From contig NZ_JACHNC010000001.1 in NCBI RefSeq assembly GCF_014205215.1, positions 6,754,501 to 6,818,500 of the forward strand: a stretch of DNA of 64,000 bases, given 5' to 3'. The DNA is from Actinoplanes lobatus. GTDB taxonomy: Bacteria; Actinomycetota; Actinomycetes; Mycobacteriales; Micromonosporaceae. This document shows, piece after piece, positions 1-64,000 of the stretch; the first letter of the stretch is position 1, and each line of letters opens with the position of its first letter. The position numbers and the translations under genes were made by a program. The notes below the pieces were generated by a model that was not told where the DNA came from, ran no database searches, and saw only the letters and a list, made by a program, of their open reading frames with translations.

Positions 1-461
1 GGACCGTCGGGTCGCTCGCCGGCCGCGACCTCACCGTGCTGTGGGGCGTCCTGCCGTTCATCCTGGCCGGCACCGTGATCGCGATCGCCCTGGGACCTTC
101 GCTGAACGTCATCGCGCTCGGCGAGGACACCGCCCGAGGGCTCGGCGCCAACCTCGACCGCACCCGGGTGCTCTCCGCGGTGGCCGTCACCGCGCTCTGC
201 GGCGCCGCCACCGCCGCGGTCGGGCCCATCGCGTTCGTCGGGCTCGCCGTACCGCACATCGCCCGCGCCCTGGTCGGGCCGGACCAGCGCTGGCTGCTGC
301 CGTACTCGCTGCTGCTCGCACCGATCCTGCTGCTGGCCGCGGACGTCATCGGCCGGGTGGTCGCACGCCCCGGCGAACTGGAGGCCGGCCTGGTCGCGGC
401 CCTGCTCGGGGCGCCCATCTTCCTCGCCGTCGTGCTGCACCGCCGGATCGTGCCGCTGTGA
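1..461 (+). CDS. FecCD-family siderophore permease (5' end outside window)
   Basis: C-terminal part of an inner-membrane permease that imports ferric siderophore together with the next permease and the ATPase. The frame is open from base 3 to the TGA at 459-461. It shows the family's late motifs: LGEDTARGLGANL, the stretch ending in GPIAFVGLAVPHIARALVG, and a last helix before HRRIVPL. Several hydrophobic helices alternate with short loops as in FepD/BtuC proteins. The stop overlaps the GTG of the next gene, so translation is probably coupled. The N-terminal half lies outside the window. Family assignment is firm; the ligand cannot be told. Confidence 0.93.
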   Translation, partial: TVGSLAGRDLTVLWGVLPFILAGTVIAIALGPSLNVIALGEDTARGLGANLDRTRVLSAVAVTALCGAATAAVGPIAFVGLAVPHIARALVGPDQRWLLPYSLLLAPILLLAADVIGRVVARPGELEAGLVAALLGAPIFLAVVLHRRIVPL

Positions 462-1492
462 CCCGCCGGCTCACCGTCCGAGCACCCGGCATCGCGTTAC
501 GGCTCGACGTGCGCACCCTGGGGGTCAGCGGCGCGCTGCTGGTCGCCGCGTTCGCGGCCGTCCTGCTCACCGTCGTGGCGGTGGGGATCCGGTTGCCCCT
601 GGCCGACATCGTCGAGATCCTGCAGGGCGGCGGCCGCCGTGCCGACCGGTTCATCCTGCTCGATCTCCGCCTGCCACGGGTCTGTCTCGCCCTGCTCACC
701 GGCGCCGCGCTGGCCCTGTCCGGAGCGGTCTTCCAGAGCCTCTCCCGCAATCCGCTCGGCAGCCCCGACATCGTCGGCTTCACCACCGGCTCGGCCACCG
801 GCGCGGTGCTCGCGATCGTCGTGTTCGGCGCCGGGCCGGCCGGTTCCGCCGTCGCGGCCATCGCCGGCGGCATCGGCACCGCCCTGATCGTGTACGGGCT
901 GGCCGCCCGCGGCGGCGGCTCGATCCGGCGGCTGGTGCTCGTCGGGATCGGGATCGCGGCGATGCTGGTCGCGGTCAACAGCTACCTCATCAGCCGTGCC
1001 CGGCTGGACGCCGCCCAGTCCGCCGCGGTCTGGCTGGTCGGCACCCTCAACGGCCGGACCTGGCAGTACGTGTACCTGCTCGGCATCGCCCTCGCGGTTC
1101 TGACACCGCCGTTGCTGCTGCTGAGCCGACGGCTGCAGATGCTCGCGATGGGCGAGGACTCGGCACGCTCCCTCGGGGTTCCGGTGCGATGGTCCCGGCT
1201 GTCGCTGATGGTCCTGGCGGTCGCGGTCTGCGCCGTCGCGACCGCGGCGACCGGCCCGGTCGCGTTCGTGGCACTGGCCGCGCCGCAGGTCACCCGGCGG
1301 CTGACCCGTTCACCGTCGGTGCAGCTGCTGCCGGCGGCGATCACCGGGGCACTGCTGATGGTGCTCAGCGACTTCGTCGCGCAGCGGATCCTGGCGCCCG
1401 CCCAGCTGCCGGTGGGCGTGGTGACCGGCGCGGTCGGCGGGGTCTACCTCGCCTGGCTGCTCAGCGAGCAGTGGCGTAAGGGGAACGGATGA
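458..1492 (+). CDS. FecCD-family siderophore permease, second subunit
   Basis: Integral-membrane permease of a ferric-siderophore ABC importer, 344 residues, the usual family length. The GTG at 458 overlaps the previous stop (GTGA) and removes an upstream arginine/proline-rich extension that is clearly shadow sequence. Visible family features are the N-terminal helix after RLDVRTLG, DLRLPRVCLALLTGAALALSG, the SRNPLGSPDIVGF loop, MGEDSARSLGVPV and TGPVAFVALAAPQVTRRL. These resemble FepG. It overlaps the ATPase gene by ATGA, so the permease-permease-ATPase set is one operon. A lipoprotein receptor is not in view and may lie upstream. Confidence 0.95.
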   Translation: MTRRLTVRAPGIALRLDVRTLGVSGALLVAAFAAVLLTVVAVGIRLPLADIVEILQGGGRRADRFILLDLRLPRVCLALLTGAALALSGAVFQSLSRNPLGSPDIVGFTTGSATGAVLAIVVFGAGPAGSAVAAIAGGIGTALIVYGLAARGGGSIRRLVLVGIGIAAMLVAVNSYLISRARLDAAQSAAVWLVGTLNGRTWQYVYLLGIALAVLTPPLLLLSRRLQMLAMGEDSARSLGVPVRWSRLSLMVLAVAVCAVATAATGPVAFVALAAPQVTRRLTRSPSVQLLPAAITGALLMVLSDFVAQRILAPAQLPVGVVTGAVGGVYLAWLLSEQWRKGNG

Positions 1493-2295
1493 CATCGCGG
1501 CTGTCCGGCTCGGAGCTCACCCTCGGCTACGACAACCGGGTGGTGGCCGAGCGCCTGACCGTCGAGATCCCGGACGGCGCCTTCACGGTGATCGTCGGCC
1601 CGAACGCGTGCGGCAAGTCGACCCTGCTGCGTGCCCTGTCCGGACTGCTGTCACCCCGGCACGGAACCGTCGTCCTGGACGGGGCGGCGATCAGCTCGTA
1701 CCGGGCGAAGGAGGTCGCCCGCCGGCTCGGTCTGCTCGCCCAGTCGGCGACCGCGCCGGAGGGCATCTCGGTGGCCGACCTGGTGGCCCGGGGCCGGTAC
1801 CCGCACCAGCGGCTGCTGCGCCAGTGGACCCCGGAGGACGAGTACCAGGTCGCGGAGGCGATGGCGGCGACCGGAGTGACCGAGCTGGCGGACCGGGCCG
1901 TCGACGAGTTGTCCGGCGGCCAGCGGCAGCGGGTGTGGATGGCGATGGCGCTGGCGCAGCAGACGAACATCCTGCTCCTGGACGAGCCGACGACATATCT
2001 GGACATCGCTCATCAGATCGACCTGCTCGACCTGTGCGCTGACCTGCACGAACAGGGCCGAACCCTGGTGGCGGTCCTGCACGACCTCAACCAGGCCTGC
2101 CGGTACGCCACCCACCTCATCGCCATGAAATCCGGGAAGATCGTCGCGGAGGGCGACCCGCGCGAGATCATCACAGCGGAGCTGGTGGAGCACGTGTACG
2201 GGCTGGCGTGCCAGGTGATCCCGGATCCTCAGACCCATACGCCGCTCGTGGTTCCCGCGGCCCGTGCCGCCCGCGGCGCCCGGTCGGCCGGCTGA
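1489..2295 (+). CDS. Siderophore ABC importer ATPase (FepC-like)
   Basis: Cytoplasmic ATPase that powers the two FecCD permeases just upstream; 268 residues, typical for FepC/FecE. Walker A is GPNACGKST (residues 37-45), the signature LSGGQRQR starts at 141, Walker B is ILLLDEP (about 161-167), and the switch histidine lies in VLHDLNQACRYA, the usual form in this family. The ATG start overlaps the preceding TGA. About 60 bp after its stop comes an iron box that belongs to the next transcription unit, so this operon and the exporter-like pair may be separately initiated but jointly iron controlled. Confidence 0.95.
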   Translation: MTSRLSGSELTLGYDNRVVAERLTVEIPDGAFTVIVGPNACGKSTLLRALSGLLSPRHGTVVLDGAAISSYRAKEVARRLGLLAQSATAPEGISVADLVARGRYPHQRLLRQWTPEDEYQVAEAMAATGVTELADRAVDELSGGQRQRVWMAMALAQQTNILLLDEPTTYLDIAHQIDLLDLCADLHEQGRTLVAVLHDLNQACRYATHLIAMKSGKIVAEGDPREIITAELVEHVYGLACQVIPDPQTHTPLVVPAARAARGARSAG

Positions 2296-2355
2296 CCACA
2301 CGCCCACCGGATCAGGGTCTTCGGCAGGCGACGGCGATCCACCATCGTCGTTTTG

Positions 2356-2374
2356 TTAGGTTCGCCTGCCCTAA
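2356..2374 (+). promoter_or_regulatory. Iron box (IdeR/DmdR-type operator) before the first ABC pair
   Basis: TTAGGTTCGCCTGCCCTAA matches 15 of 19 positions of the established actinobacterial iron box TTAGGTTAGGCTAACCTAA, with both outer arms intact. It lies 108 bp before the ATG at 2464 and 46 bp before a small leader frame. Known biology: iron-loaded IdeR or DmdR1 binds such sites and represses. Use here is inferred from sequence and position. Confidence 0.85.
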
Positions 2375-2401
2375 ACATCTGGAAAGAGGGGCCTACAACC
2401 G

Positions 2402-2458
2402 ATGACCCTGCTGCTGGACCGGCCGGGCACCGTGCTCGCGCAGCCGGCCGCCTCCTGA
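2402..2458 (+). CDS. Possible 18-residue leader peptide
   Basis: A short frame begins with ATG at 2402 behind GGAAAGAGGGG, the best ribosome site in this leader, and ends with TGA five bases before the ATG of the ABC gene, which has no clear ribosome site of its own. The peptide would be MTLLLDRPGTVLAQPAAS, in a different frame from the transporter. It may couple translation of the ABC gene, or it may be the remains of an older start. I know no homologue. Confidence 0.35.
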   Translation: MTLLLDRPGTVLAQPAAS

Positions 2459-2463
2459 GCCAC

Positions 2464-4146
2464 ATGGGCGATCATTTGCTGCGACCGGCCCTGCGGCGCC
2501 AGCGGGGCCGGCTGACGGCCGGGGTGGCACTGCTCTGCCTGCACCAGGCCGCCGAGGCCCTGGTGCCGGTGACCATCGGCGTGGTCATCGACCGGGCGGT
2601 GGCGACCTCGGACACCGGCGCGCTGCTGCTCTCGCTGGCCGCGCTCACCCTGCTCTTCACGGTGCTCTCGCTCGCCTGGCGGTTCGGGGCCCGGTTCTCG
2701 AACGCCGCCAAGGAGCACGAAGCACACCGGGCCCGGGTACGGATCACCGAGCGCGCACTCGACCCGCGCGGGCAACGGTCCGGGCTGCGGGACGGGGAGC
2801 TGCTCAGCATCGCCGCCTCGGACGCCGACCGGTCGGCCGCGGCGATCCGGACGGCCGGCAGCGCCGCGGCCGCCTGCACCGCGCTACTGGTGTCCGCGAC
2901 GGCGCTGATCATGGTCGATCCCGCCCTCGGTGTGGGCGTGCTCGTGGGCGTACCCCTGGTGTTGATGTCCTTGCAGCGCCTCGCGCCGCTGCTCACCCGC
3001 CGCAGCGAGGCCCAGCAGGCGGCCCTGGCCGAGACCAGCGCGCTCGCCGTCGATCTCGTCGCCGGGCTGCGCGTGCTGCGCGGCATCGGCGCGCAGCACC
3101 ACGCGGCCGGCCGGTTCGCGGCGGCCAGCCGCGGCGCCCTCACCGACACCCTGCGCGCCGCCACCACCAAAGGCCTGCACCTCGGCCTCACCAGCACGGT
3201 CAACGGGTTGCTGCTGGCCGCGGTGACCGGCGCGGCCGGATGGCTGGCGCTCAACGGGCGGATCACGGTGGGTGAGCTGGTCGCGGTGGTCGGGCTGGCG
3301 CAGTTCATCGCCGAGCCGGTGCAGACGCTCGGCTGGTGCGTGCAGTCCCTCGCGACCGCGCGCGCCTCGGCCCGGCGCGTGGCCAAGGTCCTACAGGCGG
3401 CGCCGGCGGTGCGTCCGGGCACCGCGAGCGCGCCGCCGCCGGCCAGCGAGCGGCTCGTTCTCACCGATCTCCGGTACGGGACGCTGACCGGCCTGAATCT
3501 GCGGATCCTCGCTGGTGAGACCGTCGGGATCCTGGCCGACGACCCACGCGACGCCGAAGCCCTCCTGGCGGTACTGGCCGGCACCGCGCCACGCGAGGAC
3601 TACCAGGGCTCGGTACGGATCGACGCGGCCCCGGCGGAGTCGCTGCGGCTCGCGGAGTCCCGGCGGATCGTGCTCGTGGAACCACACGACGTGGCGCTGT
3701 TCGAGGGGACGTTGCGCGACAACCTGGCCGCCGGTACGACCGCTGACGACGACACCCTCCTGGAAGCGATCCGGGTGGCCGCCGCGGAGGACGTCCTGCA
3801 CACCGACGGCCTGGATCAGGTGCTGATCGAGCGGGGCGCCAACCTCTCCGGCGGCCAGCGGCAGCGGGTGGCCCTGGCCCGGGCCGTCGTGGCCGCGCCG
3901 CCGGTGCTGGTGCTGCACGACCCGACCACCGCGGTGGACCCGGTGACCGAGGCGCTCATCGCCGAACGGCTCACCTCGGCCCGCCGGGCGAGCCCGCAGG
4001 CGACCGTGGTGGTGACCAGCAGCCCGGCGCTGCTGCGGGCCGCGGACCGGGTGCTGGTGCTGACCGGCGGGCGCATCCGCGCCGAGGGCACGCACGACGA
4101 GCTGGTCGCGGCCGAACCGTCCTATCGAGAGGCCGTGCTGCGGTGA
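2464..4146 (+). CDS. ABC half-transporter with degenerate nucleotide-site motifs (pair 1, subunit A)
   Basis: Fused membrane-ATPase half-transporter, 560 residues, forming a heterodimer with the overlapping next gene. Residues 1-310 are a six-helix ABC exporter fold. The ATPase domain is abnormal: the Walker A position (355-368) reads GILADDPRDAEALL with no GxxGxGKS/T, Walker B ends LHDP (484-487) with proline for the catalytic glutamate, and the switch histidine is replaced in VVVTSSP. The signature NLSGGQRQR (460-468) is intact. It can therefore supply only the signature half of one working site. The start ATG 2464 is chosen because frames further upstream give a non-homologous tail. By family and iron context a siderophore transporter (IrtAB or YbtPQ type, or an exporter) is likely; direction is unknown. 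Confidence 0.9.
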   Translation: MGDHLLRPALRRQRGRLTAGVALLCLHQAAEALVPVTIGVVIDRAVATSDTGALLLSLAALTLLFTVLSLAWRFGARFSNAAKEHEAHRARVRITERALDPRGQRSGLRDGELLSIAASDADRSAAAIRTAGSAAAACTALLVSATALIMVDPALGVGVLVGVPLVLMSLQRLAPLLTRRSEAQQAALAETSALAVDLVAGLRVLRGIGAQHHAAGRFAAASRGALTDTLRAATTKGLHLGLTSTVNGLLLAAVTGAAGWLALNGRITVGELVAVVGLAQFIAEPVQTLGWCVQSLATARASARRVAKVLQAAPAVRPGTASAPPPASERLVLTDLRYGTLTGLNLRILAGETVGILADDPRDAEALLAVLAGTAPREDYQGSVRIDAAPAESLRLAESRRIVLVEPHDVALFEGTLRDNLAAGTTADDDTLLEAIRVAAAEDVLHTDGLDQVLIERGANLSGGQRQRVALARAVVAAPPVLVLHDPTTAVDPVTEALIAERLTSARRASPQATVVVTSSPALLRAADRVLVLTGGRIRAEGTHDELVAAEPSYREAVLR

Positions 4147-5888
4147 CCAGGATCCTGTTGCCCACCGCCACACCGCAGCGGACCTGGGCCGCGATCCGGG
4201 CCGAGTTCGCCCGGCTGCCCGGGCTCAGCGCGGCCGCGGCGGCGCTGCTGGTGGCGGCGTCGGCCGCCGGACTCGTCGCCCCCTGGGCACTGGGCCGGCT
4301 CGTGGACGATGTGATCGCCGAAGCCGGGTCGGGCCGGGTGGCCTACTGGGCCACGGTGATCGCGGTAGCGGCACTGGCCGGCGGGGCGCTGACCACCGCC
4401 GCCACGGCGAACGCGGCACGGCTCGGCGAGACGATGCTGGCCCACCTGCGCGAACGGGTACTCGACCGGGCCCTGCACCTGCCGTCGGCCACCCTGGAAC
4501 GCACCGGGACCGGCGACCTCGTGTCACGTACCGGAGAGGACGCCACCGCGGTGGCGTCGGCGCTCACCGCGAGCGGGCCGCTGATCGTGAACGCGGCCCT
4601 GTCCGTCGTCCTCACCGCGGGCGGGCTGTTCGCCCTGGACTGGCGGCTGGGGCTGGCCGGGCTGGCGGCGGCCCCGGGATACCTGTTCGCGTTGCGCTGG
4701 TATCTGCCCCGATCAGCGCCCTACTACGTGAAGAAGCGGGTCGTGTCGGGTGAACGCACCCAGGCACTGGCAGGCGCCCTTCGAGGTGCGGCGACAGCTC
4801 GCGCCTACCGCATCGAGGAAACCCACGTGGCGCACGTCGCCGCATCCTCGGCGACCACCCGCGACCTCACGCTGGAGGTTTTCCAGAACTACACCCGGTT
4901 CGTCTCCCGGATCAACCGGGCCGAACTGATCGGCCTGGCGGCCGTGCTGATCGCCGGGTTCCTGCTGGTACGCGAGCAGATGGCGACCGTCGGAGCGGCG
5001 ACGGCCGCGGCGCTGTACTTCCACCGGCTGTTCAACCCGATCGGGATCCTGCTGCTCGAATCGGACACCGCGCTGCAGGCCGGAGCGAGCCTGGCCCGCC
5101 TGGTCGGCGTCGCCGACCTGCCCGCGGCCCCGGTCGCCGACCCCGCCGATCCCGCGGTGACCGGCGGCGACCTCGACGTGGTGGTGGCCCAGCACCACTA
5201 CGACGACGGGCCGGTGGTCCTCGCCGACATCACCCTACGGCTGGCCGCGGGATCACGGGTGGCCCTGGTCGGGGCGAGCGGGGCCGGCAAGAGCACCCTG
5301 GCCGCCATCGCCGCGGGCATCGTCGCACCGGCCGACGGCACCGTACGGCTCGGCGGCACACCCCTCGACGAACTGGGCGAGACCCGCACCCGGCAGCGGA
5401 TCGCCCTGATCAGCCAGGAGGTGCACGTCTTCGCCGGGCCACTGCGCGACGACCTGCGGCTGGCCCGGCCCGACGCGAGCGACGGCGAACTGCTCGCCGC
5501 GCTCGACCTGATCGGCGCGACCGGCTGGTTCCAGGCGCTGCCCGGCGGCCTCGACACCCACGTCGGCGACGGCGGGCACCGGCTGACCGCGGCCCAGGCA
5601 CAGCAACTCGCCCTGGCCCGGCTGGTCCTGGCCGATCCGGAGGTCGCCGTACTGGACGAGGCCACCGCCGAGGCCGGCAGCTCCAGCGCCCGCGACCTGG
5701 AACGCGCGGCGGACGCCGCCACCGCGGGCCGTACCACCCTGATCGTGGCGCACCGGCTCACCCAGGCCGCGTCCGCCGACCAGGTACTCGTCCTGGACCA
5801 CGGCCGGGTCATCGAGGAGGGCGCACCGGACGATCTGCTGCGCGCCGGTGGCCGGTACAGCGAGTTGTGGGCGGCCTGGAACCGGTAG
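4143..5888 (+). CDS. ABC half-transporter with intact Walker motifs (pair 1, subunit B)
   Basis: Partner of the previous half-transporter, 581 residues, membrane domain about 1-310 then ATPase. Walker A GASGAGKST (377-385), Walker B VAVLDE (501-506) and the switch histidine in VAHRL (H537) are all present, but the signature is LTAAQ (481-485) instead of LSGGQ and the D-loop is TAEAGS. Together with subunit A this leaves exactly one complete ATP site, Walker A of B against LSGGQ of A. The GTG start overlaps the upstream TGA. The role is taken to be iron-siderophore transport from the iron box and the FecCD operon alongside. Confidence 0.92.
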   Translation: MTRILLPTATPQRTWAAIRAEFARLPGLSAAAAALLVAASAAGLVAPWALGRLVDDVIAEAGSGRVAYWATVIAVAALAGGALTTAATANAARLGETMLAHLRERVLDRALHLPSATLERTGTGDLVSRTGEDATAVASALTASGPLIVNAALSVVLTAGGLFALDWRLGLAGLAAAPGYLFALRWYLPRSAPYYVKKRVVSGERTQALAGALRGAATARAYRIEETHVAHVAASSATTRDLTLEVFQNYTRFVSRINRAELIGLAAVLIAGFLLVREQMATVGAATAAALYFHRLFNPIGILLLESDTALQAGASLARLVGVADLPAAPVADPADPAVTGGDLDVVVAQHHYDDGPVVLADITLRLAAGSRVALVGASGAGKSTLAAIAAGIVAPADGTVRLGGTPLDELGETRTRQRIALISQEVHVFAGPLRDDLRLARPDASDGELLAALDLIGATGWFQALPGGLDTHVGDGGHRLTAAQAQQLALARLVLADPEVAVLDEATAEAGSSSARDLERAADAATAGRTTLIVAHRLTQAASADQVLVLDHGRVIEEGAPDDLLRAGGRYSELWAAWNR

Positions 5889-5968
5889 GCAGTGATTAGT
5901 CGTAGCGTGCCCGTCGCCTGTCGGCCGGGGCCAGTTCGCAGCGCAGCCGCGTGCTTACATTTTTTGGC

Positions 5969-6379
5969 ATGGCGCACCCCATCATGTTCGACGACGCAGA
6001 CCCGCTCCTGGTCCGGCTTCGCGCACTCGCCCTGGCCTACCCGGACGCCGCCGAGAAGATCTCCCACGGGCACCCCGCCTTCTTCACCACCAAGGTCTTC
6101 GCCTACTACGGAGGATCGGTGAAAGTCGACGGCGTCTACCAGCAGCATGAACATTCGCTGATCGTGCTGACCGATCCCGGCGAACGCGCGGCGTTGCTGG
6201 AGGACGCCCGCTGCTATATACCGGCCTACCTCGGCGCCAGCGGGTGGATCGGGCTGGACCTGGCTCGCGACACCGATTGGGACGAAGTCGACGAGCTTCT
6301 CGATGCAAGCTATCGACTTACCGCCGGGCCACGCAGGGTTGCTCGTCTCGCCTCCCGGCGACACTTCCACAGCCAGTGA
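5969..6379 (+). CDS. MmcQ/YjbR-family protein
   Basis: Small cytoplasmic protein of 136 residues from the ATG at 5969. The family is recognised by LALAYPDAAEKISHGHPAFFTTKVFAYYGG near the N terminus (given here only as a landmark, split as LALAYPDAAEK and SHGHPAFF) and by GWIGLDL with DWDEVDELLDASYRL near the end. The family has a DNA-binding-like fold; its biochemical role is unclear. It sits alone between two transporter pairs, 80 bp after one and before the second iron box, so it may be a later insertion into the iron block. An in-frame GTG at 5951 is a weaker start. Confidence 0.8.
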   Translation: MAHPIMFDDADPLLVRLRALALAYPDAAEKISHGHPAFFTTKVFAYYGGSVKVDGVYQQHEHSLIVLTDPGERAALLEDARCYIPAYLGASGWIGLDLARDTDWDEVDELLDASYRLTAGPRRVARLASRRHFHSQ

Positions 6380-6503
6380 CATGGGTGGAGGTTAGCCCGA
6401 CTCCTCGGCTTCCTCATGCGCCGCAGATAACGCGCGGGCGGTCTCGCCACTGAGGTCGTCCTTCGGTGCTGAGAAGGACACCGATGCCTCGACGCCAGCG
6501 CCA

Positions 6504-6522
6504 TGAGGTTAGCCTGTCCTAA
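6504..6522 (+). promoter_or_regulatory. Iron box before the second ABC pair
   Basis: TGAGGTTAGCCTGTCCTAA matches 15 of 19 positions of TTAGGTTAGGCTAACCTAA. It lies 32 bp before the GTG at 6555. The position relative to the gene is the same sort as for the first pair, which supports real use by an IdeR/DmdR-type repressor. Confidence 0.82.
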
Positions 6523-6543
6523 CTTTATCGGGGGAGGGTTGGG

Positions 6544-6558
6544 GTGATCTCGGAGTGA
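6544..6558 (+). other. Four-codon leader frame overlapping the ABC start
   Basis: A purine run GGGGGAGG at about 6530 is spaced for a GTG at 6544, which opens only GTG-ATC-TCG-GAG-TGA. That TGA overlaps the GTG at 6555 used by the transporter. It may be a coupling leader like the one at 2402, or the ribosome site may serve 6555 directly with long spacing. Confidence 0.25.
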
Positions 6559-8255
6559 GGCAGGATGACGCGCCCAGCGCCATCACTGAGCCGGACATGC
6601 GATGGACAGCGGGGAGCGTGGTCCGCTTCGCCTTCCGGCGTGTGCGCATGCAGGCCGGGCTGACCGTCGCCATGGTCAGCGTCCACCAGGTGTGCGAGGC
6701 GACCACCCCGGTGCTGGTCGGCCTCGCCCTGGACGGGGCGATCACCGACGGATCGGTGCCGGGGACACTGTCGTGGGTGGCGGCGCTGGCCGGCGTGTAC
6801 GTGGTGCTGTCACTGTGCGGCAACGGCGCCGGGCCGGTCGGGACACGGGCGGCCACCCGGGCCGGGCACGACGTACGTCAGGCCATCGTGGCCCGCGTCC
6901 TCGACCCGCGCGGCCTGGCGAAACAGCGGCCCACGGGGGAGACGCTCAGCGTGGCCAGCAGCGACGCCGCCGTGGTGGGCGAGACCGTGGACGCCCTGTC
7001 CACAGGCGTCAGCGGACTCGTGGCGCTGGTGGTCGCGACGGTCGCGCTCCTGATCACCTCGGTGACTCTCGGGCTCGTGGCCCTGGCCTGCGTGGTCGTG
7101 GTCGTCTTCGTCGCGCCCCTGCTGGCCAGGCCGTTGCAGCAGCGCAGCGAGGCGCAGCAGGAGGCCGCGGCCCACAGCGCCGCGGTCGCCGTCGACATGG
7201 TCGAAGGGCTACGGGTACTCGGCGGCCTGGGCGCGCAGCGCAACGCCGCCGCCCGCTACCGCGTCACCAGCCAGCTCTCCCGCCGGGCCCGGATCCGGGC
7301 GGGCGCCGCCGAGGCACTGTTCGAAGGGGTCACCAGCACCATCGGCGGCTTCCTGCTGGTGGCAGTGGCCGCGGTAGGCGCCTTCCTAGCCCTCGACGGC
7401 GACCTGACGCCGGGTCAGCTGGTGGCCGGAGTCGGCCTGGCGCAATTCCTGGTCGAACCGGTCAGCCGGCTGTCATACGCCGGAGTGTTCGCCGCCACCG
7501 TCCGCGCGTCCGCCCAGCGCATCGCGGACCTGCTGAACACCCCGTACGCCGTCGCGGGCCCGGCATCGCCGGCGGACCGGCCACCACTGGCGGCGTCGCT
7601 CACCGTGTCCGGTCTCACCGGCGAACACCTGCGCGGTCTCAGCCTCGATGTCACCGAGGGTGAGCTGGTCGCCGTGGTCGCCGACAACCTGGCCGAGCGG
7701 GCCGAGCTGCTCGACGCCATCGCCCGGCGCCGGGAGCCGGCCGCCGGCACCGTCCACGTCGGCGGCGTGCCGGCCGAGACACTCCCACTCGACGTCCTGC
7801 ACGCCCACGTCGCGGTGGTGCCGCACAACTCGGCCCTGTTCACCGAGCCACTGCCGGAGGTCGTCGGCGGCGACCCCGCCCCGTACCTCGCCGCCGCATG
7901 CGCCGAGGAGGTGGCCGCGCTGATCCGCGACCGCGGTTCGGTGCACTCCGGCCGTAACCTCTCCGGCGGCCAACAGCAACGGTTGTCGCTGGCCCGAGCG
8001 CTCGCGGCAGACCCGCCGGTGCTGGTGCTCGACGAGCCGGCCAGCGCCCTGGACGCCGTCACCGAAGCCGCCGTCGCGGCCGGCATACGCGAACTGCGGC
8101 GCGGCCGGCGCACCACGATCGTCGTCACGTCCAGCGCCGGCCTGCTCGCGGTCGCCGACCGGGTCGTCCTCGTCCAGAACGGCGCGCTCGTGGCCGAGGG
8201 CACCCACACCGATCTCGTCGCCGACGAGCGCTACGCCGGAGCCGTGCTGTCGTGA
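6555..8255 (+). CDS. ABC half-transporter with degenerate Walker A (pair 2, subunit A)
   Basis: Paralogue of the 2464 gene, 566 residues (552 if the ATG at 6597 is used). Membrane domain up to about residue 320, then an ATPase domain in which the Walker A position (372-386) reads VAVVADNLAERAELL, with no P-loop lysine. The signature NLSGGQQQR (468-476) is intact. Walker B VLVLDEP (489-495) keeps its glutamate, unlike pair 1. The switch histidine is again replaced, in VVTSSAG. It overlaps subunit B by GTGA. An iron box precedes it, so iron-regulated siderophore transport is the likely role. Confidence 0.9.
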   Translation: MRQDDAPSAITEPDMRWTAGSVVRFAFRRVRMQAGLTVAMVSVHQVCEATTPVLVGLALDGAITDGSVPGTLSWVAALAGVYVVLSLCGNGAGPVGTRAATRAGHDVRQAIVARVLDPRGLAKQRPTGETLSVASSDAAVVGETVDALSTGVSGLVALVVATVALLITSVTLGLVALACVVVVVFVAPLLARPLQQRSEAQQEAAAHSAAVAVDMVEGLRVLGGLGAQRNAAARYRVTSQLSRRARIRAGAAEALFEGVTSTIGGFLLVAVAAVGAFLALDGDLTPGQLVAGVGLAQFLVEPVSRLSYAGVFAATVRASAQRIADLLNTPYAVAGPASPADRPPLAASLTVSGLTGEHLRGLSLDVTEGELVAVVADNLAERAELLDAIARRREPAAGTVHVGGVPAETLPLDVLHAHVAVVPHNSALFTEPLPEVVGGDPAPYLAAACAEEVAALIRDRGSVHSGRNLSGGQQQRLSLARALAADPPVLVLDEPASALDAVTEAAVAAGIRELRRGRRTTIVVTSSAGLLAVADRVVLVQNGALVAEGTHTDLVADERYAGAVLS

Positions 8256-10006
8256 CCGACCTCGCCACCGTCACCCTGCCCGTCGCCACACCCCGGCAGG
8301 CACGCCGCATCCTCGGGCAAACGCTGCGACCGCACTGGCGTGCGGCGTCGCTCGCCCTGACGGTCCTGATCGGCACCGTCGGCGCCGGGCTGTTCATCCC
8401 GCCCGCGCTCGGCACCCTGGTCGACATCGTCTACACAGGCGGCGAACACGGCGACCTGACCCGCCCGCTCGTCACGCTCGCCGTGGCCACCCTCGTACAG
8501 GGTGCGCTGTCCAGCGGCGGCTGGCTGCTGATCGTCCAGGTCGGTGAGACGGCGCTCGCCGGGCTGCGGGAGACCGTGCTCGGGCACGCGCTGTCGCTGC
8601 CGCAGGCCGAGATCGAACGCGGCGGCACCGGTGACCTCGTCTCCCGGGTCAGCAACGACGTGGACAAGGTCAGCGAGGCACTGCGCCGCGGCATCCCCCA
8701 ATTCCTGTGGTCGGCGTGCGCGGTCGTGCTGACCGTGGGCGGTCTCGCCGCCCTGGATTGGCGGTTCGCCCTGGCCGGGCTGGTCTCGCTGCCGTTCTAC
8801 GCCTGGGCCGCCCGGGGCTACCTGACCGTCAGCCCGCCGCTGTTCGCCGCCGAACGCCGCGCCGAGGGCGAACGCTCCCAGCAACTGGTGGAGACGCTCG
8901 GCGGGTTCCTCACGATCCAGGCGCTGCTGCTCGGGCCACGGCACCTACGGCGTACCGATGTGCGGTCCGAGGCCGCCCGGCGCGCCTCGATCAAGGCCAT
9001 GGACACCACCGCCTGGTTCTTCTCCCGCATCCACCTCGGCGAACTGACCGGCACCGGCACCGTCCTGGTACTCGGCGCCTGGCTGGTCGGCAACGGTGAC
9101 GCCACCGTGGGGGAGGCCACCGCCGCGGCCCTGTACTTCATCCGGCTGTACGACCCGATCGGCCTGCTGGTCAACCTGCTCGACGAGGTTCAGAGCGCCA
9201 CCGCGTCGCTCAGCCGGCTGGTCGGCATCCTTCAGGTCGAGGCGCCCGCCCGGCCCGGCGGCCCGGAGCCGCGCGACACCACGCTCACCCTGCGCGGAGT
9301 CCGGTTCGGCTACGCCGACGGCCCCGACGTCCTGTACGGCGTCGACCTCGAAATCCGGCCCGGTGAACACGTCGCCCTGGTCGGCGCCAGCGGAGCGGGC
9401 AAGACGACGCTCGCCGCGCTCGTGGCCGGCATCCACGAGCCCCGTACGGGAAGCATCGAACTCGGGGGCACCCCACTCGCCGGAATGTCCCGTGCGGACC
9501 TCGCCCGGCACATCACCCTGATCAGTCAGGAGGTACACGTCTTCGCCGGCACCCTGGCCGAGGACCTGCGGCTGGCCGACGCCGACGCGACCGAGCCGCA
9601 CCTACGCGAGGCACTGTCCCTGGTCGGCGCGATCTCCTGGGTCGACCTGCTGCCCGATGGCCTGGACACCCGGGTCGGCACCGGCGGGTTCGCGCTCACC
9701 CCGGTCCAGGCGCAGCAGATCGCGCTGGCCCGGCTGGTGCTGCGTGACCCGGCCGTCGCCGTGCTCGACGAAGCGACCGCCGAGGCGGGCAGCGCCGGCG
9801 CCCGAGAGCTGGAGGCATCGATGGCCCGGGTGCTCGCCGGCCGGACCGCGCTTCTGGTCGCGCACCGCCTCACCACGGCAGCGGCGGCCGACCGTGTCGT
9901 CATCATGCGAGACGGACAGATAGTCGAGCAGGGCCCGCCGAGCGAACTGGCCACCCGCGGCGGGCCGTACTCCGAACTCTGGCACGCCTGGCAGACCCAT
10001 CGGTAG
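8252..10006 (+). CDS. ABC half-transporter with intact Walker motifs (pair 2, subunit B)
   Basis: Partner of the 6555 gene, 584 residues, paralogue of the 4143 gene. Walker A GASGAGKTT (378-386), Walker B VAVLDE (502-507) and H538 in VAHRL are intact, while the signature is LTPVQ (482-486). The QEVHVFAG Q-loop segment and the D-loop TAEAGS are shared word for word with pair 1, so the two pairs arose by duplication of a whole two-gene unit. The operon ends here at a strong hairpin shared with the convergent glucanase gene. Confidence 0.92.
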   Translation: MTDLATVTLPVATPRQARRILGQTLRPHWRAASLALTVLIGTVGAGLFIPPALGTLVDIVYTGGEHGDLTRPLVTLAVATLVQGALSSGGWLLIVQVGETALAGLRETVLGHALSLPQAEIERGGTGDLVSRVSNDVDKVSEALRRGIPQFLWSACAVVLTVGGLAALDWRFALAGLVSLPFYAWAARGYLTVSPPLFAAERRAEGERSQQLVETLGGFLTIQALLLGPRHLRRTDVRSEAARRASIKAMDTTAWFFSRIHLGELTGTGTVLVLGAWLVGNGDATVGEATAAALYFIRLYDPIGLLVNLLDEVQSATASLSRLVGILQVEAPARPGGPEPRDTTLTLRGVRFGYADGPDVLYGVDLEIRPGEHVALVGASGAGKTTLAALVAGIHEPRTGSIELGGTPLAGMSRADLARHITLISQEVHVFAGTLAEDLRLADADATEPHLREALSLVGAISWVDLLPDGLDTRVGTGGFALTPVQAQQIALARLVLRDPAVAVLDEATAEAGSAGARELEASMARVLAGRTALLVAHRLTTAAAADRVVIMRDGQIVEQGPPSELATRGGPYSELWHAWQTHR

Positions 10007-10055
10007 CCGACCCGTCGAAGGCCCCCGGCGACTCCCGGACCAACCCGATCGGAGC

Positions 10056-10096
10056 GGCGTGGGGTGGCTGGGCGCAGGGACCGGCCACCCCACGCC
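10056..10096. terminator. Bidirectional hairpin terminator
   Basis: Perfect 13-bp stem GGCGTGGGGTGGC (10056-10068) with GCCACCCCACGCC (10084-10096) around a 15-base loop. It lies between the convergent stops at 10006 and 10099 and can serve both strands. There is no U-run, as is common in GC-rich actinomycetes. Confidence 0.8.
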
Positions 10097-10098
10097 GA

Positions 10099-13000
10099 TC
10101 AGCTGCCGGAGATGGTGAACTGGGAGCCAGGCTGGATGACGACGTCGCCGTCGGCCGAGTTGGTGATGGTGACGTTGGACAGGCTCGCGTTGCCTCGGGC
10201 GCCGCTCATCGCGAGGATTCCGGCGCCGTTGTTCGACCTGTCGATGCGTACGTTGGTGATGGCGACGTTCGGCATGTTGCCACCGCCGTTCTTGAACTGG
10301 ATTCCGTCGTACGTCGAATCGATGATGTCCGTGTCTCTGATGGTGACGCCGGTGATGTCCTTCGTGGAGGGGAACAGCGTGATCGCGCCGAACTCCTGGT
10401 CCTCGTTCCAGAACGCGCCGCCGGTCCGGTAGAGGCCGTTGTTGGCGATCAGTGTGGTGCCGGAGAACGGCAACGGGCTGTGGTCGGTCGCCAGCATGAT
10501 GCCCGGGTAGTTCGCGGTGTCGTAGACCAGGTTGTTCTCGGCGGAGTTGCCGTAACCGCCGTAGATGGCGATGCCGTTCGCCCGCCAGGGCAGCTGGACG
10601 GTGTTGTTCAGGAAGTGGTCGTCATGGTCGATGTCCACGTTCTGGTCCTTGACGTAAGGGTTGGCCCAGATGGCCAGCGCGTCGTCACCGGTGGTCCGGA
10701 ACGAGGAGTTGAAGACCCGCGAGTTGCGTGTGCCGTTGGAGAAGTTGATGCCATCGGCGTACGTGTCGCGAATCCGCATGCCGGTGAACTCCACACCGTC
10801 GCCCGGGTTCCAGTAGGCGGGCGTGTCCGAGTAGTCGCGGCCGACCCAGGCGCCGACGTTGACGTGCTCGATCCACACGTTGCTGATCTTCGTGTTCTTG
10901 CCGAATCGACCGTTGAGGCCGTGGCCCCGGTTGGCCCGGTTCTGTGTGTTGCCGAAGATCGCCAGGTCGGAGATCTGGGTGTTGTCGTCGATGTCGAAGC
11001 CGACGTTGCCCTCATGCGGGTGGTTGATGTTGCCGGCCACGTTCTGCGGCTGCGTGTTCGTGTACAGCTGGGTGTGCCACATGCCGGCGCCGCGGATGAC
11101 GACGTTGCGGATGCCCTTCTGGTTGTACTGGCCGCGGGCCGGGTCCGGCGAGAGGATCTTCTGCTCCTGCCGCCATTGGCCGGCCGGGATCCAGACGCAC
11201 GGGATCACGCCGTTCTCGTCGTCGGTCACCGCCCTCTGGATGGCGGCCGTGTCGTCGAGACCGTCGTTCGGTACCGCGCCGTAGCTGGTGATCGAGACGC
11301 AGCCGGCCGGCTGGCTCAGCGCCGTCGCGACCTGCTCCAGATCGATCAGGTCGATGATGTAGAAGCTCGCCGAGTCGCCCGAGTCGCGCTGCAACTTGAA
11401 CCGGGTACCCGCCGGGTACGACTGGCCCAGCAGCGCGTTCGACTCGTCGAACAGCCGCCGCGCGTCGGCCTGCGGGGTGTTGGAGAGCGACTCGGTGTCG
11501 TCGGTGGTGCCGTACAGCCAGCTGTTACGCGAGCTGAACGTCAGCTTCCGGTCGAACACGTCGTTGATGTACAGGCTGATGGTCCAGTCCTGGCCGCCGC
11601 CGCCCGCGGCGTCCGGCACCGAGTTGCGGACCACGATCGAGTTGCTCTGGTTGGTCGAGGTGAACTCGACGAACTGACCGGTGCTGTTGAGGCGCACCGA
11701 CTGCCGGCCGGAGGACTCCGAGGCGAAGTTGGTGTGCCCGAAAGTGCGCAGCGCGTCGGGTTGCAGCAGCGTGCCCTGGTAACGGGCGGCCTCCGCCTCG
11801 TACTCGACGTACGGCACGGCGGCGCCGCGGCCGACCACGATGGAGCGGGACAGCGTGTTGTTGTTCTCGTTGGTCTCGGTGACCGCGCCGGCCGAGTCGG
11901 CGGTGGCGACGGCGGTGGCGCCGCCACTGACCGCGGTCCAGGTGCCGCCGATGGTCACGGTCGTGGTGGCGCCGGCCGCGATCGCCGGGGTGGCCCCGGT
12001 GAGCGTGGCGGTACCGACGGCCACGCGGGTGGTGCTGGCCCCCGCGGCACTGGTGCCCCGGTTCTGTACGGCGACGGTGAAACTGACCGCCGCGCCGACC
12101 GCCGGGTTGGCCGGGCTCAGGTTGATCGCGGTGACCTGCAGATCAGGGCCTGGCGCCTGGGCGACCACCAACTGCGTGGTCGCGGTGTAGGTGTTGTTGT
12201 CGTTGTTCGACTCGGCCACGGTGTTCGCCGGGTCGACCGTCGTCGAGACGGTGTAGGTGCCCAGCGCCCGGGCGCCGGCGTTGCCGGTGACGGTGGCCGA
12301 GGCGCCGGCGGCGAGAGCGGGCACATCCGCGCCGGCCACGACGGTGCCGCCGAGCTTGAAGTCCACCTTTGTCGCCGCCGAGGCCACCGTGCCCGAGTTA
12401 CGGACGGCGGCGGTCAGGGTGATCGCGGACGTCTCGTCGGGGGCGGCCGGGCTCCAGGTCGTCGAGGTGACGACCAGGTCCGGGGCGGGGGCCCAGGCGC
12501 CGATCACCTGCAGCTCGGCGACCTGGCCGCCGGGCGCGCCGGTGTTGCCGAAGAACTGCAGCCGTACGTCCGACGCCCTGCCGCTGACCGGGATGGTCAC
12601 CGAGTTCTGGCCGGTCGACGGGCTGAAGCCGTAATCCGCGCGGGCCTTCAGCTCGGTGAAGTCGCCGGCCGAACCGGCCCGGCCGAGCACCTGAATGTTC
12701 TGCGTACGCGGGCCCCAGACCGGATCCGGGTTGAGCTTGACGACGATACCGGTGACATTCGCGTCGGCGCCGAGCTTCACGGTCAGCGTCGCCGGGAAGC
12801 CGGCCGACTCCCAGTAGCTGGTCACGTTGCCGTCGTTGGCGTTGGTCGCCACGAAGTTGAAGGTCGCCGAGGAAGCCTCGATCGCCTTGCCGCCGGCCAG
12901 GTCCGCGCCGGCCGGCGGGTCAGGGTCGGGGTCGACCGGGCCGGCCACGCCGTAGATTTCAAGCTCCGCGAGCTGTCCGGCCGGCCAGCCGGTGTTGGCG

Positions 13001-13461
13001 GTGATGTGCACCCGCACGTAGCGGACGGTCGCCGCGGTGAAGTTGATGGTGACGACGTTGCCGGTGGCCGGGTCGAAAACCCGCCCAGCCGAGGCCGAGA
13101 GCGTGCTGAACGATGAGCCGTCGGTGCTGCCCTGGACGCTCAGCGTCTGGGTACGGGTGGCCCAAGCCGCAGCGGGCGGCAGTTTCAGCACCACCTGGTC
13201 GATCGCGACACTGCTGCCGAGATCGACTCGGATCCACTGCGGAAAGACATTGTTCGGGCTCTCCCAGTAGGAGCTCTGGTTGCCGTCGTTGACGGCGGAT
13301 GCGGGCTGTGCCCCGAGGGCGCCGCTGGCGGTGACCGCCTTGCCGATGGCGAGGTTGGTCCCGCCGGCCGCCTTCGCGGCGACCGGCGGCGTGCCCAGGA
13401 CGGCCAGGCCGGCCGCGAGGGCCAGGCTGACCAGCCTTCGGCTGAGGGTTATCGGCTTCAT
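10099..13461 (-). CDS. Secreted GH87 alpha-1,3-glucanase/mycodextranase-like enzyme
   Basis: Secreted enzyme of 1120 residues predicted to cut alpha-1,3-glucan, a fungal wall and biofilm polymer. The signal peptide is about 1-29. Then come two discoidin-type domains (about 35-190 and 195-340), two CARDB-like adhesion repeats with SNNDNNTY and ENNNTL endings (about 345-565), a carbohydrate-binding domain starting VEYEAEAARYQG, and a parallel beta-helix catalytic region opening with SYGAVPNDGLDDTAAIQ. D903 in YADGINF and D926-D927 in TGDDALAIW repeat the 23/24-residue spacing I recall for the three catalytic aspartates of characterised GH87 enzymes. The start at 13461 has AGGACGG upstream; longer starts add non-signal sequence. 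It is convergent with the transporter operon. Confidence 0.85.
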   Translation of the reverse strand: MKPITLSRRLVSLALAAGLAVLGTPPVAAKAAGGTNLAIGKAVTASGALGAQPASAVNDGNQSSYWESPNNVFPQWIRVDLGSSVAIDQVVLKLPPAAAWATRTQTLSVQGSTDGSSFSTLSASAGRVFDPATGNVVTINFTAATVRYVRVHITANTGWPAGQLAELEIYGVAGPVDPDPDPPAGADLAGGKAIEASSATFNFVATNANDGNVTSYWESAGFPATLTVKLGADANVTGIVVKLNPDPVWGPRTQNIQVLGRAGSAGDFTELKARADYGFSPSTGQNSVTIPVSGRASDVRLQFFGNTGAPGGQVAELQVIGAWAPAPDLVVTSTTWSPAAPDETSAITLTAAVRNSGTVASAATKVDFKLGGTVVAGADVPALAAGASATVTGNAGARALGTYTVSTTVDPANTVAESNNDNNTYTATTQLVVAQAPGPDLQVTAINLSPANPAVGAAVSFTVAVQNRGTSAAGASTTRVAVGTATLTGATPAIAAGATTTVTIGGTWTAVSGGATAVATADSAGAVTETNENNNTLSRSIVVGRGAAVPYVEYEAEAARYQGTLLQPDALRTFGHTNFASESSGRQSVRLNSTGQFVEFTSTNQSNSIVVRNSVPDAAGGGGQDWTISLYINDVFDRKLTFSSRNSWLYGTTDDTESLSNTPQADARRLFDESNALLGQSYPAGTRFKLQRDSGDSASFYIIDLIDLEQVATALSQPAGCVSITSYGAVPNDGLDDTAAIQRAVTDDENGVIPCVWIPAGQWRQEQKILSPDPARGQYNQKGIRNVVIRGAGMWHTQLYTNTQPQNVAGNINHPHEGNVGFDIDDNTQISDLAIFGNTQNRANRGHGLNGRFGKNTKISNVWIEHVNVGAWVGRDYSDTPAYWNPGDGVEFTGMRIRDTYADGINFSNGTRNSRVFNSSFRTTGDDALAIWANPYVKDQNVDIDHDDHFLNNTVQLPWRANGIAIYGGYGNSAENNLVYDTANYPGIMLATDHSPLPFSGTTLIANNGLYRTGGAFWNEDQEFGAITLFPSTKDITGVTIRDTDIIDSTYDGIQFKNGGGNMPNVAITNVRIDRSNNGAGILAMSGARGNASLSNVTITNSADGDVVIQPGSQFTISGS

Positions 13462-13788
13462 GAAGTCCGTCCTGTCGGACCGGTGCAGGGGCTTACGCCG
13501 AGGCGGGTGCCGGTGCACCGAGAGGGATGGGTGGGGGAGGGGCGACCGGAGGTGCAATTTTCCAGCAGGGCATTGAAAATTTTCGTGCCTCTGCTCAGTT
13601 CTTGCTGTCGATGGCGTCCAATGTTTCAGATGTGTCATCGATTCGTCAACGTCGTTGTCCCCGGCGCGGCAATCGGCGCCCGACACTCCGCTGACGGTCC
13701 GGCCCGCGGGCCTCTAAAGATCGACAACCTCACACGTCCAGCCGGACCACGAACTCGGAAACCCGCGTTCGCAACGCTGCGCCGCGTG
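13462..13788. promoter_or_regulatory. Upstream region of the glucanase, with a GAAAATTTTC palindrome
   Basis: No gene is seen here. It must hold the promoter of the leftward glucanase. The only notable element is GAAAATTTTC at 13575-13584, about 115 bp before the start, in an AT-richer patch. It resembles the GAAA-N-TTTC core found before the xylanase at 50 kb. The region ends at the IS701-family insertion. Confidence 0.4.
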
Positions 13789-13792
13789 CTAG

Positions 13793-13813
13793 TACGGCAG
13801 CCGCCGTTCGTGA
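13793..13813 (+). repeat. Left inverted repeat of the IS701-family element
   Basis: Begins TACGGCAGCCGCCG and ends TTCGTGA. It pairs with 15220-15240 with a single mismatch. Confidence 0.9.
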
Positions 13814-13869
13814 GGTGACCTCGGATCCCGCGGGAACGAGGACGGCCACCGCATGATCGTCTGTGCGTT

Positions 13870-15219
13870 GTGGACACAACATCAGACCTTGCGGTGGCCG
13901 AGAGCCACAGCGTAGAGCCTGCCCAGTGGCGACGAACCATCGACCTGGTCATCGACTCGTTCGCCGGCCGGTTCTGCCGGGTAGAGCCTCGCCGGGCGGC
14001 GGGCGGGTTCGTCACCGGACTGCTCGCCGACCTGGAGATTAAGACCTGCTGGCAGGTCGCTGAGCAGGCCGGACATGCCCGGCCGGATGCGATGCAAAGG
14101 TTGCTCTACCGGGCCAAGTGGGACGCCGACGCGGTGCGTGACGACGTGCGTCAGGTCGTCGTCGACCGGCTCGGTGACCCCGACGGTGTCCTCGTCGTCG
14201 ACGAGACCGGCGATCTGAAGAAGGGCGTGCACTCGGTCGGTGTCCAGCGTCAATACACCGGAACCGCTGGGCGGATCGAGAACGCGCAGGTCGGAGTGTT
14301 CCTGGCCTATGCGAGCAGACACGGTCACGCCCTGATCGACCGCAGGATCTACTTGCCGAAGTCCTGGACCGACGACCGCGGGCGGTGCGAGCAGGCCGGG
14401 ATCCCGGAAAAGATCACGTTCGCCACCAGGTCCGAGCTGGCCGACGACATGATCACCGCCGCCGTGAATGCCCTGGTCCCGGCCCGGTGGGTCGCCGCGG
14501 ACGAGGCGTACGGCAACAACACCCGACTCCGCAGTGAGCTGCGCGAACTCCGCCTTGGTTACGTCCTGGCGGTCTCCTGCGATCACCTCGTGCCGATCGA
14601 CAGCGGGAAAATCCGCTGCCGCGCTGACCGGCTGGCTGCCGATCTGCCCGCCACCGGCTGGACCCGGCGCAGCGCCGGCGAGGGCTCGAAAGGCCCACGG
14701 TTCTACGACTGGGCCTGGCTGGCCGACGTCGGCGCTGACGGTGATCCCGACGACGACGGCCGGCACAGCCTGCTGATCCGCCGCAACAACACCACCGGTG
14801 AGCTGGCCTTCTACCGCTGCTGGGCACCGGGCCCGGTCACACTCGCCCAGCTGGTCCGCGTGGCCGGAGTTCGGTGGATCGTGGAAGAGAGTTTTCAGGC
14901 CGGAAAAGGGCAGGTCGGGCTGGACCAGCACCAGGTCCGCCGCTGGACGTCCTGGCACCGGTTCACCACCCTTGCCCTGGCAGCGCTCGCGGTCCTCGCG
15001 ATCTGTACCGCCGACGCCCGATCGGCGGACCGTCCCGCTCAGCCCGACATGATCGACCTGACCGTCAACGAGATCCGCCGCCTGATCAACGTCCTACTGA
15101 TTCGGCCGACGCGCAGCATCGCCTACCGTTTGCGCTGGTCACATTGGCGACGCCGCCACCAAGCACGAGCCAGACGAGCTCACTACGCCCGCCGCCTCAC
15201 CCTCGAACTCCAGCCATGA
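13870..15219 (+). CDS. IS701-family transposase
   Basis: DDE transposase of 449 residues that moves the surrounding element. Recognisable motifs are VLVVDETGDLKKGVHSVGVQ with the first catalytic aspartate, RQYTGTAGRIENAQVGVFLAY, WVAADEAYGNN with the second, and RWIVEESFQAGKGQVGLDQ with the late glutamate. The GTG start at 13870 lies just inside the left repeat; the stop overlaps the start of the right repeat. No frameshift or internal stop. Confidence 0.95.
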   Translation: MDTTSDLAVAESHSVEPAQWRRTIDLVIDSFAGRFCRVEPRRAAGGFVTGLLADLEIKTCWQVAEQAGHARPDAMQRLLYRAKWDADAVRDDVRQVVVDRLGDPDGVLVVDETGDLKKGVHSVGVQRQYTGTAGRIENAQVGVFLAYASRHGHALIDRRIYLPKSWTDDRGRCEQAGIPEKITFATRSELADDMITAAVNALVPARWVAADEAYGNNTRLRSELRELRLGYVLAVSCDHLVPIDSGKIRCRADRLAADLPATGWTRRSAGEGSKGPRFYDWAWLADVGADGDPDDDGRHSLLIRRNNTTGELAFYRCWAPGPVTLAQLVRVAGVRWIVEESFQAGKGQVGLDQHQVRRWTSWHRFTTLALAALAVLAICTADARSADRPAQPDMIDLTVNEIRRLINVLLIRPTRSIAYRLRWSHWRRRHQARARRAHYARRLTLELQP

Positions 15220-15240
15220 TCACGAATGGCGGCTGCCGTA
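15220..15240 (+). repeat. Right inverted repeat of the IS701-family element
   Basis: Starts TCACGAA and ends GGCTGCCGTA, the reverse complement of the left end with one mismatch. It is followed by the second CTAG. Confidence 0.9.
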
Positions 15241-15293
15241 CTAGCGGACACGCGAAGATCCTTGTCGGTGCTCACTAGTCATCGAGGTATCCC

Positions 15294-15510
15294 GTGCATC
15301 CGCGACGACTCACGGCCGCAGCCGCCGGCCTGCTCGTCGCCGCCTCGTTCCTGATCACCCGCCTGGGCAATGTCCCGATCAACGCCCGGATCAAGATCTG
15401 GGCCGTCACCACACCACCACCGGTGGGAGAGCTACAACAACGCGCGTACGCTGACCGCCTTCGTTCTGAGCCTCGGGCTTACCCGGTACCCCGCCGACAG
15501 CCGACCTCCG
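15294..15510 (+). pseudogene. Remnant of a DUF1772 (anthrone-oxygenase-like) membrane protein
   Basis: The forward frame from 15294 gives FLITRLGNVPINARIKIWAV, the conserved core of DUF1772 proteins. At about 15423 homology continues in the +1 frame as WESYNNARTLTAFVLSLGL. The N-terminal half is missing and the coding sequence is frameshifted, so it is not functional. It lies 50 bp from the IS701-family element, but the other flank of that element does not carry the missing half. Confidence 0.6.
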
Positions 15511-15514
15511 TCAA

Positions 15515-15613
15515 TCAGTCGGCGATGAGGAACTGCTCGCAGAAGTCGGTGAACGCCTGCGACCAGAAAACTCCCTGGTACGCGCGGTTGCGGCGGAGCG
15601 GCACCGACGGCAT
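15515..15613 (-). pseudogene. N-terminal stub of an MFS transporter
   Basis: Directly after the ArsR-type gene, and in the same direction, ATG at 15613 opens MPSVPLRRNRAYQGVFWSQA followed by FTDFCEQFLIAD and a stop. The pattern PLRRNRxYQxxWxxQAxxDFxEQ is the usual start of MFS exporters paired with this regulator family. Only 32 residues remain; the rest is deleted up to the DUF1772 remnant. Confidence 0.5.
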
Positions 15614-15630
15614 GTGTCACTGTCCTTCGC

Positions 15631-16614
15631 CTACGTGGTCAGGGCGGCGAGCAGGGTCTCGGCGACCGTGGTGCGGGCGTAGAGCACGAACCGGCCGGTG
15701 CGGTGCGCGCTGACCAGGCCGGCCGTGCGCAGGGCGGTGAGGTGCTGGGAGACGCCACCGGCCGTCAAGCCGGTGCGCAGTGACAGATCCTGGGTGGACG
15801 ACGGCATGCCCAGCTCGGTCAGCAGCAGCGCCCGGGAGCGGCCGATTACTCCGGACAGTGCTCGGGATGGGTCCGCGGTGCGCTGCTCCCAGAGGCCGGC
15901 GACGCCGCGCGGCGGGTAGCGCAGGGTCGGCTGCCACGGGCTGTCGAGCTTGGCGAAGACCCGGGGCCAGACGAAGACCGACGGGACCAGCAGCAGGCCG
16001 CGCCCGTCCAGGGCGACGGTGCGCCGGTGGTAGTCGTTGAGGACCGACAGGGTGCCGGCCGACCAGGTGACCCGCGGGTCGAGGTCGGCGAAGAGCCGCC
16101 GGGTGCCGCCCTCGACGAGCTGCCGGGCCCGGTGGTGGACGTCGCCCTGCAGCAGGGTGAGCATGCGCGGCCAGTGCGGGGCGAGGGTGAGTTCCCAGTA
16201 TGCCCGGATCACCTCGGTCAGGGCGGCGAGGCCGGCTTCCGGGTCGGCGTGCAGCCCGTCCAGGGCGGGTGGGCGGCCGTCCGGCAGCGCGTCGAGCCCG
16301 GAACGCACCCGCTGTGGCGCGGTGCCGGCCAGTGCGGCCAGTTCGAGGTCCAGGTCGGGGCCGGGCAGTGACGGCGGCGGGCTGAGGAAACCGGGGAGCA
16401 CCCGGGTCGGGACCGGGATCAGGGCGTCGAGCAGGCTCCAGTCGAGCCCGCCGGTGGCCAGCCGGTCGCGGGCCTCGGCGGCCCAGCCGGAGTGCAGCGG
16501 GTGGTCGGTGGGCGCCTTGAGCACCCGGACGCTGGCCACCACCTCCCACAGCGGGGAGATGGCGAAGTGGACGTGGGCGAGGTCGTCGGCGGTGAAGGAC
16601 AGTTCGATCGCCAA
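15631..16614 (-). CDS. ArsR-family regulator with DUF5937-like N-terminal region
   Basis: Cytoplasmic repressor-like protein, 327 residues. The N-terminal two thirds (MAIELSFTADDLAHVHFAISPLWEVV and onward; landmark ELSFTADDLAHVHFAISPLW) resemble the DUF5937 region of actinobacterial ArsR proteins; the C-terminal about 90 residues carry the winged helix, LLTELGMPSSTQDLSLRTGL then GGVSQHLTALRTAGLV. The start is TTG at 16614 behind GGGAGGTGAGG. Its own downstream MFS gene is reduced to a stub; an intact MFS gene is divergent and is a likely target. Confidence 0.85.
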   Translation of the reverse strand: MAIELSFTADDLAHVHFAISPLWEVVASVRVLKAPTDHPLHSGWAAEARDRLATGGLDWSLLDALIPVPTRVLPGFLSPPPSLPGPDLDLELAALAGTAPQRVRSGLDALPDGRPPALDGLHADPEAGLAALTEVIRAYWELTLAPHWPRMLTLLQGDVHHRARQLVEGGTRRLFADLDPRVTWSAGTLSVLNDYHRRTVALDGRGLLLVPSVFVWPRVFAKLDSPWQPTLRYPPRGVAGLWEQRTADPSRALSGVIGRSRALLLTELGMPSSTQDLSLRTGLTAGGVSQHLTALRTAGLVSAHRTGRFVLYARTTVAETLLAALTT

Positions 16615-16789
16615 GCCTCACCTCCCGGTGGATTCAGCCCATTCTAAATCGCTGGGTGCCGGCGAGCGGTGCACGTCATGGTCTGGGTGCCGACCCGCTT
16701 CCGGATCGTCAGGGGTGCCGGATGCGGCGTTCGAGACGCTTTTTCGGCTCGTCTGAGGACGGCCGTCACATCCCACAAGGAGGCCGACC

Positions 16790-18076
16790 GTGTCCACGCA
16801 GGCGCCGGATCTGAACACCTCGACCACGGCCGGGTCGCCCACCCGAGCCCGGTCGTTCTTCTCCGAACAGGGCTTTCGCAACCTCTTCCTGGCTGCGGCG
16901 GTCAGTACGACCGGGACGCACATCAGCTTCCTGGCCGTACCGCTGCTGGCGGTGACCGTGCTGAGCGCGACGCCGCTGCAGGTCGGCGTGCTGGGCGTGC
17001 TCAAGACGATCGCGTTCCTGCTGGTCGGGCTGCCGGCCGGGGCGTGGCTGGACCGGGTCCGGCGGCGCGGCGTGATGGTGGCCGCCGACCTGGCCCGGGC
17101 GGTGCTGTTCGGCTCGGTGGCCGTGGCCTGGGCACTGGATCTGCTGACCATCTGGCAGCTCTACGTGGTGGTGCTGGCGGCCGGTGTTGCAACGCTGTTC
17201 TTCGACATCGCGGCGCAGAGCTACCTGCCGGCGCTGGTCGGCCGGGACCGGCTGGCCGACGCCAACGGCAAGCTGCAGAGCTGGGACGCGGGCGCGCAAG
17301 TGGCCGGGCCGAGCGCGGCCGGTTACCTGGTACAGCTGTTCTCCGCCCCGTTCGCGATCCTGATCGACGCGCTGACGTTCCTGTGGTCCGCGCTGTTCGT
17401 GGCCCGGATCCGTAAGCGCGAGCCGGAGCCGGAACGTCGGGTGAAGGCGACGCTGTTCAGCGAGATCCGGGAGGGGGTGGGTTTCGTCTTCGGGCACCCG
17501 CTGCTGCGGCCGATCGCGATGGTCGGCGCCGGGACGAACCTGTTCATCCAGATCGCGATCATCACGATGCCGCTGATGTACAAGCGGGAGCTGAACCTCT
17601 CGGACGGCGAGCTGGGCCTGTTCTTCACGTTCGGCGGGGTCGGTGTGCTGCTCGGGTCGTTCACCGCGAAGCGGCTGTCCGACCGGTTCGGCTACGGCCG
17701 GGTGCTGTGGATCACCGGGCTGGTGGTGATGCCGTTCGGGCTGCTGGTGCCGTTCATCGACGGCGGGGCGTTCAAGTGGGTCGCGACCTGCGGCTGGCTG
17801 GCGCTGACCTACCGGATCGGGATGAACAACGTGTTGCTGGTCAGCATCCGCCAGCGGGTCACCCCGGACCGGCTGCTGAGCCGGATGAACGCGACGATGC
17901 GATTTCTGATGACCGGGGTGCTGGCGGTGGGTGCGGCGGTGGCCGGCCTCATCGGGCAGTACGCGGGCATCCGGCCGGCGCTCTGGGTGGCCGCGATCGG
18001 GCTCTCGGCGACCTGGCTGCCACTGTTCCTCTCCCCGCTGCGGGCGATGCGAGGGCTCCCAGCCGCCGCCGAGTGA
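16790..18076 (+). CDS. MFS transporter
   Basis: Twelve-helix inner-membrane transporter of 428 residues of the drug/macrolide-exporter-like MFS group. The motif A region reads GAWLDRVRRRGVMVAADLAR between helices 2 and 3 (landmark WLDRVRRRG), followed by DANGKLQSWDAGAQVAGPSAAG, common in this group. GTG start behind AAGGAGG with good spacing. It is divergent from the ArsR-type gene across about 175 bp, which suggests regulation by it. Substrate unknown. Confidence 0.88.
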   Translation: MSTQAPDLNTSTTAGSPTRARSFFSEQGFRNLFLAAAVSTTGTHISFLAVPLLAVTVLSATPLQVGVLGVLKTIAFLLVGLPAGAWLDRVRRRGVMVAADLARAVLFGSVAVAWALDLLTIWQLYVVVLAAGVATLFFDIAAQSYLPALVGRDRLADANGKLQSWDAGAQVAGPSAAGYLVQLFSAPFAILIDALTFLWSALFVARIRKREPEPERRVKATLFSEIREGVGFVFGHPLLRPIAMVGAGTNLFIQIAIITMPLMYKRELNLSDGELGLFFTFGGVGVLLGSFTAKRLSDRFGYGRVLWITGLVVMPFGLLVPFIDGGAFKWVATCGWLALTYRIGMNNVLLVSIRQRVTPDRLLSRMNATMRFLMTGVLAVGAAVAGLIGQYAGIRPALWVAAIGLSATWLPLFLSPLRAMRGLPAAAE

Positions 18077-18091
18077 GGATCTCGCGTCTTC

Positions 18092-18122
18092 GGTGCAGAG
18101 CGGCGTGATGCCGCTCTGCACC
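18092..18122. terminator. Hairpin terminator after the MFS gene
   Basis: Perfect 13-bp stem GGTGCAGAGCGGC (18092-18104) and GCCGCTCTGCACC (18110-18122) around GTGAT. It lies 16 bp after the MFS stop, between convergent genes. Confidence 0.85.
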
Positions 18123-18204
18123 GCGGGGGTCGCCGGGATCCCCTCTCCCAGCTCCGCTGAGTCCGCCGGGCGGCGACGTGCTGAATGCGCTACCGGCCTG
18201 AAAA

Positions 18205-18651
18205 TCAGCGGGCGCGGTCGTAGTACCCGCGAATCAGTTCGGTCGCCCGGTCGGTCAGCGCCGGTCCGTCGAAGGTGACGTCCGCGGCTGTCGCCGGGGC
18301 CAGGGCGGGCGGCCGGAGGGCGCGCAGCTGTTCGGTGCTCAGCGCGAAGACGACACGGCGCAGGCCTGCCCGGGCGATGACCTCGGCGCACATCGCGCAC
18401 GGCTCGCAACTGGTGTACATCACGATGGCCGCGCATCGCCGCGGTGGGTAGGTCGCCGCCGCCTTCCGGGCCAGCTTGAGTTCGGGATGGGCGGTGATGT
18501 CGCCGCTGCTGGCGACGGTGTTGTGCGCGCGTTCCAGGATCGTGCCGTCCGGGTCGGCCAGCAGTGACCCGTACGGCAGCTCGCCCTGCGCGGCCGCCGC
18601 GGCGGCGAGATCGATCGCGATCGCCAGCAGTCTCTCGTCGGCGGCGTTCAT
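18205..18651 (-). CDS. Nucleoside/nucleobase deaminase, cytidine-deaminase fold
   Basis: 148-residue zinc deaminase related to guanine deaminase and tRNA-adenosine deaminase-like proteins. The zinc site is visible as the HPELKLARKAA helix, with HPE in place of the common HAE, and SCEPCAMCAEVI with the two cysteines of PCxxC. The substrate cannot be decided from sequence. The ATG at 18651 overlaps the TGA of the PhzF-like gene, so the two are co-translated. Confidence 0.82.
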   Translation of the reverse strand: MNAADERLLAIAIDLAAAAAAQGELPYGSLLADPDGTILERAHNTVASSGDITAHPELKLARKAAATYPPRRCAAIVMYTSCEPCAMCAEVIARAGLRRVVFALSTEQLRALRPPALAPATAADVTFDGPALTDRATELIRGYYDRAR

Positions 18652-19529
18652 GCCAGGCGGAGCTCGCCGTGCGCGACGACCAGGCCCGAGCCGGACAGGC
18701 GTACCTGGTCGCCGGTCACGTCGACCCGGATGCGGCTCGGGCGCCCGAGCCGATGGCCCTGCTCGATGAGGACGGGGACGTCGGCCGGCACCCGGCCCGA
18801 GCGGATCAGGGCCACGGCGAGCGGGCCCGCCGCCGTACCCGTGGCGGGGTCTTCGGCGATCCCCACGGTCGGGTTGAAGAAGCGGGTGTACGCGGCCGCC
18901 CCGTCGTCGCCGGCGGTCGTGTAGAGGTAGCAGCCCTCGCCGCCGGACTCGGCCAGGATCGCGGCGAGGTCGCGGCTCTCGGGCACGGCCGCGTCGACCG
19001 CCTCGCGGGTGGAGAGGGGGACCAGCAGGTGCGCGACGCCGGTGGACACGACCTGGGCGACCGCGTCGTGGGCGAGATGCCGCGGTTCGAGTCCGAGGGC
19101 GGCGGTCAGCCGTTCGTCGTCGGTGACCTGCTTGCCGAACACCGGGGCGCCCTGGTCCATCACGACGCGGACCGGCCGTCCCGGGGCGCGCAGGATCTCG
19201 ACGGGCAGGATATCGGTGCCGATTCGCTGCCGCATCGTCACCGCCGGACGGTCACCGGTGAGCCCCTGGTCGGCCAGCCACAGCCAGGCGCCCAAGGCGT
19301 TGTGCCCGGCGCCGCCGACCTCCACCCCGGCCGGAGTATAGGAGCGCAGCCGCCAGTCGACCCCGTCCTCGTCGGGCCGCAGCAGGAAGGTCGTCTCCGA
19401 CTGGTTGAACTCGCGGGCGATCGCCTGCATCTGCGGCACGGTCAGACCGTCGGCGTCGGGCACGAGCGTCAGCGGGTTGCCGGTCAGCGGCCGGTCCGCG
19501 AACACGTCAACGAAGTAGAAGCGCGTCAT
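18648..19529 (-). CDS. PhzF-family isomerase-like protein
   Basis: 293 residues in two similar halves, as in PhzF/diaminopimelate-epimerase folds. Landmarks are FADRPLTGNPLTLV, FNQSETTFLL with the conserved catalytic glutamate, VGGAGHNALGAW, and late DPATGTAAGPLAVAL. The start ATG 19529 begins the standard MTRFYFVDVF; upstream frame extensions are not family-like. Most PhzF relatives outside phenazine clusters have unknown substrates, and no phenazine genes are seen here. It is divergent from an Lrp/AsnC regulator that probably controls it. Confidence 0.88.
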   Translation of the reverse strand: MTRFYFVDVFADRPLTGNPLTLVPDADGLTVPQMQAIAREFNQSETTFLLRPDEDGVDWRLRSYTPAGVEVGGAGHNALGAWLWLADQGLTGDRPAVTMRQRIGTDILPVEILRAPGRPVRVVMDQGAPVFGKQVTDDERLTAALGLEPRHLAHDAVAQVVSTGVAHLLVPLSTREAVDAAVPESRDLAAILAESGGEGCYLYTTAGDDGAAAYTRFFNPTVGIAEDPATGTAAGPLAVALIRSGRVPADVPVLIEQGHRLGRPSRIRVDVTGDQVRLSGSGLVVAHGELRLA

Positions 19530-19622
19530 GGCTACCAGTCTTGAGCGCATCCCGGCCGTACGGCAGCACACTTTTGCGGACCTGCCCGCCTGGTGCCGCC
19601 GTATCTGCGGCAATATTGCCCG

Positions 19623-20084
19623 ATGACGAACGAGGGCCTCGTACGCGACCTGGACGCCGTCGATCACGCGCTGCTGGCCGCCGTGCAACGCGACGGCCGT
19701 GCGACCCTGGCCGAGCTGGCCGACACCATCCAGCTGAGTGTGTCGGCGACACGGGCCCGGCTGCGCGCGCTGGAACAGAATCGGATCATCACGGCGTACG
19801 CCGCCCGGGTCGATGCCGAGGTTGTGGGCTACTCGCTGCGTGCGGTGGTCCGGATGAAGGTGCACGGCTCTCTCTACGACAAGGTGGCCTCGGTCCTGGA
19901 GCGGCGCCCGCAGATCGTGCGGTGCCTGCGCGTCACCGGCGAGTCCTGCTACCTGATGGAGATCGTCGCCACCGGCATGAAGGACCTCGAGGCGATCACC
20001 TCGGACCTGGCCCGCATCGGCTCGATCACCACCGATCTGGTGTACGAGATCGTCGCGGACAAACCGATCCCGCCGCTGCCCTGA
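19623..20084 (+). CDS. Lrp/AsnC-family transcriptional regulator
   Basis: 153-residue regulator. The N-terminal helix-turn-helix is DAVDHALLAAVQRDGRATLA (landmark) followed by LADTIQLSVSATRARLRALE; the C-terminal RAM-type ligand domain includes VLERRPQIVRCLRVTGESCYL. These proteins sense amino acids or related metabolites as octamers. The start at 19623 is chosen over 19593 because family proteins begin just before the DNA-binding helices. Divergent from the PhzF-like/deaminase pair, 93 bp apart. Confidence 0.88.
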   Translation: MTNEGLVRDLDAVDHALLAAVQRDGRATLAELADTIQLSVSATRARLRALEQNRIITAYAARVDAEVVGYSLRAVVRMKVHGSLYDKVASVLERRPQIVRCLRVTGESCYLMEIVATGMKDLEAITSDLARIGSITTDLVYEIVADKPIPPLP

Positions 20085-20113
20085 ACGGTGAGCGGGGACA
20101 GGGTTCGATCGGG

Positions 20114-21145
20114 TCAGCGTTCCACTCCGGAGGCCACTGCGTCACGCTGCCAGCCGAGAGCGGGAGCGATCAAGTGCACGGTGTCGTGCAGGATCTGTTC
20201 GTAGTCGCCGCGCTGGAACTCGTACGGCAGTTCCAGCCGCAGTTCGGACGTCTCGGCGAGGACCGGGTCGGTGGCCAGTCGTTCGGCGATCTCGTCGGCC
20301 GGGCCGACGAGATCGGGGGCGAACAGGACCCGCCGTTCGCCCTGCGGCGCCAATGTCCGTGCGTGGCGGCCGGCCGCGTACTGCCGGTATCGCTCGCGGG
20401 TGGCCCGGTCGGCGCTGTCGGTCGGGACGATCACTCGTCCCACCGCCACCCGGGCCGCCCGGGCCGGCGGTACGAGGCGCCGGTACTCGCCGATCAGGGC
20501 GAGCTGTGCGGAGGTGAAGTCGTCGTGGTGTTCGCCGAAGCCGATGTTGCCGGTGAGCAGGTTCAGCCCGTTCTCGGCGGCCCAGCGAGCCGACTTGGTG
20601 CTGGCCGCGCCGTACCAGAGGCGATTGATCAGACCCGGGTTGTGCGGCTGCAATCGGGGACGCTGGGTGTTGCCCGGCGACTGGATGACGGTGTCCGCGT
20701 CGCCCAGGAATTCGCCCCGGAGGTTGTCGATCAGGCGGGCGATCCGGCCGTGGGACAGGTCGAAGGTGCGCCAGTCGCCGTCGAACACCAGGTGCCCGAT
20801 CAGTTCCGCGTGCGGCGGGGTGCCGGCGCTGAACCCGGCCTGGAGCCGGCCGCGGGAGAGTACGTCGGCCATCGACAGGTCCTCGGCGAGACGGAAAGGG
20901 CTCTCGTAGCCGATCGGGATGACCGCGGTGCCGAGTTCCACGCGGCTGGTGCGCTGGCTGGCGGCGGCCAGGAACACGGCGGCCGAGCCCACACCGTGTT
21001 CCAGGTGTCGCTGGCGGATCCAGGCGCCGTCGAACCCCAGTCTCTCGCCGTATTCGAACAGTTGCAGGGTGTCTTCCAAGCCCGCGTACGGGTCGTTGTC
21101 CGGGTAGTTGCCGGGTGTGAGGAACGCCAGCGTCCGCGCAGTCAT
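20114..21145 (-). CDS. LLM-class flavin-dependent oxidoreductase
   Basis: 343-residue TIM-barrel monooxygenase-like protein of the bacterial luciferase family. Typical segments are the early FLTPGNYP, RLGFDGAWIRQRHLEHGVGS, RTSRVELGTAVIPIGYESPF, and LSRGRLQAGFSAGTPP. Likely uses reduced FMN; substrate unknown. It is convergent with the Lrp/AsnC gene. The upstream region before 21200 contains a short AT-rich patch with ATTCCTACTGGAAT that may be a promoter element. Confidence 0.85.
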   Translation of the reverse strand: MTARTLAFLTPGNYPDNDPYAGLEDTLQLFEYGERLGFDGAWIRQRHLEHGVGSAAVFLAAASQRTSRVELGTAVIPIGYESPFRLAEDLSMADVLSRGRLQAGFSAGTPPHAELIGHLVFDGDWRTFDLSHGRIARLIDNLRGEFLGDADTVIQSPGNTQRPRLQPHNPGLINRLWYGAASTKSARWAAENGLNLLTGNIGFGEHHDDFTSAQLALIGEYRRLVPPARAARVAVGRVIVPTDSADRATRERYRQYAAGRHARTLAPQGERRVLFAPDLVGPADEIAERLATDPVLAETSELRLELPYEFQRGDYEQILHDTVHLIAPALGWQRDAVASGVER

Positions 21146-21239
21146 CCCTGAACCTTATTCCTACTGGAATGATAGGGAAAGGTGCCGGTGGTGGAGCCAT
21201 CAGGCCGATCCCCTGACGGGGCGGGCCCTGGTGGGCGGT

Positions 21240-21794
21240 TCAGGCGGCGAGGCCGTCCAGGACGACGGCGAGCAGCCGGTCATGGCGGCTCGCGAGCTGC
21301 GGGTTCTGCTCGGCGATCCAGCCGACCGAGTTGATCAGGGCCAGCGCGTCCGTCTCGTCGATGTCGGAGCGGATCTCGCCGGCCTGCTGGGCGGCGCGCA
21401 GCAGGCCGGCAGCCGCCTCGCGCATGCCCTGGCAGGCCTCGTGCAGCGGGGACGTCGTGTCGGTGAGCACCGCGACCAGGGACCCGGGCATGCCCCGATA
21501 CATCTGGGCGCCACCGACCAGTTCGGTCAGCCAACCGCGCAGCGCCGCGCCCGGCGGCAGGGCGGCGGCCAGCTCGGCGGCGCGGCCGGCGAGGCGATCG
21601 AAGCCCTGTCGCAGCAGCGCCTCCAGCAGCGCGTCCCGGGTGGGGAAGTGCCGGTAGAGGGTGCCGTCGCCGACGCCGGCCCGCCGGGCGATATCGCGCA
21701 GAGACGCCTGGGTGCCCTGCTCGGCGACGACAGTGCGGGCCGTCGCCAGGATCAGATCGTAGTTGCGCTGCGCGTCGGCGCGCCGGGCGGTCAT
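21240..21794 (-). CDS. TetR-family repressor
   Basis: 184-residue repressor from ATG 21794; an alternative ATG at 21806 adds four residues. The DNA-binding segment reads ILATARTVVAEQGTQASLRD, then IARRAGVGDGTLYRHFPTRD, a textbook TetR helix-turn-helix; the C-terminal part is the ligand/dimer domain. It is divergent from an oxidoreductase gene, with two near-identical palindromes in the 84-bp gap, so it very likely represses both. Confidence 0.92.
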   Translation of the reverse strand: MTARRADAQRNYDLILATARTVVAEQGTQASLRDIARRAGVGDGTLYRHFPTRDALLEALLRQGFDRLAGRAAELAAALPPGAALRGWLTELVGGAQMYRGMPGSLVAVLTDTTSPLHEACQGMREAAAGLLRAAQQAGEIRSDIDETDALALINSVGWIAEQNPQLASRHDRLLAVVLDGLAA

Positions 21795-21822
21795 GGCGAT
21801 CCTCATTCCCCTATGGACATCC

Positions 21823-21835
21823 GGAGCGCCGCTCC
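21823..21835. promoter_or_regulatory. TetR operator, site 1
   Basis: GGAGCGCCGCTCC, an inverted repeat of GGAGC/GCTCC with a 3-bp centre, between the divergent TetR and oxidoreductase starts. It is 24 bp, centre to centre, from site 2. Confidence 0.8.
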
Positions 21836-21846
21836 ACATACTGAAC

Positions 21847-21859
21847 GGAGCGGTGCTCC
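21847..21859. promoter_or_regulatory. TetR operator, site 2
   Basis: GGAGCGGTGCTCC, the same half-sites as site 1. It is followed by CAC, as site 1 is (GCTCCACA in both). It lies 20 bp before the oxidoreductase ATG, where bound repressor would block transcription. Confidence 0.8.
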
Positions 21860-21878
21860 ACATCTTAGGGGAGAGATC

Positions 21879-22865
21879 ATGCAAGCGATACGGGTGCACG
21901 AACAGGGCGGCCCAGACGTATTGCGGCTCGACGAGGTGACGCCACCCGAGCCGGGCCCGGGTGATGTCCTGGTCCGGGTGCACGCCGCCGGGATCAACCC
22001 GCCTGACTGGTATGCGCGCAGCGGCTTCTCGACCATCCCGCCCGACCTGCGGCCGCCGATCCGGCTACCGTTCACGCCCGGATCCGATCTGTCCGGCGTG
22101 GTCACCGCGATCGGCGCGGGCGTGACCAGGTGGCGGCCCGGAGATGAGGTCCTCGGCATGGTGCGGTTCGGGCAGATCGGCAACGGCGGGGGCGGGCGGA
22201 CGTACGCGGAATTCACCACCTCCCCGGCAGATGACCTGGTCCGCAAACCCAGCCACGTCGACCATGCCACGGCCGCCGGACTACCGATGGCCGGGCTGAC
22301 CGCGTACCAGTTCCTCGTCGACCGTATCGGCCTCAAGCCCGGCGCCACCATCCTGGTCAACGGCGCCGCCGGCGGCGTCGGCCACCTCGCCGTGCAACTC
22401 GCGCAGCATCTGGGCGCACGAGTGATCGCCGTAGCATCCGGCCGCCACCAGCAGTTCCTGCGCGATCTCGGCGCCGACCAGGTCGTCGACTACACCACCA
22501 CCGACGTGACCACAGCGGCACGCGACGTCGACCATGTGCTCGACTGCGTCGGCGGCCCCAACGGGCACCGCTTCCTCGCGGTGGTCCGCAACGGCGGCAC
22601 GATCAACCCGGTCTTCTTCGGCGAGTACCACCGGGACCGGGCGGCCGACCTCGGCATCACCGTCGACGGCGGCCAAGTCCACACCGACCACGACCAACTC
22701 GAAACCCTGGCCGGCCTGCTCGCCGACGGCCACCTGCGCGTCGCCCTGGACGGCGTCTACCCCCTCGCCGACGCCGCCGCAGCGCACACCCGCGCCGAAC
22801 GCGGCCATCTGCAGGGCAAACTCGTCCTCACCACGACCACTCGCGTCCCGCCCGCCATTGATTGA
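21879..22865 (+). CDS. NADP-dependent quinone-oxidoreductase-like dehydrogenase
   Basis: 328-residue medium-chain dehydrogenase of the zinc-independent quinone oxidoreductase group. Landmarks are MQAIRVHEQGGPDVLRLDEV at the start, GSDLSGVVTAIGAGV, and the nucleotide-binding loop VNGAAGGVGHLAVQLAQHLG. Zinc ligands are absent. ATG at 21879 follows GGGGAGAG. Divergent from TetR with the twin operators, so probably induced by the compound that TetR binds, perhaps an electrophile or quinone. Confidence 0.9.
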   Translation: MQAIRVHEQGGPDVLRLDEVTPPEPGPGDVLVRVHAAGINPPDWYARSGFSTIPPDLRPPIRLPFTPGSDLSGVVTAIGAGVTRWRPGDEVLGMVRFGQIGNGGGGRTYAEFTTSPADDLVRKPSHVDHATAAGLPMAGLTAYQFLVDRIGLKPGATILVNGAAGGVGHLAVQLAQHLGARVIAVASGRHQQFLRDLGADQVVDYTTTDVTTAARDVDHVLDCVGGPNGHRFLAVVRNGGTINPVFFGEYHRDRAADLGITVDGGQVHTDHDQLETLAGLLADGHLRVALDGVYPLADAAAAHTRAERGHLQGKLVLTTTTRVPPAID

Positions 22866-23019
22866 CCCGCCATCTGGCCCGATGTTCGTGCGGTGGGTCG
22901 CCCAGGCCGACCATGTCTGGCAACGATCGGCTGCGGGCTCGCCGTCGCCCTCGTCACCGGCGAGGTGGAGCCGCAGACCGGCGAACACGCCGGGATCCCG
23001 TGAGCGAACACGAATGGAT

Positions 23020-23502
23020 TCATCGCAGGATCGCGGCCACGTAGAGCTCGGCCTCGGTGGACAACTCGGCGAGCTCGGATCCGACCGCGGTCAGGCCGAA
23101 ATCGACCACATCTGCTCCCAGGTCGCTGAGCAGCCGGGCCAGGAACGCCTCGGCGGCATCAGCCTGCGACTGAATGTCAGCCGTAACGACCGGAACGGCC
23201 AGCATGCCGGCGAGAGCGTTGGCCGGCAGCCGATCGAGCAGAACTTTGAGAGCACCGGAGAAAGTGTTGCGCCAAGCCGGGGTCGCCACGATCAGCAAGG
23301 AGGCGTCCTGCACGGTCAGCAACGCCGTCGCCGTGGCCTCATCACTGGGCGCGAGCAGACCCGCTCCGAGCTCGGCCACGTCGACCAAGGCGAACGTCCC
23401 GTCGCTGCATGCCGACGCAATTCGCTCGCCCACCGCTGTGGCCAGGCGCAACGTGCTCGACCCCGAGCTCGGGTGGCCAGAGATCACTACAACGTTCGAC
23501 AT
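23020..23502 (-). CDS. NAD(P)H-dependent FMN reductase-like flavoprotein
   Basis: 160-residue flavodoxin-fold protein. The FMN phosphate loop is ISGHPSSGSSTLRLA (residues 7-21), and TPAWRNTFSGALKVLLDRL corresponds to the family's TPxYxxxxxGxLKxxLD motif. It supplies reduced flavin or reduces quinones and related substrates. The start has GGGAGGG upstream. Convergent with the dehydrogenase; about 150 bp between them shows nothing clear. Confidence 0.87.
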   Translation of the reverse strand: MSNVVVISGHPSSGSSTLRLATAVGERIASACSDGTFALVDVAELGAGLLAPSDEATATALLTVQDASLLIVATPAWRNTFSGALKVLLDRLPANALAGMLAVPVVTADIQSQADAAEAFLARLLSDLGADVVDFGLTAVGSELAELSTEAELYVAAILR

Positions 23503-23802
23503 TCGGCCCTCCCTCTTTGTTACGTCATCGTCGCGTTCCTGAAATCAAAGGCGCTATCCGTCGAAAGTCCACTACGCACGTTCGTCGATCTTGGCCGCGG
23601 CCAGGCGAAATGGTGGCGGAGGTCCGAGGTTCGCGCGACCGATCAACAAATCGGCCGGCCCTGCGGCCGATGGCCGCCAATATTCCTTCGTGCTGAAGCT
23701 TCGCCTGCCGGAACGCTCCGCCATCGTCCTGGGTGGATGCGCTGCTGATCAGCGGGGCAGTCGACGCCGGGCGGCCAACGGCCGCACCCGGAAGACGTCT
23801 GT
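23503..23802. other. Intergenic stretch without supported gene
   Basis: Contains the promoter region of the leftward FMN-reductase gene. Short open frames here lack ribosome sites and codon bias. Base composition is less GC-rich than in the neighbouring genes. I see no RNA structure worth naming. Confidence 0.4.
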
Positions 23803-24426
23803 TCAGGGGTAAGAGACGCCGGCCAGATTGTCGGCGACAGGAAAGGACCCGCCGCATTCATGGCAGGCGAGCCGCCCGAAGAGACGGGTCAAGCCCACGG
23901 CCACCGCCTCCCGGCCAGCCCTTACGGCCTCGGCGTGCAAGCGTGCAGAAAGCTCGGACGACAACCCGGGCGCGATCTCGGACTCATCGGTCAGGCCCAG
24001 GAGAATCTCCTCGCCGCACTCCGGACAGTGCACGTCGACCTCCCCGTCGTTGAGGTGGTCGAGTTCCTTTCCCCAGACCTCGTCTCCTTCCAAGCCGAGC
24101 ACCGCCTGGAGCAGGTAGACGAAAGCGGAATCATCGGAGGCCTCCGGAAGCCGATCAACGGCAAGCCGGTGCAGGGTCTCGATATCGCCGCCGTATGCCG
24201 CTCGGTCGGCATCCGTGGCATCCACCGCGATGAGACCCGCCAAAGCCAACGGCGTCTCGCGCCGGCCGCCGGCGAACGCCCTGATCGTCGTCGCCAGCCA
24301 GGGCAAGAGGGCGGCACTGGCCGGATCGCAGACGCCCTGATCGCACGACTGCTCCCAGACGACCTTCCAGGCCGGGGATGCGGGATCGGCCGCAGCAGCC
24401 CGCAGAACATCCGAAGAGATCTCCAC
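23803..24426 (-). CDS. Conserved-looking hypothetical protein with two CxxC pairs
   Basis: 207 residues if GTG 24426 is used (TTG 24450 adds eight). No family recognised. The C-terminal half holds VDVHCPECGEEI and LACHECGGSF, two CxxC knuckles that could bind one zinc. The N-terminal half is helical with VWEQSCDQGVCDPAS and YLLQAVLGLEGDEVW. The pattern suits a TPR-free helical domain followed by a zinc ribbon. No ribosome site is evident at either start. It lies about 90 bp after the NRPS stop in the same direction, so read-through is possible. Confidence 0.6.
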   Translation of the reverse strand: MEISSDVLRAAAADPASPAWKVVWEQSCDQGVCDPASAALLPWLATTIRAFAGGRRETPLALAGLIAVDATDADRAAYGGDIETLHRLAVDRLPEASDDSAFVYLLQAVLGLEGDEVWGKELDHLNDGEVDVHCPECGEEILLGLTDESEIAPGLSSELSARLHAEAVRAGREAVAVGLTRLFGRLACHECGGSFPVADNLAGVSYP

Positions 24427-24520
24427 GCGCCGGAGCCTGGCACACCTCAAGATCGAGCGTCCAGATCTCGGCGAGATCGGGACCCAGGCGAGAAGTAGCC
24501 CGTCCGCCCGCCACGGACAC

Positions 24521-27500
24521 TCAGGACACCGGCTCGGCTTCGCCGTCGTTCTCCGCGAGGTAGCGGTTGAGTTCGCGGCCCACGACCGCCAGCGAGGCGG
24601 GCGAGACCATCCCCGGATGCGTGCAGTCCAGGTCGACGATCGTGAAATCGCCGTCGAGGTACGGGCGCCAGCCTCCCGCGTCCAGCCAGTCCTCGGCCCG
24701 GGGCGCCGCCGCCACGAACATGACGGTGTCGCCGACGAAGAGCCGGTGTTCGTGGTCGCGCATCATCCGCGCGTTGCCGGCCACCACTGCCGGGATCGCG
24801 GAGAGGACCTGCTCGCCGAGTTCGGCGAGCGGGCTGTCGGCCTTGCGCAGCGCATCGACCACGGATGCGGTGGTGAGCGGACCCGCCACCGAGGACTCCT
24901 GCTGACCGGCCATGAACAACAGCGCCCGCGACGCGTCCGCGGCGGTCGGCGCGGGCAGGTCACGCCACTGGTCGCTGGGGTAGGCGTCGAGCAGCCCCAG
25001 CACCCGGACCTGCTCGCCGTCCGCGGCCAGCGCGGCGGCGATCTCCTGGGCCAGCACGCCACCGACCGACCATCCGGCGATCCCGTAGGGCCCCTGCGGG
25101 CGGACCTTCCGGATCTCTCGCAGGTAGTCCGCGGCGGTGTCCACCAGCGACATGTCCGGGCCCGGTCCGGCCAGGGCGCGTGACTGGAGTCCGTAGACCG
25201 CGATCGACGGATCCAGGTGCGGCAGGATCCCGGTGTAACACCAGCTCAGCCCACCGGCCGGATGCACCAGGAACAGTGCGGCGCCGTCGGCCTGCCGCAA
25301 CGGCAGCAGCACGTCGAGTCCCTCGCCCGCCGAGGCCGGGCCGCCGGTGAGACGTGCGGCCAGCCCGGCGACGGTCGGTGTGCCGAAGACCGCCGCCAGC
25401 GGCACGACCACACCCAGCTCGGCGCGGATCCGCTGGACCAGCGTGGCCGCATGCAGCGAGTGGCCGCCGAGTTCGAAGAAGTTGTCGTGCGGGCCGGGCC
25501 GTTCGCCGCCGAGAACCTCGGCCACCAGCTCGGCGATCGCGTTCTCGGCCGGCGTCCGGGGCACATCGCCGGTGGCGGCCGGGGCAGGGGCGGGCAGGGC
25601 CCGGCGGTCGAGCTTGCCGCTCGGCGTCAGGGGCAGATCGGTCATGGGTACGACCGTGGCGGGAATCATGTGTTCCGGCAGCCGGGGCGCCAGGTGGTCG
25701 CGGCATTCCGCTACGGTCAGCGACCCCACGACGTAGGCGACGAGCCGCCCGCTGACGACCGCGACCGCGGCCCGTGCCACGGTGGGATGTTCGGTCAGAA
25801 CCGCCTCGATCTCGCCCAGCTCGACCCGGAAGCCACGGATCTTGACCTGTCCGTCGGTCCGCCCGAGAAACTCGATCGCACCGTCCGGTCGCCACAGTGC
25901 CAGGTCGCCGGTCCGGTAGAGGCGGGTCCCGTCGAACGGGCCCGGCCGGAACCGTTCGGCGGTCAGCTCCGGTCGGTTCAGGTAGCCGGTCGCCAGCTGA
26001 CGCCCGGCGATGTGCAGCTCACCCGGCACGCCCGGCGGCACCGGCCGCCCGCCCGCGTCGAGCAGGTGGATCCGGGTGTTCCAGACCGGTCGCCCGATCG
26101 GCACGGGTCCCGGCGGGTCCTGGGGCGAGCACGGCCAGTAGGTGACGTCCACGGATGCCTCGGTCGGCCCGTACAGATTGTGCAGTTCGCAGCCCACGAC
26201 CCGGTGGAAGATCCGGGCCAGGTCCTCGGGCAGCTCCTCGCCGCTGCAGATCACCCGGCGCAGGGTGCCCGCGGTGTCGGCCGCGGACGGCTCGGCGAGG
26301 AACACCCGCAGCATCGACGGCACGAAGTGACAGGTGGTGACCTTCTCGTCGACGATCAGCCCGGCCAGATAGGCGGGATCCCGGTGCCCTTCCGGTTTCG
26401 CCATGACCAGGGTCGCGCCGGTGATCAACGGCCAGAAGAACTCCCAGACGCTGACGTCGAACCCCGACGGTGTCTTCTGCAGCACGCGTTCGCCACCGGT
26501 CAGGCCGTACTCGTGCTGCATCCAGAGCAGCCGGTTGACGATGCCGCGGTGCGGCACCAGCACGCCCTTCGGGCGTCCGGTCGAACCCGAGGTGTAGATG
26601 GCATAGGCGGGGTCGTCCGGTCCAGCTTCTTCAAGAACCTCCCGGGGTACGCCGTCAAGCTCCGGAATCTCCCGCAGGACCACCACCGGCCGGGCGTCCT
26701 CGACCATGAAGGCCAGCCGGTCGGCCGGATACGACAGGTCCAGCGGCAGATAGCCGGCGCCCGACCGGAGCACGCCGAGCAGCGCCACCATCAGGTCCAC
26801 GCCCCGGGGCAGCGCGACCGCAACGAGCCGGCCGGGGCCGGCGCCACGGGCGGTCAGCCACCAGGCCAGGCGTTCGGCGCGGGCGTGCAGCTGTTCGTAC
26901 GAGATCTGCTGTCCCTGTGCCCGGACCGCCGCCGACCTCGGCGTTCTCGCTGCCTGGGCCACCAGGAGCCGGGTCAGGGTGGTGTCCGGCACGTCGTGGG
27001 CGGTGTCGTTCCAGGTGTGCAGGACCAGTTCGCGTTCGGCGTCGGTGAGTACGTCCACGGTGGCTGCCGGAGTGTCCGGGTCGAGTGTGCCGGCCCGGCC
27101 GAACAGGGCGGCCAGGCGCGTGAAGTGGCCGTCCAGTTCGGCGGGGGAGTAGGCGTCCGGGTTGGCGTCGACGGTCAGGTCGATGCGGCCGGTGTCGGCG
27201 TCCCATCCGACGGTGACCTCGAAGTCGTCGGCCGGTCCGGTGGCCAGGTAGTGAACACGGGCGCCGGCTCCGGGACCGAGGTCGACCGTACGGGGGAAGG
27301 GTTTGATGTTGATCTGTGGTCCGAACATCCGCCGCCCGGTGCCGACCAGGCCCAGGTCACGTTGCAGCCACTCGTAGCGGTAACGCTGGTGCCGGGCCGA
27401 GGCGCGCAGTTCGGTGCGGACCGCGGCGACGAGGTCGCGGACGGTGCTGCCGGGCGGCACCGGCAGGCGCAGCGGCAGCACGTTGACCACGCTGGACGGG

Positions 27501-28282
27501 ACGGCCGCCGCGACCGTGCCGAGGCGCCCGGAGAGCGGCGCGCCCAGGATCAGATCGGTGGCCCCGGTGATCCGGTGCAGGTAGAGGGCGGTGATCGCGT
27601 ATGCCACCTCGGCCCAGGTGACGCCGAACCGGTCCGCCGCGGCCAGGAACTCGTCGGCGGGCAGCTCGATGTGCCGCCGGGCGTTGTGGTGGGCGAGTGG
27701 TGCGGGGCGTTTCGTCAGAGTGACCGGCTCGGGCGCGCCGTCGAGTCTGGCCAGCCAGTAGGCGCGGTCCTGGTCCCTCGCCGGATAGTCGTGTTCCGCG
27801 GCCACCAGGTCGTCGTGTGTCCGGAAATCGGTCACCGTGGCCGGGTTCCGGTAGACGGCGGCGATCTGCTTGGTGACCATCGCGAAGCCGTACCCGTCGA
27901 GCAGCAGATGGTGTGCACGGAAATACCAGACGGTCCGGCCGTCGCCGGTGTGCAGCAGCGCCTGCCGGACCAGCGGCTCGCCGGTCAGCGGAATCGCCCG
28001 TTCCAGGTCGGCGGCGATCCACTCGTCGACGTCGGCGACCCGGACACGTTCCGGGCCGCCGGCCGGAACACGGATGCGCCGCACCCCGTCGCCGGTCGCG
28101 GCGAATCCGGTGTGCAGCGCATCGGTCGCGGCGGTGACCTGCCGGATCGCGGCGGCCAGCCGGTCCGGATCGACAGTGTCGTCGAGGTCGATCCGGTGGG
28201 CGCACAGGTAGCCGGGATTCGCGGGATCCAGGAGCTGCGCGAACCACAGAGCCTGCTGCGGGATAGTGAGTGGACTCCTCAT
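24521..28282 (-). CDS. One-module NRPS (C-A-PCP-TE), predicted serine specific, EntF-like
   Basis: 1253 residues, close to EntF in length and order. Condensation domain with HHLLLDG (124-130) begins at the N terminus, so it takes its acyl donor from a separate carrier. The adenylation domain shows YTSGSTGRPKG, FDVSVWEFFW, NLYGPTEASVDV, YRTGDL and PSGKLDRR; reading the ten pocket residues gives D-V-W-H-I-S-L-V-D-K, one change from the EntF serine code. The carrier is LGGHSL with S942, the thioesterase GWSVGG with S1072 and a final histidine in DCTHP. Predicted to join an aryl or acyl unit to serine and cyclise or release it, as in catecholate siderophores. No DHB genes are in the window. An iron box touches its start. 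Confidence 0.93.
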   Translation of the reverse strand: MRSPLTIPQQALWFAQLLDPANPGYLCAHRIDLDDTVDPDRLAAAIRQVTAATDALHTGFAATGDGVRRIRVPAGGPERVRVADVDEWIAADLERAIPLTGEPLVRQALLHTGDGRTVWYFRAHHLLLDGYGFAMVTKQIAAVYRNPATVTDFRTHDDLVAAEHDYPARDQDRAYWLARLDGAPEPVTLTKRPAPLAHHNARRHIELPADEFLAAADRFGVTWAEVAYAITALYLHRITGATDLILGAPLSGRLGTVAAAVPSSVVNVLPLRLPVPPGSTVRDLVAAVRTELRASARHQRYRYEWLQRDLGLVGTGRRMFGPQINIKPFPRTVDLGPGAGARVHYLATGPADDFEVTVGWDADTGRIDLTVDANPDAYSPAELDGHFTRLAALFGRAGTLDPDTPAATVDVLTDAERELVLHTWNDTAHDVPDTTLTRLLVAQAARTPRSAAVRAQGQQISYEQLHARAERLAWWLTARGAGPGRLVAVALPRGVDLMVALLGVLRSGAGYLPLDLSYPADRLAFMVEDARPVVVLREIPELDGVPREVLEEAGPDDPAYAIYTSGSTGRPKGVLVPHRGIVNRLLWMQHEYGLTGGERVLQKTPSGFDVSVWEFFWPLITGATLVMAKPEGHRDPAYLAGLIVDEKVTTCHFVPSMLRVFLAEPSAADTAGTLRRVICSGEELPEDLARIFHRVVGCELHNLYGPTEASVDVTYWPCSPQDPPGPVPIGRPVWNTRIHLLDAGGRPVPPGVPGELHIAGRQLATGYLNRPELTAERFRPGPFDGTRLYRTGDLALWRPDGAIEFLGRTDGQVKIRGFRVELGEIEAVLTEHPTVARAAVAVVSGRLVAYVVGSLTVAECRDHLAPRLPEHMIPATVVPMTDLPLTPSGKLDRRALPAPAPAATGDVPRTPAENAIAELVAEVLGGERPGPHDNFFELGGHSLHAATLVQRIRAELGVVVPLAAVFGTPTVAGLAARLTGGPASAGEGLDVLLPLRQADGAALFLVHPAGGLSWCYTGILPHLDPSIAVYGLQSRALAGPGPDMSLVDTAADYLREIRKVRPQGPYGIAGWSVGGVLAQEIAAALAADGEQVRVLGLLDAYPSDQWRDLPAPTAADASRALLFMAGQQESSVAGPLTTASVVDALRKADSPLAELGEQVLSAIPAVVAGNARMMRDHEHRLFVGDTVMFVAAAPRAEDWLDAGGWRPYLDGDFTIVDLDCTHPGMVSPASLAVVGRELNRYLAENDGEAEPVS

Positions 28283-28284
28283 AG

Positions 28285-28303
28285 TTAGGGTAGGCTAACC
28301 AAC
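28285..28303 (-). promoter_or_regulatory. Iron box abutting the NRPS start
   Basis: TTAGGGTAGGCTAACCAAC (plus strand) matches 16 of 19 positions of the actinobacterial iron box. Only two bases separate it from the NRPS ATG at 28282, leaving no room for a ribosome site. Transcription probably begins at or next to the ATG (leaderless message), with the box overlying the -10 region. Confidence 0.88.
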
Positions 28304-28585
28304 CTTCATGGTGTCCGCCATGGATTGTTTGTGTGACTTCACCCCGTCCAGCCGTTCCACCCAGTTCCGTCCCGCCCGGATGGCCTGCCGCGCTGCGGCG
28401 GGGAGTTACGCCCGTCCTCCACAGTCACCGCCGGTGACCGCCGGGTCGTGTTCGAGCAGGCTCCTTCCCCGCATCGCCCGGATCGACAGCACAGCGGCCG
28501 TTGTCGGCGCTCTCGCGCGAGGCTGACCGGCGCTCGTCCGGTGAGCGTTTCGACCGGGTTCTGTGGACCGAGAGCACCCTCGGTG
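28304..28585. other. Intergenic stretch upstream of the NRPS
   Basis: Holds the -35 side of the NRPS promoter. A 72-codon rightward frame (28308-28526) opens beside the iron box, but its third codon positions are much less GC-rich than real genes here, so I do not call it. Nothing else seen. Confidence 0.4.
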
Positions 28586-29275
28586 TCAGTCGCGGCCCTG
28601 CCAGGTCGTCACGCAGGCCTCGTTACCCTCGGCGTCGGCCAGCACCCAGAACGCTGGTGCGTGGTCAGACGACAGGAGCCGACCGCCGGCGGCGAGCGCG
28701 GCCTCGACGCGCCGGGGTGCCTCGTCGTGCGGCACGCTCACGTCGAAGTGGATCCGGTTGCGCTGCGGCCGCGGCCGGTCCATCTGCTGGAACCAGACCG
28801 CCGGGCCGGCCCGGAGCGGGTCCACGATGGGATCGGCCGGGCCGCTACGCCCTGGCTCGTCGGTGTAGCCGAGCACCGCGCGCCAGAACGGGCGGATGAC
28901 GGCGATGTCCAACGCGTCGATGCCGATCTCGATCAGCTGCACCGACCGCGGCGCGTCGCCGCCGGAGCCAGGTTCGGTGCGCCATCCGCCCGCTGCGACG
29001 GCTTGCGTGATCCGGTCCGCAAGGTCAACAACGCGGGTGGTCACGGCGGCCTGGTCGGGCGACTGAAGAGTGAACACGACCCGATCCGGGCGCAGGTCGG
29101 CACGTAGATGAGTGTCGGCGTCCGCGCCACAGGCCTCGAGGGCCAGGGCGAGCACCTGCGCACCGGCACCGATCGAGCCGACCGTGACGGCGGTCTGCAC
29201 GGTGCCGAGCAGGTAGCGCCAGCCCAGATCACTGACGGCGGCCGAGGCGTCCGGGCGGTTCAGCATCTCGTTCAT
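28586..29275 (-). CDS. Pterin-dehydratase-like plus VOC (glyoxalase-like) fusion
   Basis: 229 residues in two parts. Residues about 1-95 resemble pterin-4a-carbinolamine dehydratase in layout (WRYLLGTVQTAV, RVVFTLQSPDQAAVTTRVVDLA), though the catalytic histidine pair is not evident. Residues 110-229 are a VOC/glyoxalase-like domain: IEIGIDALDIAVIRPFWRAVL, IHFDVSVPHDEAP, and a late DAEGNEACV. Such fusions occur in actinobacteria and are of unknown function. ATG 29275 is favoured over 29290. It stands alone between the NRPS and the MarR gene. Confidence 0.7.
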   Translation of the reverse strand: MNEMLNRPDASAAVSDLGWRYLLGTVQTAVTVGSIGAGAQVLALALEACGADADTHLRADLRPDRVVFTLQSPDQAAVTTRVVDLADRITQAVAAGGWRTEPGSGGDAPRSVQLIEIGIDALDIAVIRPFWRAVLGYTDEPGRSGPADPIVDPLRAGPAVWFQQMDRPRPQRNRIHFDVSVPHDEAPRRVEAALAAGGRLLSSDHAPAFWVLADAEGNEACVTTWQGRD

Positions 29276-29353
29276 CCCTGGATCCTGCAATGCACCTCGA
29301 AGGAGCCGGGATGGGCGCCGCCTAAACCGTACGGGTGCCGGCGGCCCGGCCGG

Positions 29354-29848
29354 TCAGGGTATGCGGCCGGTGATGCAGGGGTCGCTGGGGTCGATCTTGG
29401 CGACGATGCGGCGGCCGATCTCGCCGAGCTGGCGCTGCTGTGCCTTGGTGAGGGCGTCGAAGATCAGCCGCTGCACCTCGGCGACGTGTCCCGGGGCGGT
29501 GGCAACGACGGTGTCCCAGCCGGTGTCGGTAAGGATGGCGAGGGTGTAGCGGCCGTCGGCCGGGTCGGGGGTGCGCTCGACCCAGCCGCGCTTCTCCAGC
29601 CGGGAGACGACCTGGGAGAGCCGCGACAGCGAGCCTTCGGCGAAGCCGGCCAGCACACTCATCCGCAGGGTGCGCTCCGGTGCCATCGACAGCCCGGCCA
29701 GCACCTGGTACTCGAAGTGGCTGATCCCCGCGTCGCGCTGCAGCTGGGCGTCCAGCGCCGCGGGCAGTCGCATCACCAGCGCGACCAGCGCCAGCCAGGT
29801 CTCTCGCTGGTCCTCGTCCAGCCACCGCGGCTCCTGAGCATCTCCCAT
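29354..29848 (-). CDS. MarR-family repressor
   Basis: 164-residue winged-helix regulator. The recognition region runs SHFEYQVLAGLSMAPERTLR, MSVLAGFAEGSLSRLSQVVS, then RLEKRGWVERTPDPADGRYT with the usual wing DPxDGR. Divergent from a DoxX-type gene, with three related palindromes in the 117-bp gap. In Gram-positive bacteria MarR proteins next to DoxX and dioxygenase genes (MhqR type) respond to quinones and catechols; this role is inferred here. Confidence 0.9.
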   Translation of the reverse strand: MGDAQEPRWLDEDQRETWLALVALVMRLPAALDAQLQRDAGISHFEYQVLAGLSMAPERTLRMSVLAGFAEGSLSRLSQVVSRLEKRGWVERTPDPADGRYTLAILTDTGWDTVVATAPGHVAEVQRLIFDALTKAQQRQLGEIGRRIVAKIDPSDPCITGRIP

Positions 29849-29860
29849 GCACCGAGCATA

Positions 29861-29945
29861 ACTTCACAACTGAAGTGATCCAATTTCGGGATTACTTGCA
29901 TGTTGAAGTGATCGCTACGTACGGTTCACTCAACACTTGAAGTTG
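29861..29945. promoter_or_regulatory. Three MarR-type palindromes
   Basis: ACTTCACAACTGAAGT (29861-29876), ACTTGCATGTTGAAGT (29894-29909) and CAACACTTGAAGTTG (29931-29945). The first two share a 16-bp layout and a following GATC. The third is centred on ACTTGAAGT and lies 21 bp before the DoxX start. They fit sites for MarR autoregulation and repression of the operon. Confidence 0.75.
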
Positions 29946-29965
29946 TCGAATGCCTGGAGAACCTG

Positions 29966-30340
29966 ATGAACATCGTTTTGTGGATCACCGCCGGCCTGCT
30001 TGCCGCCGCCTTCGCCGCCACCGGCCTGATGAAGCTGACCCAGCCGAAGGAGAAGCTCGCCGCGGCCGGCCAGGCCTGGACCGAGGACTTCAGCGCCGGC
30101 GTGATCAAGCTGATCGGGGCACTGGAACTGCTCGCCGTCGTCGGCCTGATCCTGCCCGCACTGCTGGACATCGCACCGGTGCTCGTCCCGCTCGCCGCGA
30201 CCGGCCTGGCGCTGACCATGATCGGCGCGGCTGTCGTGCACGCCCGCCGCAAGGAGTACCAGGCCATCGCCGTCAACGTGGTCCTGCTGATCCTCGCCGC
30301 CGTCGTGGCGTGGGGCCGGTTCGGCCCCTACTCCTTCTGA
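29966..30340 (+). CDS. DoxX-like membrane protein
   Basis: 124-residue protein with four predicted helices; typical segments are LLAAAFAATGLMKLTQPKEKL and VIKLIGALELLAVVGLILPA. DoxX-like proteins act in or near quinone and thiol redox processes at the membrane; the exact reaction is not known. ATG 29966 follows CCTGGAGAACC. It is the first gene after the MarR operators and probably shares control with the dioxygenase that follows. Confidence 0.85.
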   Translation: MNIVLWITAGLLAAAFAATGLMKLTQPKEKLAAAGQAWTEDFSAGVIKLIGALELLAVVGLILPALLDIAPVLVPLAATGLALTMIGAAVVHARRKEYQAIAVNVVLLILAAVVAWGRFGPYSF

Positions 30341-30495
30341 GTAAACGCCCCGTCACCGCTGCCTGCCCCGACGGATCCGTCATGACCGCTAGCGCCACGC
30401 ACCTCGGGGTCGCCGGAGCCGTCATACCGGCCTATCGCCGGCTCATGCCTCCACGCTCCTGACCCACTCACCCCACCGGAGCGAGGAGAATTGCC

Positions 30496-31461
30496 ATGGG
30501 CGCACTGCACGTCTCCGCCGCCGGAACCGCCTACCCCGGATACCCCGTGCCCGCCCCGACCATCGCGACGACAGCAGGTGGACCCATGACCAGCCACACC
30601 GTTGACCCGTTCCATCCGGCCACACCCGCCGGTGCCTACGACGACCTGCTCGCCCGAGTCCTGCCCGAGGCCCGCGAACAGCGCACCTGGCAACCCGCCG
30701 ACGGGCCGCTACCGGCCCTGTTCGTCAGCCACGGCGCCCCGCCCACCCTCGATGACCCGCAATGGCTCGACGACCTGTACACCTGGGGCCGATCCATTCC
30801 TAAACCCCGCGGAATCGTCGTGGTCTCCGCGCATTGGGAGGACGCCCCCGTCGCGGTCACCGGATCCACGGCCGGCACCCCGCTCTACTACGACTTCGGC
30901 GGCTTCCACCCTCGCTACTACGCCCTGCGATATCCCACCCCGGACGCCGCCGACCTGACCCGCCGCATCACCGGTACCCTCAGCAGCGGCACCCCCGTGC
31001 ACCAGTTCACCGACCGGGGCCTCGACCACGGCGCCTTCATCCCGCTCATGGCCATGTATCCCGCCGCGGACGTGCCGGTCGTGCAACTGTCCATGCCCAG
31101 CCTCGACCCGCAAGCCCTGCTCGCCCTCGGCGAGCGCCTACGCGGCCTGCGCGAGGAAGGCATCCTCGTCATCGGCTCCGGGTTCATGACCCACAGCTTC
31201 GCCGCCATGCGCAACCCCGCCCTCGCGGGACATACCGAAGCCTTCGACGCATGGGCCGCCGACGCGCTCGCCCGCGGCGACCTCGACGCCCTGACCGACT
31301 ACCGCGCCAAAGCACCCGGCGCCCAGGTCTCCCACCCCACCGCCGACCACTTCGTCCCGCTGCTGCTCACCGCCGGCGCCGCCACCAACCCGGCCACCGC
31401 CACCACCGCGATCAACCGCATCTGGTACGGCAACTCCATCCGCTCCCTCCAGATCAGCTGA
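30496..31461 (+). CDS. DODA-type extradiol dioxygenase
   Basis: 321-residue class III ring-cleaving dioxygenase (LigB/YgiD-like). Metal-ligand regions are FVSHGAPP, VVSAHWED, GLDHGAFIPL and GSGFMTHSF; the C-terminal HPTADHFVPLL is a family hallmark. Likely opens a catechol ring, giving a detoxification role under MarR control. The start at 30496 has GCGAGGAG upstream; ATG 30586 would give a protein nearer the usual family length and remove 30 low-complexity residues, so either may be used. About 155 bp separates it from DoxX. Confidence 0.9.
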   Translation: MGALHVSAAGTAYPGYPVPAPTIATTAGGPMTSHTVDPFHPATPAGAYDDLLARVLPEAREQRTWQPADGPLPALFVSHGAPPTLDDPQWLDDLYTWGRSIPKPRGIVVVSAHWEDAPVAVTGSTAGTPLYYDFGGFHPRYYALRYPTPDAADLTRRITGTLSSGTPVHQFTDRGLDHGAFIPLMAMYPAADVPVVQLSMPSLDPQALLALGERLRGLREEGILVIGSGFMTHSFAAMRNPALAGHTEAFDAWAADALARGDLDALTDYRAKAPGAQVSHPTADHFVPLLLTAGAATNPATATTAINRIWYGNSIRSLQIS

Positions 31462-31493
31462 TCCCGATGGAAGCGCCCCGGTAGTTTGTGGGC

Positions 31494-32156
31494 GTGAAGT
31501 CATTGCTGTCGTTGGCTGTCGAGAATCTGCGGGTGATCGTGCGCATCGACGGCGTCGACGTCAGCCGCGCCGACAACAACGGTGGCGTCGACCCGTGGCA
31601 CGTGTTGGTGCCGGTGAACCGCTTCCTGGCGACCGGCGAGCCCACGACCGCGGTGATCGCCTGCTGTCCGGGTTGCGGCCCGGATTGCGACGCCGTGGAA
31701 GCGCGCATCCGCCGCGAGGGCGACGTGGTGCGCTGGGAATGGGGCCGGCGCGGCACACGGTGGGAAGGCGAACGGCGCACGACGCTGTTCGACGCCTCGT
31801 CCTACGACGCCGAGGTGGCCCGCCTCGGCGCCGACTACTCCTGGGAGACGGCGGTGCGCCGGGCTGGGCGGCTCATGCTCACCGATCTTGTCCTGCCGCC
31901 GGGAGTCGAGGCCGTCCGAGCTCGCGCGAACGGTGCCGACGAACTCGAGGTGTGGCTGGAGGAGCCCGACGAGTATCAGATCTTCGTACGCGTGCCCTGG
32001 GATGAAGAACGGCCGGACGAGAGCGCCGCCGCGGCGCGGGCAGTGCTCGCTGGACCGACCTCGCGATGGTCCGCTGAGTGGTTCAGCGTCCAGTGGTGGC
32101 AGGAGGCCCCGCCGGCGTACGCCGATCCCTCCTGGCGGCGCAAAGAATTCCCCTGA
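31494..32156 (+). CDS. Hypothetical protein
   Basis: 220 residues from GTG 31494 (31488 also possible). Family not recognised. It starts LLSLAVENLRVIVRIDGVDV, has ACCPGCGPDC around residue 57, which may be a metal-binding cluster, and is rich in tryptophan toward the end (AEWFSVQWWQEAPP). No signal or membrane helix. Codon use is strongly GC3-biased, so it is probably real. Follows the dioxygenase by about 30 bp but has no visible ribosome site. Confidence 0.55.
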   Translation: MKSLLSLAVENLRVIVRIDGVDVSRADNNGGVDPWHVLVPVNRFLATGEPTTAVIACCPGCGPDCDAVEARIRREGDVVRWEWGRRGTRWEGERRTTLFDASSYDAEVARLGADYSWETAVRRAGRLMLTDLVLPPGVEAVRARANGADELEVWLEEPDEYQIFVRVPWDEERPDESAAAARAVLAGPTSRWSAEWFSVQWWQEAPPAYADPSWRRKEFP

Positions 32157-32169
32157 GATCGACAACTAC

Positions 32170-32483
32170 CTACCCCTGCGGATGATGCCGTACGGCGAAC
32201 TCGCCGACCAGCCGCTCGATTTCGGCCGGCACCGCCGGATCGGTGACACCGGTGTCGGCCGTGCCGGGCACGCGGGCGGGCGGCAGGTCGTGTCCGGGAG
32301 GCCGGTAACCCTGGTCGAGGACGATACGGGCCGGCAGCGACGGTACGTCCCGCGACCAGTGGATCGTGTATGTCCCGCTCGGACCACCGATCATCTCGAC
32401 GACCAGACCATCGTCGGCGACCCCGCGCAGCGCCGCCCTGGCAATGTTGAGATCCAGGTTGTCGCAGCGGCCGAGCAGCGATC
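32170..32483 (-). pseudogene. Truncated gene fragment of unknown family
   Basis: A frame reading RSLLGRCDNLDLNIARAALR at its upstream end, then GVADDGLVVEMIGGPSGTYT and ending FAVRHHPQG, has strong GC3 bias over about 100 codons but starts right after an in-frame TGA and has no start codon. Upstream bases in another frame (EEGVGLVVGDPLQG) may be part of the same gene, implying a frameshift. Likely the 3' end of a decayed gene. Function unknown. Confidence 0.4.
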
Positions 32484-32625
32484 GTCATGCGGGCCAGCAC
32501 GTTGCTCGATGCCGACGGACAGCCCTGGAGGGGATCGCCGACGACGAGACCCACGCCCTCTTCGCGCGAGGTGGAAAGACCCCGCCATCAGCCAGTTCGC
32601 TCTTCTGTCGATGTGAGTGCGTTTC

Positions 32626-33432
32626 CTATCGCGCGACGGCGCCTGCCGGCGGCTGAAACTCGGGGTACGGGTCGAAGCAGTTCCCAAGCTCTTCGATCGA
32701 CTCTGCGGTGGCCGCGAGACGCGCGAGGACGTCGAGTGACTTATCGAGTTCATCGTGCGGCTGGTCGAGGGGCTCCACCTGGAGGCGGTCGCACCAATAC
32801 CAACCTGCGACCTCGACCTTGTTGAGGGCTGTGACGTCGTTGATCAGGCTGCCCCTGAGCTCATCCCAGCCCCACAGCTCTCCGTTGCCGTAAGTGGCCG
32901 ACTGCGAAGCACCACCGCGACAGAGACTCCACGCGGTGACACCGTCCTGGAAGTCGTCACCGGTCAAATCGCTGCGCCCGGTCTGGGGGTCCGTCAAAAT
33001 CCAGCGGGAACCGTCCCAGTACTCGACCACCCAGTGGTCGATCCAGCGTTGCGCCTCGAAGTAGCCGGCGAAACCGCATCGGATGCGGGCCGGTGTGCCC
33101 GTAGCGCGCAGCAGAGCGCAATGCAACAGCGCGAAGTGATAGCAGAAGCCGAACATCCTCCGCTCGACGGGACGCTCGCGATCCAAGGGCGCCGGATCGA
33201 TGCCGATCACGTTGTCCAGGATCGCTTCGGCGCCGACGGTCTCCTTGTGCGACATACGCTCGGCGGAGAACCGCAGGCCCTGAACCCTCGCCGTGTCGTT
33301 GTGGATCAGCAGCCCGCGCACGATCGCGCTGAGCGCCTCCGAGCCAGCCGGAAGGCCGAGCACTCGATCCCGGTGCCGCCCGAGACCGGAGGTCGGGCTC
33401 GGCTGCCGATAGAAGCGTGCGATGTCGTCCAT
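32626..33432 (-). CDS. Transglutaminase-like domain protein
   Basis: 268-residue soluble protein. The papain-like triad of bacterial transglutaminase-like domains can be read as C97 in FGFCYHFALLHCALL, H133 in WIDHWVVEYW and D148 in WILTDPQTG, with the typical RIRCGFAGYF strand between. ATG at 33432 begins MDDIARFYRQ; a longer frame adds unrelated residues. Whether it is a peptidase or a cross-linking enzyme is not known. It is alone in direction and context within the accessory stretch. Confidence 0.72.
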   Translation of the reverse strand: MDDIARFYRQPSPTSGLGRHRDRVLGLPAGSEALSAIVRGLLIHNDTARVQGLRFSAERMSHKETVGAEAILDNVIGIDPAPLDRERPVERRMFGFCYHFALLHCALLRATGTPARIRCGFAGYFEAQRWIDHWVVEYWDGSRWILTDPQTGRSDLTGDDFQDGVTAWSLCRGGASQSATYGNGELWGWDELRGSLINDVTALNKVEVAGWYWCDRLQVEPLDQPHDELDKSLDVLARLAATAESIEELGNCFDPYPEFQPPAGAVAR

Positions 33433-33842
33433 GGGCCGAAAGGGTACAAAATTCGCAGACCTAAACCAATACGTCACTGTCAGTAGCAGATATTCGTCGC
33501 CTGCTCATCGCCCATGCAAGACAGCAATATCGCTGGCCAAGATGCACCGCACTTTCCGGCAGGCTGGACGCGTACTCTCCTGCCGCCGGGCGAGCGCGCT
33601 GCAAGTATCGAAGGCATCTGATGGTCGCTGCTTGGCGGGACCGCATTGTTCCGGAGCTGAACAGGTCAGATGCCGGACGGATCCGCGTATCTGACCTGTT
33701 CGCACGTGACCCGTGGTCGAAACGGGGACGGGGCGGAAGGTTCGTGAGCCGCCCGCTCTGCCGGGCCGGAGCCTCCTCCGGCTCTCTGAGCTATCGCCGT
33801 GCTGTCCTAGGGTCCTCGATCGCTACGGGGATCGCAACGCCT
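33433..33842. other. Intergenic stretch with two inverted repeats
   Basis: No gene supported. GAACAGGTCAGAT (33659-33671) and ATCTGACCTGTTC (33689-33701) form a perfect 13-bp inverted repeat with a 17-base loop that itself contains CGGATCCG. GCCGGAG/CTCCGGC (33765-33782) is a smaller hairpin that would sit about 60 bp after the stop of the leftward 506-residue gene and may terminate it. The larger repeat could be an operator or a second terminator. Confidence 0.5.
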
Positions 33843-35363
33843 TTATCGCCTCTGGGCCTGGCCGGAGAACACACCGATCTGCCGCAATACCCTGGCCAGC
33901 AACGGCGACGACACCGTCACTCCGTGAACCAGGTCGCGTGCCGGCGCCGGTAGCTCGGTCAGGCCCTGCCGGTACGGCTGTGTCCAGCCGGTGGTCTCCG
34001 GATCGATCCCGTGCCGTTGGCATGCCTGCCGCACCAGTTCGGCAGGACAGGAGTCGTCGCCGAGCACGACATCCCACGGCAGCGGCAGGTCCGCCCACAC
34101 CTGCACGTCGGCATGCTGGTCGCGGCCCTCCCGCCGGTGCCAGGCCGCCACGTCCGCCGCCACCAGCGCGGGAACCTTGCCCGGGCAGCTCGCCTCGATG
34201 ACGTCGTCGTACCCGAGACCGCGCATCAGGTTCAGCCAGCCGGTGCGTGCCTGGTTGAACGCCCGGGTCGCGCTGTTCCACGTCGACGAGTCGTCCCCCG
34301 CCCGCACGATCATGTGCGTGGGGTCGCGACGCACGTCGTAGACGCGCCGCAGCGCCCGCGCCGACGCGGCGAGCTGCTCGTAGTACAGCCCCATCAGCCG
34401 ACCGCACTGCTCGTCGTTGAGCCGGTCCAGGACCGACCAGCGGGTCAGCACCGAGGCCAGCACCCACGGCCGGCAGGTCGAGGCTGTCAGTGCCGCCGCC
34501 AGCAACTGCTCGGCGAGGGTGTCCATCGGCCGGGCCTGGCGGCCGGATGTGAATTCGGTCCGCATGTTCAGCCGCGCCACGTAGTAGGCGGTGAACGCCG
34601 CGGTGGCCGGGCACGCGACGAAGTCTTCCTCGGCGAGGAGGTAGGCGAGCCGTGCCTTACCGAACGCTACCGACGCCTCCCGGTCGCGTTCGGCGGCCAG
34701 CACCTCGGTTCGCTGCTGCAAGTGCAGCACAGCCCGCACCGCGCGTCGGTACGCGCGCACCGACACCTCGGGAAGGAACTCCCGGCGCGTGGCACTGTCC
34801 ATCCGATCTCGCGCGTCGGCATGCCCACCGCGGTCGCCCCGCGCTCCCGACGGCTTACGAAACCCGTAGTAGGTAGCGCCCGTCCACGACGTCATCGGCA
34901 CCGGGCGGCGCGGCATCGTCGGCCGGGCCGGCCACGGCTCCTCGCCGGCAAGCCCCAGCAGCGTCAGAGCCGACCCGAGCCACCGGCGCAACGACACCGG
35001 GTCGGCCGAGTCCGCCGCCGCGGCTCCCGGCCGCCCCACGGTGAGCGCGACCGCGTCCACCGCGTTGCGGGCCGCCTCGTACGCCCGGGCCAGCCCTGGA
35101 TGGCGTCGCCACGTCGTCGGCATCGACGATCCGACCGGCCCGCTCCACGCCATCGGCCCGTTCTCCGCGACCAGCAGTTGACGAGCCTGCTGGTGCCGCA
35201 TCATCGCGTACAGATCCCGGGCACCCACCGCACTGAGCCAGCGATCGGCACCGAGGCCCACGATATCCACCGCCACCTCCTGAGGCGGCCGCCGCTCACG
35301 AATCCCAAGGTACAAGCGGTGCAGAACGTCTTCTTCCGAACGCTTCACAGGCACCACGACCAC
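33843..35363 (-). CDS. Hypothetical protein, 506 residues
   Basis: No family recognised. Soluble, arginine-rich, mainly helical by composition. Landmarks are AVGARDLYAMMRHQQARQLL near the start, a charged loop around GARGDRGGHADARDRMD, and SWTGATYYGFRKPSG. The C-terminal part has VWADLPLPWDVVLGDDSCPA. GTG 35363 is the longest start; further in-frame GTGs lie within ten codons. No membrane segments or known enzymatic motif. Base composition is ordinary for the window. It could be a regulator or a mobile-island protein; I cannot decide. Confidence 0.6.
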   Translation of the reverse strand: MVVVPVKRSEEDVLHRLYLGIRERRPPQEVAVDIVGLGADRWLSAVGARDLYAMMRHQQARQLLVAENGPMAWSGPVGSSMPTTWRRHPGLARAYEAARNAVDAVALTVGRPGAAAADSADPVSLRRWLGSALTLLGLAGEEPWPARPTMPRRPVPMTSWTGATYYGFRKPSGARGDRGGHADARDRMDSATRREFLPEVSVRAYRRAVRAVLHLQQRTEVLAAERDREASVAFGKARLAYLLAEEDFVACPATAAFTAYYVARLNMRTEFTSGRQARPMDTLAEQLLAAALTASTCRPWVLASVLTRWSVLDRLNDEQCGRLMGLYYEQLAASARALRRVYDVRRDPTHMIVRAGDDSSTWNSATRAFNQARTGWLNLMRGLGYDDVIEASCPGKVPALVAADVAAWHRREGRDQHADVQVWADLPLPWDVVLGDDSCPAELVRQACQRHGIDPETTGWTQPYRQGLTELPAPARDLVHGVTVSSPLLARVLRQIGVFSGQAQRR

Positions 35364-35655
35364 CCAGCCTTCTCACCACCAGGCCCGGGGTGACGTGATC
35401 GCCCCGAACGCCGGCCGAAGAATGACCAGCCGCACAGTATCGGCCCACACGAACGAGCCCGTCCAACTGATTTCCGGGCTCGATTGAGGAGGCGGTGTCA
35501 GTCGATGCGGCTTGCGGCAATACCGTCGAACGTCCTCACAAGTAGCAGCAGTGTGGGCGATCACGGTGTGTAGCGGAGTTTGCATCGAAGAACTGTTAAC
35601 CGCTTGCCCCGGCCGATAGGTTCGGTTCCAGAACAAGGGCAAGGAGGCACATCGG
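35364..35655. other. Intergenic stretch between divergent genes
   Basis: About 290 bases with promoters for the 506-residue gene and the rightward HAD-like gene. A purine-rich AAGGAGG at 35641 is the ribosome site of the latter. Nothing else supported. Confidence 0.4.
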
Positions 35656-36228
35656 GTGGCCAGACAGCGGGTCGGACAGCGACGACCCCGCGAACAACGT
35701 GCCATCTACCGGGGTCCGGGGCGGACACGTCTGCCGACACTGGGCGTCGATGTCGGCGGAGTGGTCGTGGCCCTGACCGGCGACGGCGCGGACACCTCCT
35801 TCTTCGGCAGCCGTCCGCTGGAGACACCCGCGACGGCCGGCGTCTTCGCATGCCTTGCCGCGCTCACCGCTGAGCCGTTCGCCGGCCGGGTCCACCTGGT
35901 CTCCAAGGCCGGCCCGAAGGTGGCCGCCAACACCCGAGCCTGGCTGGCCCACCACCGGTTCTTCGAACGGACCGGCATAGCCGAGACCAACCTGCACTTC
36001 GTCCGGGAACGCCGCGACAAGGCGCCAGTCTGCCACCGCCTCGGCATTACCCACTTCGTCGACGACCGCCTCGACGTCCTGGCCCATCTCGACACCGTGG
36101 AACACCGCTACCTGTTCACCGGCGGCACGCCCAGCCGCGGCCCGGACGCGGATATGCCCGGATGGGCCACAGCGATCGCAACATGGACCGAGCTCGCCAG
36201 CGAGATACAGGCGCCGACGCCAAACTGA
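35656..36228 (+). CDS. HAD-superfamily-like protein
   Basis: 190 residues. HAD motifs are suggested by LGVDVGGVVVAL (motif I, with Gly at the +2 position where many members have Asp), HLVSKAGPKVAANTRAWL (motif II/III region with lysine) and THFVDDRLDVLAHL (motif IV, DD). The cap domain is short. It could be a phosphatase or a non-catalytic relative. GTG start behind AAGGAGG with 8-base spacing. No clear partner gene. Confidence 0.65.
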   Translation: MARQRVGQRRPREQRAIYRGPGRTRLPTLGVDVGGVVVALTGDGADTSFFGSRPLETPATAGVFACLAALTAEPFAGRVHLVSKAGPKVAANTRAWLAHHRFFERTGIAETNLHFVRERRDKAPVCHRLGITHFVDDRLDVLAHLDTVEHRYLFTGGTPSRGPDADMPGWATAIATWTELASEIQAPTPN

Positions 36229-36352
36229 ATCGGCCGACCGCGCGAACGTCCACTCGTGCCGCGATCCGTGCTGTCAGGTCGGACTTCGCGGGTGACCAGA
36301 CTTCCAGCAACCTGGATGGGGCGATGCCCGGACGTACGCCTACACTCGCGCG

Positions 36353-36763
36353 ATGGATGTGGTGTGGTCCGCGACGACGCTGGAATCGCGCCGTTTCCGG
36401 CCTACCCCGGTGCGGTCAGATCCGACAGAGCTGGACAGCCATTTCCGTCATCTTCGCCGGCGTCGCATCCGTGGCTACATCGAAGTCGAGGTTCCGGCGG
36501 TCGAGTCCCCGCAGTTGGCCATCGGGTTCCGCGGCGAGTATGCGGTCGTCCACCTGCTCGTCATCGCTCCGGTCGCGCAGTCCCTTCTTCTCGCCGGCGA
36601 CGGCACAGTTCCCGATGAGGCGTACGTCCAGGTCCCGGTCATGGACGAACTGATGAGGTTCACCGGCGACGTGGTCTTGGACGTTTACCGCGCGTGGGAC
36701 TTGGTCAGAGTCTTTATCCGCACCGGACAGGCCGGCGATATCGGAGAGTGGCACGCGCTTTAG
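36353..36763 (+). CDS. Small hypothetical, possibly Imm1-like immunity protein
   Basis: 136 residues. The order of strands and GYIEVEVPAVESPQLAIGF, GEYAVVHLLVIAP, LLAGDGT, VPVMDELMRFT recalls Imm1-family proteins, but I am not certain. No toxin gene is adjacent, so if it is an immunity protein it is an orphan. ATG at 36353. Lower GC at third positions than the core genes, in keeping with an acquired region. Confidence 0.5.
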   Translation: MDVVWSATTLESRRFRPTPVRSDPTELDSHFRHLRRRRIRGYIEVEVPAVESPQLAIGFRGEYAVVHLLVIAPVAQSLLLAGDGTVPDEAYVQVPVMDELMRFTGDVVLDVYRAWDLVRVFIRTGQAGDIGEWHAL

Positions 36764-36868
36764 GCGGGGGCCAAGGCGTATTTGAGGATCAACGTTCCCC
36801 AGCCTGGCCACCGGGCAGCTGAGCACTCACATACCGCTGTCCGCGCAGGTCTGTCCCCCGTCCTGCTG

Positions 36869-37387
36869 CTAACGCAGAGCAGCCCGCGCTTCTCTATGCC
36901 AGTACGCCGCGACCTCGCTTGTCTGTCGAAGGACCGAATCTGGTGCGGGGTCGGAGGGCCAGAATTCGAGAAGGTAGCGGTCGATGGTGGGCTCGTCAGC
37001 CATCACCGTGTCAGCGTCCCCAGCGGCGTCCATCCCACTCGCGTAGTACCGCACCCGCAAGCCCTGCACCGCCGGTAGGCACAGCTCGAATGAGTCGCTG
37101 AACGACTCCAGCAGAAGATCGGCAGCCGGCGGCTGAAAAGACACCTCGACCACGTCCGCCCACTGGTCGGCAACGACTGGCTCGGTGTTGTGCCAGCGGA
37201 CCATAAGCGGGACCCGACCGGTGTGTAGGCCTGTAACCAGCGATAGCTGGCCGGTCACGGCCGCACCAATCAACCCGTTGACCTGCCCAGCCCGGGTATC
37301 CATGAGGTCCGCCTGTTCCTCGTCCGCACCGAGGACGTTGAAGAAGCCGTAGTGAACGTGAACTTCCGCGTCGAAGAGCACCAGCAT
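36869..37387 (-). CDS. Conserved actinobacterial hypothetical protein
   Basis: 172 residues. Recognisable as a type common in actinomycetes by VLFDAEVHVHYGFFNVLG, RAGQVNGLIGAAV, LSLVTGLHTGRVP, the GLRVRYYASGMD strand and the final YLLEFWPSDPAPDSVLRQTS. Function unknown; such genes are often near toxin, immunity or competence-type loci. Convergent with the Imm1-like gene. ATG at 37387. Confidence 0.65.
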   Translation of the reverse strand: MLVLFDAEVHVHYGFFNVLGADEEQADLMDTRAGQVNGLIGAAVTGQLSLVTGLHTGRVPLMVRWHNTEPVVADQWADVVEVSFQPPAADLLLESFSDSFELCLPAVQGLRVRYYASGMDAAGDADTVMADEPTIDRYLLEFWPSDPAPDSVLRQTSEVAAYWHREARAALR

Positions 37388-37513
37388 GTGATCATCGTGC
37401 CCGATGCTTGGACGGCTCGAGATCGGCTGGACGGGTTCAGGCTCCGGTTGACTCTCATGGCCGCGATTCGGTTGTACGAAGCGTGAGGGCCTGTGTGACA
37501 GCTCGGCTCGCGG

Positions 37514-38032
37514 TCATGTGGCCAACCCTCGGAGTATTTCCATGTCGGTGATGTCCTTCTGCCGCCATGGCCGGCCGTTGCGCAGGCTGGGGAACTGCTC
37601 CTTCATGGCGAGCATGCCCGAGACGCTCATTGCCAGGACTGGCGTGCCGTCGAGCGTCACGGGCTCCTCGCCGAACGATCCTGGCGGGAACAGCCAGTCG
37701 GAGAATCTCCCAAGGGGCTGGCTGAACGATCCGTCCGACTGCCGATCAAAGTAGGCGGTGCTGAACGAGACGTCGTCCCACGTGTACTCGCAGGACTCCT
37801 CCGCGGGCTGAGTTGGCAGAGCCGTAGCGCCAGCTTCTACGAGAAGCGCCTTCGAACGCTCGGCATGAACACGTTCGACCCAGAATTCCACATCGCCGTG
37901 CTCGCGCGTAGTCCGGCCGATCCTCGCATCGAGTCCCCAACCTCCGAACAGCCACGCCGAGATATCGGCCGTTTGCAGGACCGCCACGACATCGCGGATA
38001 ACACGCAGCTGTCCTTCGGTCTTCTCGTCCAT
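37514..38032 (-). CDS. Aminoglycoside/lincosamide-type nucleotidyltransferase
   Basis: 172 residues from ATG 38032. The N-terminal core LFGGWGLDARIGRTTREHGD (residues 28-47, then VEF) is the nucleotidyltransferase fold of ANT(2'')/LinA-like enzymes, with GG, the first carboxylate in LDA and the second in HGDVEF. These transfer an AMP group to a drug hydroxyl; relatives without resistance activity are common, so resistance is not shown. The C terminus has KDITDMEIL, usual in the family. It ends a run of accessory genes beside an IS5-family element. Confidence 0.75.
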   Translation of the reverse strand: MDEKTEGQLRVIRDVVAVLQTADISAWLFGGWGLDARIGRTTREHGDVEFWVERVHAERSKALLVEAGATALPTQPAEESCEYTWDDVSFSTAYFDRQSDGSFSQPLGRFSDWLFPPGSFGEEPVTLDGTPVLAMSVSGMLAMKEQFPSLRNGRPWRQKDITDMEILRGLAT

Positions 38033-38239
38033 GGTTGCGATCCTGGCACACCGGTGGAAAGCGTCGCATCCGTCATGATCGGATGAACTCATTTGCCGCT
38101 GCGGATGCGTGATTAACGCCGCCGCCGGGGCAGTTCGGTGATCGTGGCGTTCAATCGCCGCGAGCCGGCAGTGCGCCCAGGCCGGCCGCGATCTCATACC
38201 CGAGTGTGTCGGTTGCCAGCGCTGTCCTTTTGTTGCTTA

Positions 38240-39133
38240 GACCGCATCTCGTTTGGGGTTGTTGTAGCGCGGGGTCGTTCGTTGTACGGGTGTGGGTGAT
38301 GTGGAGAAGTACTGCCCGGAAGCGTTGTGGCGCCTCGCGCAGCCGCTGCTGCCCGGGCACCCGAAACGGCATCAGGGTGGCGGCCGGCGGCGTATCGACG
38401 ACCGGGTGGCGCTTGCGGCGATCCTGTTCGTTCTCGACACCGGCTGCGCCTGGAACGAGTTGCCGGAGTCGTTTCCGATCTCGTCGGCGAGTACGCACCG
38501 CCGGTTCAGTGAGTGGGTCGAGCAAGGTGTGATGGCCGCGCTGCACCAGGCGACGCTCGATGTGCTCGGCGCTGCCGGGCACATCGACTGGTCGCGGGCC
38601 AGCGTCGACGCCCTGCACGTGCGGGCGGTAAAAGGGGGGACCTGACCGGGCCGAGCCCGGTCGACCGCGGTAAGCCCGGCTCCAAGATCCACGCGGTTGG
38701 TGATCGGAACGGGCTTCCGCTGCATGCTGATGTCTCTGCTGCCAACGTCAACGACCACATGGTCCTGGAGGATGTGGTCGACGGCCTGACGCCGGTGCGT
38801 CAGCCGGTCGGCCGCCCGCGCAGACGGCCGGCGAAGCTGCACGGCGACAAGGGCTACGACTACCGCACGAGTCGGCAGGCCCTGGCCCGGCGCGGGATCA
38901 AGGCGCGTATCGCCCGTAAGGGCATCGAGTCCTCGACCCGCCTCGGCCGGCACCGCTACGTGATCGAGCGCTGCCTGGAGTGGGTGACCCGGTTCCGGCG
39001 GCTGGTCCGCCGCTACGACCGCAAGGCTTCCCACTTCCGCGGATTCCTGCGCCTGGCTTGCGCTGTCATCTGCTTCCGCCGCGCCGTCAAACTGAACCTG
39101 TTGCCGGGCAGCAACCCCAAATGAGATGCGGTC
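38240..39133 (+). mobile_element. IS5-family insertion sequence
   Basis: 894 bp with 22-bp terminal inverted repeats starting GACCGCATCTC and ending TTTGGGGTTG (left 38240-38261, right 39112-39133, one mismatch), flanked by TTA on both sides (38237-38239 and 39134-39136). A 3-bp TNA duplication fits the IS1031-type group of IS5. It holds two overlapping transposase frames. Confidence 0.9.
38292..39124 (+). CDS. IS5-family transposase, two frames joined by -1 frameshift
   Basis: Frame A (38292-38645) encodes the N-terminal helix-turn-helix part and the first catalytic aspartate (HIDWSRASVDALHVRAVKGG). Frame B, in -1 phase and ending at 39124, gives KHGPSPVDRGKPGSKIHAV-like sequence (visible as LTGPSPVDRGKPGSKIHAV), KLHGDKGYD and RHRYVIERCLEWVTRFRRL with the DDE glutamate. 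Overlap contains AAAAGGGGGG at about 38629-38638, a slippery run where a -1 shift fuses the two as known for this group. Two-frame coding is thus probably programmed rather than damage. Confidence 0.88.
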
Positions 39134-39324
39134 TTATGAGGCCCAGGATGAGTCGTCGTGGTTGTCCGGCGCGGTTCCGGACGGGTCCCGGCTGCCGGCG
39201 CCCGGCACGGCGGAGGTGGCGCCAGGTTCGGACATGAGGCGAGATCGTAAACGGCGACCCGGAACGACGGGTCCGGTGACTGGCTTGTCCGCTCTGTGAC
39301 GGTGGGCGCGTTCGGCTGGTTCCG
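39134..39324. other. Short non-coding or remnant stretch after the IS5-family element
   Basis: Ordinary GC-rich sequence downstream of the methyltransferase stop. On the minus strand a start-like frame MSEPGATSAVPGAGSRDPSG runs into a stop at the insertion site; together with the other flank it may be an interrupted gene. Confidence 0.3.
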
Positions 39325-40113
39325 TTACGGCTTGCGTCCCACCGCGCCGTAGATGGCCACGTCGGTGGGGGAGGGGCGGTCGGCGCGGGCCGGTCGCCAG
39401 TCGCTGACGGCGACGATGCCGGGCGTCACCAGGTCGAGGCCGGTGAAGAAGCGGCCGAACTCGGCGCTGGTTCGGGCCCGGGCGTCGGTGCGGCCGGACG
39501 CCAGCAGATGCTCGTGCATGGCCACCTGCTCAGGCGGGGCGTGGTCGAGCGTCAGGTTGCTGGCCACCAGGTAGCTGCCCGACGGTAGGGCGTCCAGCAG
39601 GCGGGCCACTACCGCCGTAGCCTGGTCGTCGTCGTGGATGAAGTGCAGCACGGCCACCAGCAGTAGGGCGACCGGCTCGTGTAGGTCCAGGACCGCCAGG
39701 CGATCGGGGTGCTGCAGGATCGTGTCGGGTTCGCGCAGGTCGGCCTCGACGTATCCGATCCGGCCCTCGGGCGTGCCGATCATCAGGGCCCGGGAGTGGG
39801 TCATCACGATCGGGTCGTTGTCGACGTAGAGGACCCGGGAGCCGGGTGCGATCCGCTGCGCGATCTCGTGGGTGTTGTCGGGTACCGGCAGGCCGGTGCC
39901 GATGTCCAGGAACTGCCGGACCCCGGACCCGGCCAGGAAGCGCACCGTGCGGCGGAGGAAGTCCCGGTTCTCCAGCGCGGCGATGCGGGCGGTGGGGAAC
40001 GCCTTGGCCAGCAGGTCCCCGGACTCGCGGTCCGCGGCGAAGTGGTCCTTGCCGCCGAGCCAGTAGTTGTAGCGCCGGGCGGGGTGTGCCACCGAGGTGT
40101 CGATGCGATCCAC
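39325..40113 (-). CDS. SAM-dependent methyltransferase, DUF574 family
   Basis: 262 residues. The family is clear from DTSVAHPARRYNYWLGGKDH at the N terminus, NRDFLRRTVRFLAGSGVRQF, LDIGTGLPVPDNTHEIAQ (SAM-binding glycine loop) and YVDNDPIVMTHSRALM. DUF574 genes occur in many copies in actinomycetes; targets are unknown. The start GTG at 40113 matches the usual family start. Alone between the IS5-family element and a secreted protease. Confidence 0.93.
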   Translation of the reverse strand: MDRIDTSVAHPARRYNYWLGGKDHFAADRESGDLLAKAFPTARIAALENRDFLRRTVRFLAGSGVRQFLDIGTGLPVPDNTHEIAQRIAPGSRVLYVDNDPIVMTHSRALMIGTPEGRIGYVEADLREPDTILQHPDRLAVLDLHEPVALLLVAVLHFIHDDDQATAVVARLLDALPSGSYLVASNLTLDHAPPEQVAMHEHLLASGRTDARARTSAEFGRFFTGLDLVTPGIVAVSDWRPARADRPSPTDVAIYGAVGRKP

Positions 40114-40497
40114 CCGGGCAGCATAGTCCGTAGTGGACCTTGCCGTCCCGCCGCGATTTCGGCGCCGCGGCCGTGGCCACGGGTGAATGTTCCGGAGGAC
40201 GGCCTACTCGACGGGGACTCGATCGATGGGGACACGGTTGCCGCGAAACCGGGGCCGGCGGCGGCCCCGCTAGCCCGTCCTCGCGGAGTCTCGTCACCAG
40301 CACGGGCAGATCTGGGCAATCCGGGTTCCATAAGGGCGGTATCAGTGGCTATTTGAAATATTGACATATGTAAATGTCGATGGGACGGTGCCTACGCCAG
40401 AGCTACCGGCGTAGGCATGCCGTTGACCCGTCATGCCCGCCGCCACCTGTGCGGCAGGTCGTACCCGGGCTGCCGCCCCGCTGCGAGGGGAACCTTC
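40114..40497. promoter_or_regulatory. Long leader of the secreted protease with inverted repeats
   Basis: No gene. An unusually AT-rich patch (40350-40380) includes TTGACA at 40361-40366 and the palindrome GACAT-N6-ATGTC (40363-40378). Just downstream GCCTACGCC (40390-40398) pairs perfectly with GGCGTAGGC (40408-40416). These may be promoter, operator and a leader hairpin. A ribosome site GAGGGGAACC precedes the ATG at 40498. Confidence 0.45.
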
Positions 40498-41343
40498 ATG
40501 CGCTTTCGACGGGCATCAGCATTCGGCGTCACCACGTTGGCAGCCATCGCCGGCATCCTGACCGGGCCGGCCGCTCCGGCTCAGGCAGCCGCACCCGCCC
40601 CCACGGCCGTCGCGGTGACCCTGGCCAACACCATCGCGCTGAGCAACTGCTCGGCCGCGCTCGTCCGGTTCCCCACCTCGGTCAGCACCGACAGCGCCAT
40701 GATGCTCACCAACGGACATTGCTACGAGGGTGGCTTCATCGCCGCGGGCAGGGTCATCCAGAACGTCGCCAGCACTCGCACCGGCACGCTGCTCAACAGT
40801 TCCGGCGGCTCGGTGGCACGGGTCCGGGCGAACCGGGTGCTGTACGCGACGATGACCGGCAACGACGTCACCCTCTACCGGCTGAACACCACCTTCGCGG
40901 CGCTGTCCTCATCGTACGGGGCCACCCCGCTGACCATCTCGGCCGCGCATCCGGCCGCCGGCACCTCGATCGCTATCCCGTCCGGCTACTGGAAAAGGGT
41001 CTGGAACTGCAGCATCGACGGTTTCGTGACCACGCTGCGCGAGGACACCTGGACGTGGAAGGACTCGGTCCGCTACGACGCGGGTTGCGACACGATCGGC
41101 GGCACGTCCGGCTCGCCGATCGTCAGCACCAGCACCGGCGAGTTGATCGGTATCAACAACACCGGCAACGAGGACGGCGGACGCTGCACGCTGAACAACC
41201 CGTGTGAGGTCAGCGCGAGCGGCGTGGTCACCGTGCTGCCGGGGCGCAGTTACGGCCAGCAGACGTACTGGTTCACCACCTGCCTGAACTCCAGCCGGGC
41301 CATCGACCTGACCGTCTCCGGCTGCCTGCTCACCAAACCGTGA
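40498..41343 (+). CDS. Secreted trypsin-like serine protease
   Basis: 281 residues with a signal peptide (RFRRASAFGVTTLAAIAGIL, cleavage near AQA-AA at about 31). Chymotrypsin-fold triad: H74 in LTNGHC, D123 in GNDVTLYRL, S204 in GGTSGSP. Two cysteine pairs suggest disulfides. Family members in actinomycetes are extracellular; substrate unknown. The start is supported by GAGGGG. It has a structured-looking leader and no partner gene. Confidence 0.88.
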   Translation: MRFRRASAFGVTTLAAIAGILTGPAAPAQAAAPAPTAVAVTLANTIALSNCSAALVRFPTSVSTDSAMMLTNGHCYEGGFIAAGRVIQNVASTRTGTLLNSSGGSVARVRANRVLYATMTGNDVTLYRLNTTFAALSSSYGATPLTISAAHPAAGTSIAIPSGYWKRVWNCSIDGFVTTLREDTWTWKDSVRYDAGCDTIGGTSGSPIVSTSTGELIGINNTGNEDGGRCTLNNPCEVSASGVVTVLPGRSYGQQTYWFTTCLNSSRAIDLTVSGCLLTKP

Positions 41344-41464
41344 CCCACCCATGTCCGGTCAGATGGCCAGCCAGGAGCGCCAGCCGCCGTAGCCGGTCAC
41401 CTGACCACGGCTTCGCCCCCGTCGGGTATCACATGGACGGCCCGATTGCCCGGGGAGGAGGAAG

Positions 41465-44400
41465 CTAGGGGGCCACGGTCAAGCCGTCCACCAGAACGGT
41501 CGGGCGGCCGGCGGTGCCGACCACGACGATCTTGACCGTGTGCGTGCCGGGAGTGGTCGCACCGGCCCACAGCACCTGACGGTGTGCGGCCGCCCCTCGG
41601 GTGTCCACCGTGGCGACCTTCCTGTCATCCAGGTAGACGATGGCCGCACCGGAGGCCGTGTCCCGTGACCCGATCCAGGCGACCTGCGTGCCGGTGAAGG
41701 TCATGGACAGGGCCGCGCCGGCCGTCGACGCGGAGGATGCCGTGCCGTCGGTGTAGTCGGTCCCGCTGAGCGAGGTCCACGCGCCGGTGAACTGCCCGGC
41801 CGTTTCCGCGACCGGGGTCAACTGCACGGGGTCGGTCCTGGTGCTCACGTTGCCGGCGCAGTCCGTGGCGGTGACCACGAGGGTCGCGCCGGCGGGCAGC
41901 ACGGTGGACACACTCAGTCTGCCCGCCTTGGCCGTCGCGACCGGCGTGCCGTTCGCCGCGGCGCTGATCGCGCAGACGCGGTTGGTGTCCGTCGCCGAGG
42001 CGGTCAGGGTGACCGGCACCCCGCCGGCGGTCGAGCCGGTCCGCAACCGGACGGTCGGCGCGGCGACCGTAGGCCCTTCGAGATCTGCCGTGATCTTCAC
42101 CGTCGCTGAGGTGCTGACCAGACCGGACGGGTCCACCGCCCGGACCGCGAGGGTGTGCAGGCCCGAGCCGAGCGGCACGGTGGCGGTGGTCGTGGTGGCG
42201 TCGACGGTGACGGCCGGCTGTCCGTCCAGCAGGACCTCGTAGCGGGCGAGTCCGCCACCGTCCACCGCCGGCGTCCAGGTCACGGAGACACTGTCGGCGT
42301 TGGTCAGCTTGCCGGACGAGGGCGAGGTGATCTTCGCGGCGGCCGGTGCCGTCGCGGCGGCGGTGAAGGTGGTAGCCACCGCGTCGGTAACCGTCGAGCG
42401 CAGGCCGTTGCCGTTGATCGCGATTACTCCGATGTGGTGGTGTCCGTCCGGCACCGTGAGGGTCACGGTGCGCGTGGATCCGGTCACGCGGGCGGCCTGC
42501 ACGTGATCGACTTCGATGACGTACGCGGCGATGCCCGACTGGATGTCGGCGGCGGCGGACCAGGTGATGACGGCCTTGTTGCGGGTGACCACCGCGCCGG
42601 CCCGGGGCGCCGACACCTTGGGCTGGCTCGGTCCGGTGGTGTCCAGGACGGCCTTGACGGTCGCCGTGGCGGACACGTTGCCCGCCGCGTCACGGGCCCG
42701 GACACCCACCACGTGCGCGCCGTCGGCCAGGCCGTTGGCCAGCCGCCAGTTCGTGGCCGTCGCCGGCACCGTCGTCCTGGCGGCACCGTCGACGAGGATG
42801 TCGTAGCCGGCCGGCTGGGCGCCGATGGGGGCGGTCCAGGAGATCACCGAGCCGTCCGGGTCGCCCGCCGCCTTCAACCCGGTGGGTGCGGTGACCGCCC
42901 GGGACAGTGTCACCTTGGTGGTCGCCTGCGTGCTGCGGTTGCCCACCTGGTCGATCGCGGTGAGGGTCAGCGTGCGCTGGCCGTTGGTGATCAGCGGGAA
43001 GGTCACGTCCGCGGCGGTGGCGGTCGCGTCGACGGTGCTCAGCGGGGTCCCGTCCAGCAGGATCTCGTAGCGGGCGACGCCGGATTCGGTGTCGGTGGCC
43101 GCCTTCCAGCGGACCGTCGCGGTGCCTTCCACCTTCTGGCCGCTCTGCGGCGCCGTGATGGCGGGTGCGGTCGGCGGCGTGTTGTCGCCCCGTACGGTGA
43201 TGGTCGGGCTGGCGGCTCCGGCCATGCCGCTCCGGTTGACCGCGGTCACCGAGATGGTGCTCGCGCCGTTGACCGGTGCCAGCTTCAAGCTGGTCTGGGT
43301 GCCGGGCACGGTCGTCCGCTGCCCGTTGACCAGCACGCGGTATCCGGCGATGCCCGACTCCGGGTCGATGACCTCCGGCCAGGCGACGGTCACCGGGCCC
43401 GACGCGTACGGGCCGAAGGTTCCGGTCCCGGCGAACACCGGTGCGGCCGGCGCGGGTGGCGGGGTGGTGTCGTGGTAGGGGTCGTCGATGCGTACCTCGG
43501 CGCCGGACGCGTCGATCCGCTCCACGGTGAGGGTGAGCGGGGTGTCCGGCACGGCCCAGGAGGAGCCGGCCGCCAGCGCACGGCCGGTGCCCGCGGCCGG
43601 GTTCATGTTCAGGATGCGGGACTGGTTGTCGCCGGGGAGCAGCTGCCGGACCTGGACACCTCCCCAGCCGGCGGGCTGGCCCGCGTCACGGCCGGTACTC
43701 GGCCGGTACTCCAGGTACAGGGTCGAGGTGGGCAGCGGCACCTTGACCGCCCGGGGAGCGGTGATCGACGTGACCGCCGGCAGTTTGACCAGGCTTCCGG
43801 CGCCGGCCGTCACCGGGTTGTCCAGCGTGCCGAGCACGTCGGACAGCGCCGTGTTCAAGCTGTAGCCGTCGCCGTAGCGGGCAAAGCCCATCACGTCGTA
43901 GTCCGCGTACGAGCTGACCGTGCAGGACGAGCTGAGCGCGACCGTCGCCGTGTTCTCCGTGCAGTTGAGGGAGTTGGCGTGGCCGAGGCCGAGGTTGTGC
44001 CCGAACTCGTGCTCCCAGGCGTCGCCGTACATGTATCCGTTGATCCAGATCTCGCCGCCCGGCACATAGGCGAGGCCGACCCAGCCGCAGGCGCTGGTCT
44101 TCGGGAAATAGATGAGCACGTGGTTACGGCTGTTCGAGGCGGCTACGCCGTGTACGGCGTGTGCCGCGTTGGAGATCGCCGTGTAGTCGCAAGAACTCGG
44201 GGCGGCGATTTTTGCCCAGCCCCGGACGTCGATGGTGGGCACGGTGATCCCACCGGCGGTCTGCTCGCTCCAGTACGCGGCCGTCCGGTCGGCCGTCTCG
44301 CGCAGGGTCCCCGTGGTCTGCGAATCGGGCGCGGTCCAGTAGACCGGCAGCACGGTCAGCGTGTGCGCGCCCGCCCGGCCGGCCGGCAGCGCGGCGGCGA

Positions 44401-44770
44401 CCGCGGCGGGATCGGCGTCGAGGATCCGCGCCTCGCCGTCGCCGATCGCGGCGGCGACCTCGGCAGGCGTGTCGACGCCGGCCGGCGCGCTCACCGTCAC
44501 CTCGATCGCGGAATCCGGGCGCAGCCCGGTCGCGGCGGTGGCCGGCAGCGGCAGCATGGTGTCATCGATCGTGACGACGGGCCGCGTCACCGTACCGGTG
44601 GCCTGCTCGCCACCCGGGGTGGACAGGTCGTCGTCGACCACGACCCGGGAGAAGGTGCCGGAGACCGTGGTCGTGTGGGAGACGGGCGCCGCGACGGCGG
44701 TGCTCGGCGCGAGGAACACACCGAACGCGGCCGCCGTCACGACGACGAAATTCCGGGGGGACGGGTGCAT
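41465..44770 (-). CDS. Large secreted metzincin-like metalloprotease with Ig-like repeats
   Basis: 1101 residues. Signal peptide about 1-28. The protease core spans roughly 130-330 with the zinc motif HEFGHNLGLGH (254-264) and a Met-turn in YADYDVMGFA. From about 400 onward come repeated Ig/FN3-like modules, each with phrases such as ESGIAGYRVLVNG, ESGVARYEILLDG, AGYDILVDG, QSGIAAYVIEVD, GGLARYEVLLDG, and a final discoidin-like or CBM-like region (about 980-1101). The repeats probably bind surfaces or sugars. ATG 44770 begins MHPSPRNFVVV. Divergent from the sugar operon. Confidence 0.88.
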   Translation of the reverse strand: MHPSPRNFVVVTAAAFGVFLAPSTAVAAPVSHTTTVSGTFSRVVVDDDLSTPGGEQATGTVTRPVVTIDDTMLPLPATAATGLRPDSAIEVTVSAPAGVDTPAEVAAAIGDGEARILDADPAAVAAALPAGRAGAHTLTVLPVYWTAPDSQTTGTLRETADRTAAYWSEQTAGGITVPTIDVRGWAKIAAPSSCDYTAISNAAHAVHGVAASNSRNHVLIYFPKTSACGWVGLAYVPGGEIWINGYMYGDAWEHEFGHNLGLGHANSLNCTENTATVALSSSCTVSSYADYDVMGFARYGDGYSLNTALSDVLGTLDNPVTAGAGSLVKLPAVTSITAPRAVKVPLPTSTLYLEYRPSTGRDAGQPAGWGGVQVRQLLPGDNQSRILNMNPAAGTGRALAAGSSWAVPDTPLTLTVERIDASGAEVRIDDPYHDTTPPPAPAAPVFAGTGTFGPYASGPVTVAWPEVIDPESGIAGYRVLVNGQRTTVPGTQTSLKLAPVNGASTISVTAVNRSGMAGAASPTITVRGDNTPPTAPAITAPQSGQKVEGTATVRWKAATDTESGVARYEILLDGTPLSTVDATATAADVTFPLITNGQRTLTLTAIDQVGNRSTQATTKVTLSRAVTAPTGLKAAGDPDGSVISWTAPIGAQPAGYDILVDGAARTTVPATATNWRLANGLADGAHVVGVRARDAAGNVSATATVKAVLDTTGPSQPKVSAPRAGAVVTRNKAVITWSAAADIQSGIAAYVIEVDHVQAARVTGSTRTVTLTVPDGHHHIGVIAINGNGLRSTVTDAVATTFTAAATAPAAAKITSPSSGKLTNADSVSVTWTPAVDGGGLARYEVLLDGQPAVTVDATTTTATVPLGSGLHTLAVRAVDPSGLVSTSATVKITADLEGPTVAAPTVRLRTGSTAGGVPVTLTASATDTNRVCAISAAANGTPVATAKAGRLSVSTVLPAGATLVVTATDCAGNVSTRTDPVQLTPVAETAGQFTGAWTSLSGTDYTDGTASSASTAGAALSMTFTGTQVAWIGSRDTASGAAIVYLDDRKVATVDTRGAAAHRQVLWAGATTPGTHTVKIVVVGTAGRPTVLVDGLTVAP

Positions 44771-44928
44771 GGCGCGACTATCGGAGCGCGTCTGCCGAAC
44801 CTGAGAACTTCCTGGACCCGGTCGCCCCGGCGCACAAGACCGTAGGTTCGGCGTCGTCACCGGATGTGTCCGCGCCCAGGCATGGAATACGCGACAGTGG
44901 AATAGGCGGATTTTCACGGCTTACCAGA

Positions 44929-44939
44929 GAAAGGCTTTC
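44929..44939. promoter_or_regulatory. GAAAGGCTTTC palindrome before the sugar-ABC operon
   Basis: Perfect GAAAG-G-CTTTC inverted repeat ending 18 bp before the ATG of the binding-protein gene, overlapping the ribosome site region. It looks like a LacI-type or other repressor site. Resemblance to the palindrome before the xylanase is partial. Confidence 0.45.
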
Positions 44940-44956
44940 AAAGGAGCAGAGAAGGG

Positions 44957-46240
44957 ATGAAGGAGCGGATTCCATTCGCGGGGGCAGCCGTCCTGTCCCT
45001 GGTCCTGGCCGCCACCGGTTGCGGCGGCGGCGACGCTACGTCGGCCGGCGGCGACCCGACCGCCCGCGGCGCCATCGACGTGTGGTTCTCGAACAACGCG
45101 CAAGAGGTCGCCTGGGGCAGGCAGGTGGTGGAGAAGTGGAATGCCACCCATCCGGACGAGAAGGTGACGGCCCAGCAGATCCCGGCCAGCCAGACGTCCG
45201 AAGCGGTCATCTCGGCCAGCATCATCGCCGGGAACACCCCATGCCTGATCTACAACACGTCGCCTGCCGCCGTCCCGAACTTCCAGGCGCAGGGTGGTCT
45301 GGTGCCGCTCGACGACTTCGCCGACGGCACGAGCTACGTGACCGCACGCTCGGGCGAGCTCGGCGCCCAGTACCGATCGCCGGACGGCAAGATCTACCAA
45401 CTGCCGTGGAAATCGAACCCGGTGATGCTGTTCTACAACAAGACGGCGTTCGCCAAGGCAGGCCTCAGCACCACCGCCCCGCCGCTGGCCACGTACACCG
45501 ATTTCCTGGCCACCTCGCAGAAGCTGGTGTCCAGCGGCGCGGCCAGGTACGCCATCTTCCCGTCGCCGTCGAGCCAGTTCTTCCAGTCGTGGTTCGACTT
45601 CTACCCGATGTACGTGGCGGAAAGCGGCCAACAGCTCGTCGTCGACACCAAGGCCACGTTCGACTCCGATGCGGGCCGGGCGGTCGCCGGCCTCTGGCGG
45701 CAGTTGTACGCCCAGAACCTGGCGGGCAAGGAGGCGTACACCGGTGACGCGTTCGCCGACGGCACCGCCGCCATGGCCAGTGTCGGCCCCTGGGCCGTCA
45801 CCGCGTACCAGGACAAGGTCGACTGGGGTGTCACCGGAGTGCCGACGCGTGCCGGCTCGGCGGAGAACCAGTCCACGTTCAGCGACGCGAAGAACGTCGC
45901 CCTGTACACGGCCTGCACCAACCGCGGTACGGCCTGGGACTTCCTGAAGTTCTCCACCAGCTCCGAGCAGGACGGCGAGCTGCTCGCGATGACCGGGCAG
46001 ATGCCGCTGCGCCAGGACCTGGTGCGCGAGTATCCGGCGTATTTCGCGGCGAATCCGCAGTACAGGGTGTTCGCGGTCAAGGCGGCCCACGTGGTCGACG
46101 TGCCGAACACACCGGCTTCCGTCGAGGTGTGGCAGACCTTCCGGGACTCCTGGTCGAACTCGGTGATCTTCGGCAAGGAGGATCCGGACAAGGCACTGGC
46201 GGTCGCGGCCGCGAAGATCAACGACCTGGTGATCCGATGA
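44957..46240 (+). CDS. ABC sugar-binding lipoprotein
   Basis: 427-residue extracytoplasmic solute-binding protein of the family-1 sugar type. Lipoprotein signal with lipobox LAATGC (cysteine at residue 22), then IDVWFSNNAQEVAWGRQVVE and the typical AFADGTAAMASVGPWAVTAY (landmark) near residue 270. It captures an oligosaccharide and delivers it to the following permeases. Stop overlaps the first permease ATG. No own ATPase follows, so a shared MsiK-type ATPase elsewhere is likely, as is known for actinomycete sugar importers. Confidence 0.92.
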   Translation: MKERIPFAGAAVLSLVLAATGCGGGDATSAGGDPTARGAIDVWFSNNAQEVAWGRQVVEKWNATHPDEKVTAQQIPASQTSEAVISASIIAGNTPCLIYNTSPAAVPNFQAQGGLVPLDDFADGTSYVTARSGELGAQYRSPDGKIYQLPWKSNPVMLFYNKTAFAKAGLSTTAPPLATYTDFLATSQKLVSSGAARYAIFPSPSSQFFQSWFDFYPMYVAESGQQLVVDTKATFDSDAGRAVAGLWRQLYAQNLAGKEAYTGDAFADGTAAMASVGPWAVTAYQDKVDWGVTGVPTRAGSAENQSTFSDAKNVALYTACTNRGTAWDFLKFSTSSEQDGELLAMTGQMPLRQDLVREYPAYFAANPQYRVFAVKAAHVVDVPNTPASVEVWQTFRDSWSNSVIFGKEDPDKALAVAAAKINDLVIR

Positions 46241-47133
46241 CCTCCGTCGCGCCTGACGCGAAACCGGCCACCACGCAGCCGATCGGGCTTCTGCTGAGCG
46301 CCCCGTACGCGGTGTACGTCGCCGCCGTCTTCGCGTACCCGCTGGGTATGGCCGTGTGGATCTCCTTCCACGACTACATCTTCACCGCGCCCGGGGTGAG
46401 CGTCTCCCGGCCCTTCGTCGGCTTCGACAACTACACCACCGCGCTGGCCGACCCCGCCGTACGCCAGTCGTTCGTCAACATCCTGATCTTCCTCGTCATC
46501 AACGTGCCGCTGACCGTGGTGCTGTCGCTGCTGCTGGCCGCCGCCCTCAACGCGGCGATCCCGTTCCGTACGTTCTTCCGGGTCAGCTTCTACGTCCCGT
46601 ACGTGACCGCGAGCGTGGCCGTGGTCGGCGTGTGGCTGTTCCTGTTCAGCTCCGACGGGCTGGTCAACCAGGTGCTCGGTGACCTGGCTCCGGACCCGTC
46701 GTGGCTGATCAACGAGAGGTGGGCGATGCCGTCGATCGCCCTCTTCGTGACCTGGAAGCAGCTCGGCTTCTTCATCCTGCTGTACCTGGCCGCGTTGCAG
46801 AACGTGCCGAGGGAGCTCTACGAGTCGGCGGCGGTCGACGGCGCGAGCCGCTGGCGCAGCTTCCGGGCGGTCACGATTCCGGGCGTACGGCCGGCGACGA
46901 CCCTGGTCACCCTGCTGGCGATCATCACCGGCGCGAACCTGTTCACCGAGCCGTACCTGCTGACCAACGGCGGTGGCCCGAGCGGCAGGTCCGCGTCGCC
47001 GGTTCTGCTGATGTATCAGCGCGGCATCGAGCAGCAGCATCCCGACGTCGCGGCGGCGATCGGCGTACTCCTGGTCGCCGGCGTCCTGCTCCTCGCCGGG
47101 CTTCAGCGGCTGGTGGAACGGAGGCAGGGGTGA
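46237..47133 (+). CDS. Sugar ABC permease 1 (MalF-like)
   Basis: 298 residues, six predicted helices. Landmarks are SAPYAVYVAAVFAYPLGMAV at helix 1 and the EAA loop ESAAVDGASRWRSFRAVTIP for ATPase coupling. ATG 46237 overlaps the TGA of the binding-protein gene, and the gene ends in GTGA overlap with permease 2. Part of one transport complex. Confidence 0.94.
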   Translation: MTSVAPDAKPATTQPIGLLLSAPYAVYVAAVFAYPLGMAVWISFHDYIFTAPGVSVSRPFVGFDNYTTALADPAVRQSFVNILIFLVINVPLTVVLSLLLAAALNAAIPFRTFFRVSFYVPYVTASVAVVGVWLFLFSSDGLVNQVLGDLAPDPSWLINERWAMPSIALFVTWKQLGFFILLYLAALQNVPRELYESAAVDGASRWRSFRAVTIPGVRPATTLVTLLAIITGANLFTEPYLLTNGGGPSGRSASPVLLMYQRGIEQQHPDVAAAIGVLLVAGVLLLAGLQRLVERRQG

Positions 47134-47963
47134 CCCGGGGCCGCTCGTGGTGGCGCACGATCGCCGTGACTCTCGGCGCGATCGTGTTCCTGTTCCCGTT
47201 CTACTACATGATCGTCGGCTCGCTGCAGGCAACGCCGGACACGTCGCCGGCCGGCGCGCTGCCGAGGCCGGGCAACCTCAGCCTCGACAACTATCGCGAG
47301 ATCAACGCGGCCATCGGGTTGTGGCGGTCACTGCTCAATTCGGTGATCGTCACCGCGGGCGTGGTCATCGGCACCCTGGTCTTCGGGGTTCTGGCCGGTT
47401 ATGCGCTCGCCCAGTTGCGCTTTCGCGGCCGCGGCACCCTTTTCGCCGCCATGCTGCTGCTCCAGGTGATTCCGTTCCAGCTGCTCGTCATCCCGCTGTA
47501 CGTGCAGGTCGTGCGCGGCTACGGACTCGCCGACTCGTACCTCGGCATGATCCTGCCCTTCGTGATCAATTCAGTGGCGGTGTTCGTGTTCCGGCAGTTC
47601 TTCCTGCAACTTCCGGTCGAACTGTTCGAGGCGGCACGGCTCGACGGAGCGAGCGAGATCCGTGTGCTGTGCTCGGTCGCCCTGCCGCTGGTCCGCCCGG
47701 CCCTGCTCACCGCGACGCTGCTGACGTTCATCGGGCCGTGGAACGAGTTCCTGTGGCCGTTCCTGATCACCAAAGAGACCGGTATGCAGCCGCTGGCGGT
47801 GGCGCTGGCCAACTACATGAGCACGGTCGCGTCGGCCGCCACCAACCCGTACGGCGCGATCCTGGCCGGCGCCTGTGTGCTGGCCGCCCCGGCGGTGCTG
47901 CTCTTCATCGCTTTTCAGCGGCACTTCGTCTCGTCCGACCTGGGTTCCGGGGTGAAGGGGTGA
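47130..47963 (+). CDS. Sugar ABC permease 2 (MalG-like)
   Basis: 277 residues. Contains FPFYYMIVGSLQ near the N terminus, LAGYALAQLRFRGRGTL, EAARLDGASEIRVLCSVALP (EAA loop) and GPWNEFLWPFLIT, all typical of MalG-type subunits. GTG at 47130 is inside the previous stop; the next gene begins at its own stop, so four genes are translationally coupled. Confidence 0.94.
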   Translation: MTRGRSWWRTIAVTLGAIVFLFPFYYMIVGSLQATPDTSPAGALPRPGNLSLDNYREINAAIGLWRSLLNSVIVTAGVVIGTLVFGVLAGYALAQLRFRGRGTLFAAMLLLQVIPFQLLVIPLYVQVVRGYGLADSYLGMILPFVINSVAVFVFRQFFLQLPVELFEAARLDGASEIRVLCSVALPLVRPALLTATLLTFIGPWNEFLWPFLITKETGMQPLAVALANYMSTVASAATNPYGAILAGACVLAAPAVLLFIAFQRHFVSSDLGSGVKG

Positions 47964-50008
47964 ACCGGCCCGCCCTCATCGCGGCGCTGACCGCCACCGT
48001 TCTCCTGGCCGGCCCGGTCCACACCGTCGCCGCGCCGGCGGGCCCGGCCGTGCTGACCAATCTGGATCACCTCGACTTTCTCACCGACACGGTGCGGCCG
48101 CCGGCCCAGGCCGGTCACACCACCTACCGGCTCGACGACGAGCCCGCCATCGGTGTGCTCTGGGTCTACGCCGACGACCTGCCCGGCGGCGGCTACCGCC
48201 GGGTGGGCGGCGGCGCCTACGACGCGCGCACCGGCACCTACGGGCAGGGCGCGTACGACGCGGACGATGTCTCCCGTGCCGCGGTGGTCTACCTGCGCCA
48301 CTGGCGGCAGTTCGGGGACCGGGCCAGCCGGGATCAGGCCTACCGGCAGTTGCGCGGACTGACCTACATGCAGACGGCCACCGGCCCGAACGCCGGCAAC
48401 GTCGTGCTCTGGATGCAGCCCGACGGGACGCTGAACCCGAGCCCGACCCCGGTCGAGGCGCCGGACCCGTCCGACTCCGCGGCGTCGTACTGGCTCGCGC
48501 GCACGATCTGGGCGCTGGGCGAGGGCTACGCCGCCTTCCGTACCGCCGATCCGTCGTTCGCCGCGTTCCTCGAGGATCGCCTCGACCTGTCCGTCGCCGC
48601 CCTCGACCGGCAGGTGCTCGGTCGTTTCGGTGAACACCGGGTCGTCGACGGCGAGCGGATGCCGGCGTGGCTGGTGGCCGACGGCGCGGACGCCAGCGCC
48701 GAGGCGGTGCTGGGGCTGAGCGCGTACGTCCGCGCGGGCGGCCCGCCCACCGCGCGGGCCGCCCTGGCCCGGCTGGCCGCCGGCATCGCCGAGATGGGCG
48801 GCGGCGGCACCGGCGTCTGGCCGTACGGCGCCGTCCTGCCCTGGGCCCGGTCGCGGTCGCTGTGGCACGCCTGGGGCGCCCAGATGCCGTCCGCGCTGGC
48901 CGAGGCCTCGATCACCCTCCGCGACGGACGGCTGCTGGCCCCGGCGCTGGCCGACGCCGCCGCCTTCACGCCGGGCCTGCTCACCGCGACCGGCCCGGTC
49001 AATGGCCTGCTGCCCGCCCCGATCGACAATTCCCAGATCGCGTACGGGGCCGACGCCCGCGTGCAGAGTCTGCTGTCCGTGTCGAGGGCCGCCGGGTCGG
49101 CCGGCCTCCGCCAACTCGCCGGTGTGGCGGCCGGGTGGTTCTTCGGCCAGAACCCGGCGAACGTCCCCATGTACCACCCGGGTACCGGCGCCACCAACGA
49201 CGGCGTGAACGGCGACGGCACGGTCAACCTCAACTCCGGCGCCGAGTCGACGATCCACGGCCTGCTCACGATGCTCGCCCTGGACGCGGCTCCGGACCTG
49301 GCCGCGCTCGCCGAAGCGGCCGGCCCGGTGGTGCGGCGGGACGGCCGGCGTACGGTCGAGGCCGAGTCCGGACGGCTCGACGGCCCGATCTCCGTGGTGA
49401 CCCCGGCATCGGCGTGGACCGGCGAATCGCAGTGGAGCGGTAACGCCTACCTGCGGGTCAGGGCTGGTGGCCGGGTCACGTGGACCGTCCCTGGGGCTGC
49501 CCAGCCCAGGCTCGTGGCCGCGGTGATCAACCGGATGCCCGGCCCGGGCGGCGTGACGGCCTTCGCGGCACTCGGCGGCATCGGCTACGGCGGCGGAGGC
49601 GCGCAGGGTGCGTCCCCAGCGCCCGGCGCGCTGCTTCCCGTGGCGCTCACCCGGCCCCTCCCGGCGGGTGCGACCGCACTGACGGCGACCGGCGTACGCG
49701 GAAGCGGCGACCTCGACGCTCTCCTGCTGACGCCGCTCGTCTCCACCCTGGTCACCCGGCGGGCCGTGCTGCTCTCCAGCGCGGCCCGGACGTCACGGCG
49801 CATGACGATCGACGTCCCGGGCGCCGGGCCCGCGGTCGCCCACAGCTACGACGATCAGGGACGGCCGGCCGCCACTGCCGGCGGACGGGGCCCCATCACT
49901 GTCGACGTGCCCTCGGGCGGCTTCGTGGTGGCCGCCGAAGCGGGCCCCGGCGCGACGGTCCGGGTGCGGGGCACGGTTGCCCTTGACCGCCCGCGGCGAC
50001 AGGCATAG
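47960..50008 (+). CDS. Secreted six-hairpin glycosidase-like protein
   Basis: 682 residues with a signal peptide (RPALIAALTATVLLAGPVHT, cleavage about 25-28). The middle is helical with WLARTIWALGEGYAAFRTAD and the late FFGQNPANVPMYHPGTGATN and NLNSGAESTIHGLLTMLAL, patterns of (alpha/alpha)6-barrel glycosidases, but I cannot assign a GH family. Residues from about 465 form one or two beta domains (VEAESGRLDG onward) that may bind carbohydrate. It is the fourth gene of the transporter operon by GTGA overlap, so its product sugar is presumably imported by that system. Confidence 0.7.
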   Translation: MNRPALIAALTATVLLAGPVHTVAAPAGPAVLTNLDHLDFLTDTVRPPAQAGHTTYRLDDEPAIGVLWVYADDLPGGGYRRVGGGAYDARTGTYGQGAYDADDVSRAAVVYLRHWRQFGDRASRDQAYRQLRGLTYMQTATGPNAGNVVLWMQPDGTLNPSPTPVEAPDPSDSAASYWLARTIWALGEGYAAFRTADPSFAAFLEDRLDLSVAALDRQVLGRFGEHRVVDGERMPAWLVADGADASAEAVLGLSAYVRAGGPPTARAALARLAAGIAEMGGGGTGVWPYGAVLPWARSRSLWHAWGAQMPSALAEASITLRDGRLLAPALADAAAFTPGLLTATGPVNGLLPAPIDNSQIAYGADARVQSLLSVSRAAGSAGLRQLAGVAAGWFFGQNPANVPMYHPGTGATNDGVNGDGTVNLNSGAESTIHGLLTMLALDAAPDLAALAEAAGPVVRRDGRRTVEAESGRLDGPISVVTPASAWTGESQWSGNAYLRVRAGGRVTWTVPGAAQPRLVAAVINRMPGPGGVTAFAALGGIGYGGGGAQGASPAPGALLPVALTRPLPAGATALTATGVRGSGDLDALLLTPLVSTLVTRRAVLLSSAARTSRRMTIDVPGAGPAVAHSYDDQGRPAATAGGRGPITVDVPSGGFVVAAEAGPGATVRVRGTVALDRPRRQA

Positions 50009-50039
50009 ATTCCTTTCGCTCGTTACTTACGGAGCATTA

Positions 50040-50052
50040 TCGAAACTTTCGA
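50040..50052. promoter_or_regulatory. TCGAAACTTTCGA operator before the xylanase
   Basis: Perfect 13-bp palindrome 33 bp before the xylanase ATG. CGAAACTTTCG-like sequences are reported upstream of streptomycete xylanase genes, so this is probably a xylan-responsive repressor site. Confidence 0.7.
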
Positions 50053-50084
50053 CCGTTCCTCGTCCTCCCTGGTAAGGAGTTCCC

Positions 50085-51236
50085 ATGCGCCGTCCATGGC
50101 TTCCCCTCGCTGTCGCCACCGCTACCGCACTGCTCGGCGGACAGCTCGCGTTCGCCGGTTCCGCCACCGCGGACTCCGACCCGGTGTCCGCGAAGCCATC
50201 GCCCGCACCCGCCTACCCGGCCGACTCGCTGCGGGCGCTGGCCGCCCGGGTGGGCCTGCGCATCGGCACGGCGGTGAACGCGGACGAGCTGGGCTCCAAC
50301 GCGAAGTACACGCAGATCACCGCCGAGCAGTTCTCCAGCGTCACCGCGGAGAACGCCATGAAGTGGGCCGAAGTGGAGGCCGTCCGCGGCACCTACACCT
50401 GGGAGAAGGCCGACCAGCTCGTCGCCTTCGCCGAGAAGAACCGGCAGCTGGTGCGTGGCCACACGCTGCTCTGGCACAACCAGCTGCCCGCGTGGCTGTC
50501 CACCGACGGATACACCACCACCCTCTCGAACGAGGAGGTGAAGGCGGCCCTCAAGGAGCACATCTTCGCCCAGGTGCGCCACTTCAAGGGCGACATCTGG
50601 CAGTGGGACGTGGTCAACGAGGCCTTCGACGACAACGGGCAGCCCCGCCAGACCATCTGGTACAAGGCATGGGGCGGCACCGGCTACATCGCCGACGCGT
50701 TCCGCTGGGCGCATCAGGCCGATCCCCACGCCCTGCTCTTCTACAACGACTACAACCTGGAGTTCACCGGCCCCAAGAGCAACGCGGTGTACGAGCTGGT
50801 GAAGTCGCTGAAGGCGCAGCGCGTGCCGATCCACGGTGTCGGGTTCCAGGGACACCTGTCCACCCAGTACGGCTACCCGGACCTGCAGAGCAACCTCGAA
50901 CGCTTCGCCGCGCTGGGGCAGAAGGTGGCGCTGACCGAGGTGGACGTGCGTACGCTGACCAAGCCGGACGCCGTCAACGTGCCGGTGGACGCGCTCGCCC
51001 CGTACGCCCAGGAGAGCTACTGGTCCCGGTCGCTGAAGGCGTGCCTGGCCGTCCGCGCCTGCATCTCGTTCACGCCGTGGGGGTTCGGTGACTCCTACTC
51101 CTGGGTGCCCGGCTGGTTCTCCAACCCGCAGGCGGGCGCTGCCCTGATCTACGACGAGCAGCTGAACCCGAAGGGCCAGTACCAGGTTCTGCAGCAGGAC
51201 CTGGCGCTCGCCTCGGGCGCCCCGCACCGCGGCTGA
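50085..51236 (+). CDS. Secreted GH10 endo-1,4-beta-xylanase
   Basis: 383 residues, single catalytic domain with no binding module. Signal peptide about 1-29. GH10 features: FSSVTAENAMKWAEVE, GHTLLWHNQLPAWL, acid/base E179 in WDVVNEAF, YNDYNLEF, and nucleophile E285 in LTEVDVRT. Cuts xylan to oligosaccharides. ATG 50085 follows TAAGGAG. It stands in its own unit after the sugar operon, with its own operator and a strong terminator. Confidence 0.96.
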   Translation: MRRPWLPLAVATATALLGGQLAFAGSATADSDPVSAKPSPAPAYPADSLRALAARVGLRIGTAVNADELGSNAKYTQITAEQFSSVTAENAMKWAEVEAVRGTYTWEKADQLVAFAEKNRQLVRGHTLLWHNQLPAWLSTDGYTTTLSNEEVKAALKEHIFAQVRHFKGDIWQWDVVNEAFDDNGQPRQTIWYKAWGGTGYIADAFRWAHQADPHALLFYNDYNLEFTGPKSNAVYELVKSLKAQRVPIHGVGFQGHLSTQYGYPDLQSNLERFAALGQKVALTEVDVRTLTKPDAVNVPVDALAPYAQESYWSRSLKACLAVRACISFTPWGFGDSYSWVPGWFSNPQAGAALIYDEQLNPKGQYQVLQQDLALASGAPHRG

Positions 51237-51243
51237 CCACCGC

Positions 51244-51277
51244 CGGATGCCGTGCTCCAGCCGGAGCACGGCATCCG
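51244..51277. terminator. Hairpin terminator after the xylanase
   Basis: Perfect 15-bp stem CGGATGCCGTGCTCC (51244-51258) and GGAGCACGGCATCCG (51263-51277), loop AGCC, 7 bp after the stop. One of the strongest hairpins in the window. Confidence 0.9.
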
Positions 51278-51353
51278 CTGGTCAGCCCGTCGACGGCGGT
51301 GGCCTAGGATCGGCCGCGACAGACGACGGGGCGCCTGCGGAAGTGACGACGAG

Positions 51354-54300
51354 TTGACCTCAGATGTGGTGTCGTTCGAGGATGCCGTCCAGTCGGCCGT
51401 CGAGCAGGGGCGTGCCGAACTGGCCCGGCTGGACGAGGTCACCGGCGAACTGGTCCGCGCGTTCGCGCCGGAACAGCGGGGCAGGCCGGCGTCATCGGCC
51501 CTGATCACCCGGCTCGACGACCTCACCACCGAGTTCCCGGCGGACCTGCGACGCCACCTGGATCGGGAGCGGGAGTCGCTCGCATCGTTCAACATCGCGT
51601 TCTTCGGGCGTACCGGCGTCGGCAAGAGCACCCTGCTGTCGGTGTTCGGCCGGCTCGACGGAACGTACGTCTCGCCTGGTGAAAGCGACTGCACCACCGA
51701 GGTGCAGGCCGTCGGATGGCGCAACTGCCGGCTCTACGACACCCCCGGCATCAACGGCTGGGGACGCACCGAGAGCCGCGAGAGTCTCGAAGCCAAGGCC
51801 CGCCGGGCGGTCGAGATCGCCGATGTCGTGTTCCTGTGCTTCGATTCCCAGTCCCAGCAGGCGATGGAGTTCACGAAGATCGCCGCCTGGATCAAGGACT
51901 ACGGCAAACCGGCGGTGGCCGTCCTCAACTCCCGCAACGCGCAGTGGCACCATCCCGCCCGGGTTGCCCCGCCCCTGCGGCGCAACCTGTCCGAGCAGGT
52001 GCGGCAGCACGCCGACAACATCCGGACCCATCTCGTGGAGATCGGCCTGCCGGAGACGCCGATCGTCGCGATCCACAGCCAGCGGGCCCTGTTCGCCCGC
52101 GCCACCACCCCCTTCCGCGGGGTGGCCGCGGACGGCCTCGACTTCGAACGCGACACCTTCGGCATCGAGTACCTCGAACGCTGGTCGAACTTCGGCACGC
52201 TGGAACGTCTGATGGCCCACCTGATCGAGGAGGGCGCCGCCGATCTCCGGCTGGCCGCGCTGCGCCAGGACGTCCGGTCGCGATGCCGGCGGGGGATCGG
52301 CGAACTCGAGGACCTGGCGGCCGCGATCGACCGGGAGGCCGAATCCGTCGAACGTGACATCGAGTCGCTGTTCGCCGTGCTCGGCTACCCGGACGACGCC
52401 GAACGGGCCGTGTGGCTGCACGACGCGGCACTCGGCGCGGACCTGGTCGGGGTGTCCGAGACGGCGCGGGCGGTCCCGTACACCTCACCGCCCCAAGGGA
52501 CGCTGGACCGCTTCGTCCGGCACCTCACCGCCTCGCACCTGGCGGGATGCCGCCGGCAGGCGAAGGCCGACGTGGATGAGCTGATCCGCAAGGCGTTCGC
52601 CGAGAAACGAGCGGTCGAGGAGCCGGAGTTCACCGAAGCGGTCTTCGACGAGGCCGCCGTCGGCGCCGCGGTGGCGGCCGTGTGGGCCGACCGCGGCGAG
52701 TTCCTGCGACGTGAGCTCGAAATCGCGGTGGGCCCCGAGTCCACCGGCAACGCGATGACGGTGTCGCACGCCGCGAAGATCCTCGGTGGCGAGGGCAGCG
52801 GCGTGATCGGCGACGTGGTCAAGGGGTCGGGCATCGCGCTGGGCCTGGGCGCCGCCGCCGTACCGCTCGCCGCGCTGCTGCTGTCGAACCCGGTGGGATG
52901 GGTGATCGGCGCGACCGCCGTGGGCGTCGGGATCGTGAGCCAGGTCCAGCAGTACTTCGGCAAGAAGATGAGCGACGAGGAAGCCGAACGGGCGCGGGAG
53001 GCGAGGTCCCAGGCAACGGTGACCGGCCATCGCGCGGTGGACGAGACGTTCAGCGGTTACGAGGACTCGCTCGTGGCCGAGAGCCGGAAAGCGGCGTGGA
53101 CGTTGCTGGGTCCCGCGGTCGCCGAGACGCTGCGTACCGCGATCGAGCTCCGCACGGCGCGCGCCCGGATCGGCCGGCTGATCGACGACCTGCGCACCCA
53201 CGCCGGTTCGATCGCGCCCGCGCCCGCGGTGGCCGACGTCCTCCAGCGGGCCCGGCGTCGCATGGGCGACTCCACGGCCGAGGTGACCCGGCTGTTGCTC
53301 GGCGAGGACTGGCTCGACGCCGGCGTCGACCCGCACGGGCCGGCGCAGATCGATCAAACCCTTCAGCAACGGTACGCCGAGCGCCGTCAGCAGGACCACG
53401 AACGACTGACCCGCGTGCTGGCCACGGCGTGGAGCACCCCGTCGACGGCGGCCATCCACGCGTGGCGGGCCGGCCTCGAGGAAGCCGCCCGGCACGACCC
53501 GGAGCTGTTCGACATCGTCCGGGCCTTCTGGCGCGTCGACGGAGCAAGACCGGCCTTCGTCGTTCTCGGTGACTACAACTCGGGCAAGTCGTCGCTGATC
53601 CGCCGGATCATGGTGGACAGCGGCCGGGAGACACGCGCGGCGATCGACATCCGGGCCACACCCGCGACCGCGGCCACGACCCGCTACCCGTTCCCCGGGT
53701 TCGACCTCGTGGACACCCCCGGACTGCAGAGCGGGCACGGCGAACACGACACCATCGCGTACGAGGCCATCGCCGAGGCCGCGCTCGTGTTCGTCGTCGT
53801 CCACATCAACCTGCTGGTCGGCGACACCACGATGCTGGAGGACCTGGCCCGCGGCGCGGAGACGATCGCCGCGAAGGGCGGCCGGACGGTGTTCCTCATC
53901 AACCGGTGCGACGAACTCGGCATGAACCCGCTCGCCGAACCCGCCGCATTCCTCAACCTGCAGAACCGCAAACGCGAAGAGTTGCGCGCCGCGTTCGCCG
54001 CCCGCGGCGTCGAGATCGGCACCGACCGGATCCACTGCCTGTCCGGCGACCCGTTCGGCCTGGTCGGAGCCGCTCCCGGGGCGCCGGCCGCCGCCTTCGA
54101 CGAGAACCGGCTGTGGGACGGCGTGGCAGCGCTGACCAGCACCATGTCCGGCCTCTCCGACGAGCGGCTGTCCGCCGCGTCGTCGTCGGCCGCCTTCGAC
54201 GCGGCGGTCACCGGCCTCAAACGGCGCCGGCACGCGCTGGAACGGGCGCAGGCCGACGCCGAGCAGGAGATGCGCCGTTCGGAACCGGTGATCGCCACCA

Positions 54301-55136
54301 TTCGGGCCGCGGTGCAGGACGCCGTGATCCTGGAGAACTCGCTGCGCGAGGCCGCCCGCCGCACCGTGGACCGCCACCTGGTGGCGGCCAAGTCCACGCT
54401 CGTGAAGATCGAACGCAAGGACGCCAGGAAGCTGGAGGACCTCGTCCAGTCCTGGTGGAAGGCCCCGGAGTTCGAAGCCGATCTCGAACGCTACCTGACC
54501 GACGCGGCACACCGGCTGGACGAGTGGTACAGCGACCACATGTCCGCGATCGGACGCGAGATGCGCGCCGCCGAACTCCAGGTCGCACCCGAACTCGCGG
54601 CCGAGTTCGAAGCCAAGGGAAACGCCTGGTACGAGAACGTGACCTCGGGCGCCGGCAATGTCGCGGGCGCCGTGGCGCCGCTGGTGAACGCCCTGGGCAC
54701 CCGGGACGCGGTCTACGCCATCGGCAAGTACTTCGGCCACAACTTCAAACCCTGGGGCGCCATCAACGGCGCCGCCCGGGTGGCCCGTGCCGGATTCGTC
54801 CTCGGGCTCGTCGCCTCCGCCGCCGACGTGGCGATGATGGCCAACGACAAACACAAGGACGGCAAACACAAGGACCAGCAGGACTCGGCCCTGCGGGAGA
54901 TCGACGAGGCGGCCGCCGGGCTCGTCGAACAGATCATGCGCGGTGAGCGGGCCGACGGTCCCGTCGGATACCTGGAACAGCAGATCAGGGAACTCGAGGC
55001 ACTGCTCGACGTACACCTCGATCGTGAGACGTCCCTCAAGAAGCGGATCGACTCGGCGAGAACGCGGGCCGCGACGGCCGGGGCCCTGATCACGGCCGCG
55101 GACGAACTGACGGGCACAACGGGGAGGAACGAGTGA
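51354..55136 (+). CDS. Double-GTPase dynamin-like large protein
   Basis: 1260 residues from TTG 51354 (GTG 51366 is an alternative). GTPase 1: P-loop GRTGVGKST (85-93), DTPG (129-132), no clear NKxD (LNSRN at 191-195). A hydrophobic block spans about 488-532 (LGLGAAAVPLAALLLSNPVG), long enough for two membrane passes or a paddle. GTPase 2: GDYNSGKSS (739-747), DTPG (787-790), NRCD (850-853), then coiled-coil-rich helices and a second hydrophobic stretch 1132-1162 before a charged KHKDGKHKDQQD. Tandem G domains with helical spacers recall bacterial dynamin-like proteins that remodel membranes. Overlaps the next GTPase gene by GTGA. Exact function unknown. Confidence 0.75.
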   Translation: MTSDVVSFEDAVQSAVEQGRAELARLDEVTGELVRAFAPEQRGRPASSALITRLDDLTTEFPADLRRHLDRERESLASFNIAFFGRTGVGKSTLLSVFGRLDGTYVSPGESDCTTEVQAVGWRNCRLYDTPGINGWGRTESRESLEAKARRAVEIADVVFLCFDSQSQQAMEFTKIAAWIKDYGKPAVAVLNSRNAQWHHPARVAPPLRRNLSEQVRQHADNIRTHLVEIGLPETPIVAIHSQRALFARATTPFRGVAADGLDFERDTFGIEYLERWSNFGTLERLMAHLIEEGAADLRLAALRQDVRSRCRRGIGELEDLAAAIDREAESVERDIESLFAVLGYPDDAERAVWLHDAALGADLVGVSETARAVPYTSPPQGTLDRFVRHLTASHLAGCRRQAKADVDELIRKAFAEKRAVEEPEFTEAVFDEAAVGAAVAAVWADRGEFLRRELEIAVGPESTGNAMTVSHAAKILGGEGSGVIGDVVKGSGIALGLGAAAVPLAALLLSNPVGWVIGATAVGVGIVSQVQQYFGKKMSDEEAERAREARSQATVTGHRAVDETFSGYEDSLVAESRKAAWTLLGPAVAETLRTAIELRTARARIGRLIDDLRTHAGSIAPAPAVADVLQRARRRMGDSTAEVTRLLLGEDWLDAGVDPHGPAQIDQTLQQRYAERRQQDHERLTRVLATAWSTPSTAAIHAWRAGLEEAARHDPELFDIVRAFWRVDGARPAFVVLGDYNSGKSSLIRRIMVDSGRETRAAIDIRATPATAATTRYPFPGFDLVDTPGLQSGHGEHDTIAYEAIAEAALVFVVVHINLLVGDTTMLEDLARGAETIAAKGGRTVFLINRCDELGMNPLAEPAAFLNLQNRKREELRAAFAARGVEIGTDRIHCLSGDPFGLVGAAPGAPAAAFDENRLWDGVAALTSTMSGLSDERLSAASSSAAFDAAVTGLKRRRHALERAQADAEQEMRRSEPVIATIRAAVQDAVILENSLREAARRTVDRHLVAAKSTLVKIERKDARKLEDLVQSWWKAPEFEADLERYLTDAAHRLDEWYSDHMSAIGREMRAAELQVAPELAAEFEAKGNAWYENVTSGAGNVAGAVAPLVNALGTRDAVYAIGKYFGHNFKPWGAINGAARVARAGFVLGLVASAADVAMMANDKHKDGKHKDQQDSALREIDEAAAGLVEQIMRGERADGPVGYLEQQIRELEALLDVHLDRETSLKKRIDSARTRAATAGALITAADELTGTTGRNE

Positions 55137-56716
55137 CCGTGGTCGACATCGATGCGGTGCGGGACTGGCTGGGCCGGCTGCCCGGCGGATCGCTGGCCGG
55201 ACGGTACGGCGCCGCCTGGGACACCTTCCAGCAGCTGGACAAGCCGGTCGTGACCCTCTTCGGGTCCTACGACACCGGCAAGAGCTCCCTGCTGCGCCGG
55301 CTGATCGCCGACACCGGCGGCACCGCGCCCGCCTGGCTCACCATCAGCGCGCGTCACGAGACCTTCGAGGTCAACGGCGTCGAGGTCGGCGGCTGCATCG
55401 TCCGGGACACCCCCGGATTCTCGGTCGGCGGGTCCGACGTCCGGGCGCAGAACAACACCCGCGAGGCCCTGGCGGCGGTCGACCTCACGGACGTCGGCGT
55501 CCTCGTGCTCACCCCGCAACTGGCGACCGCCGACCGCGACCAGCTCCAGCAGCTGATCACCCGCGAGTGGCCCGCGGGAACGCTGTGGATCGTGATCTCC
55601 CGGTTCGACGAGGCCGGCGTCAACCCCGAGCACGGGCTCGCCCCGTACCGGGAACTGACCGCCCGCAAGGTCGCTGAACTGCGGCAACAGCTGACGTTCG
55701 ACGACTCGGCCCCGGTCTACGCCGTGGCGCCGGATCCGTTCGGGCTGGCCGGCTCGTACACCGATCTCGGCCCGGAGACCTGGGACGCCTACCGCGCCTG
55801 GGACGGCATGAAGGACCTGACGGACGCCCTCGGCGCGGTGTCGTCGTCGGACCTGCCCGGATGGCGGCACGCCGCCGGGCAACGCTACTGGACGGCGGTC
55901 CTCGAACAGACCGTGACCGAACTGCGCGTCCAGCTGGCCGGCTACACGGTACGTGCCGAGGTCGCCACCAGCGGCATCAACCGCCGCCGGGCGTCGGAGA
56001 ACGAACTCGACGCCATCGACCGCGCCGCCCGGGCCGGCCTCGACGGTCTCGTCGAGGAGGTGCTGCGCCGCGCCGGGAACCCGGCCTCCGGCACCGACGA
56101 GGTCCAGGCCGAGATCCAGCGCGCGCTCGGCGAGTGGTTCGAGAAGCACGAGCTCCGCCTCCAGCGGCTGCGGCAATCGGTGCGCAAGTCCACCGAACGC
56201 GACCACGCCCACCCGGCCTGGGCCGACTTCGCCTCCCTGGTCGCCACCCTCGAATCCGGCACCACCCGGGTCCCGGCCGAGGGCCTCGCCGGACGTGTCG
56301 AGTCGGTCGGGCCCATGCTGGTCGGCGTGCTGAAGGCGATGAGCGACGCGGCCGGGCCACTCGCCGGCAAGAAGACCCGCACCGCCAAGGCGGCCGAAGG
56401 GCTGGGACGGCACCTCGGCACCGTCGAGGCCGCGGTTCCCCTCGTCGTGTACGCGGCGAAGATCTTCGACGACTACCGGGCGGACCGTGCCCGTACCAAC
56501 CAGGACAGGGCGGCGGCCGACAGCCGGCAACAGCTCGTCGACGCCTGCACCCGGCACGCCCTCGACACCTGGCAGCCGTACGTCGACGATCTGCGCGACG
56601 AGATCGTCGCCGCGACGAGCGACCGCGCGGACCTCGACGAGAGCCTGCACCAACTCGTCGGCCACCTCCGCGAAGCCCTGGCCGAGGGCGAGCGCCTGCT
56701 CACCCCGCCGCGGTAG
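55133..56716 (+). CDS. Partner GTPase of the dynamin-like protein
   Basis: 527 residues. P-loop GSYDTGKSS (44-52), which resembles GTPase 2 of the upstream protein (GDYNSGKSS) rather than GTPase 1; DTPG (92-95); SRFD (156-159) at the position of NKxD, like NRCD upstream. Residues 250-520 are helical, with a mildly hydrophobic stretch near 445-460 (EAAVPLVVYAAKIF). Co-translated with the double GTPase. Pairing of unequal dynamin-like GTPases is known in bacteria (for example LeoA-type operons and DynA/DynB), but this arrangement, double plus single, is not one I recognise. Confidence 0.75.
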   Translation: MTVVDIDAVRDWLGRLPGGSLAGRYGAAWDTFQQLDKPVVTLFGSYDTGKSSLLRRLIADTGGTAPAWLTISARHETFEVNGVEVGGCIVRDTPGFSVGGSDVRAQNNTREALAAVDLTDVGVLVLTPQLATADRDQLQQLITREWPAGTLWIVISRFDEAGVNPEHGLAPYRELTARKVAELRQQLTFDDSAPVYAVAPDPFGLAGSYTDLGPETWDAYRAWDGMKDLTDALGAVSSSDLPGWRHAAGQRYWTAVLEQTVTELRVQLAGYTVRAEVATSGINRRRASENELDAIDRAARAGLDGLVEEVLRRAGNPASGTDEVQAEIQRALGEWFEKHELRLQRLRQSVRKSTERDHAHPAWADFASLVATLESGTTRVPAEGLAGRVESVGPMLVGVLKAMSDAAGPLAGKKTRTAKAAEGLGRHLGTVEAAVPLVVYAAKIFDDYRADRARTNQDRAAADSRQQLVDACTRHALDTWQPYVDDLRDEIVAATSDRADLDESLHQLVGHLREALAEGERLLTPPR

Positions 56717-56758
56717 CCCGACAGCACCCGCCCGTCGTGATCGCACCGAAGGAGAGCA

Positions 56759-57652
56759 GTGTCGATCCCCTCGACAGCCATTCTGGCGCAGCGGCTGTCG
56801 CGGGCGGGGATCCGCGACGTCGTCACCGTCGAGCCGGTGAGCGGTGGACTTGCCGCGCTCGCCGGCATAGCCGTCCGCGACAATGCGCCGTCGGTCTTCG
56901 TCAAAGCCTTCGCCGAAGCGCGCGACAGCGACGGTGACGCCTTCGTCGCGGAGGCCGAAGGACTGGCGGCCCTGCGGGAGCTCGGACAGCTGGCGACACC
57001 CGAGGTGATGCTGGCGAACCCGGAGTTGCTCGTGCTGTCGCTTCTCCAGCCGAGACCACGCGACGAAGCCTTCTGGGAGCGGTTCGCGCACGCGCTCGCC
57101 CACCTGCACACGAGCACCGTCCATCCCCGCTTCGGATGGCACCGCGACAACTGGTTGGGTCGCCGCCGGCAGGTCAACACGTGGGCCGGCGACGGCTTCG
57201 CCTTCTTCGCCGAACACCGGTTGCTCCGCTGGCTCACCGAGCCTCGCGTCGAGGCCGCGCTCGACCCCGCCGACCGGGCCGCGATGGAACGGCTGTGTGA
57301 TCGACTGCCGGAGCTGTTGCCGGACCGGCCGGCCTGTCTGACCCATGGCGACCTGTGGGCCCAGAACGTGCTGGCCACGGCCGACGGGCGAGCGGCGGTG
57401 ATCGACCCGGCAGTGTCGTACATGTGGGCCGAGGTGGACCTGGCCCATCTCTGGACCACCGTGCCGCCGCCGGAATCGCGCCGCTTCTTCGACGTCTATG
57501 CCGAGGCGACCGGTCTCGACGACGGCTGGCGGGCCCGCATGCCGATCATCCAGCTGCGACAGCACCTGGCGGTCCTGGCCCAGTTCGACGACGACTGGGG
57601 CGCCGCCGAGACGATCCGTGCCACGTTGACGCCGTTCCGGGCCGGGACCTGA
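56759..57652 (+). CDS. Fructosamine-kinase-like phosphotransferase
   Basis: 297 residues of the fructosamine-3-kinase family. Landmarks are FVKAFAEARDSDGDAFVAEA with the ATP lysine, HRDNWLGRRRQVNTW, the catalytic LTHGDLWAQNVL, and VIDPAVSYMWAEVDLAHLWT with the metal aspartate. Phosphorylates a ketoamine-type sugar adduct or a small sugar in related enzymes. GTG start behind GAAGGAGAG. It begins 42 bp after the GTPase operon, same strand, so it may be co-transcribed; a functional link is only possible. Confidence 0.82.
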   Translation: MSIPSTAILAQRLSRAGIRDVVTVEPVSGGLAALAGIAVRDNAPSVFVKAFAEARDSDGDAFVAEAEGLAALRELGQLATPEVMLANPELLVLSLLQPRPRDEAFWERFAHALAHLHTSTVHPRFGWHRDNWLGRRRQVNTWAGDGFAFFAEHRLLRWLTEPRVEAALDPADRAAMERLCDRLPELLPDRPACLTHGDLWAQNVLATADGRAAVIDPAVSYMWAEVDLAHLWTTVPPPESRRFFDVYAEATGLDDGWRARMPIIQLRQHLAVLAQFDDDWGAAETIRATLTPFRAGT

Positions 57653-57681
57653 CCGCCCGTGACCTGCGACGGAATCGGAAC

Positions 57682-59397
57682 TCAGTGGGATTCGCGGGAG
57701 ACGCGGTCGCCGCTGGAGCCGCGCAGGAAGTCGCAGTCGGCGCCGGTGTCGGCCTGGCCGACGGTGTCGACGTAGAGGCGCTCCCAGCCGCGCGACGGCG
57801 CGGCGTAGGCCTTCGCCGCCTCCGGCGACGGCTCACGGGCGGCCCACTCGCCGGCGGGGACGTCGGCGTCGAGGCGCCGGTTCGCGACGTCGAGGACGAT
57901 CATGTCGCCGGTGCGGACCTTGGCGAGCGGCCCGCCGGCCGCGGCCTCGGGGGCGACATGCAGAACCACGGTTCCGTACGCCGTACCCGACATGCGGCCG
58001 TCGCAGACGCGCACCATGTCGCGTACCCCCTGTTCGAGAAGTTTCGCCGGCAGCGGCATGTTGGACACCTCCGGCATGCCGGGATAGCCCTTGGGCCCGC
58101 AGCCGCGCAGCACCAGCACCGAGTCGGCGGTGACGTCCAGATCCGGGTCGTCGAGCCGGGCGTGCAGGTCCTCGACGGAGTCGAAGACCACGGCCGGCCC
58201 CCGGTGCCGCAGCAGGTGCGGGGACGCGGCGGCCGGTTTGACGACCGCCCCGTCCGGCGCCAGGTTGCCGTAGAGGACCGCGATCCCGGCGTGCGGCCGC
58301 AGCGGTTCGGCGCGCGGGCGGATCACCTCCCGGTCGTAGACGCGGGCGTCGCCGAGGTGGTCGGCCAGCGGTCGGCCGGTGACCGTGATCGCGGCCGGGT
58401 CCAGCAGGTCACGGATCTCGGCGAGGACGGCGTGCAGGCCGCCGGCCCGATACAGGTCGTCCATCAGGAACCGGCCGGCCGGCAGCAGGTCGACCAGCAG
58501 CGGCACGTCGGCGCCCGTACGATCGAAGTCGTCCTGGGAAAGGTCGACGCCGAGCCGGCCGGCGATGGCGAGCAGGTGCACGACGGCGTTGGTGGAGCCG
58601 CCGAGGGCGGCGAGCGCGACGATCGCGTTGAGGAACGAGCCGCGGGTCATCACCTCGCTGGGGCGGCGGTCCGCGTCGACCAGTTCGACGGCGAGCACAC
58701 CGGTCGCGTGGGCGGCCTCCAGCAGGCGGCTGTCCGGGGCCGGGGTGCCGGCGACTCCGGGCAGGGTCATGCCCAGCACCTCGGCGATCAGGCCCATGGT
58801 GGAGGCGGTGCCCATCGTGTTGCAGTGGCCCCGGCTGCGGATCATCGACGACTCGGAGCGCTGGAACTCGGCGTTGGTGAGAGTCCCGGCCCGGACCTCC
58901 TCGGACAGTTTCCACACGTCGGTGCCGCAGCCGAGCGGCACGCCACGGAAGGTGCCGGTCAGCATCGGGCCGCCGGGCATCACCACGGCCGGCAGGTCGA
59001 CCGAGGCGGCGCCCATCAGCAGCGCGGGGATGGTCTTGTCGCAGCCGCCGAGCAGGACGACGCCGTCGATCGGGTTGGCGCGCAGCATCTCCTCGATGGC
59101 CATCGCGGCCATGTTGCGCCACAGCATCGCGGTGGGCCGGACCTGGGTCTCGCCGATCGACACGACGGGCAGGTTCAGCGGGATGCCGCCGGCCCGGTGG
59201 ACGCCGTCGGCGACGCTGCGGGCGACCTCGTCGAGGTGGGCGTTGCACGGGGTCAGGTCGGAGGCGGTGTTGGCGATGGCGATGTGCGGGCGCCCGTCGA
59301 AGGCGTCGGCCGGCAGACCGCGCCGCATCCAGGCACGGTGGATGTAGCTGTTGCGATCGTCTCCGGCGTACCACTGTGCACTGCGTCGCGGATGCAT
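57682..59397 (-). CDS. IlvD/Edd-family sugar-acid dehydratase
   Basis: 571 residues, the length of L-arabinonate/D-xylonate-type dehydratases rather than IlvD proper. Cluster cysteines C51 (DLTPCNAHL), C119 (LLGGCDKTIP) and C192 (SRGHCNTMGTAST) are in place. The C-terminal domain shows RGCGPKGYPGMPEVSNMPLP (landmark) and VCDGRMSGTAYG. Predicted to dehydrate an aldonic acid to its 2-keto-3-deoxy form. ATG 59397 follows GGAGGTGG. Divergent from an SMP-30 lactonase, which would supply the acid; a branched-chain amino-acid role is unlikely in this context. Confidence 0.9.
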   Translation of the reverse strand: MHPRRSAQWYAGDDRNSYIHRAWMRRGLPADAFDGRPHIAIANTASDLTPCNAHLDEVARSVADGVHRAGGIPLNLPVVSIGETQVRPTAMLWRNMAAMAIEEMLRANPIDGVVLLGGCDKTIPALLMGAASVDLPAVVMPGGPMLTGTFRGVPLGCGTDVWKLSEEVRAGTLTNAEFQRSESSMIRSRGHCNTMGTASTMGLIAEVLGMTLPGVAGTPAPDSRLLEAAHATGVLAVELVDADRRPSEVMTRGSFLNAIVALAALGGSTNAVVHLLAIAGRLGVDLSQDDFDRTGADVPLLVDLLPAGRFLMDDLYRAGGLHAVLAEIRDLLDPAAITVTGRPLADHLGDARVYDREVIRPRAEPLRPHAGIAVLYGNLAPDGAVVKPAAASPHLLRHRGPAVVFDSVEDLHARLDDPDLDVTADSVLVLRGCGPKGYPGMPEVSNMPLPAKLLEQGVRDMVRVCDGRMSGTAYGTVVLHVAPEAAAGGPLAKVRTGDMIVLDVANRRLDADVPAGEWAAREPSPEAAKAYAAPSRGWERLYVDTVGQADTGADCDFLRGSSGDRVSRESH

Positions 59398-59426
59398 CGC
59401 CCACCTCCGGTGGTCACTACAATTCC

Positions 59427-60302
59427 ATGGACATGAATGAGATGACCAGACGGCACACCGCCCGCCCGGCCACCGGCACCGGCTGGTTCCTCGGGGAGGG
59501 GCCGGTGTGGGACGCCGCCCGGCAGCGCCTGTTGTGGGTCGACATCATGGCCGGCGACGTGTACGAGGGCCGGCTCGGCGCCGACGACCGTGTGGAAGCG
59601 GTCCGTAGCTGGTCGTTCGAGCAGAGCGTGGGTGCTGTCGCGGTCGCTGGGAACGGCGACCTGCTGGTGGCCGAGCGGGAGACGCTCACCCGGGTGCATG
59701 CCGACGGCGGGCGTACGCATCTGGCGCGGGTGTTGCCGCCGGGGTCGCCGAGCCGGCTCAACGACGGCGCGGTCGACCCGTCCGGCCGGTTCCTGGTCGG
59801 CAGTCTCGGCGGTGACCGGGAGGTGCTGGTCCGTTTCGAGGACGGCGGGTGCACGACCATCGACGACGATCTGACCCTCTCCAACGGGCTGGCCTGGAGC
59901 CCGTCCGGTGACCGGTTCTACAGCGTGGACACGCTCACCCGCACCGTCCATGTGCGCGACTACCCGGCGGGGGAGCGGTCCGTGTTGTTCACCGTCGGCG
60001 ACGGGTACCCGGACGGCCTGTGTGTGGACGCCGGCGGCAACCTGTGGCTGGCCGTCTGGGGCGGGGGCCGCGTCGAGTGCCGGTCGCCGGCCGGTGAGCT
60101 GCTCGCGGTGGTCGAGGTGGACGCCCCGCACACCTCCAGCGTCGCGTTCGCCGGGCCGGGACTGAACGTCCTGGTGATCACCACGGCCACGCAGCACCTC
60201 ACCGCCGCCGATCTGGCGGCCCATCCGCTGTCCGGCCGGCTGTTCACCGCCCGCGTCGGTGTCACGGGACTGCTCACGCCGTACTGGAATCCGGGTCTTT
60301 GA
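59427..60302 (+). CDS. SMP-30/gluconolactonase-family lactonase
   Basis: 291 residues from ATG 59427; ATG 59433 or 59442 are equally possible because none has a clear ribosome site. Beta-propeller landmarks: FLGEGPVWDAARQRLLWVDI with the metal glutamate, SRLNDGAVDPSGRFLVGSL, LSNGLAWSPSG (metal Asn) and GYPDGLCVDAGGNLW (metal Asp). Opens an aldonolactone to the acid used by the dehydratase on the opposite strand. Its stop is 2 bp from the convergent permease stop. Confidence 0.9.
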   Translation: MDMNEMTRRHTARPATGTGWFLGEGPVWDAARQRLLWVDIMAGDVYEGRLGADDRVEAVRSWSFEQSVGAVAVAGNGDLLVAERETLTRVHADGGRTHLARVLPPGSPSRLNDGAVDPSGRFLVGSLGGDREVLVRFEDGGCTTIDDDLTLSNGLAWSPSGDRFYSVDTLTRTVHVRDYPAGERSVLFTVGDGYPDGLCVDAGGNLWLAVWGGGRVECRSPAGELLAVVEVDAPHTSSVAFAGPGLNVLVITTATQHLTAADLAAHPLSGRLFTARVGVTGLLTPYWNPGL

Positions 60303-60304
60303 TC

Positions 60305-62305
60305 TCATCCCTTGACCGCGCCCGCGGTGAGCCCTTCGGTGAGGAATCGCTGCCCGAACGCATACATGACCACGACGGGGATGCTGACCAGCAGCGACGC
60401 GGCGGCGAGCTGGCCCTGTGGCACGACGTCGCCGGCGATCATCGACTGCATGCCGACGGGCAGCGTCTTGTACTCGTCCTTGGTGATGAACACGAAGGCG
60501 AAGAGGAACTCGTTCCAGGCGTTGGTGAGGGTGAACAGTGCGACCGCCAGCAGGCCCGGTTTGGCCAGGGGCAGCACCACCCGGCGGAACGCCTGGACCC
60601 GGGTGCTGCCGTCGACCAGGGCCGCCTCCTCCAGGTCGACCGGGATCGACGCGAAGTAGCCGGTCAGCAGCCAGGTGGCGAACGGCAGCGTGAACGTCGG
60701 GTAGGTGAGCACCAGCGACCACAGCGAGTCGGTGAGCCGTGTCTCGATGAGCAGTTGATAGAGCGGGATGAACAGCAGCGCGCCGGGCATCACGTAGGTG
60801 AGCAGGACCGTGACGGTGAAGCCCTGTGCGCCGCGGAACCGTAGCCGGGCCAGCGCGTATCCGCCGAGGGCGGCGCAGAGCAGGGCCACCGTGGTGGACG
60901 CCGCCGACACCATCAGGGTGTTGAGGTACCAGCGGCCGAACGGCTGGTTGGTGAAGAGGGCGCCGAACTGTTCCAGGGTCCACGGCGTGGGCCACAGGTC
61001 GTTGTCGCGCATGACGACCTGGTTCTCGGACTTGAACGCGGTGACCGCGATCCAGTAGACCGGGCCCAGGACGAAGGCCAGCAGTCCGGCCAGCGCGATC
61101 GCGGTACCCACCCGGGACACCACGGCGGAGGCTCGGCGCCCGCCCCGGGCGCCCAGCACCGAGACGATCCGGGCGACGGCGACCGCGATCAGCAGGGCCG
61201 TTCCGAGGATGACCGTGGCCTTCCAGAAGATCTCCGGCGAGGCCCAGAACAGCAGGCCGGTGACGGCCGCGGTGACGGCCCAGCCGACCGCGGTACGGGC
61301 CGGCCCGGTCCATCGTGGTGGCCGGTTGCCGGAGTCCTGGCGCAGTAGCCGGACCAGGACGAACACCAGTCCGGCGATGATCGGCAGCATGACCAGCGTG
61401 ACGGCGGCGCCGGCCCCGTACTGCAGTTGCAGGATCGCCTTCGAGTAGGCGACCAGCACGTACGGGGCGGTGACGTCGCCCGGACCACCCTGGGTCAGCA
61501 GCCAGATCAGGTCGAAGTTGTTGAACGTCCAGATCGACGACAGGGTGACCGTTACGGTGATCACGTGGCGTAGCCCGGGCAGGGTGACGTGCCGGAACCG
61601 CTGCCAGGCTGTGGCGCCGTCGATGGTGGCGGCCTCGTAGTGCTCGGCGGGGATGGCTTTCAGGCCGGCCAGGAAGCAGACGGTGAAGAACGGCACCCCC
61701 TTCCACACGTTGACCAGGATCACCGAGGGCATGGCCAGCGCCGGGTCGGACAGCCAGCCGGCCGGCCAGCTGTCGACCAGGTGCAGGGTCGCCAGCAGCG
61801 GGCCGATTCCCGAGCTGGTGAGCAGCGTGTTGACGCTGCCGAAGATCGGGTCGAGCAGGGAGCGCCAGCTGAACGCGGTGACCACCGTCGGCACCACCCA
61901 CGGCACCAGGAGCAGGCCGGTCAGCAGGGCCCGGCCGCGGCGCAGGCGGTGCAGGAGCAGGGCCGCGGCAAGACCGAGCAGGACCTTGAAGATCTCGGCG
62001 TACGCGGTGAAGACGAACGAGTTCACCACACCGGTACGGAATTGCTGGTCACCGGCGAGTGAGAGGTAGTTGTCCAGGCCGACGAACACGCTGTCCGGGC
62101 CGTGCCGTTCGGTGGTGCTGGTGATGAACGACTGGGCGATCGGCACGAGCACGAGCACACCGACCAGTACGGCGGTCGGCGTCAGGAACAGGGCCGCGAG
62201 CCGCCAGTCGCGGCCCAGCCGCCGCTGGACGGGCGTGAGGGAGCCGGGCCCCGGTGGCGATGTCGCCTTCACCACCGGGGCCGGCGCTGTGCGCAGCGAC
62301 CTCAC
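60305..62305 (-). CDS. Fused MalF-MalG sugar ABC permease
   Basis: 666 residues, twice the usual length. Residues 1-315 are a MalF-type permease (LFLTPTAVLVGVLVLVPIAQ, EAA loop EAATIDGATAWQRFRHVTLP); residues about 335-395 form a linker with two extra helices (VGWAVTAAVTGLLFW, ILGTALLIAVAV); residues 395-666 are a MalG-type permease (LGPVYWIAVTAFKSENQVV, EAA loop EEAALVDGSTRVQAFRRVVLP is split here as EEAALVDGSTR and RVVLPL). Frame is unbroken, so the fusion is real rather than a sequencing frameshift. GTG 62305 overlaps the binding-protein stop. Serves transport of a sugar or sugar acid for the neighbouring enzymes; ATPase not present. Confidence 0.9.
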   Translation of the reverse strand: MRSLRTAPAPVVKATSPPGPGSLTPVQRRLGRDWRLAALFLTPTAVLVGVLVLVPIAQSFITSTTERHGPDSVFVGLDNYLSLAGDQQFRTGVVNSFVFTAYAEIFKVLLGLAAALLLHRLRRGRALLTGLLLVPWVVPTVVTAFSWRSLLDPIFGSVNTLLTSSGIGPLLATLHLVDSWPAGWLSDPALAMPSVILVNVWKGVPFFTVCFLAGLKAIPAEHYEAATIDGATAWQRFRHVTLPGLRHVITVTVTLSSIWTFNNFDLIWLLTQGGPGDVTAPYVLVAYSKAILQLQYGAGAAVTLVMLPIIAGLVFVLVRLLRQDSGNRPPRWTGPARTAVGWAVTAAVTGLLFWASPEIFWKATVILGTALLIAVAVARIVSVLGARGGRRASAVVSRVGTAIALAGLLAFVLGPVYWIAVTAFKSENQVVMRDNDLWPTPWTLEQFGALFTNQPFGRWYLNTLMVSAASTTVALLCAALGGYALARLRFRGAQGFTVTVLLTYVMPGALLFIPLYQLLIETRLTDSLWSLVLTYPTFTLPFATWLLTGYFASIPVDLEEAALVDGSTRVQAFRRVVLPLAKPGLLAVALFTLTNAWNEFLFAFVFITKDEYKTLPVGMQSMIAGDVVPQGQLAAASLLVSIPVVVMYAFGQRFLTEGLTAGAVKG

Positions 62306-63714
62306 TGCGGCAGCCCCTGCTGGGAGAAGATCTGCACCATCTTGGCGTGGGCGTCCTTGACCGCCTGCGCGGGCGCCGCGCCCTGCGCGACCTGCTGCAT
62401 CATGTCGGTCATGACGTAGGCGGCGACGACGGCCTGCTGTCCGGCGCTGGCCTTCTGCGGGAAGGTCAGGCCGTTCTTGGTCTTCAGCGGCAGGGGCTGC
62501 TGGGACATGGTGCGCAGCATCGGGAACGCCGGGTCACCGCCGCCGAAGAACGGGTCGGCGTCCCAGACCTCCTCCCAGGCGGGCATCGCCAGGCCGGGGG
62601 CCTCCTTCGCCACGCCGACCAGGGCGGGCGCGGTGATCAGGTACTGGGCGAGGAGCCGGGCGAGGGCGCCGTTCTTGGCGCCCTTGAACACCACGAAGCC
62701 CTGGGACTGCCCGAGCAGCAGCGAGGAGTCGGTGGCCGGGCCGATGCAGTCGGAGAAGACGTGCGTGTTGCCGTACACCGGATTCTTCTTGGTCTTGGAG
62801 TCGGCGTAGACGCTGAAGCTGTTGCGGGTGTAGCCGAGGACGCCGGCGAGCCAGTTCTCGTTGTTGCTGGTGTCGGTCCAGCTCTCCACGCCGGGTGGCA
62901 GCATCGGCTTGAACTTGGGATTGGTGTAGATGTCGCCGAGGAAGGTGACCGCCCGCACCGTCTCCGGCGAGTCGAAGGTGACCTTGCGGCCGTCGTTGGA
63001 GGCGATCGCCCCGCCGTAGGAGTTGATCAGCGCCTCGATCATGCCGTTGGCGTCCCCGGAGCGGTTGATCGTCATGCCCCAGCCGAACCGGCGTTTGCCC
63101 GGGTCGGAGATCGCCAGGCAGACGTCGCGCAGTTCCTCCCAGGTGTAGACGTCCTTCGGGGTGATCCCCTTCTCCTGCATCCAGTCCTTGCGCAGGAACG
63201 ATCCGATGCCGATGAAGTGGTACGGGATCGCGTACCACCTGCCGTCGAAGACGCAGAAGTTCTTGGCCTCGGCGCAGGGTTCGCCGTACTTTGCGGTCAG
63301 CGCCGTGACGACCTCGGTCACGTCCTCCAGGTCGCCCAGCGCGTGGAACTGGGCGATGAACCGTGAGTCGGTCATGAACGCCAGGTCGCGGGCCACGCCG
63401 CCCTTGACCTCGGCGTCGATCTTGGCGACCACGTCGCCCGCGTCGGCCTGGACCAGGCTGTTCTCGATCGTCGTTCCGGTGGCTTCGGCGAATTTCCTGA
63501 TCGAGGCGTCCAGTGCCTCGTTGGCGGCCGTCGAGTACAGCTTCTGCGACAGCACGCCCATCGTGGAGCCTTTCAGCGCCGTGGCGGCGTCGAGCAGTTC
63601 CTTCGGCACCTCCGCCGGGGCGGTGGGCGGCGGCTCCGAGCCGTCGCCGCAGGCGGCCAGGCCGGCCGCGCCGAGCACCCCTACGCCCATTCCCAGAAAG
63701 CCGCGTCTCTTCAT
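62302..63714 (-). CDS. Sugar ABC binding lipoprotein
   Basis: 470 residues. MKRRGFLGMGVGVLGAAGLA followed by AC gives a twin-arginine-like start and a lipobox LAAC (C22). Body includes DAEVKGGVARDLAFMTDSRF and WYAIPYHFIGIGSFLRKDW, as in family-1 solute-binding proteins. First gene of the leftward transport operon, overlapping the fused permease. A perfect palindrome lies 18 bp before its start, so an IclR-type regulator (partly in view) probably controls it. Confidence 0.92.
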   Translation of the reverse strand: MKRRGFLGMGVGVLGAAGLAACGDGSEPPPTAPAEVPKELLDAATALKGSTMGVLSQKLYSTAANEALDASIRKFAEATGTTIENSLVQADAGDVVAKIDAEVKGGVARDLAFMTDSRFIAQFHALGDLEDVTEVVTALTAKYGEPCAEAKNFCVFDGRWYAIPYHFIGIGSFLRKDWMQEKGITPKDVYTWEELRDVCLAISDPGKRRFGWGMTINRSGDANGMIEALINSYGGAIASNDGRKVTFDSPETVRAVTFLGDIYTNPKFKPMLPPGVESWTDTSNNENWLAGVLGYTRNSFSVYADSKTKKNPVYGNTHVFSDCIGPATDSSLLLGQSQGFVVFKGAKNGALARLLAQYLITAPALVGVAKEAPGLAMPAWEEVWDADPFFGGGDPAFPMLRTMSQQPLPLKTKNGLTFPQKASAGQQAVVAAYVMTDMMQQVAQGAAPAQAVKDAHAKMVQIFSQQGLPQ

Positions 63715-63731
63715 GGCCGCTCAACCCCTTT

Positions 63732-63756
63732 GTTCGAAATCTCGAACGTGGTTCGA
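63732..63756. promoter_or_regulatory. IclR-type operator candidate
   Basis: GTTCGA-AATC-TCGAAC (63732-63747) is a perfect 16-bp palindrome, followed at 63751-63756 by another GTTCGA half-site. It lies 18 bp before the binding-protein ATG, between that gene and the IclR gene that follows on the same strand. Confidence 0.75.
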
Positions 63757-63828
63757 TATACCGTATCGGGTGGACGCGACGCTAGGACAGACCCATGAGA
63801 GGTGTCAATGTTTCGGAGCGGTTGCCGA

Positions 63829-64000
63829 TTACCGCGATATGTCGCGGTACCCCATGCGCGCCGACAGCGTGGCCGCACCCTCGCGCACCAGCCCGGTCCA
63901 CTTCTCCGGCGCCTGCGGGGTCCAGCGGATGATCGGCGCCGACACGCTCATCGCGGCGACGATCGCGCCGGAATGGTCCCGGACCGGCGCGGCGACACAG
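63829..64000 (-). CDS. IclR-family regulator (C-terminal end only)
   Basis: The minus strand reads CVAAPVRDHSGAIVAAMSVS then APIIRWTPQAPEKWTGLVRE and ends GYRDISR with TAA at 63829-63831. This is the end of the IclR effector-binding domain, with the conserved cysteine-alanine-alanine-proline-valine segment. The DNA-binding part lies beyond the window. Same direction as the transport operon, about 115 bp upstream; probable repressor of it. Confidence 0.9.
   Translation of the reverse strand, partial: CVAAPVRDHSGAIVAAMSVSAPIIRWTPQAPEKWTGLVREGAATLSARMGYRDISR

Follow-up and report, generated by a model that had tools for sequence, protein, structure and literature searches.

Gene layout and GTPase motifs

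The window analysed here, a stretch of 64,000 nucleotides from Actinoplanes lobatus, carries two overlapping genes on the forward strand, which together encode three dynamin-like GTPase modules. Their features are listed below, with residues numbered within each protein and conservation counted over aligned homologue rows.

51354..55136, + strand: ORF1, LeoBC-LeoA' fusion, 1260 aa, two dynamin-like GTPase modules (ORF list, PADLOC, homologues, model)
51369..53297, + strand: LeoBC module, ORF1 residues 6-648 (PADLOC PDLC03841, E 5.5e-154; on the tree side of unfused LeoBC)
51606..51632, + strand: P-loop 1, GRTGVGKST, residues 85-93 (GKST in 84/86 rows, the other 2 gapped)
51738..51749, + strand: G3 motif DTPG of GTPase 1, residues 129-132 (83/86 rows)
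51924..51938, + strand: LNSRN at the G4 position of GTPase 1, residues 191-195 (first N, R/K and last N kept in 86/86 rows)
52827..52946, + strand: LeoBC hydrophobic tip, residues 492-531, probable membrane paddle (Kyte-Doolittle 2.04 at 492-510 and 1.51 at 513-531; low-confidence model stretch 461-542 between long helices)
53538..55055, + strand: LeoA' module behind LeoBC, residues 729-1234 (PADLOC PDLC03839, E 1.1e-77; NCBIfam NF041922, E 3.9e-16, 59 bits, far under the curated cut-off of 325)
53568..53594, + strand: P-loop 2, GDYNSGKSS, residues 739-747 (no change in GD, GK or the final S over 86 rows)
53712..53723, + strand: G3 motif DTPG of GTPase 2, residues 787-790 (85/86 rows)
53901..53912, + strand: NRCD, variant G4 of GTPase 2, residues 850-853 (NR[CSA]D in 86/86 rows)
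54780..54836, + strand: LeoA' hydrophobic tip, residues 1143-1161 (Kyte-Doolittle 1.59; low-confidence model stretch 1078-1167)
55133..55136, + strand: overlap of ORF1 stop and ORF2 start, 4 bases (also 4 bases in 25/46 measured loci)
55133..56716, + strand: ORF2, second LeoA (LeoA''), 527 aa (PADLOC LeoA, PDLC03839, E 1.2e-98; model pLDDT 85.3; dynamin-family PDB matches)
55262..55288, + strand: P-loop 3, GSYDTGKSS, ORF2 residues 44-52 (GK invariant in 95 rows)
55406..55417, + strand: G3 motif DTPG of GTPase 3, ORF2 residues 92-95 (94/95 rows)
55598..55609, + strand: SRFD, variant G4 of GTPase 3, ORF2 residues 156-159 (93/95 rows)

The start codon of ORF1 is the TTG at 51354, in a reading frame open from the GTG at 51252; three of eight aligned homologues (P0012, P0040 and P0047) begin at the residue encoded by 51354, and the remaining five have 2-13 extra N-terminal residues. 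Scoring of 7,994 candidates for each protein gave 308 homologues of ORF1 and 236 of ORF2 at E<=1e-3, and, judged from these counts, the two-gene, three-GTPase arrangement is far beyond chance. The original prediction of two GTPase domains about 650 residues apart in one polypeptide, overlapping a second GTPase gene, was confirmed: P-loops 1 and 2 are 654 residues apart (start to start), and the overlapping ORF2 carries the third GTPase.

The hydrophobic blocks that had been placed at 488-532 and 1132-1162 were matched by peaks at 492-510, 513-531 and 1143-1161 in 19-residue Kyte-Doolittle windows, while the highest peak of ORF1 (805-823, 2.15) lies inside GTPase domain 2. The same scan revealed no hydrophobic tip on ORF2 of the present copy, its single peak of at least 1.3, at 112-130 (1.44), being within the GTPase domain. 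Across the family, maximal hydropathy (G domain included) was at least 1.6 in 14/17 LeoBC, 13/17 LeoA' and 8/17 ORF2 modules, which makes the tip contrast between the fused modules and ORF2 a weak one.

The canonical G4 motif of the dynamin superfamily, (T/N)KxD, is replaced by the conserved LN.RN, NR[CSA]D and SRFD. NRCD and SRFD had been called degenerate; they do differ from the canonical motif, but they are fixed in the family, and the variant motifs are not taken as excluding membership of the dynamin superfamily. GTPase 1 was expected to be of another type than the other two, which was borne out by LN.RN in place of NKxD and by its LeoBC-type position in the tree, and the kinship proposed for GTPase 2 and its partner from their P-loops holds as well, both being LeoA-type by PADLOC and in the tree.

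Kinship with the Eleos dynamins

The resemblance of the layout to membrane-remodelling dynamins, noted at the outset, is supported by PADLOC profiles, single-protein models and Foldseek E-values. Monomer fold prediction, proposed then as a check, gave LeoA (4AUR; E 9.2e-8, TM-scores 0.16/0.30) as the best PDB match of the ORF1 model, and the first 13 Foldseek matches of ORF2 were all dynamin-family proteins, with TM-scores of 0.34 or less; since these scores are low, structural kinship rests on profile scores and E-values. In the models the G domain is carried on a long helical neck and trunk, a membrane tip being seen on both ORF1 modules but not on ORF2; the ORF1 model (pTM 0.55) is not informative on the mutual placement of its halves. 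For ORF2, the best 50 matches listed by VIA-align were to G-domain proteins, Era and EF-Tu among them, and LeoA 4AUR was absent among the best 50 structure matches listed. A PDB sequence search returned Era/Der-type G domains only for ORF1 and no match for ORF2. Bacterial BDLP and mycobacterial IniA stand high in the Foldseek lists for both proteins, but they are single-module proteins, whose likeness to LeoBC and LeoA is known here by fold only; IniA is reportedly the subject of a paper on membrane fission.

The suggestion of an undescribed system, or of an arrangement without a name, was rejected, since all three modules match the PADLOC profiles (LeoBC, LeoA and LeoA). What the original prediction had sensed as unusual is real but smaller and, as far as sequence comparison can tell, is a third dynamin gained by duplication of LeoA, one copy of which is fused to LeoBC. 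We consider it likely that the locus is the three-dynamin form of Eleos, LeoBC fused to LeoA' and followed by LeoA'' in an overlapping gene, with a membrane-acting role in defence. A list of anti-viral systems in PMC10999152 includes 'Dynamins (LeoA and LeoBC)', a passage of PMC11811056 states that calls of 'dynamins' and of Eleos frequently coincide, and Eleos is reported in Rhodococcus in sections of PMC10482375 and PMC12915292. Rhodococcus proteins of the LeoBC and LeoA kinds match the same PADLOC profiles as ORF1 and ORF2.

In a midpoint-rooted tree with four unfused pairs, long branches and no outside dynamins, the LeoBC halves and unfused LeoBC are separated from all LeoA modules (support 100/99), and LeoA' and LeoA'' fall in a common clade (100/98), a topology that fits one LeoA duplication and one fusion. 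LeoBC and LeoA are separate in all four two-gene loci examined. With these as the reference, two dynamins in separate genes were not what was found here; the locus has three modules in two genes and is therefore filed as an Eleos variant rather than a plain member. The system on plasmid p2562_1 of Klebsiella michiganensis (L128; Eleos, 'dynamins' or LeoABC) is alike in having adjacent LeoBC and LeoA in the same order, both matching PADLOC profiles. Three plasmid loci of the two-gene form carry a pair of dynamins, each with its own gene (698-842 and 567-580 aa), whereas here LeoBC is fused to LeoA' and LeoA is duplicated. The first laboratory-tested Eleos is reportedly that of Millman 2022; if it is fused, the three-dynamin variant is already known. 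Literature searches found no description of a layout of three unlike dynamins for any dynamin family.

Distribution and genomic surroundings

Of 53 loci, drawn from four phyla, 47 have the fused ORF together with ORF2, and the three-dynamin form looks like a widespread, little-noted Eleos variant. Within the genus the pair is present in 11 of 60 sampled genomes, the other 49 giving no match at E<=1e-90. In a phylum sample in which few candidates were scored per genome, only 2 of 396 genomes had matches at E<=1e-40, namely the present genome and one with a 292-aa frame, which makes the system appear rare in the phylum as a whole. The surroundings of the pair differ between genomes, and a related pair lies on a mobilizable Nostoc plasmid. 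In favour of a conserved unit, the three modules have closely correlated pairwise distances (0.963-0.970; 0/2000 permutations as high), which could also reflect host ancestry. A search with the N-terminal half among candidates of about 380-1207 aa picked out 47 proteins, of which the 18 weakest have E-values of 8.7e-7 or higher; judging by length (702-849 aa) and N-half coverage (90-99%), P0242, P0243, P0244, P0254 and P0256 may be unfused or broken. A phage-borne copy was rejected, since tblastn of ORF1 against 50,697 phage records gave no match.

The neighbours of the present copy are sugar ABC transporters, a GH10 xylanase, a fructosamine kinase, an IlvD/Edd dehydratase and an SMP-30 protein. 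To the question whether the pair sits in a defence island the answer is divided: the present copy lies among sugar-use genes with no clear island, but related loci have neighbours that match profiles of BREX/Pgl, type I and IIG restriction-modification, DISARM, Dpd and Mokosh. The 66 neighbour proteins over about 104 kb around the present copy match PADLOC kinds PD-T4-6, C3a189 'kinase', Cas12f/Cas12u, Csx1 and mads (25 listed of 40 families); 16 of the 25 listed are PD-T4-6 profiles with one member each, which are probably one kinase. The neighbours of related loci that were scanned (382 of 418 called) gave 43, 154 and 114 families in 134, 117 and 131 proteins, against 11 in 129 control genes. 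The family count was nevertheless discarded as a weak measure, since the 66 neighbours of the present copy already give 40 families, and reliance was placed on named hallmark genes and on pglZ distances: pglZ, picked for this count after turning up among the neighbours, is held by 13 genomes, and in 8 of these it is 3.4-13.1 kb away from the pair. The xylanase is retained beside the pair in Actinoplanes flavus; in another species the xylanase and the dehydratase are 1.7 kb apart in inverted order, and the insertion site is not cleanly defined by these comparisons.

DynA/DynB and IniA/IniC are actinobacterial dynamin pairs, and the metabolic neighbours of the present copy would suit a similar housekeeping dynamin for septation or antibiotic-induced membrane stress. 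This explanation is unlikely given the 49 genus genomes without a match, the spread across phyla and on a plasmid, and the LeoBC profile score of 461 bits at ORF1, when GTPase frames elsewhere in this genome reach no more than 66 bits, even though bacterial dynamins often act in membrane repair, as is said in part of PMC8844932.

Proposed function

Membrane roles and phage defence had both been left open; phage defence is still a live option, and the locus can now be named as Eleos-type, patchy, and with relatives near defence genes. It is most likely a membrane-acting phage defence, for which a mechanism may be sketched; literature searches found no phage assay of the three-dynamin variant. 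Sequence and models show that each of the three G domains keeps an intact P-loop and DTPG and leads into long helices, and the family has shared ancestry and constant gene order.

The fused chain would sit on the inner face of the cell membrane via its two hydrophobic tips, and LeoA'' would be a soluble partner, pairing with the G domains of the chain and linking chains in the way that Cj-DLP2 links two copies of Cj-DLP1. Binding of GTP and pairing across unlike G domains would switch assembly on, and wherever phage entry or lysis disturbs the membrane, the complex might gather at the lesion and tether or seal it. Sealing could delay lysis and release; an effect of this kind has been reported for DynA, the two-headed dynamin of Bacillus subtilis. 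The sealing step taken alone, which overlaps with the abortive explanation below, has slightly less than an even chance. According to a portion of PMC8844932, DynA, like ORF1, has two dynamin modules joined in one chain by gene fusion and is linked to phage resistance through delayed lysis; here a third module lies in a separate gene, and the likeness to DynA is drawn by description, not sequence. A section of PMC6104087 describes Campylobacter Cj-DLP1 and Cj-DLP2 as unlike dynamins in an operon, one of them an adaptor, whose tetramer tethers membranes and whose nucleotide turnover needs both GTPases. The Cj-DLP fold matches both ORF1 and ORF2 in Foldseek, but these are two modules in two proteins without a fusion like that of ORF1.

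Dynamin-family proteins can both cut and fuse membranes. The same anatomy, in loci whose relatives have defence surroundings, could serve an abortive defence, in which infection switches on the three-dynamin complex and the host membrane is broken or remodelled, the cell dying before phage release. This seems rather unlikely, since DynA, a two-headed fusion with a reported phage effect, delays lysis rather than killing (a passage of PMC8844932), and all Pfam and NCBIfam matches of ORF1 and ORF2 above curated cut-offs are to GTPase/dynamin families.

Actinobacterial hosts mostly lack a Gram-negative outer membrane, which speaks against a vesicle or secretion machine of the kind proposed for LeoABC of enterotoxigenic E. 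coli. Presence in 11 of 60 genomes and the defence neighbours of related loci also suit defence better, making such a machine highly unlikely, although deletion of leoA and leoB roughly halved vesicle release according to part of PMC4159319. Within the preferred reading as phage defence, the three unlike dynamins might form an obligate machine, with one LeoA duplicate fixed to LeoBC by fusion and the free copy acting as a diffusible trigger or bridge, that spread as a unit across phyla; this we put forward tentatively, doubting it somewhat more than we believe it.

The question of heteromeric bacterial dynamins was posed for LeoABC, for which not enough LeoB and LeoC could be obtained, as a section of PMC4159319 relates; the LeoBC-LeoA' fusion fixes which modules pair and so makes this question directly testable with an unambiguous partner. 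Profile scans report the pair as LeoBC and LeoA, and the second LeoA hidden in the 'LeoBC' gene is easily overlooked.

The gene pair and its assignment

The locus consists of two overlapping genes:
51354-55136, + strand, ORF1, 1260 aa, a fusion of LeoBC with a LeoA module (LeoA')
55133-56716, + strand, ORF2, 527 aa, a second LeoA (LeoA''), with a 4-base overlap with ORF1

Pfam matches over the curated cut-offs were MMR_HSR1, Dynamin_N and RsgA_GTPase for ORF1, and MMR_HSR1 for ORF2. In PADLOC-DB, ORF1 matched LeoBC at residues 6-648 (E 5.5e-154) and LeoA at residues 729-1234 (E 1.1e-77), while ORF2 matched LeoA (E 1.2e-98). The nearest homologues were found in Actinoplanes flavus for ORF1 (92% identity) and in A. 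campanulatus for ORF2 (94%), which points to an Actinoplanes host. The LeoBC profile scored 461 bits at ORF1, whereas no GTPase frame elsewhere in this genome exceeded 66; weak LeoBC matches occur in two further places where GTPase frames lie in adjacent pairs (G000:C1:6725751-6731529 and 6033446-6035693), one of them about 75 kb upstream of ORF1 and ORF2.

The motifs, hydrophobic blocks and spacing of the GTPase domains described in the original prediction were borne out on the sequence and on family alignments. The unusual G4 motifs are kept across both families (alignments of 86 and 95 rows), indicating a family trait rather than decay. In two Catellatospora loci (L096 and L100), P-loop 2, in the LeoA' module, is aberrant (GERGTGKTA and GDRGTGKTS), P-loop 1 is intact, and the P-loop of ORF2 reads GPWSAGKSS.

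The locus is most likely a three-dynamin variant of Eleos, an already known dynamin-like anti-phage system, to which the PADLOC LeoBC and LeoA profiles are tied by the frequent overlap of 'dynamins' calls with Eleos calls (PMC11811056); the anti-viral systems listed for Kerstersia include 'Dynamins (LeoA and LeoBC)' (PMC10999152). Eleos is reported as enriched in Rhodococcus (PMC10482375), and in R. erythropolis NI86/21 it is described as a two-protein system (PMC12915292). Since the R. erythropolis proteins P0116 (1288 aa) and P0206 (535 aa) match LeoBC plus LeoA and LeoA, respectively, these reports probably cover the three-dynamin layout. Fused proteins also outscored unfused ones with the PADLOC LeoBC profile (390-527 bits, n=5, versus 175-366 bits, n=4), so that the profile was probably built with fused members and trimmed to 601 positions. 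No paper spelling out the three-dynamin make-up was found in the limited paper collection searched. Eleos was reportedly tested in the Millman 2022 study.

From two dynamins to three

Separate genes for LeoBC (698-842 aa) and LeoA (567-618 aa) were found in Klebsiella michiganensis, Rhodovastum, Pseudanabaena and one genome of the window's genus, G011, in which they (735 and 618 aa; L044:9181-13138) adjoin a frame resembling, by eye, a DNA cytosine methyltransferase. Another genome, G055, carries one three-dynamin and one two-dynamin locus (L041 and L045). With each species represented by one genome, a scan turned up 52 loci holding relatives of the fused protein, and a plasmid search (six records) placed the fused type on Nostoc plasmid pn6. 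This mobilizable plasmid of 35.9 kb (Nostoc sp., L053) carries the three-dynamin pair next to parA/parB, an AAA protein and a protelomerase-family gene.

The gene order is constant: the fused gene is followed by ORF2 in 47 of these 53 loci (46 by script, plus L059, whose ORF2 frame exceeded the script's length limit), mostly in Actinomycetota and also in Pseudomonas, Novosphingobium, a Spirochaetia MAG and Nostoc. The remaining six lie at contig ends (L092, L093) or have broken or short frames (L098, L101, L102, L103); in the last three, stops or frame changes split the fused gene, through decay or assembly error. A LeoBC-like protein of Rhodococcus sp. WMMA185 (P0243, 785 aa) covers 99% of the N-half, is shorter than the fusion and may be unfused or broken.

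A midpoint-rooted tree of 59 rows, with some long branches and no outside dynamins, combined the four two-gene loci with 17 selected fused ones, namely that of the window, L043 and 15 out of the 53; L045 was excluded. The LeoBC halves (100/100), the LeoA' halves (100/98) and the ORF2 proteins (100/100) formed one clade each, and LeoA' and ORF2 shared a common clade (100/98) separate from unfused LeoA. The simplest reading is that one LeoA duplication and one fusion would have preceded the spread across phyla. Distances of the three modules were correlated at 0.963-0.970, as high as in none of 2000 permutations, which may partly be explained by host ancestry alone, and two of the modules sit in one gene. 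In all three module clades, groupings that cross host boundaries are repeated at 100/100, for example Mycobacterium joined to Cryobacterium and the Spirochaetia MAG joined to Agromyces, which speaks for movement of the three-dynamin pair between hosts as a unit.

Of 60 genomes sampled from the genus, 11 had a fused LeoBC (E<=1e-90), the window's genome counted, and the LeoBC profile was rare in a phylum-wide sample (2/396 at E<=1e-40, one being the window's genome). Within about 7 kb on each side of 10 fused loci of the genus, few neighbours matched those of the window, at 26-47% identity, except in A. flavus, where a xylanase is kept on one side of the pair. Window positions 36353-36763 and L047:5982-7193 are coding stretches that share 79% identity and lie some 50 kb from each other.

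Defence neighbourhood of the relatives

Relatives of the locus are linked to defence. The survey comprised 418 genes called beside 57 loci, 382 of them scanned, and the families listed include PglX, PglZ, PglW, BrxC, BrxD, BrxHI, DrmA/DrmD, Dpd and Mokosh, as well as type I and IIG restriction-modification genes and Gabija-type helicases. The control covered 129 of the 286 genes in 20 arbitrarily chosen stretches of genomes of the genus and gave 11 families, with AbiE, three mads_3 and several single matches. PglZ, chosen post hoc after appearing among the neighbours, was searched for in the 46 genomes carrying 47 of the 52 loci. It was present in 13, lying on the pair's contig in eight (3.4-13.1 kb away) and on a contig of different length in five, contigs being matched by their length; were its position random in these genomes (4.7-10.8 Mb), the expected number of such nearby cases is estimated to be well below one.

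The window copy is an exception: it lies among genes for the import and degradation of sugars, and the 66 neighbouring proteins, spanning about 104 kb, yielded no clear defence system (25 of 40 families listed). PADLOC family counts alone are misleading here, these 66 neighbours giving 40 families. One of the 66 matches Cas12f/Cas12u profiles and is possibly a TnpB-type transposon gene.

Predicted folds and a possible action at the membrane

Both proteins are predicted to have a dynamin-like fold. For the AlphaFold2 model of ORF2 (pLDDT 85.3), Foldseek ranks 1-13 were BDLP, the Cj-DLP pair, IniA, DRP1, SynDLP, OPA1 and Mx proteins (TM-scores <=0.34), and realignment with VIA-align gave, among the matches listed (50 rows), G-domain proteins such as Era and EF-Tu. 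The ORF1 model (residues 1-1200; pLDDT 74.9, pTM 0.55) contains two G domains with long helices after each (the longest of 64, 85 and 83 residues) and, on each module, a low-confidence tip containing that module's hydrophobic block; its top PDB match was LeoA, 4AUR (E 9.2e-8; TM-scores 0.16 and 0.30). Hydrophobic tips are carried by both ORF1 modules of the window and are lacking on ORF2.

As two dynamin modules in one chain, ORF1 resembles DynA, a two-headed fusion that clusters at the membrane in infected cells, with lysis delayed (PMC8844932). Cj-DLP2 is described as an adaptor joining two Cj-DLP1, turnover requiring both GTPases (PMC6104087), and the LeoA report states that neither GTP binding nor hydrolysis was seen for LeoA alone and proposes pairing with LeoBC (PMC4159319). 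The tips and these three precedents favour a model in which the LeoBC-LeoA' chain would be bound to the membrane, LeoA'' would pair across such chains, bridging and triggering them, and the bridged complex might tether or seal damaged membrane during infection. A family-wide contrast between tips on the fused modules and none on ORF2 is only hinted at by maximal hydropathy in 17 loci, the maxima of which overlap between modules and may fall within a G domain: for LeoBC, LeoA' and ORF2 the medians are 1.91, 1.90 and 1.57, with values of at least 1.6 in 14, 13 and 8 of the 17.
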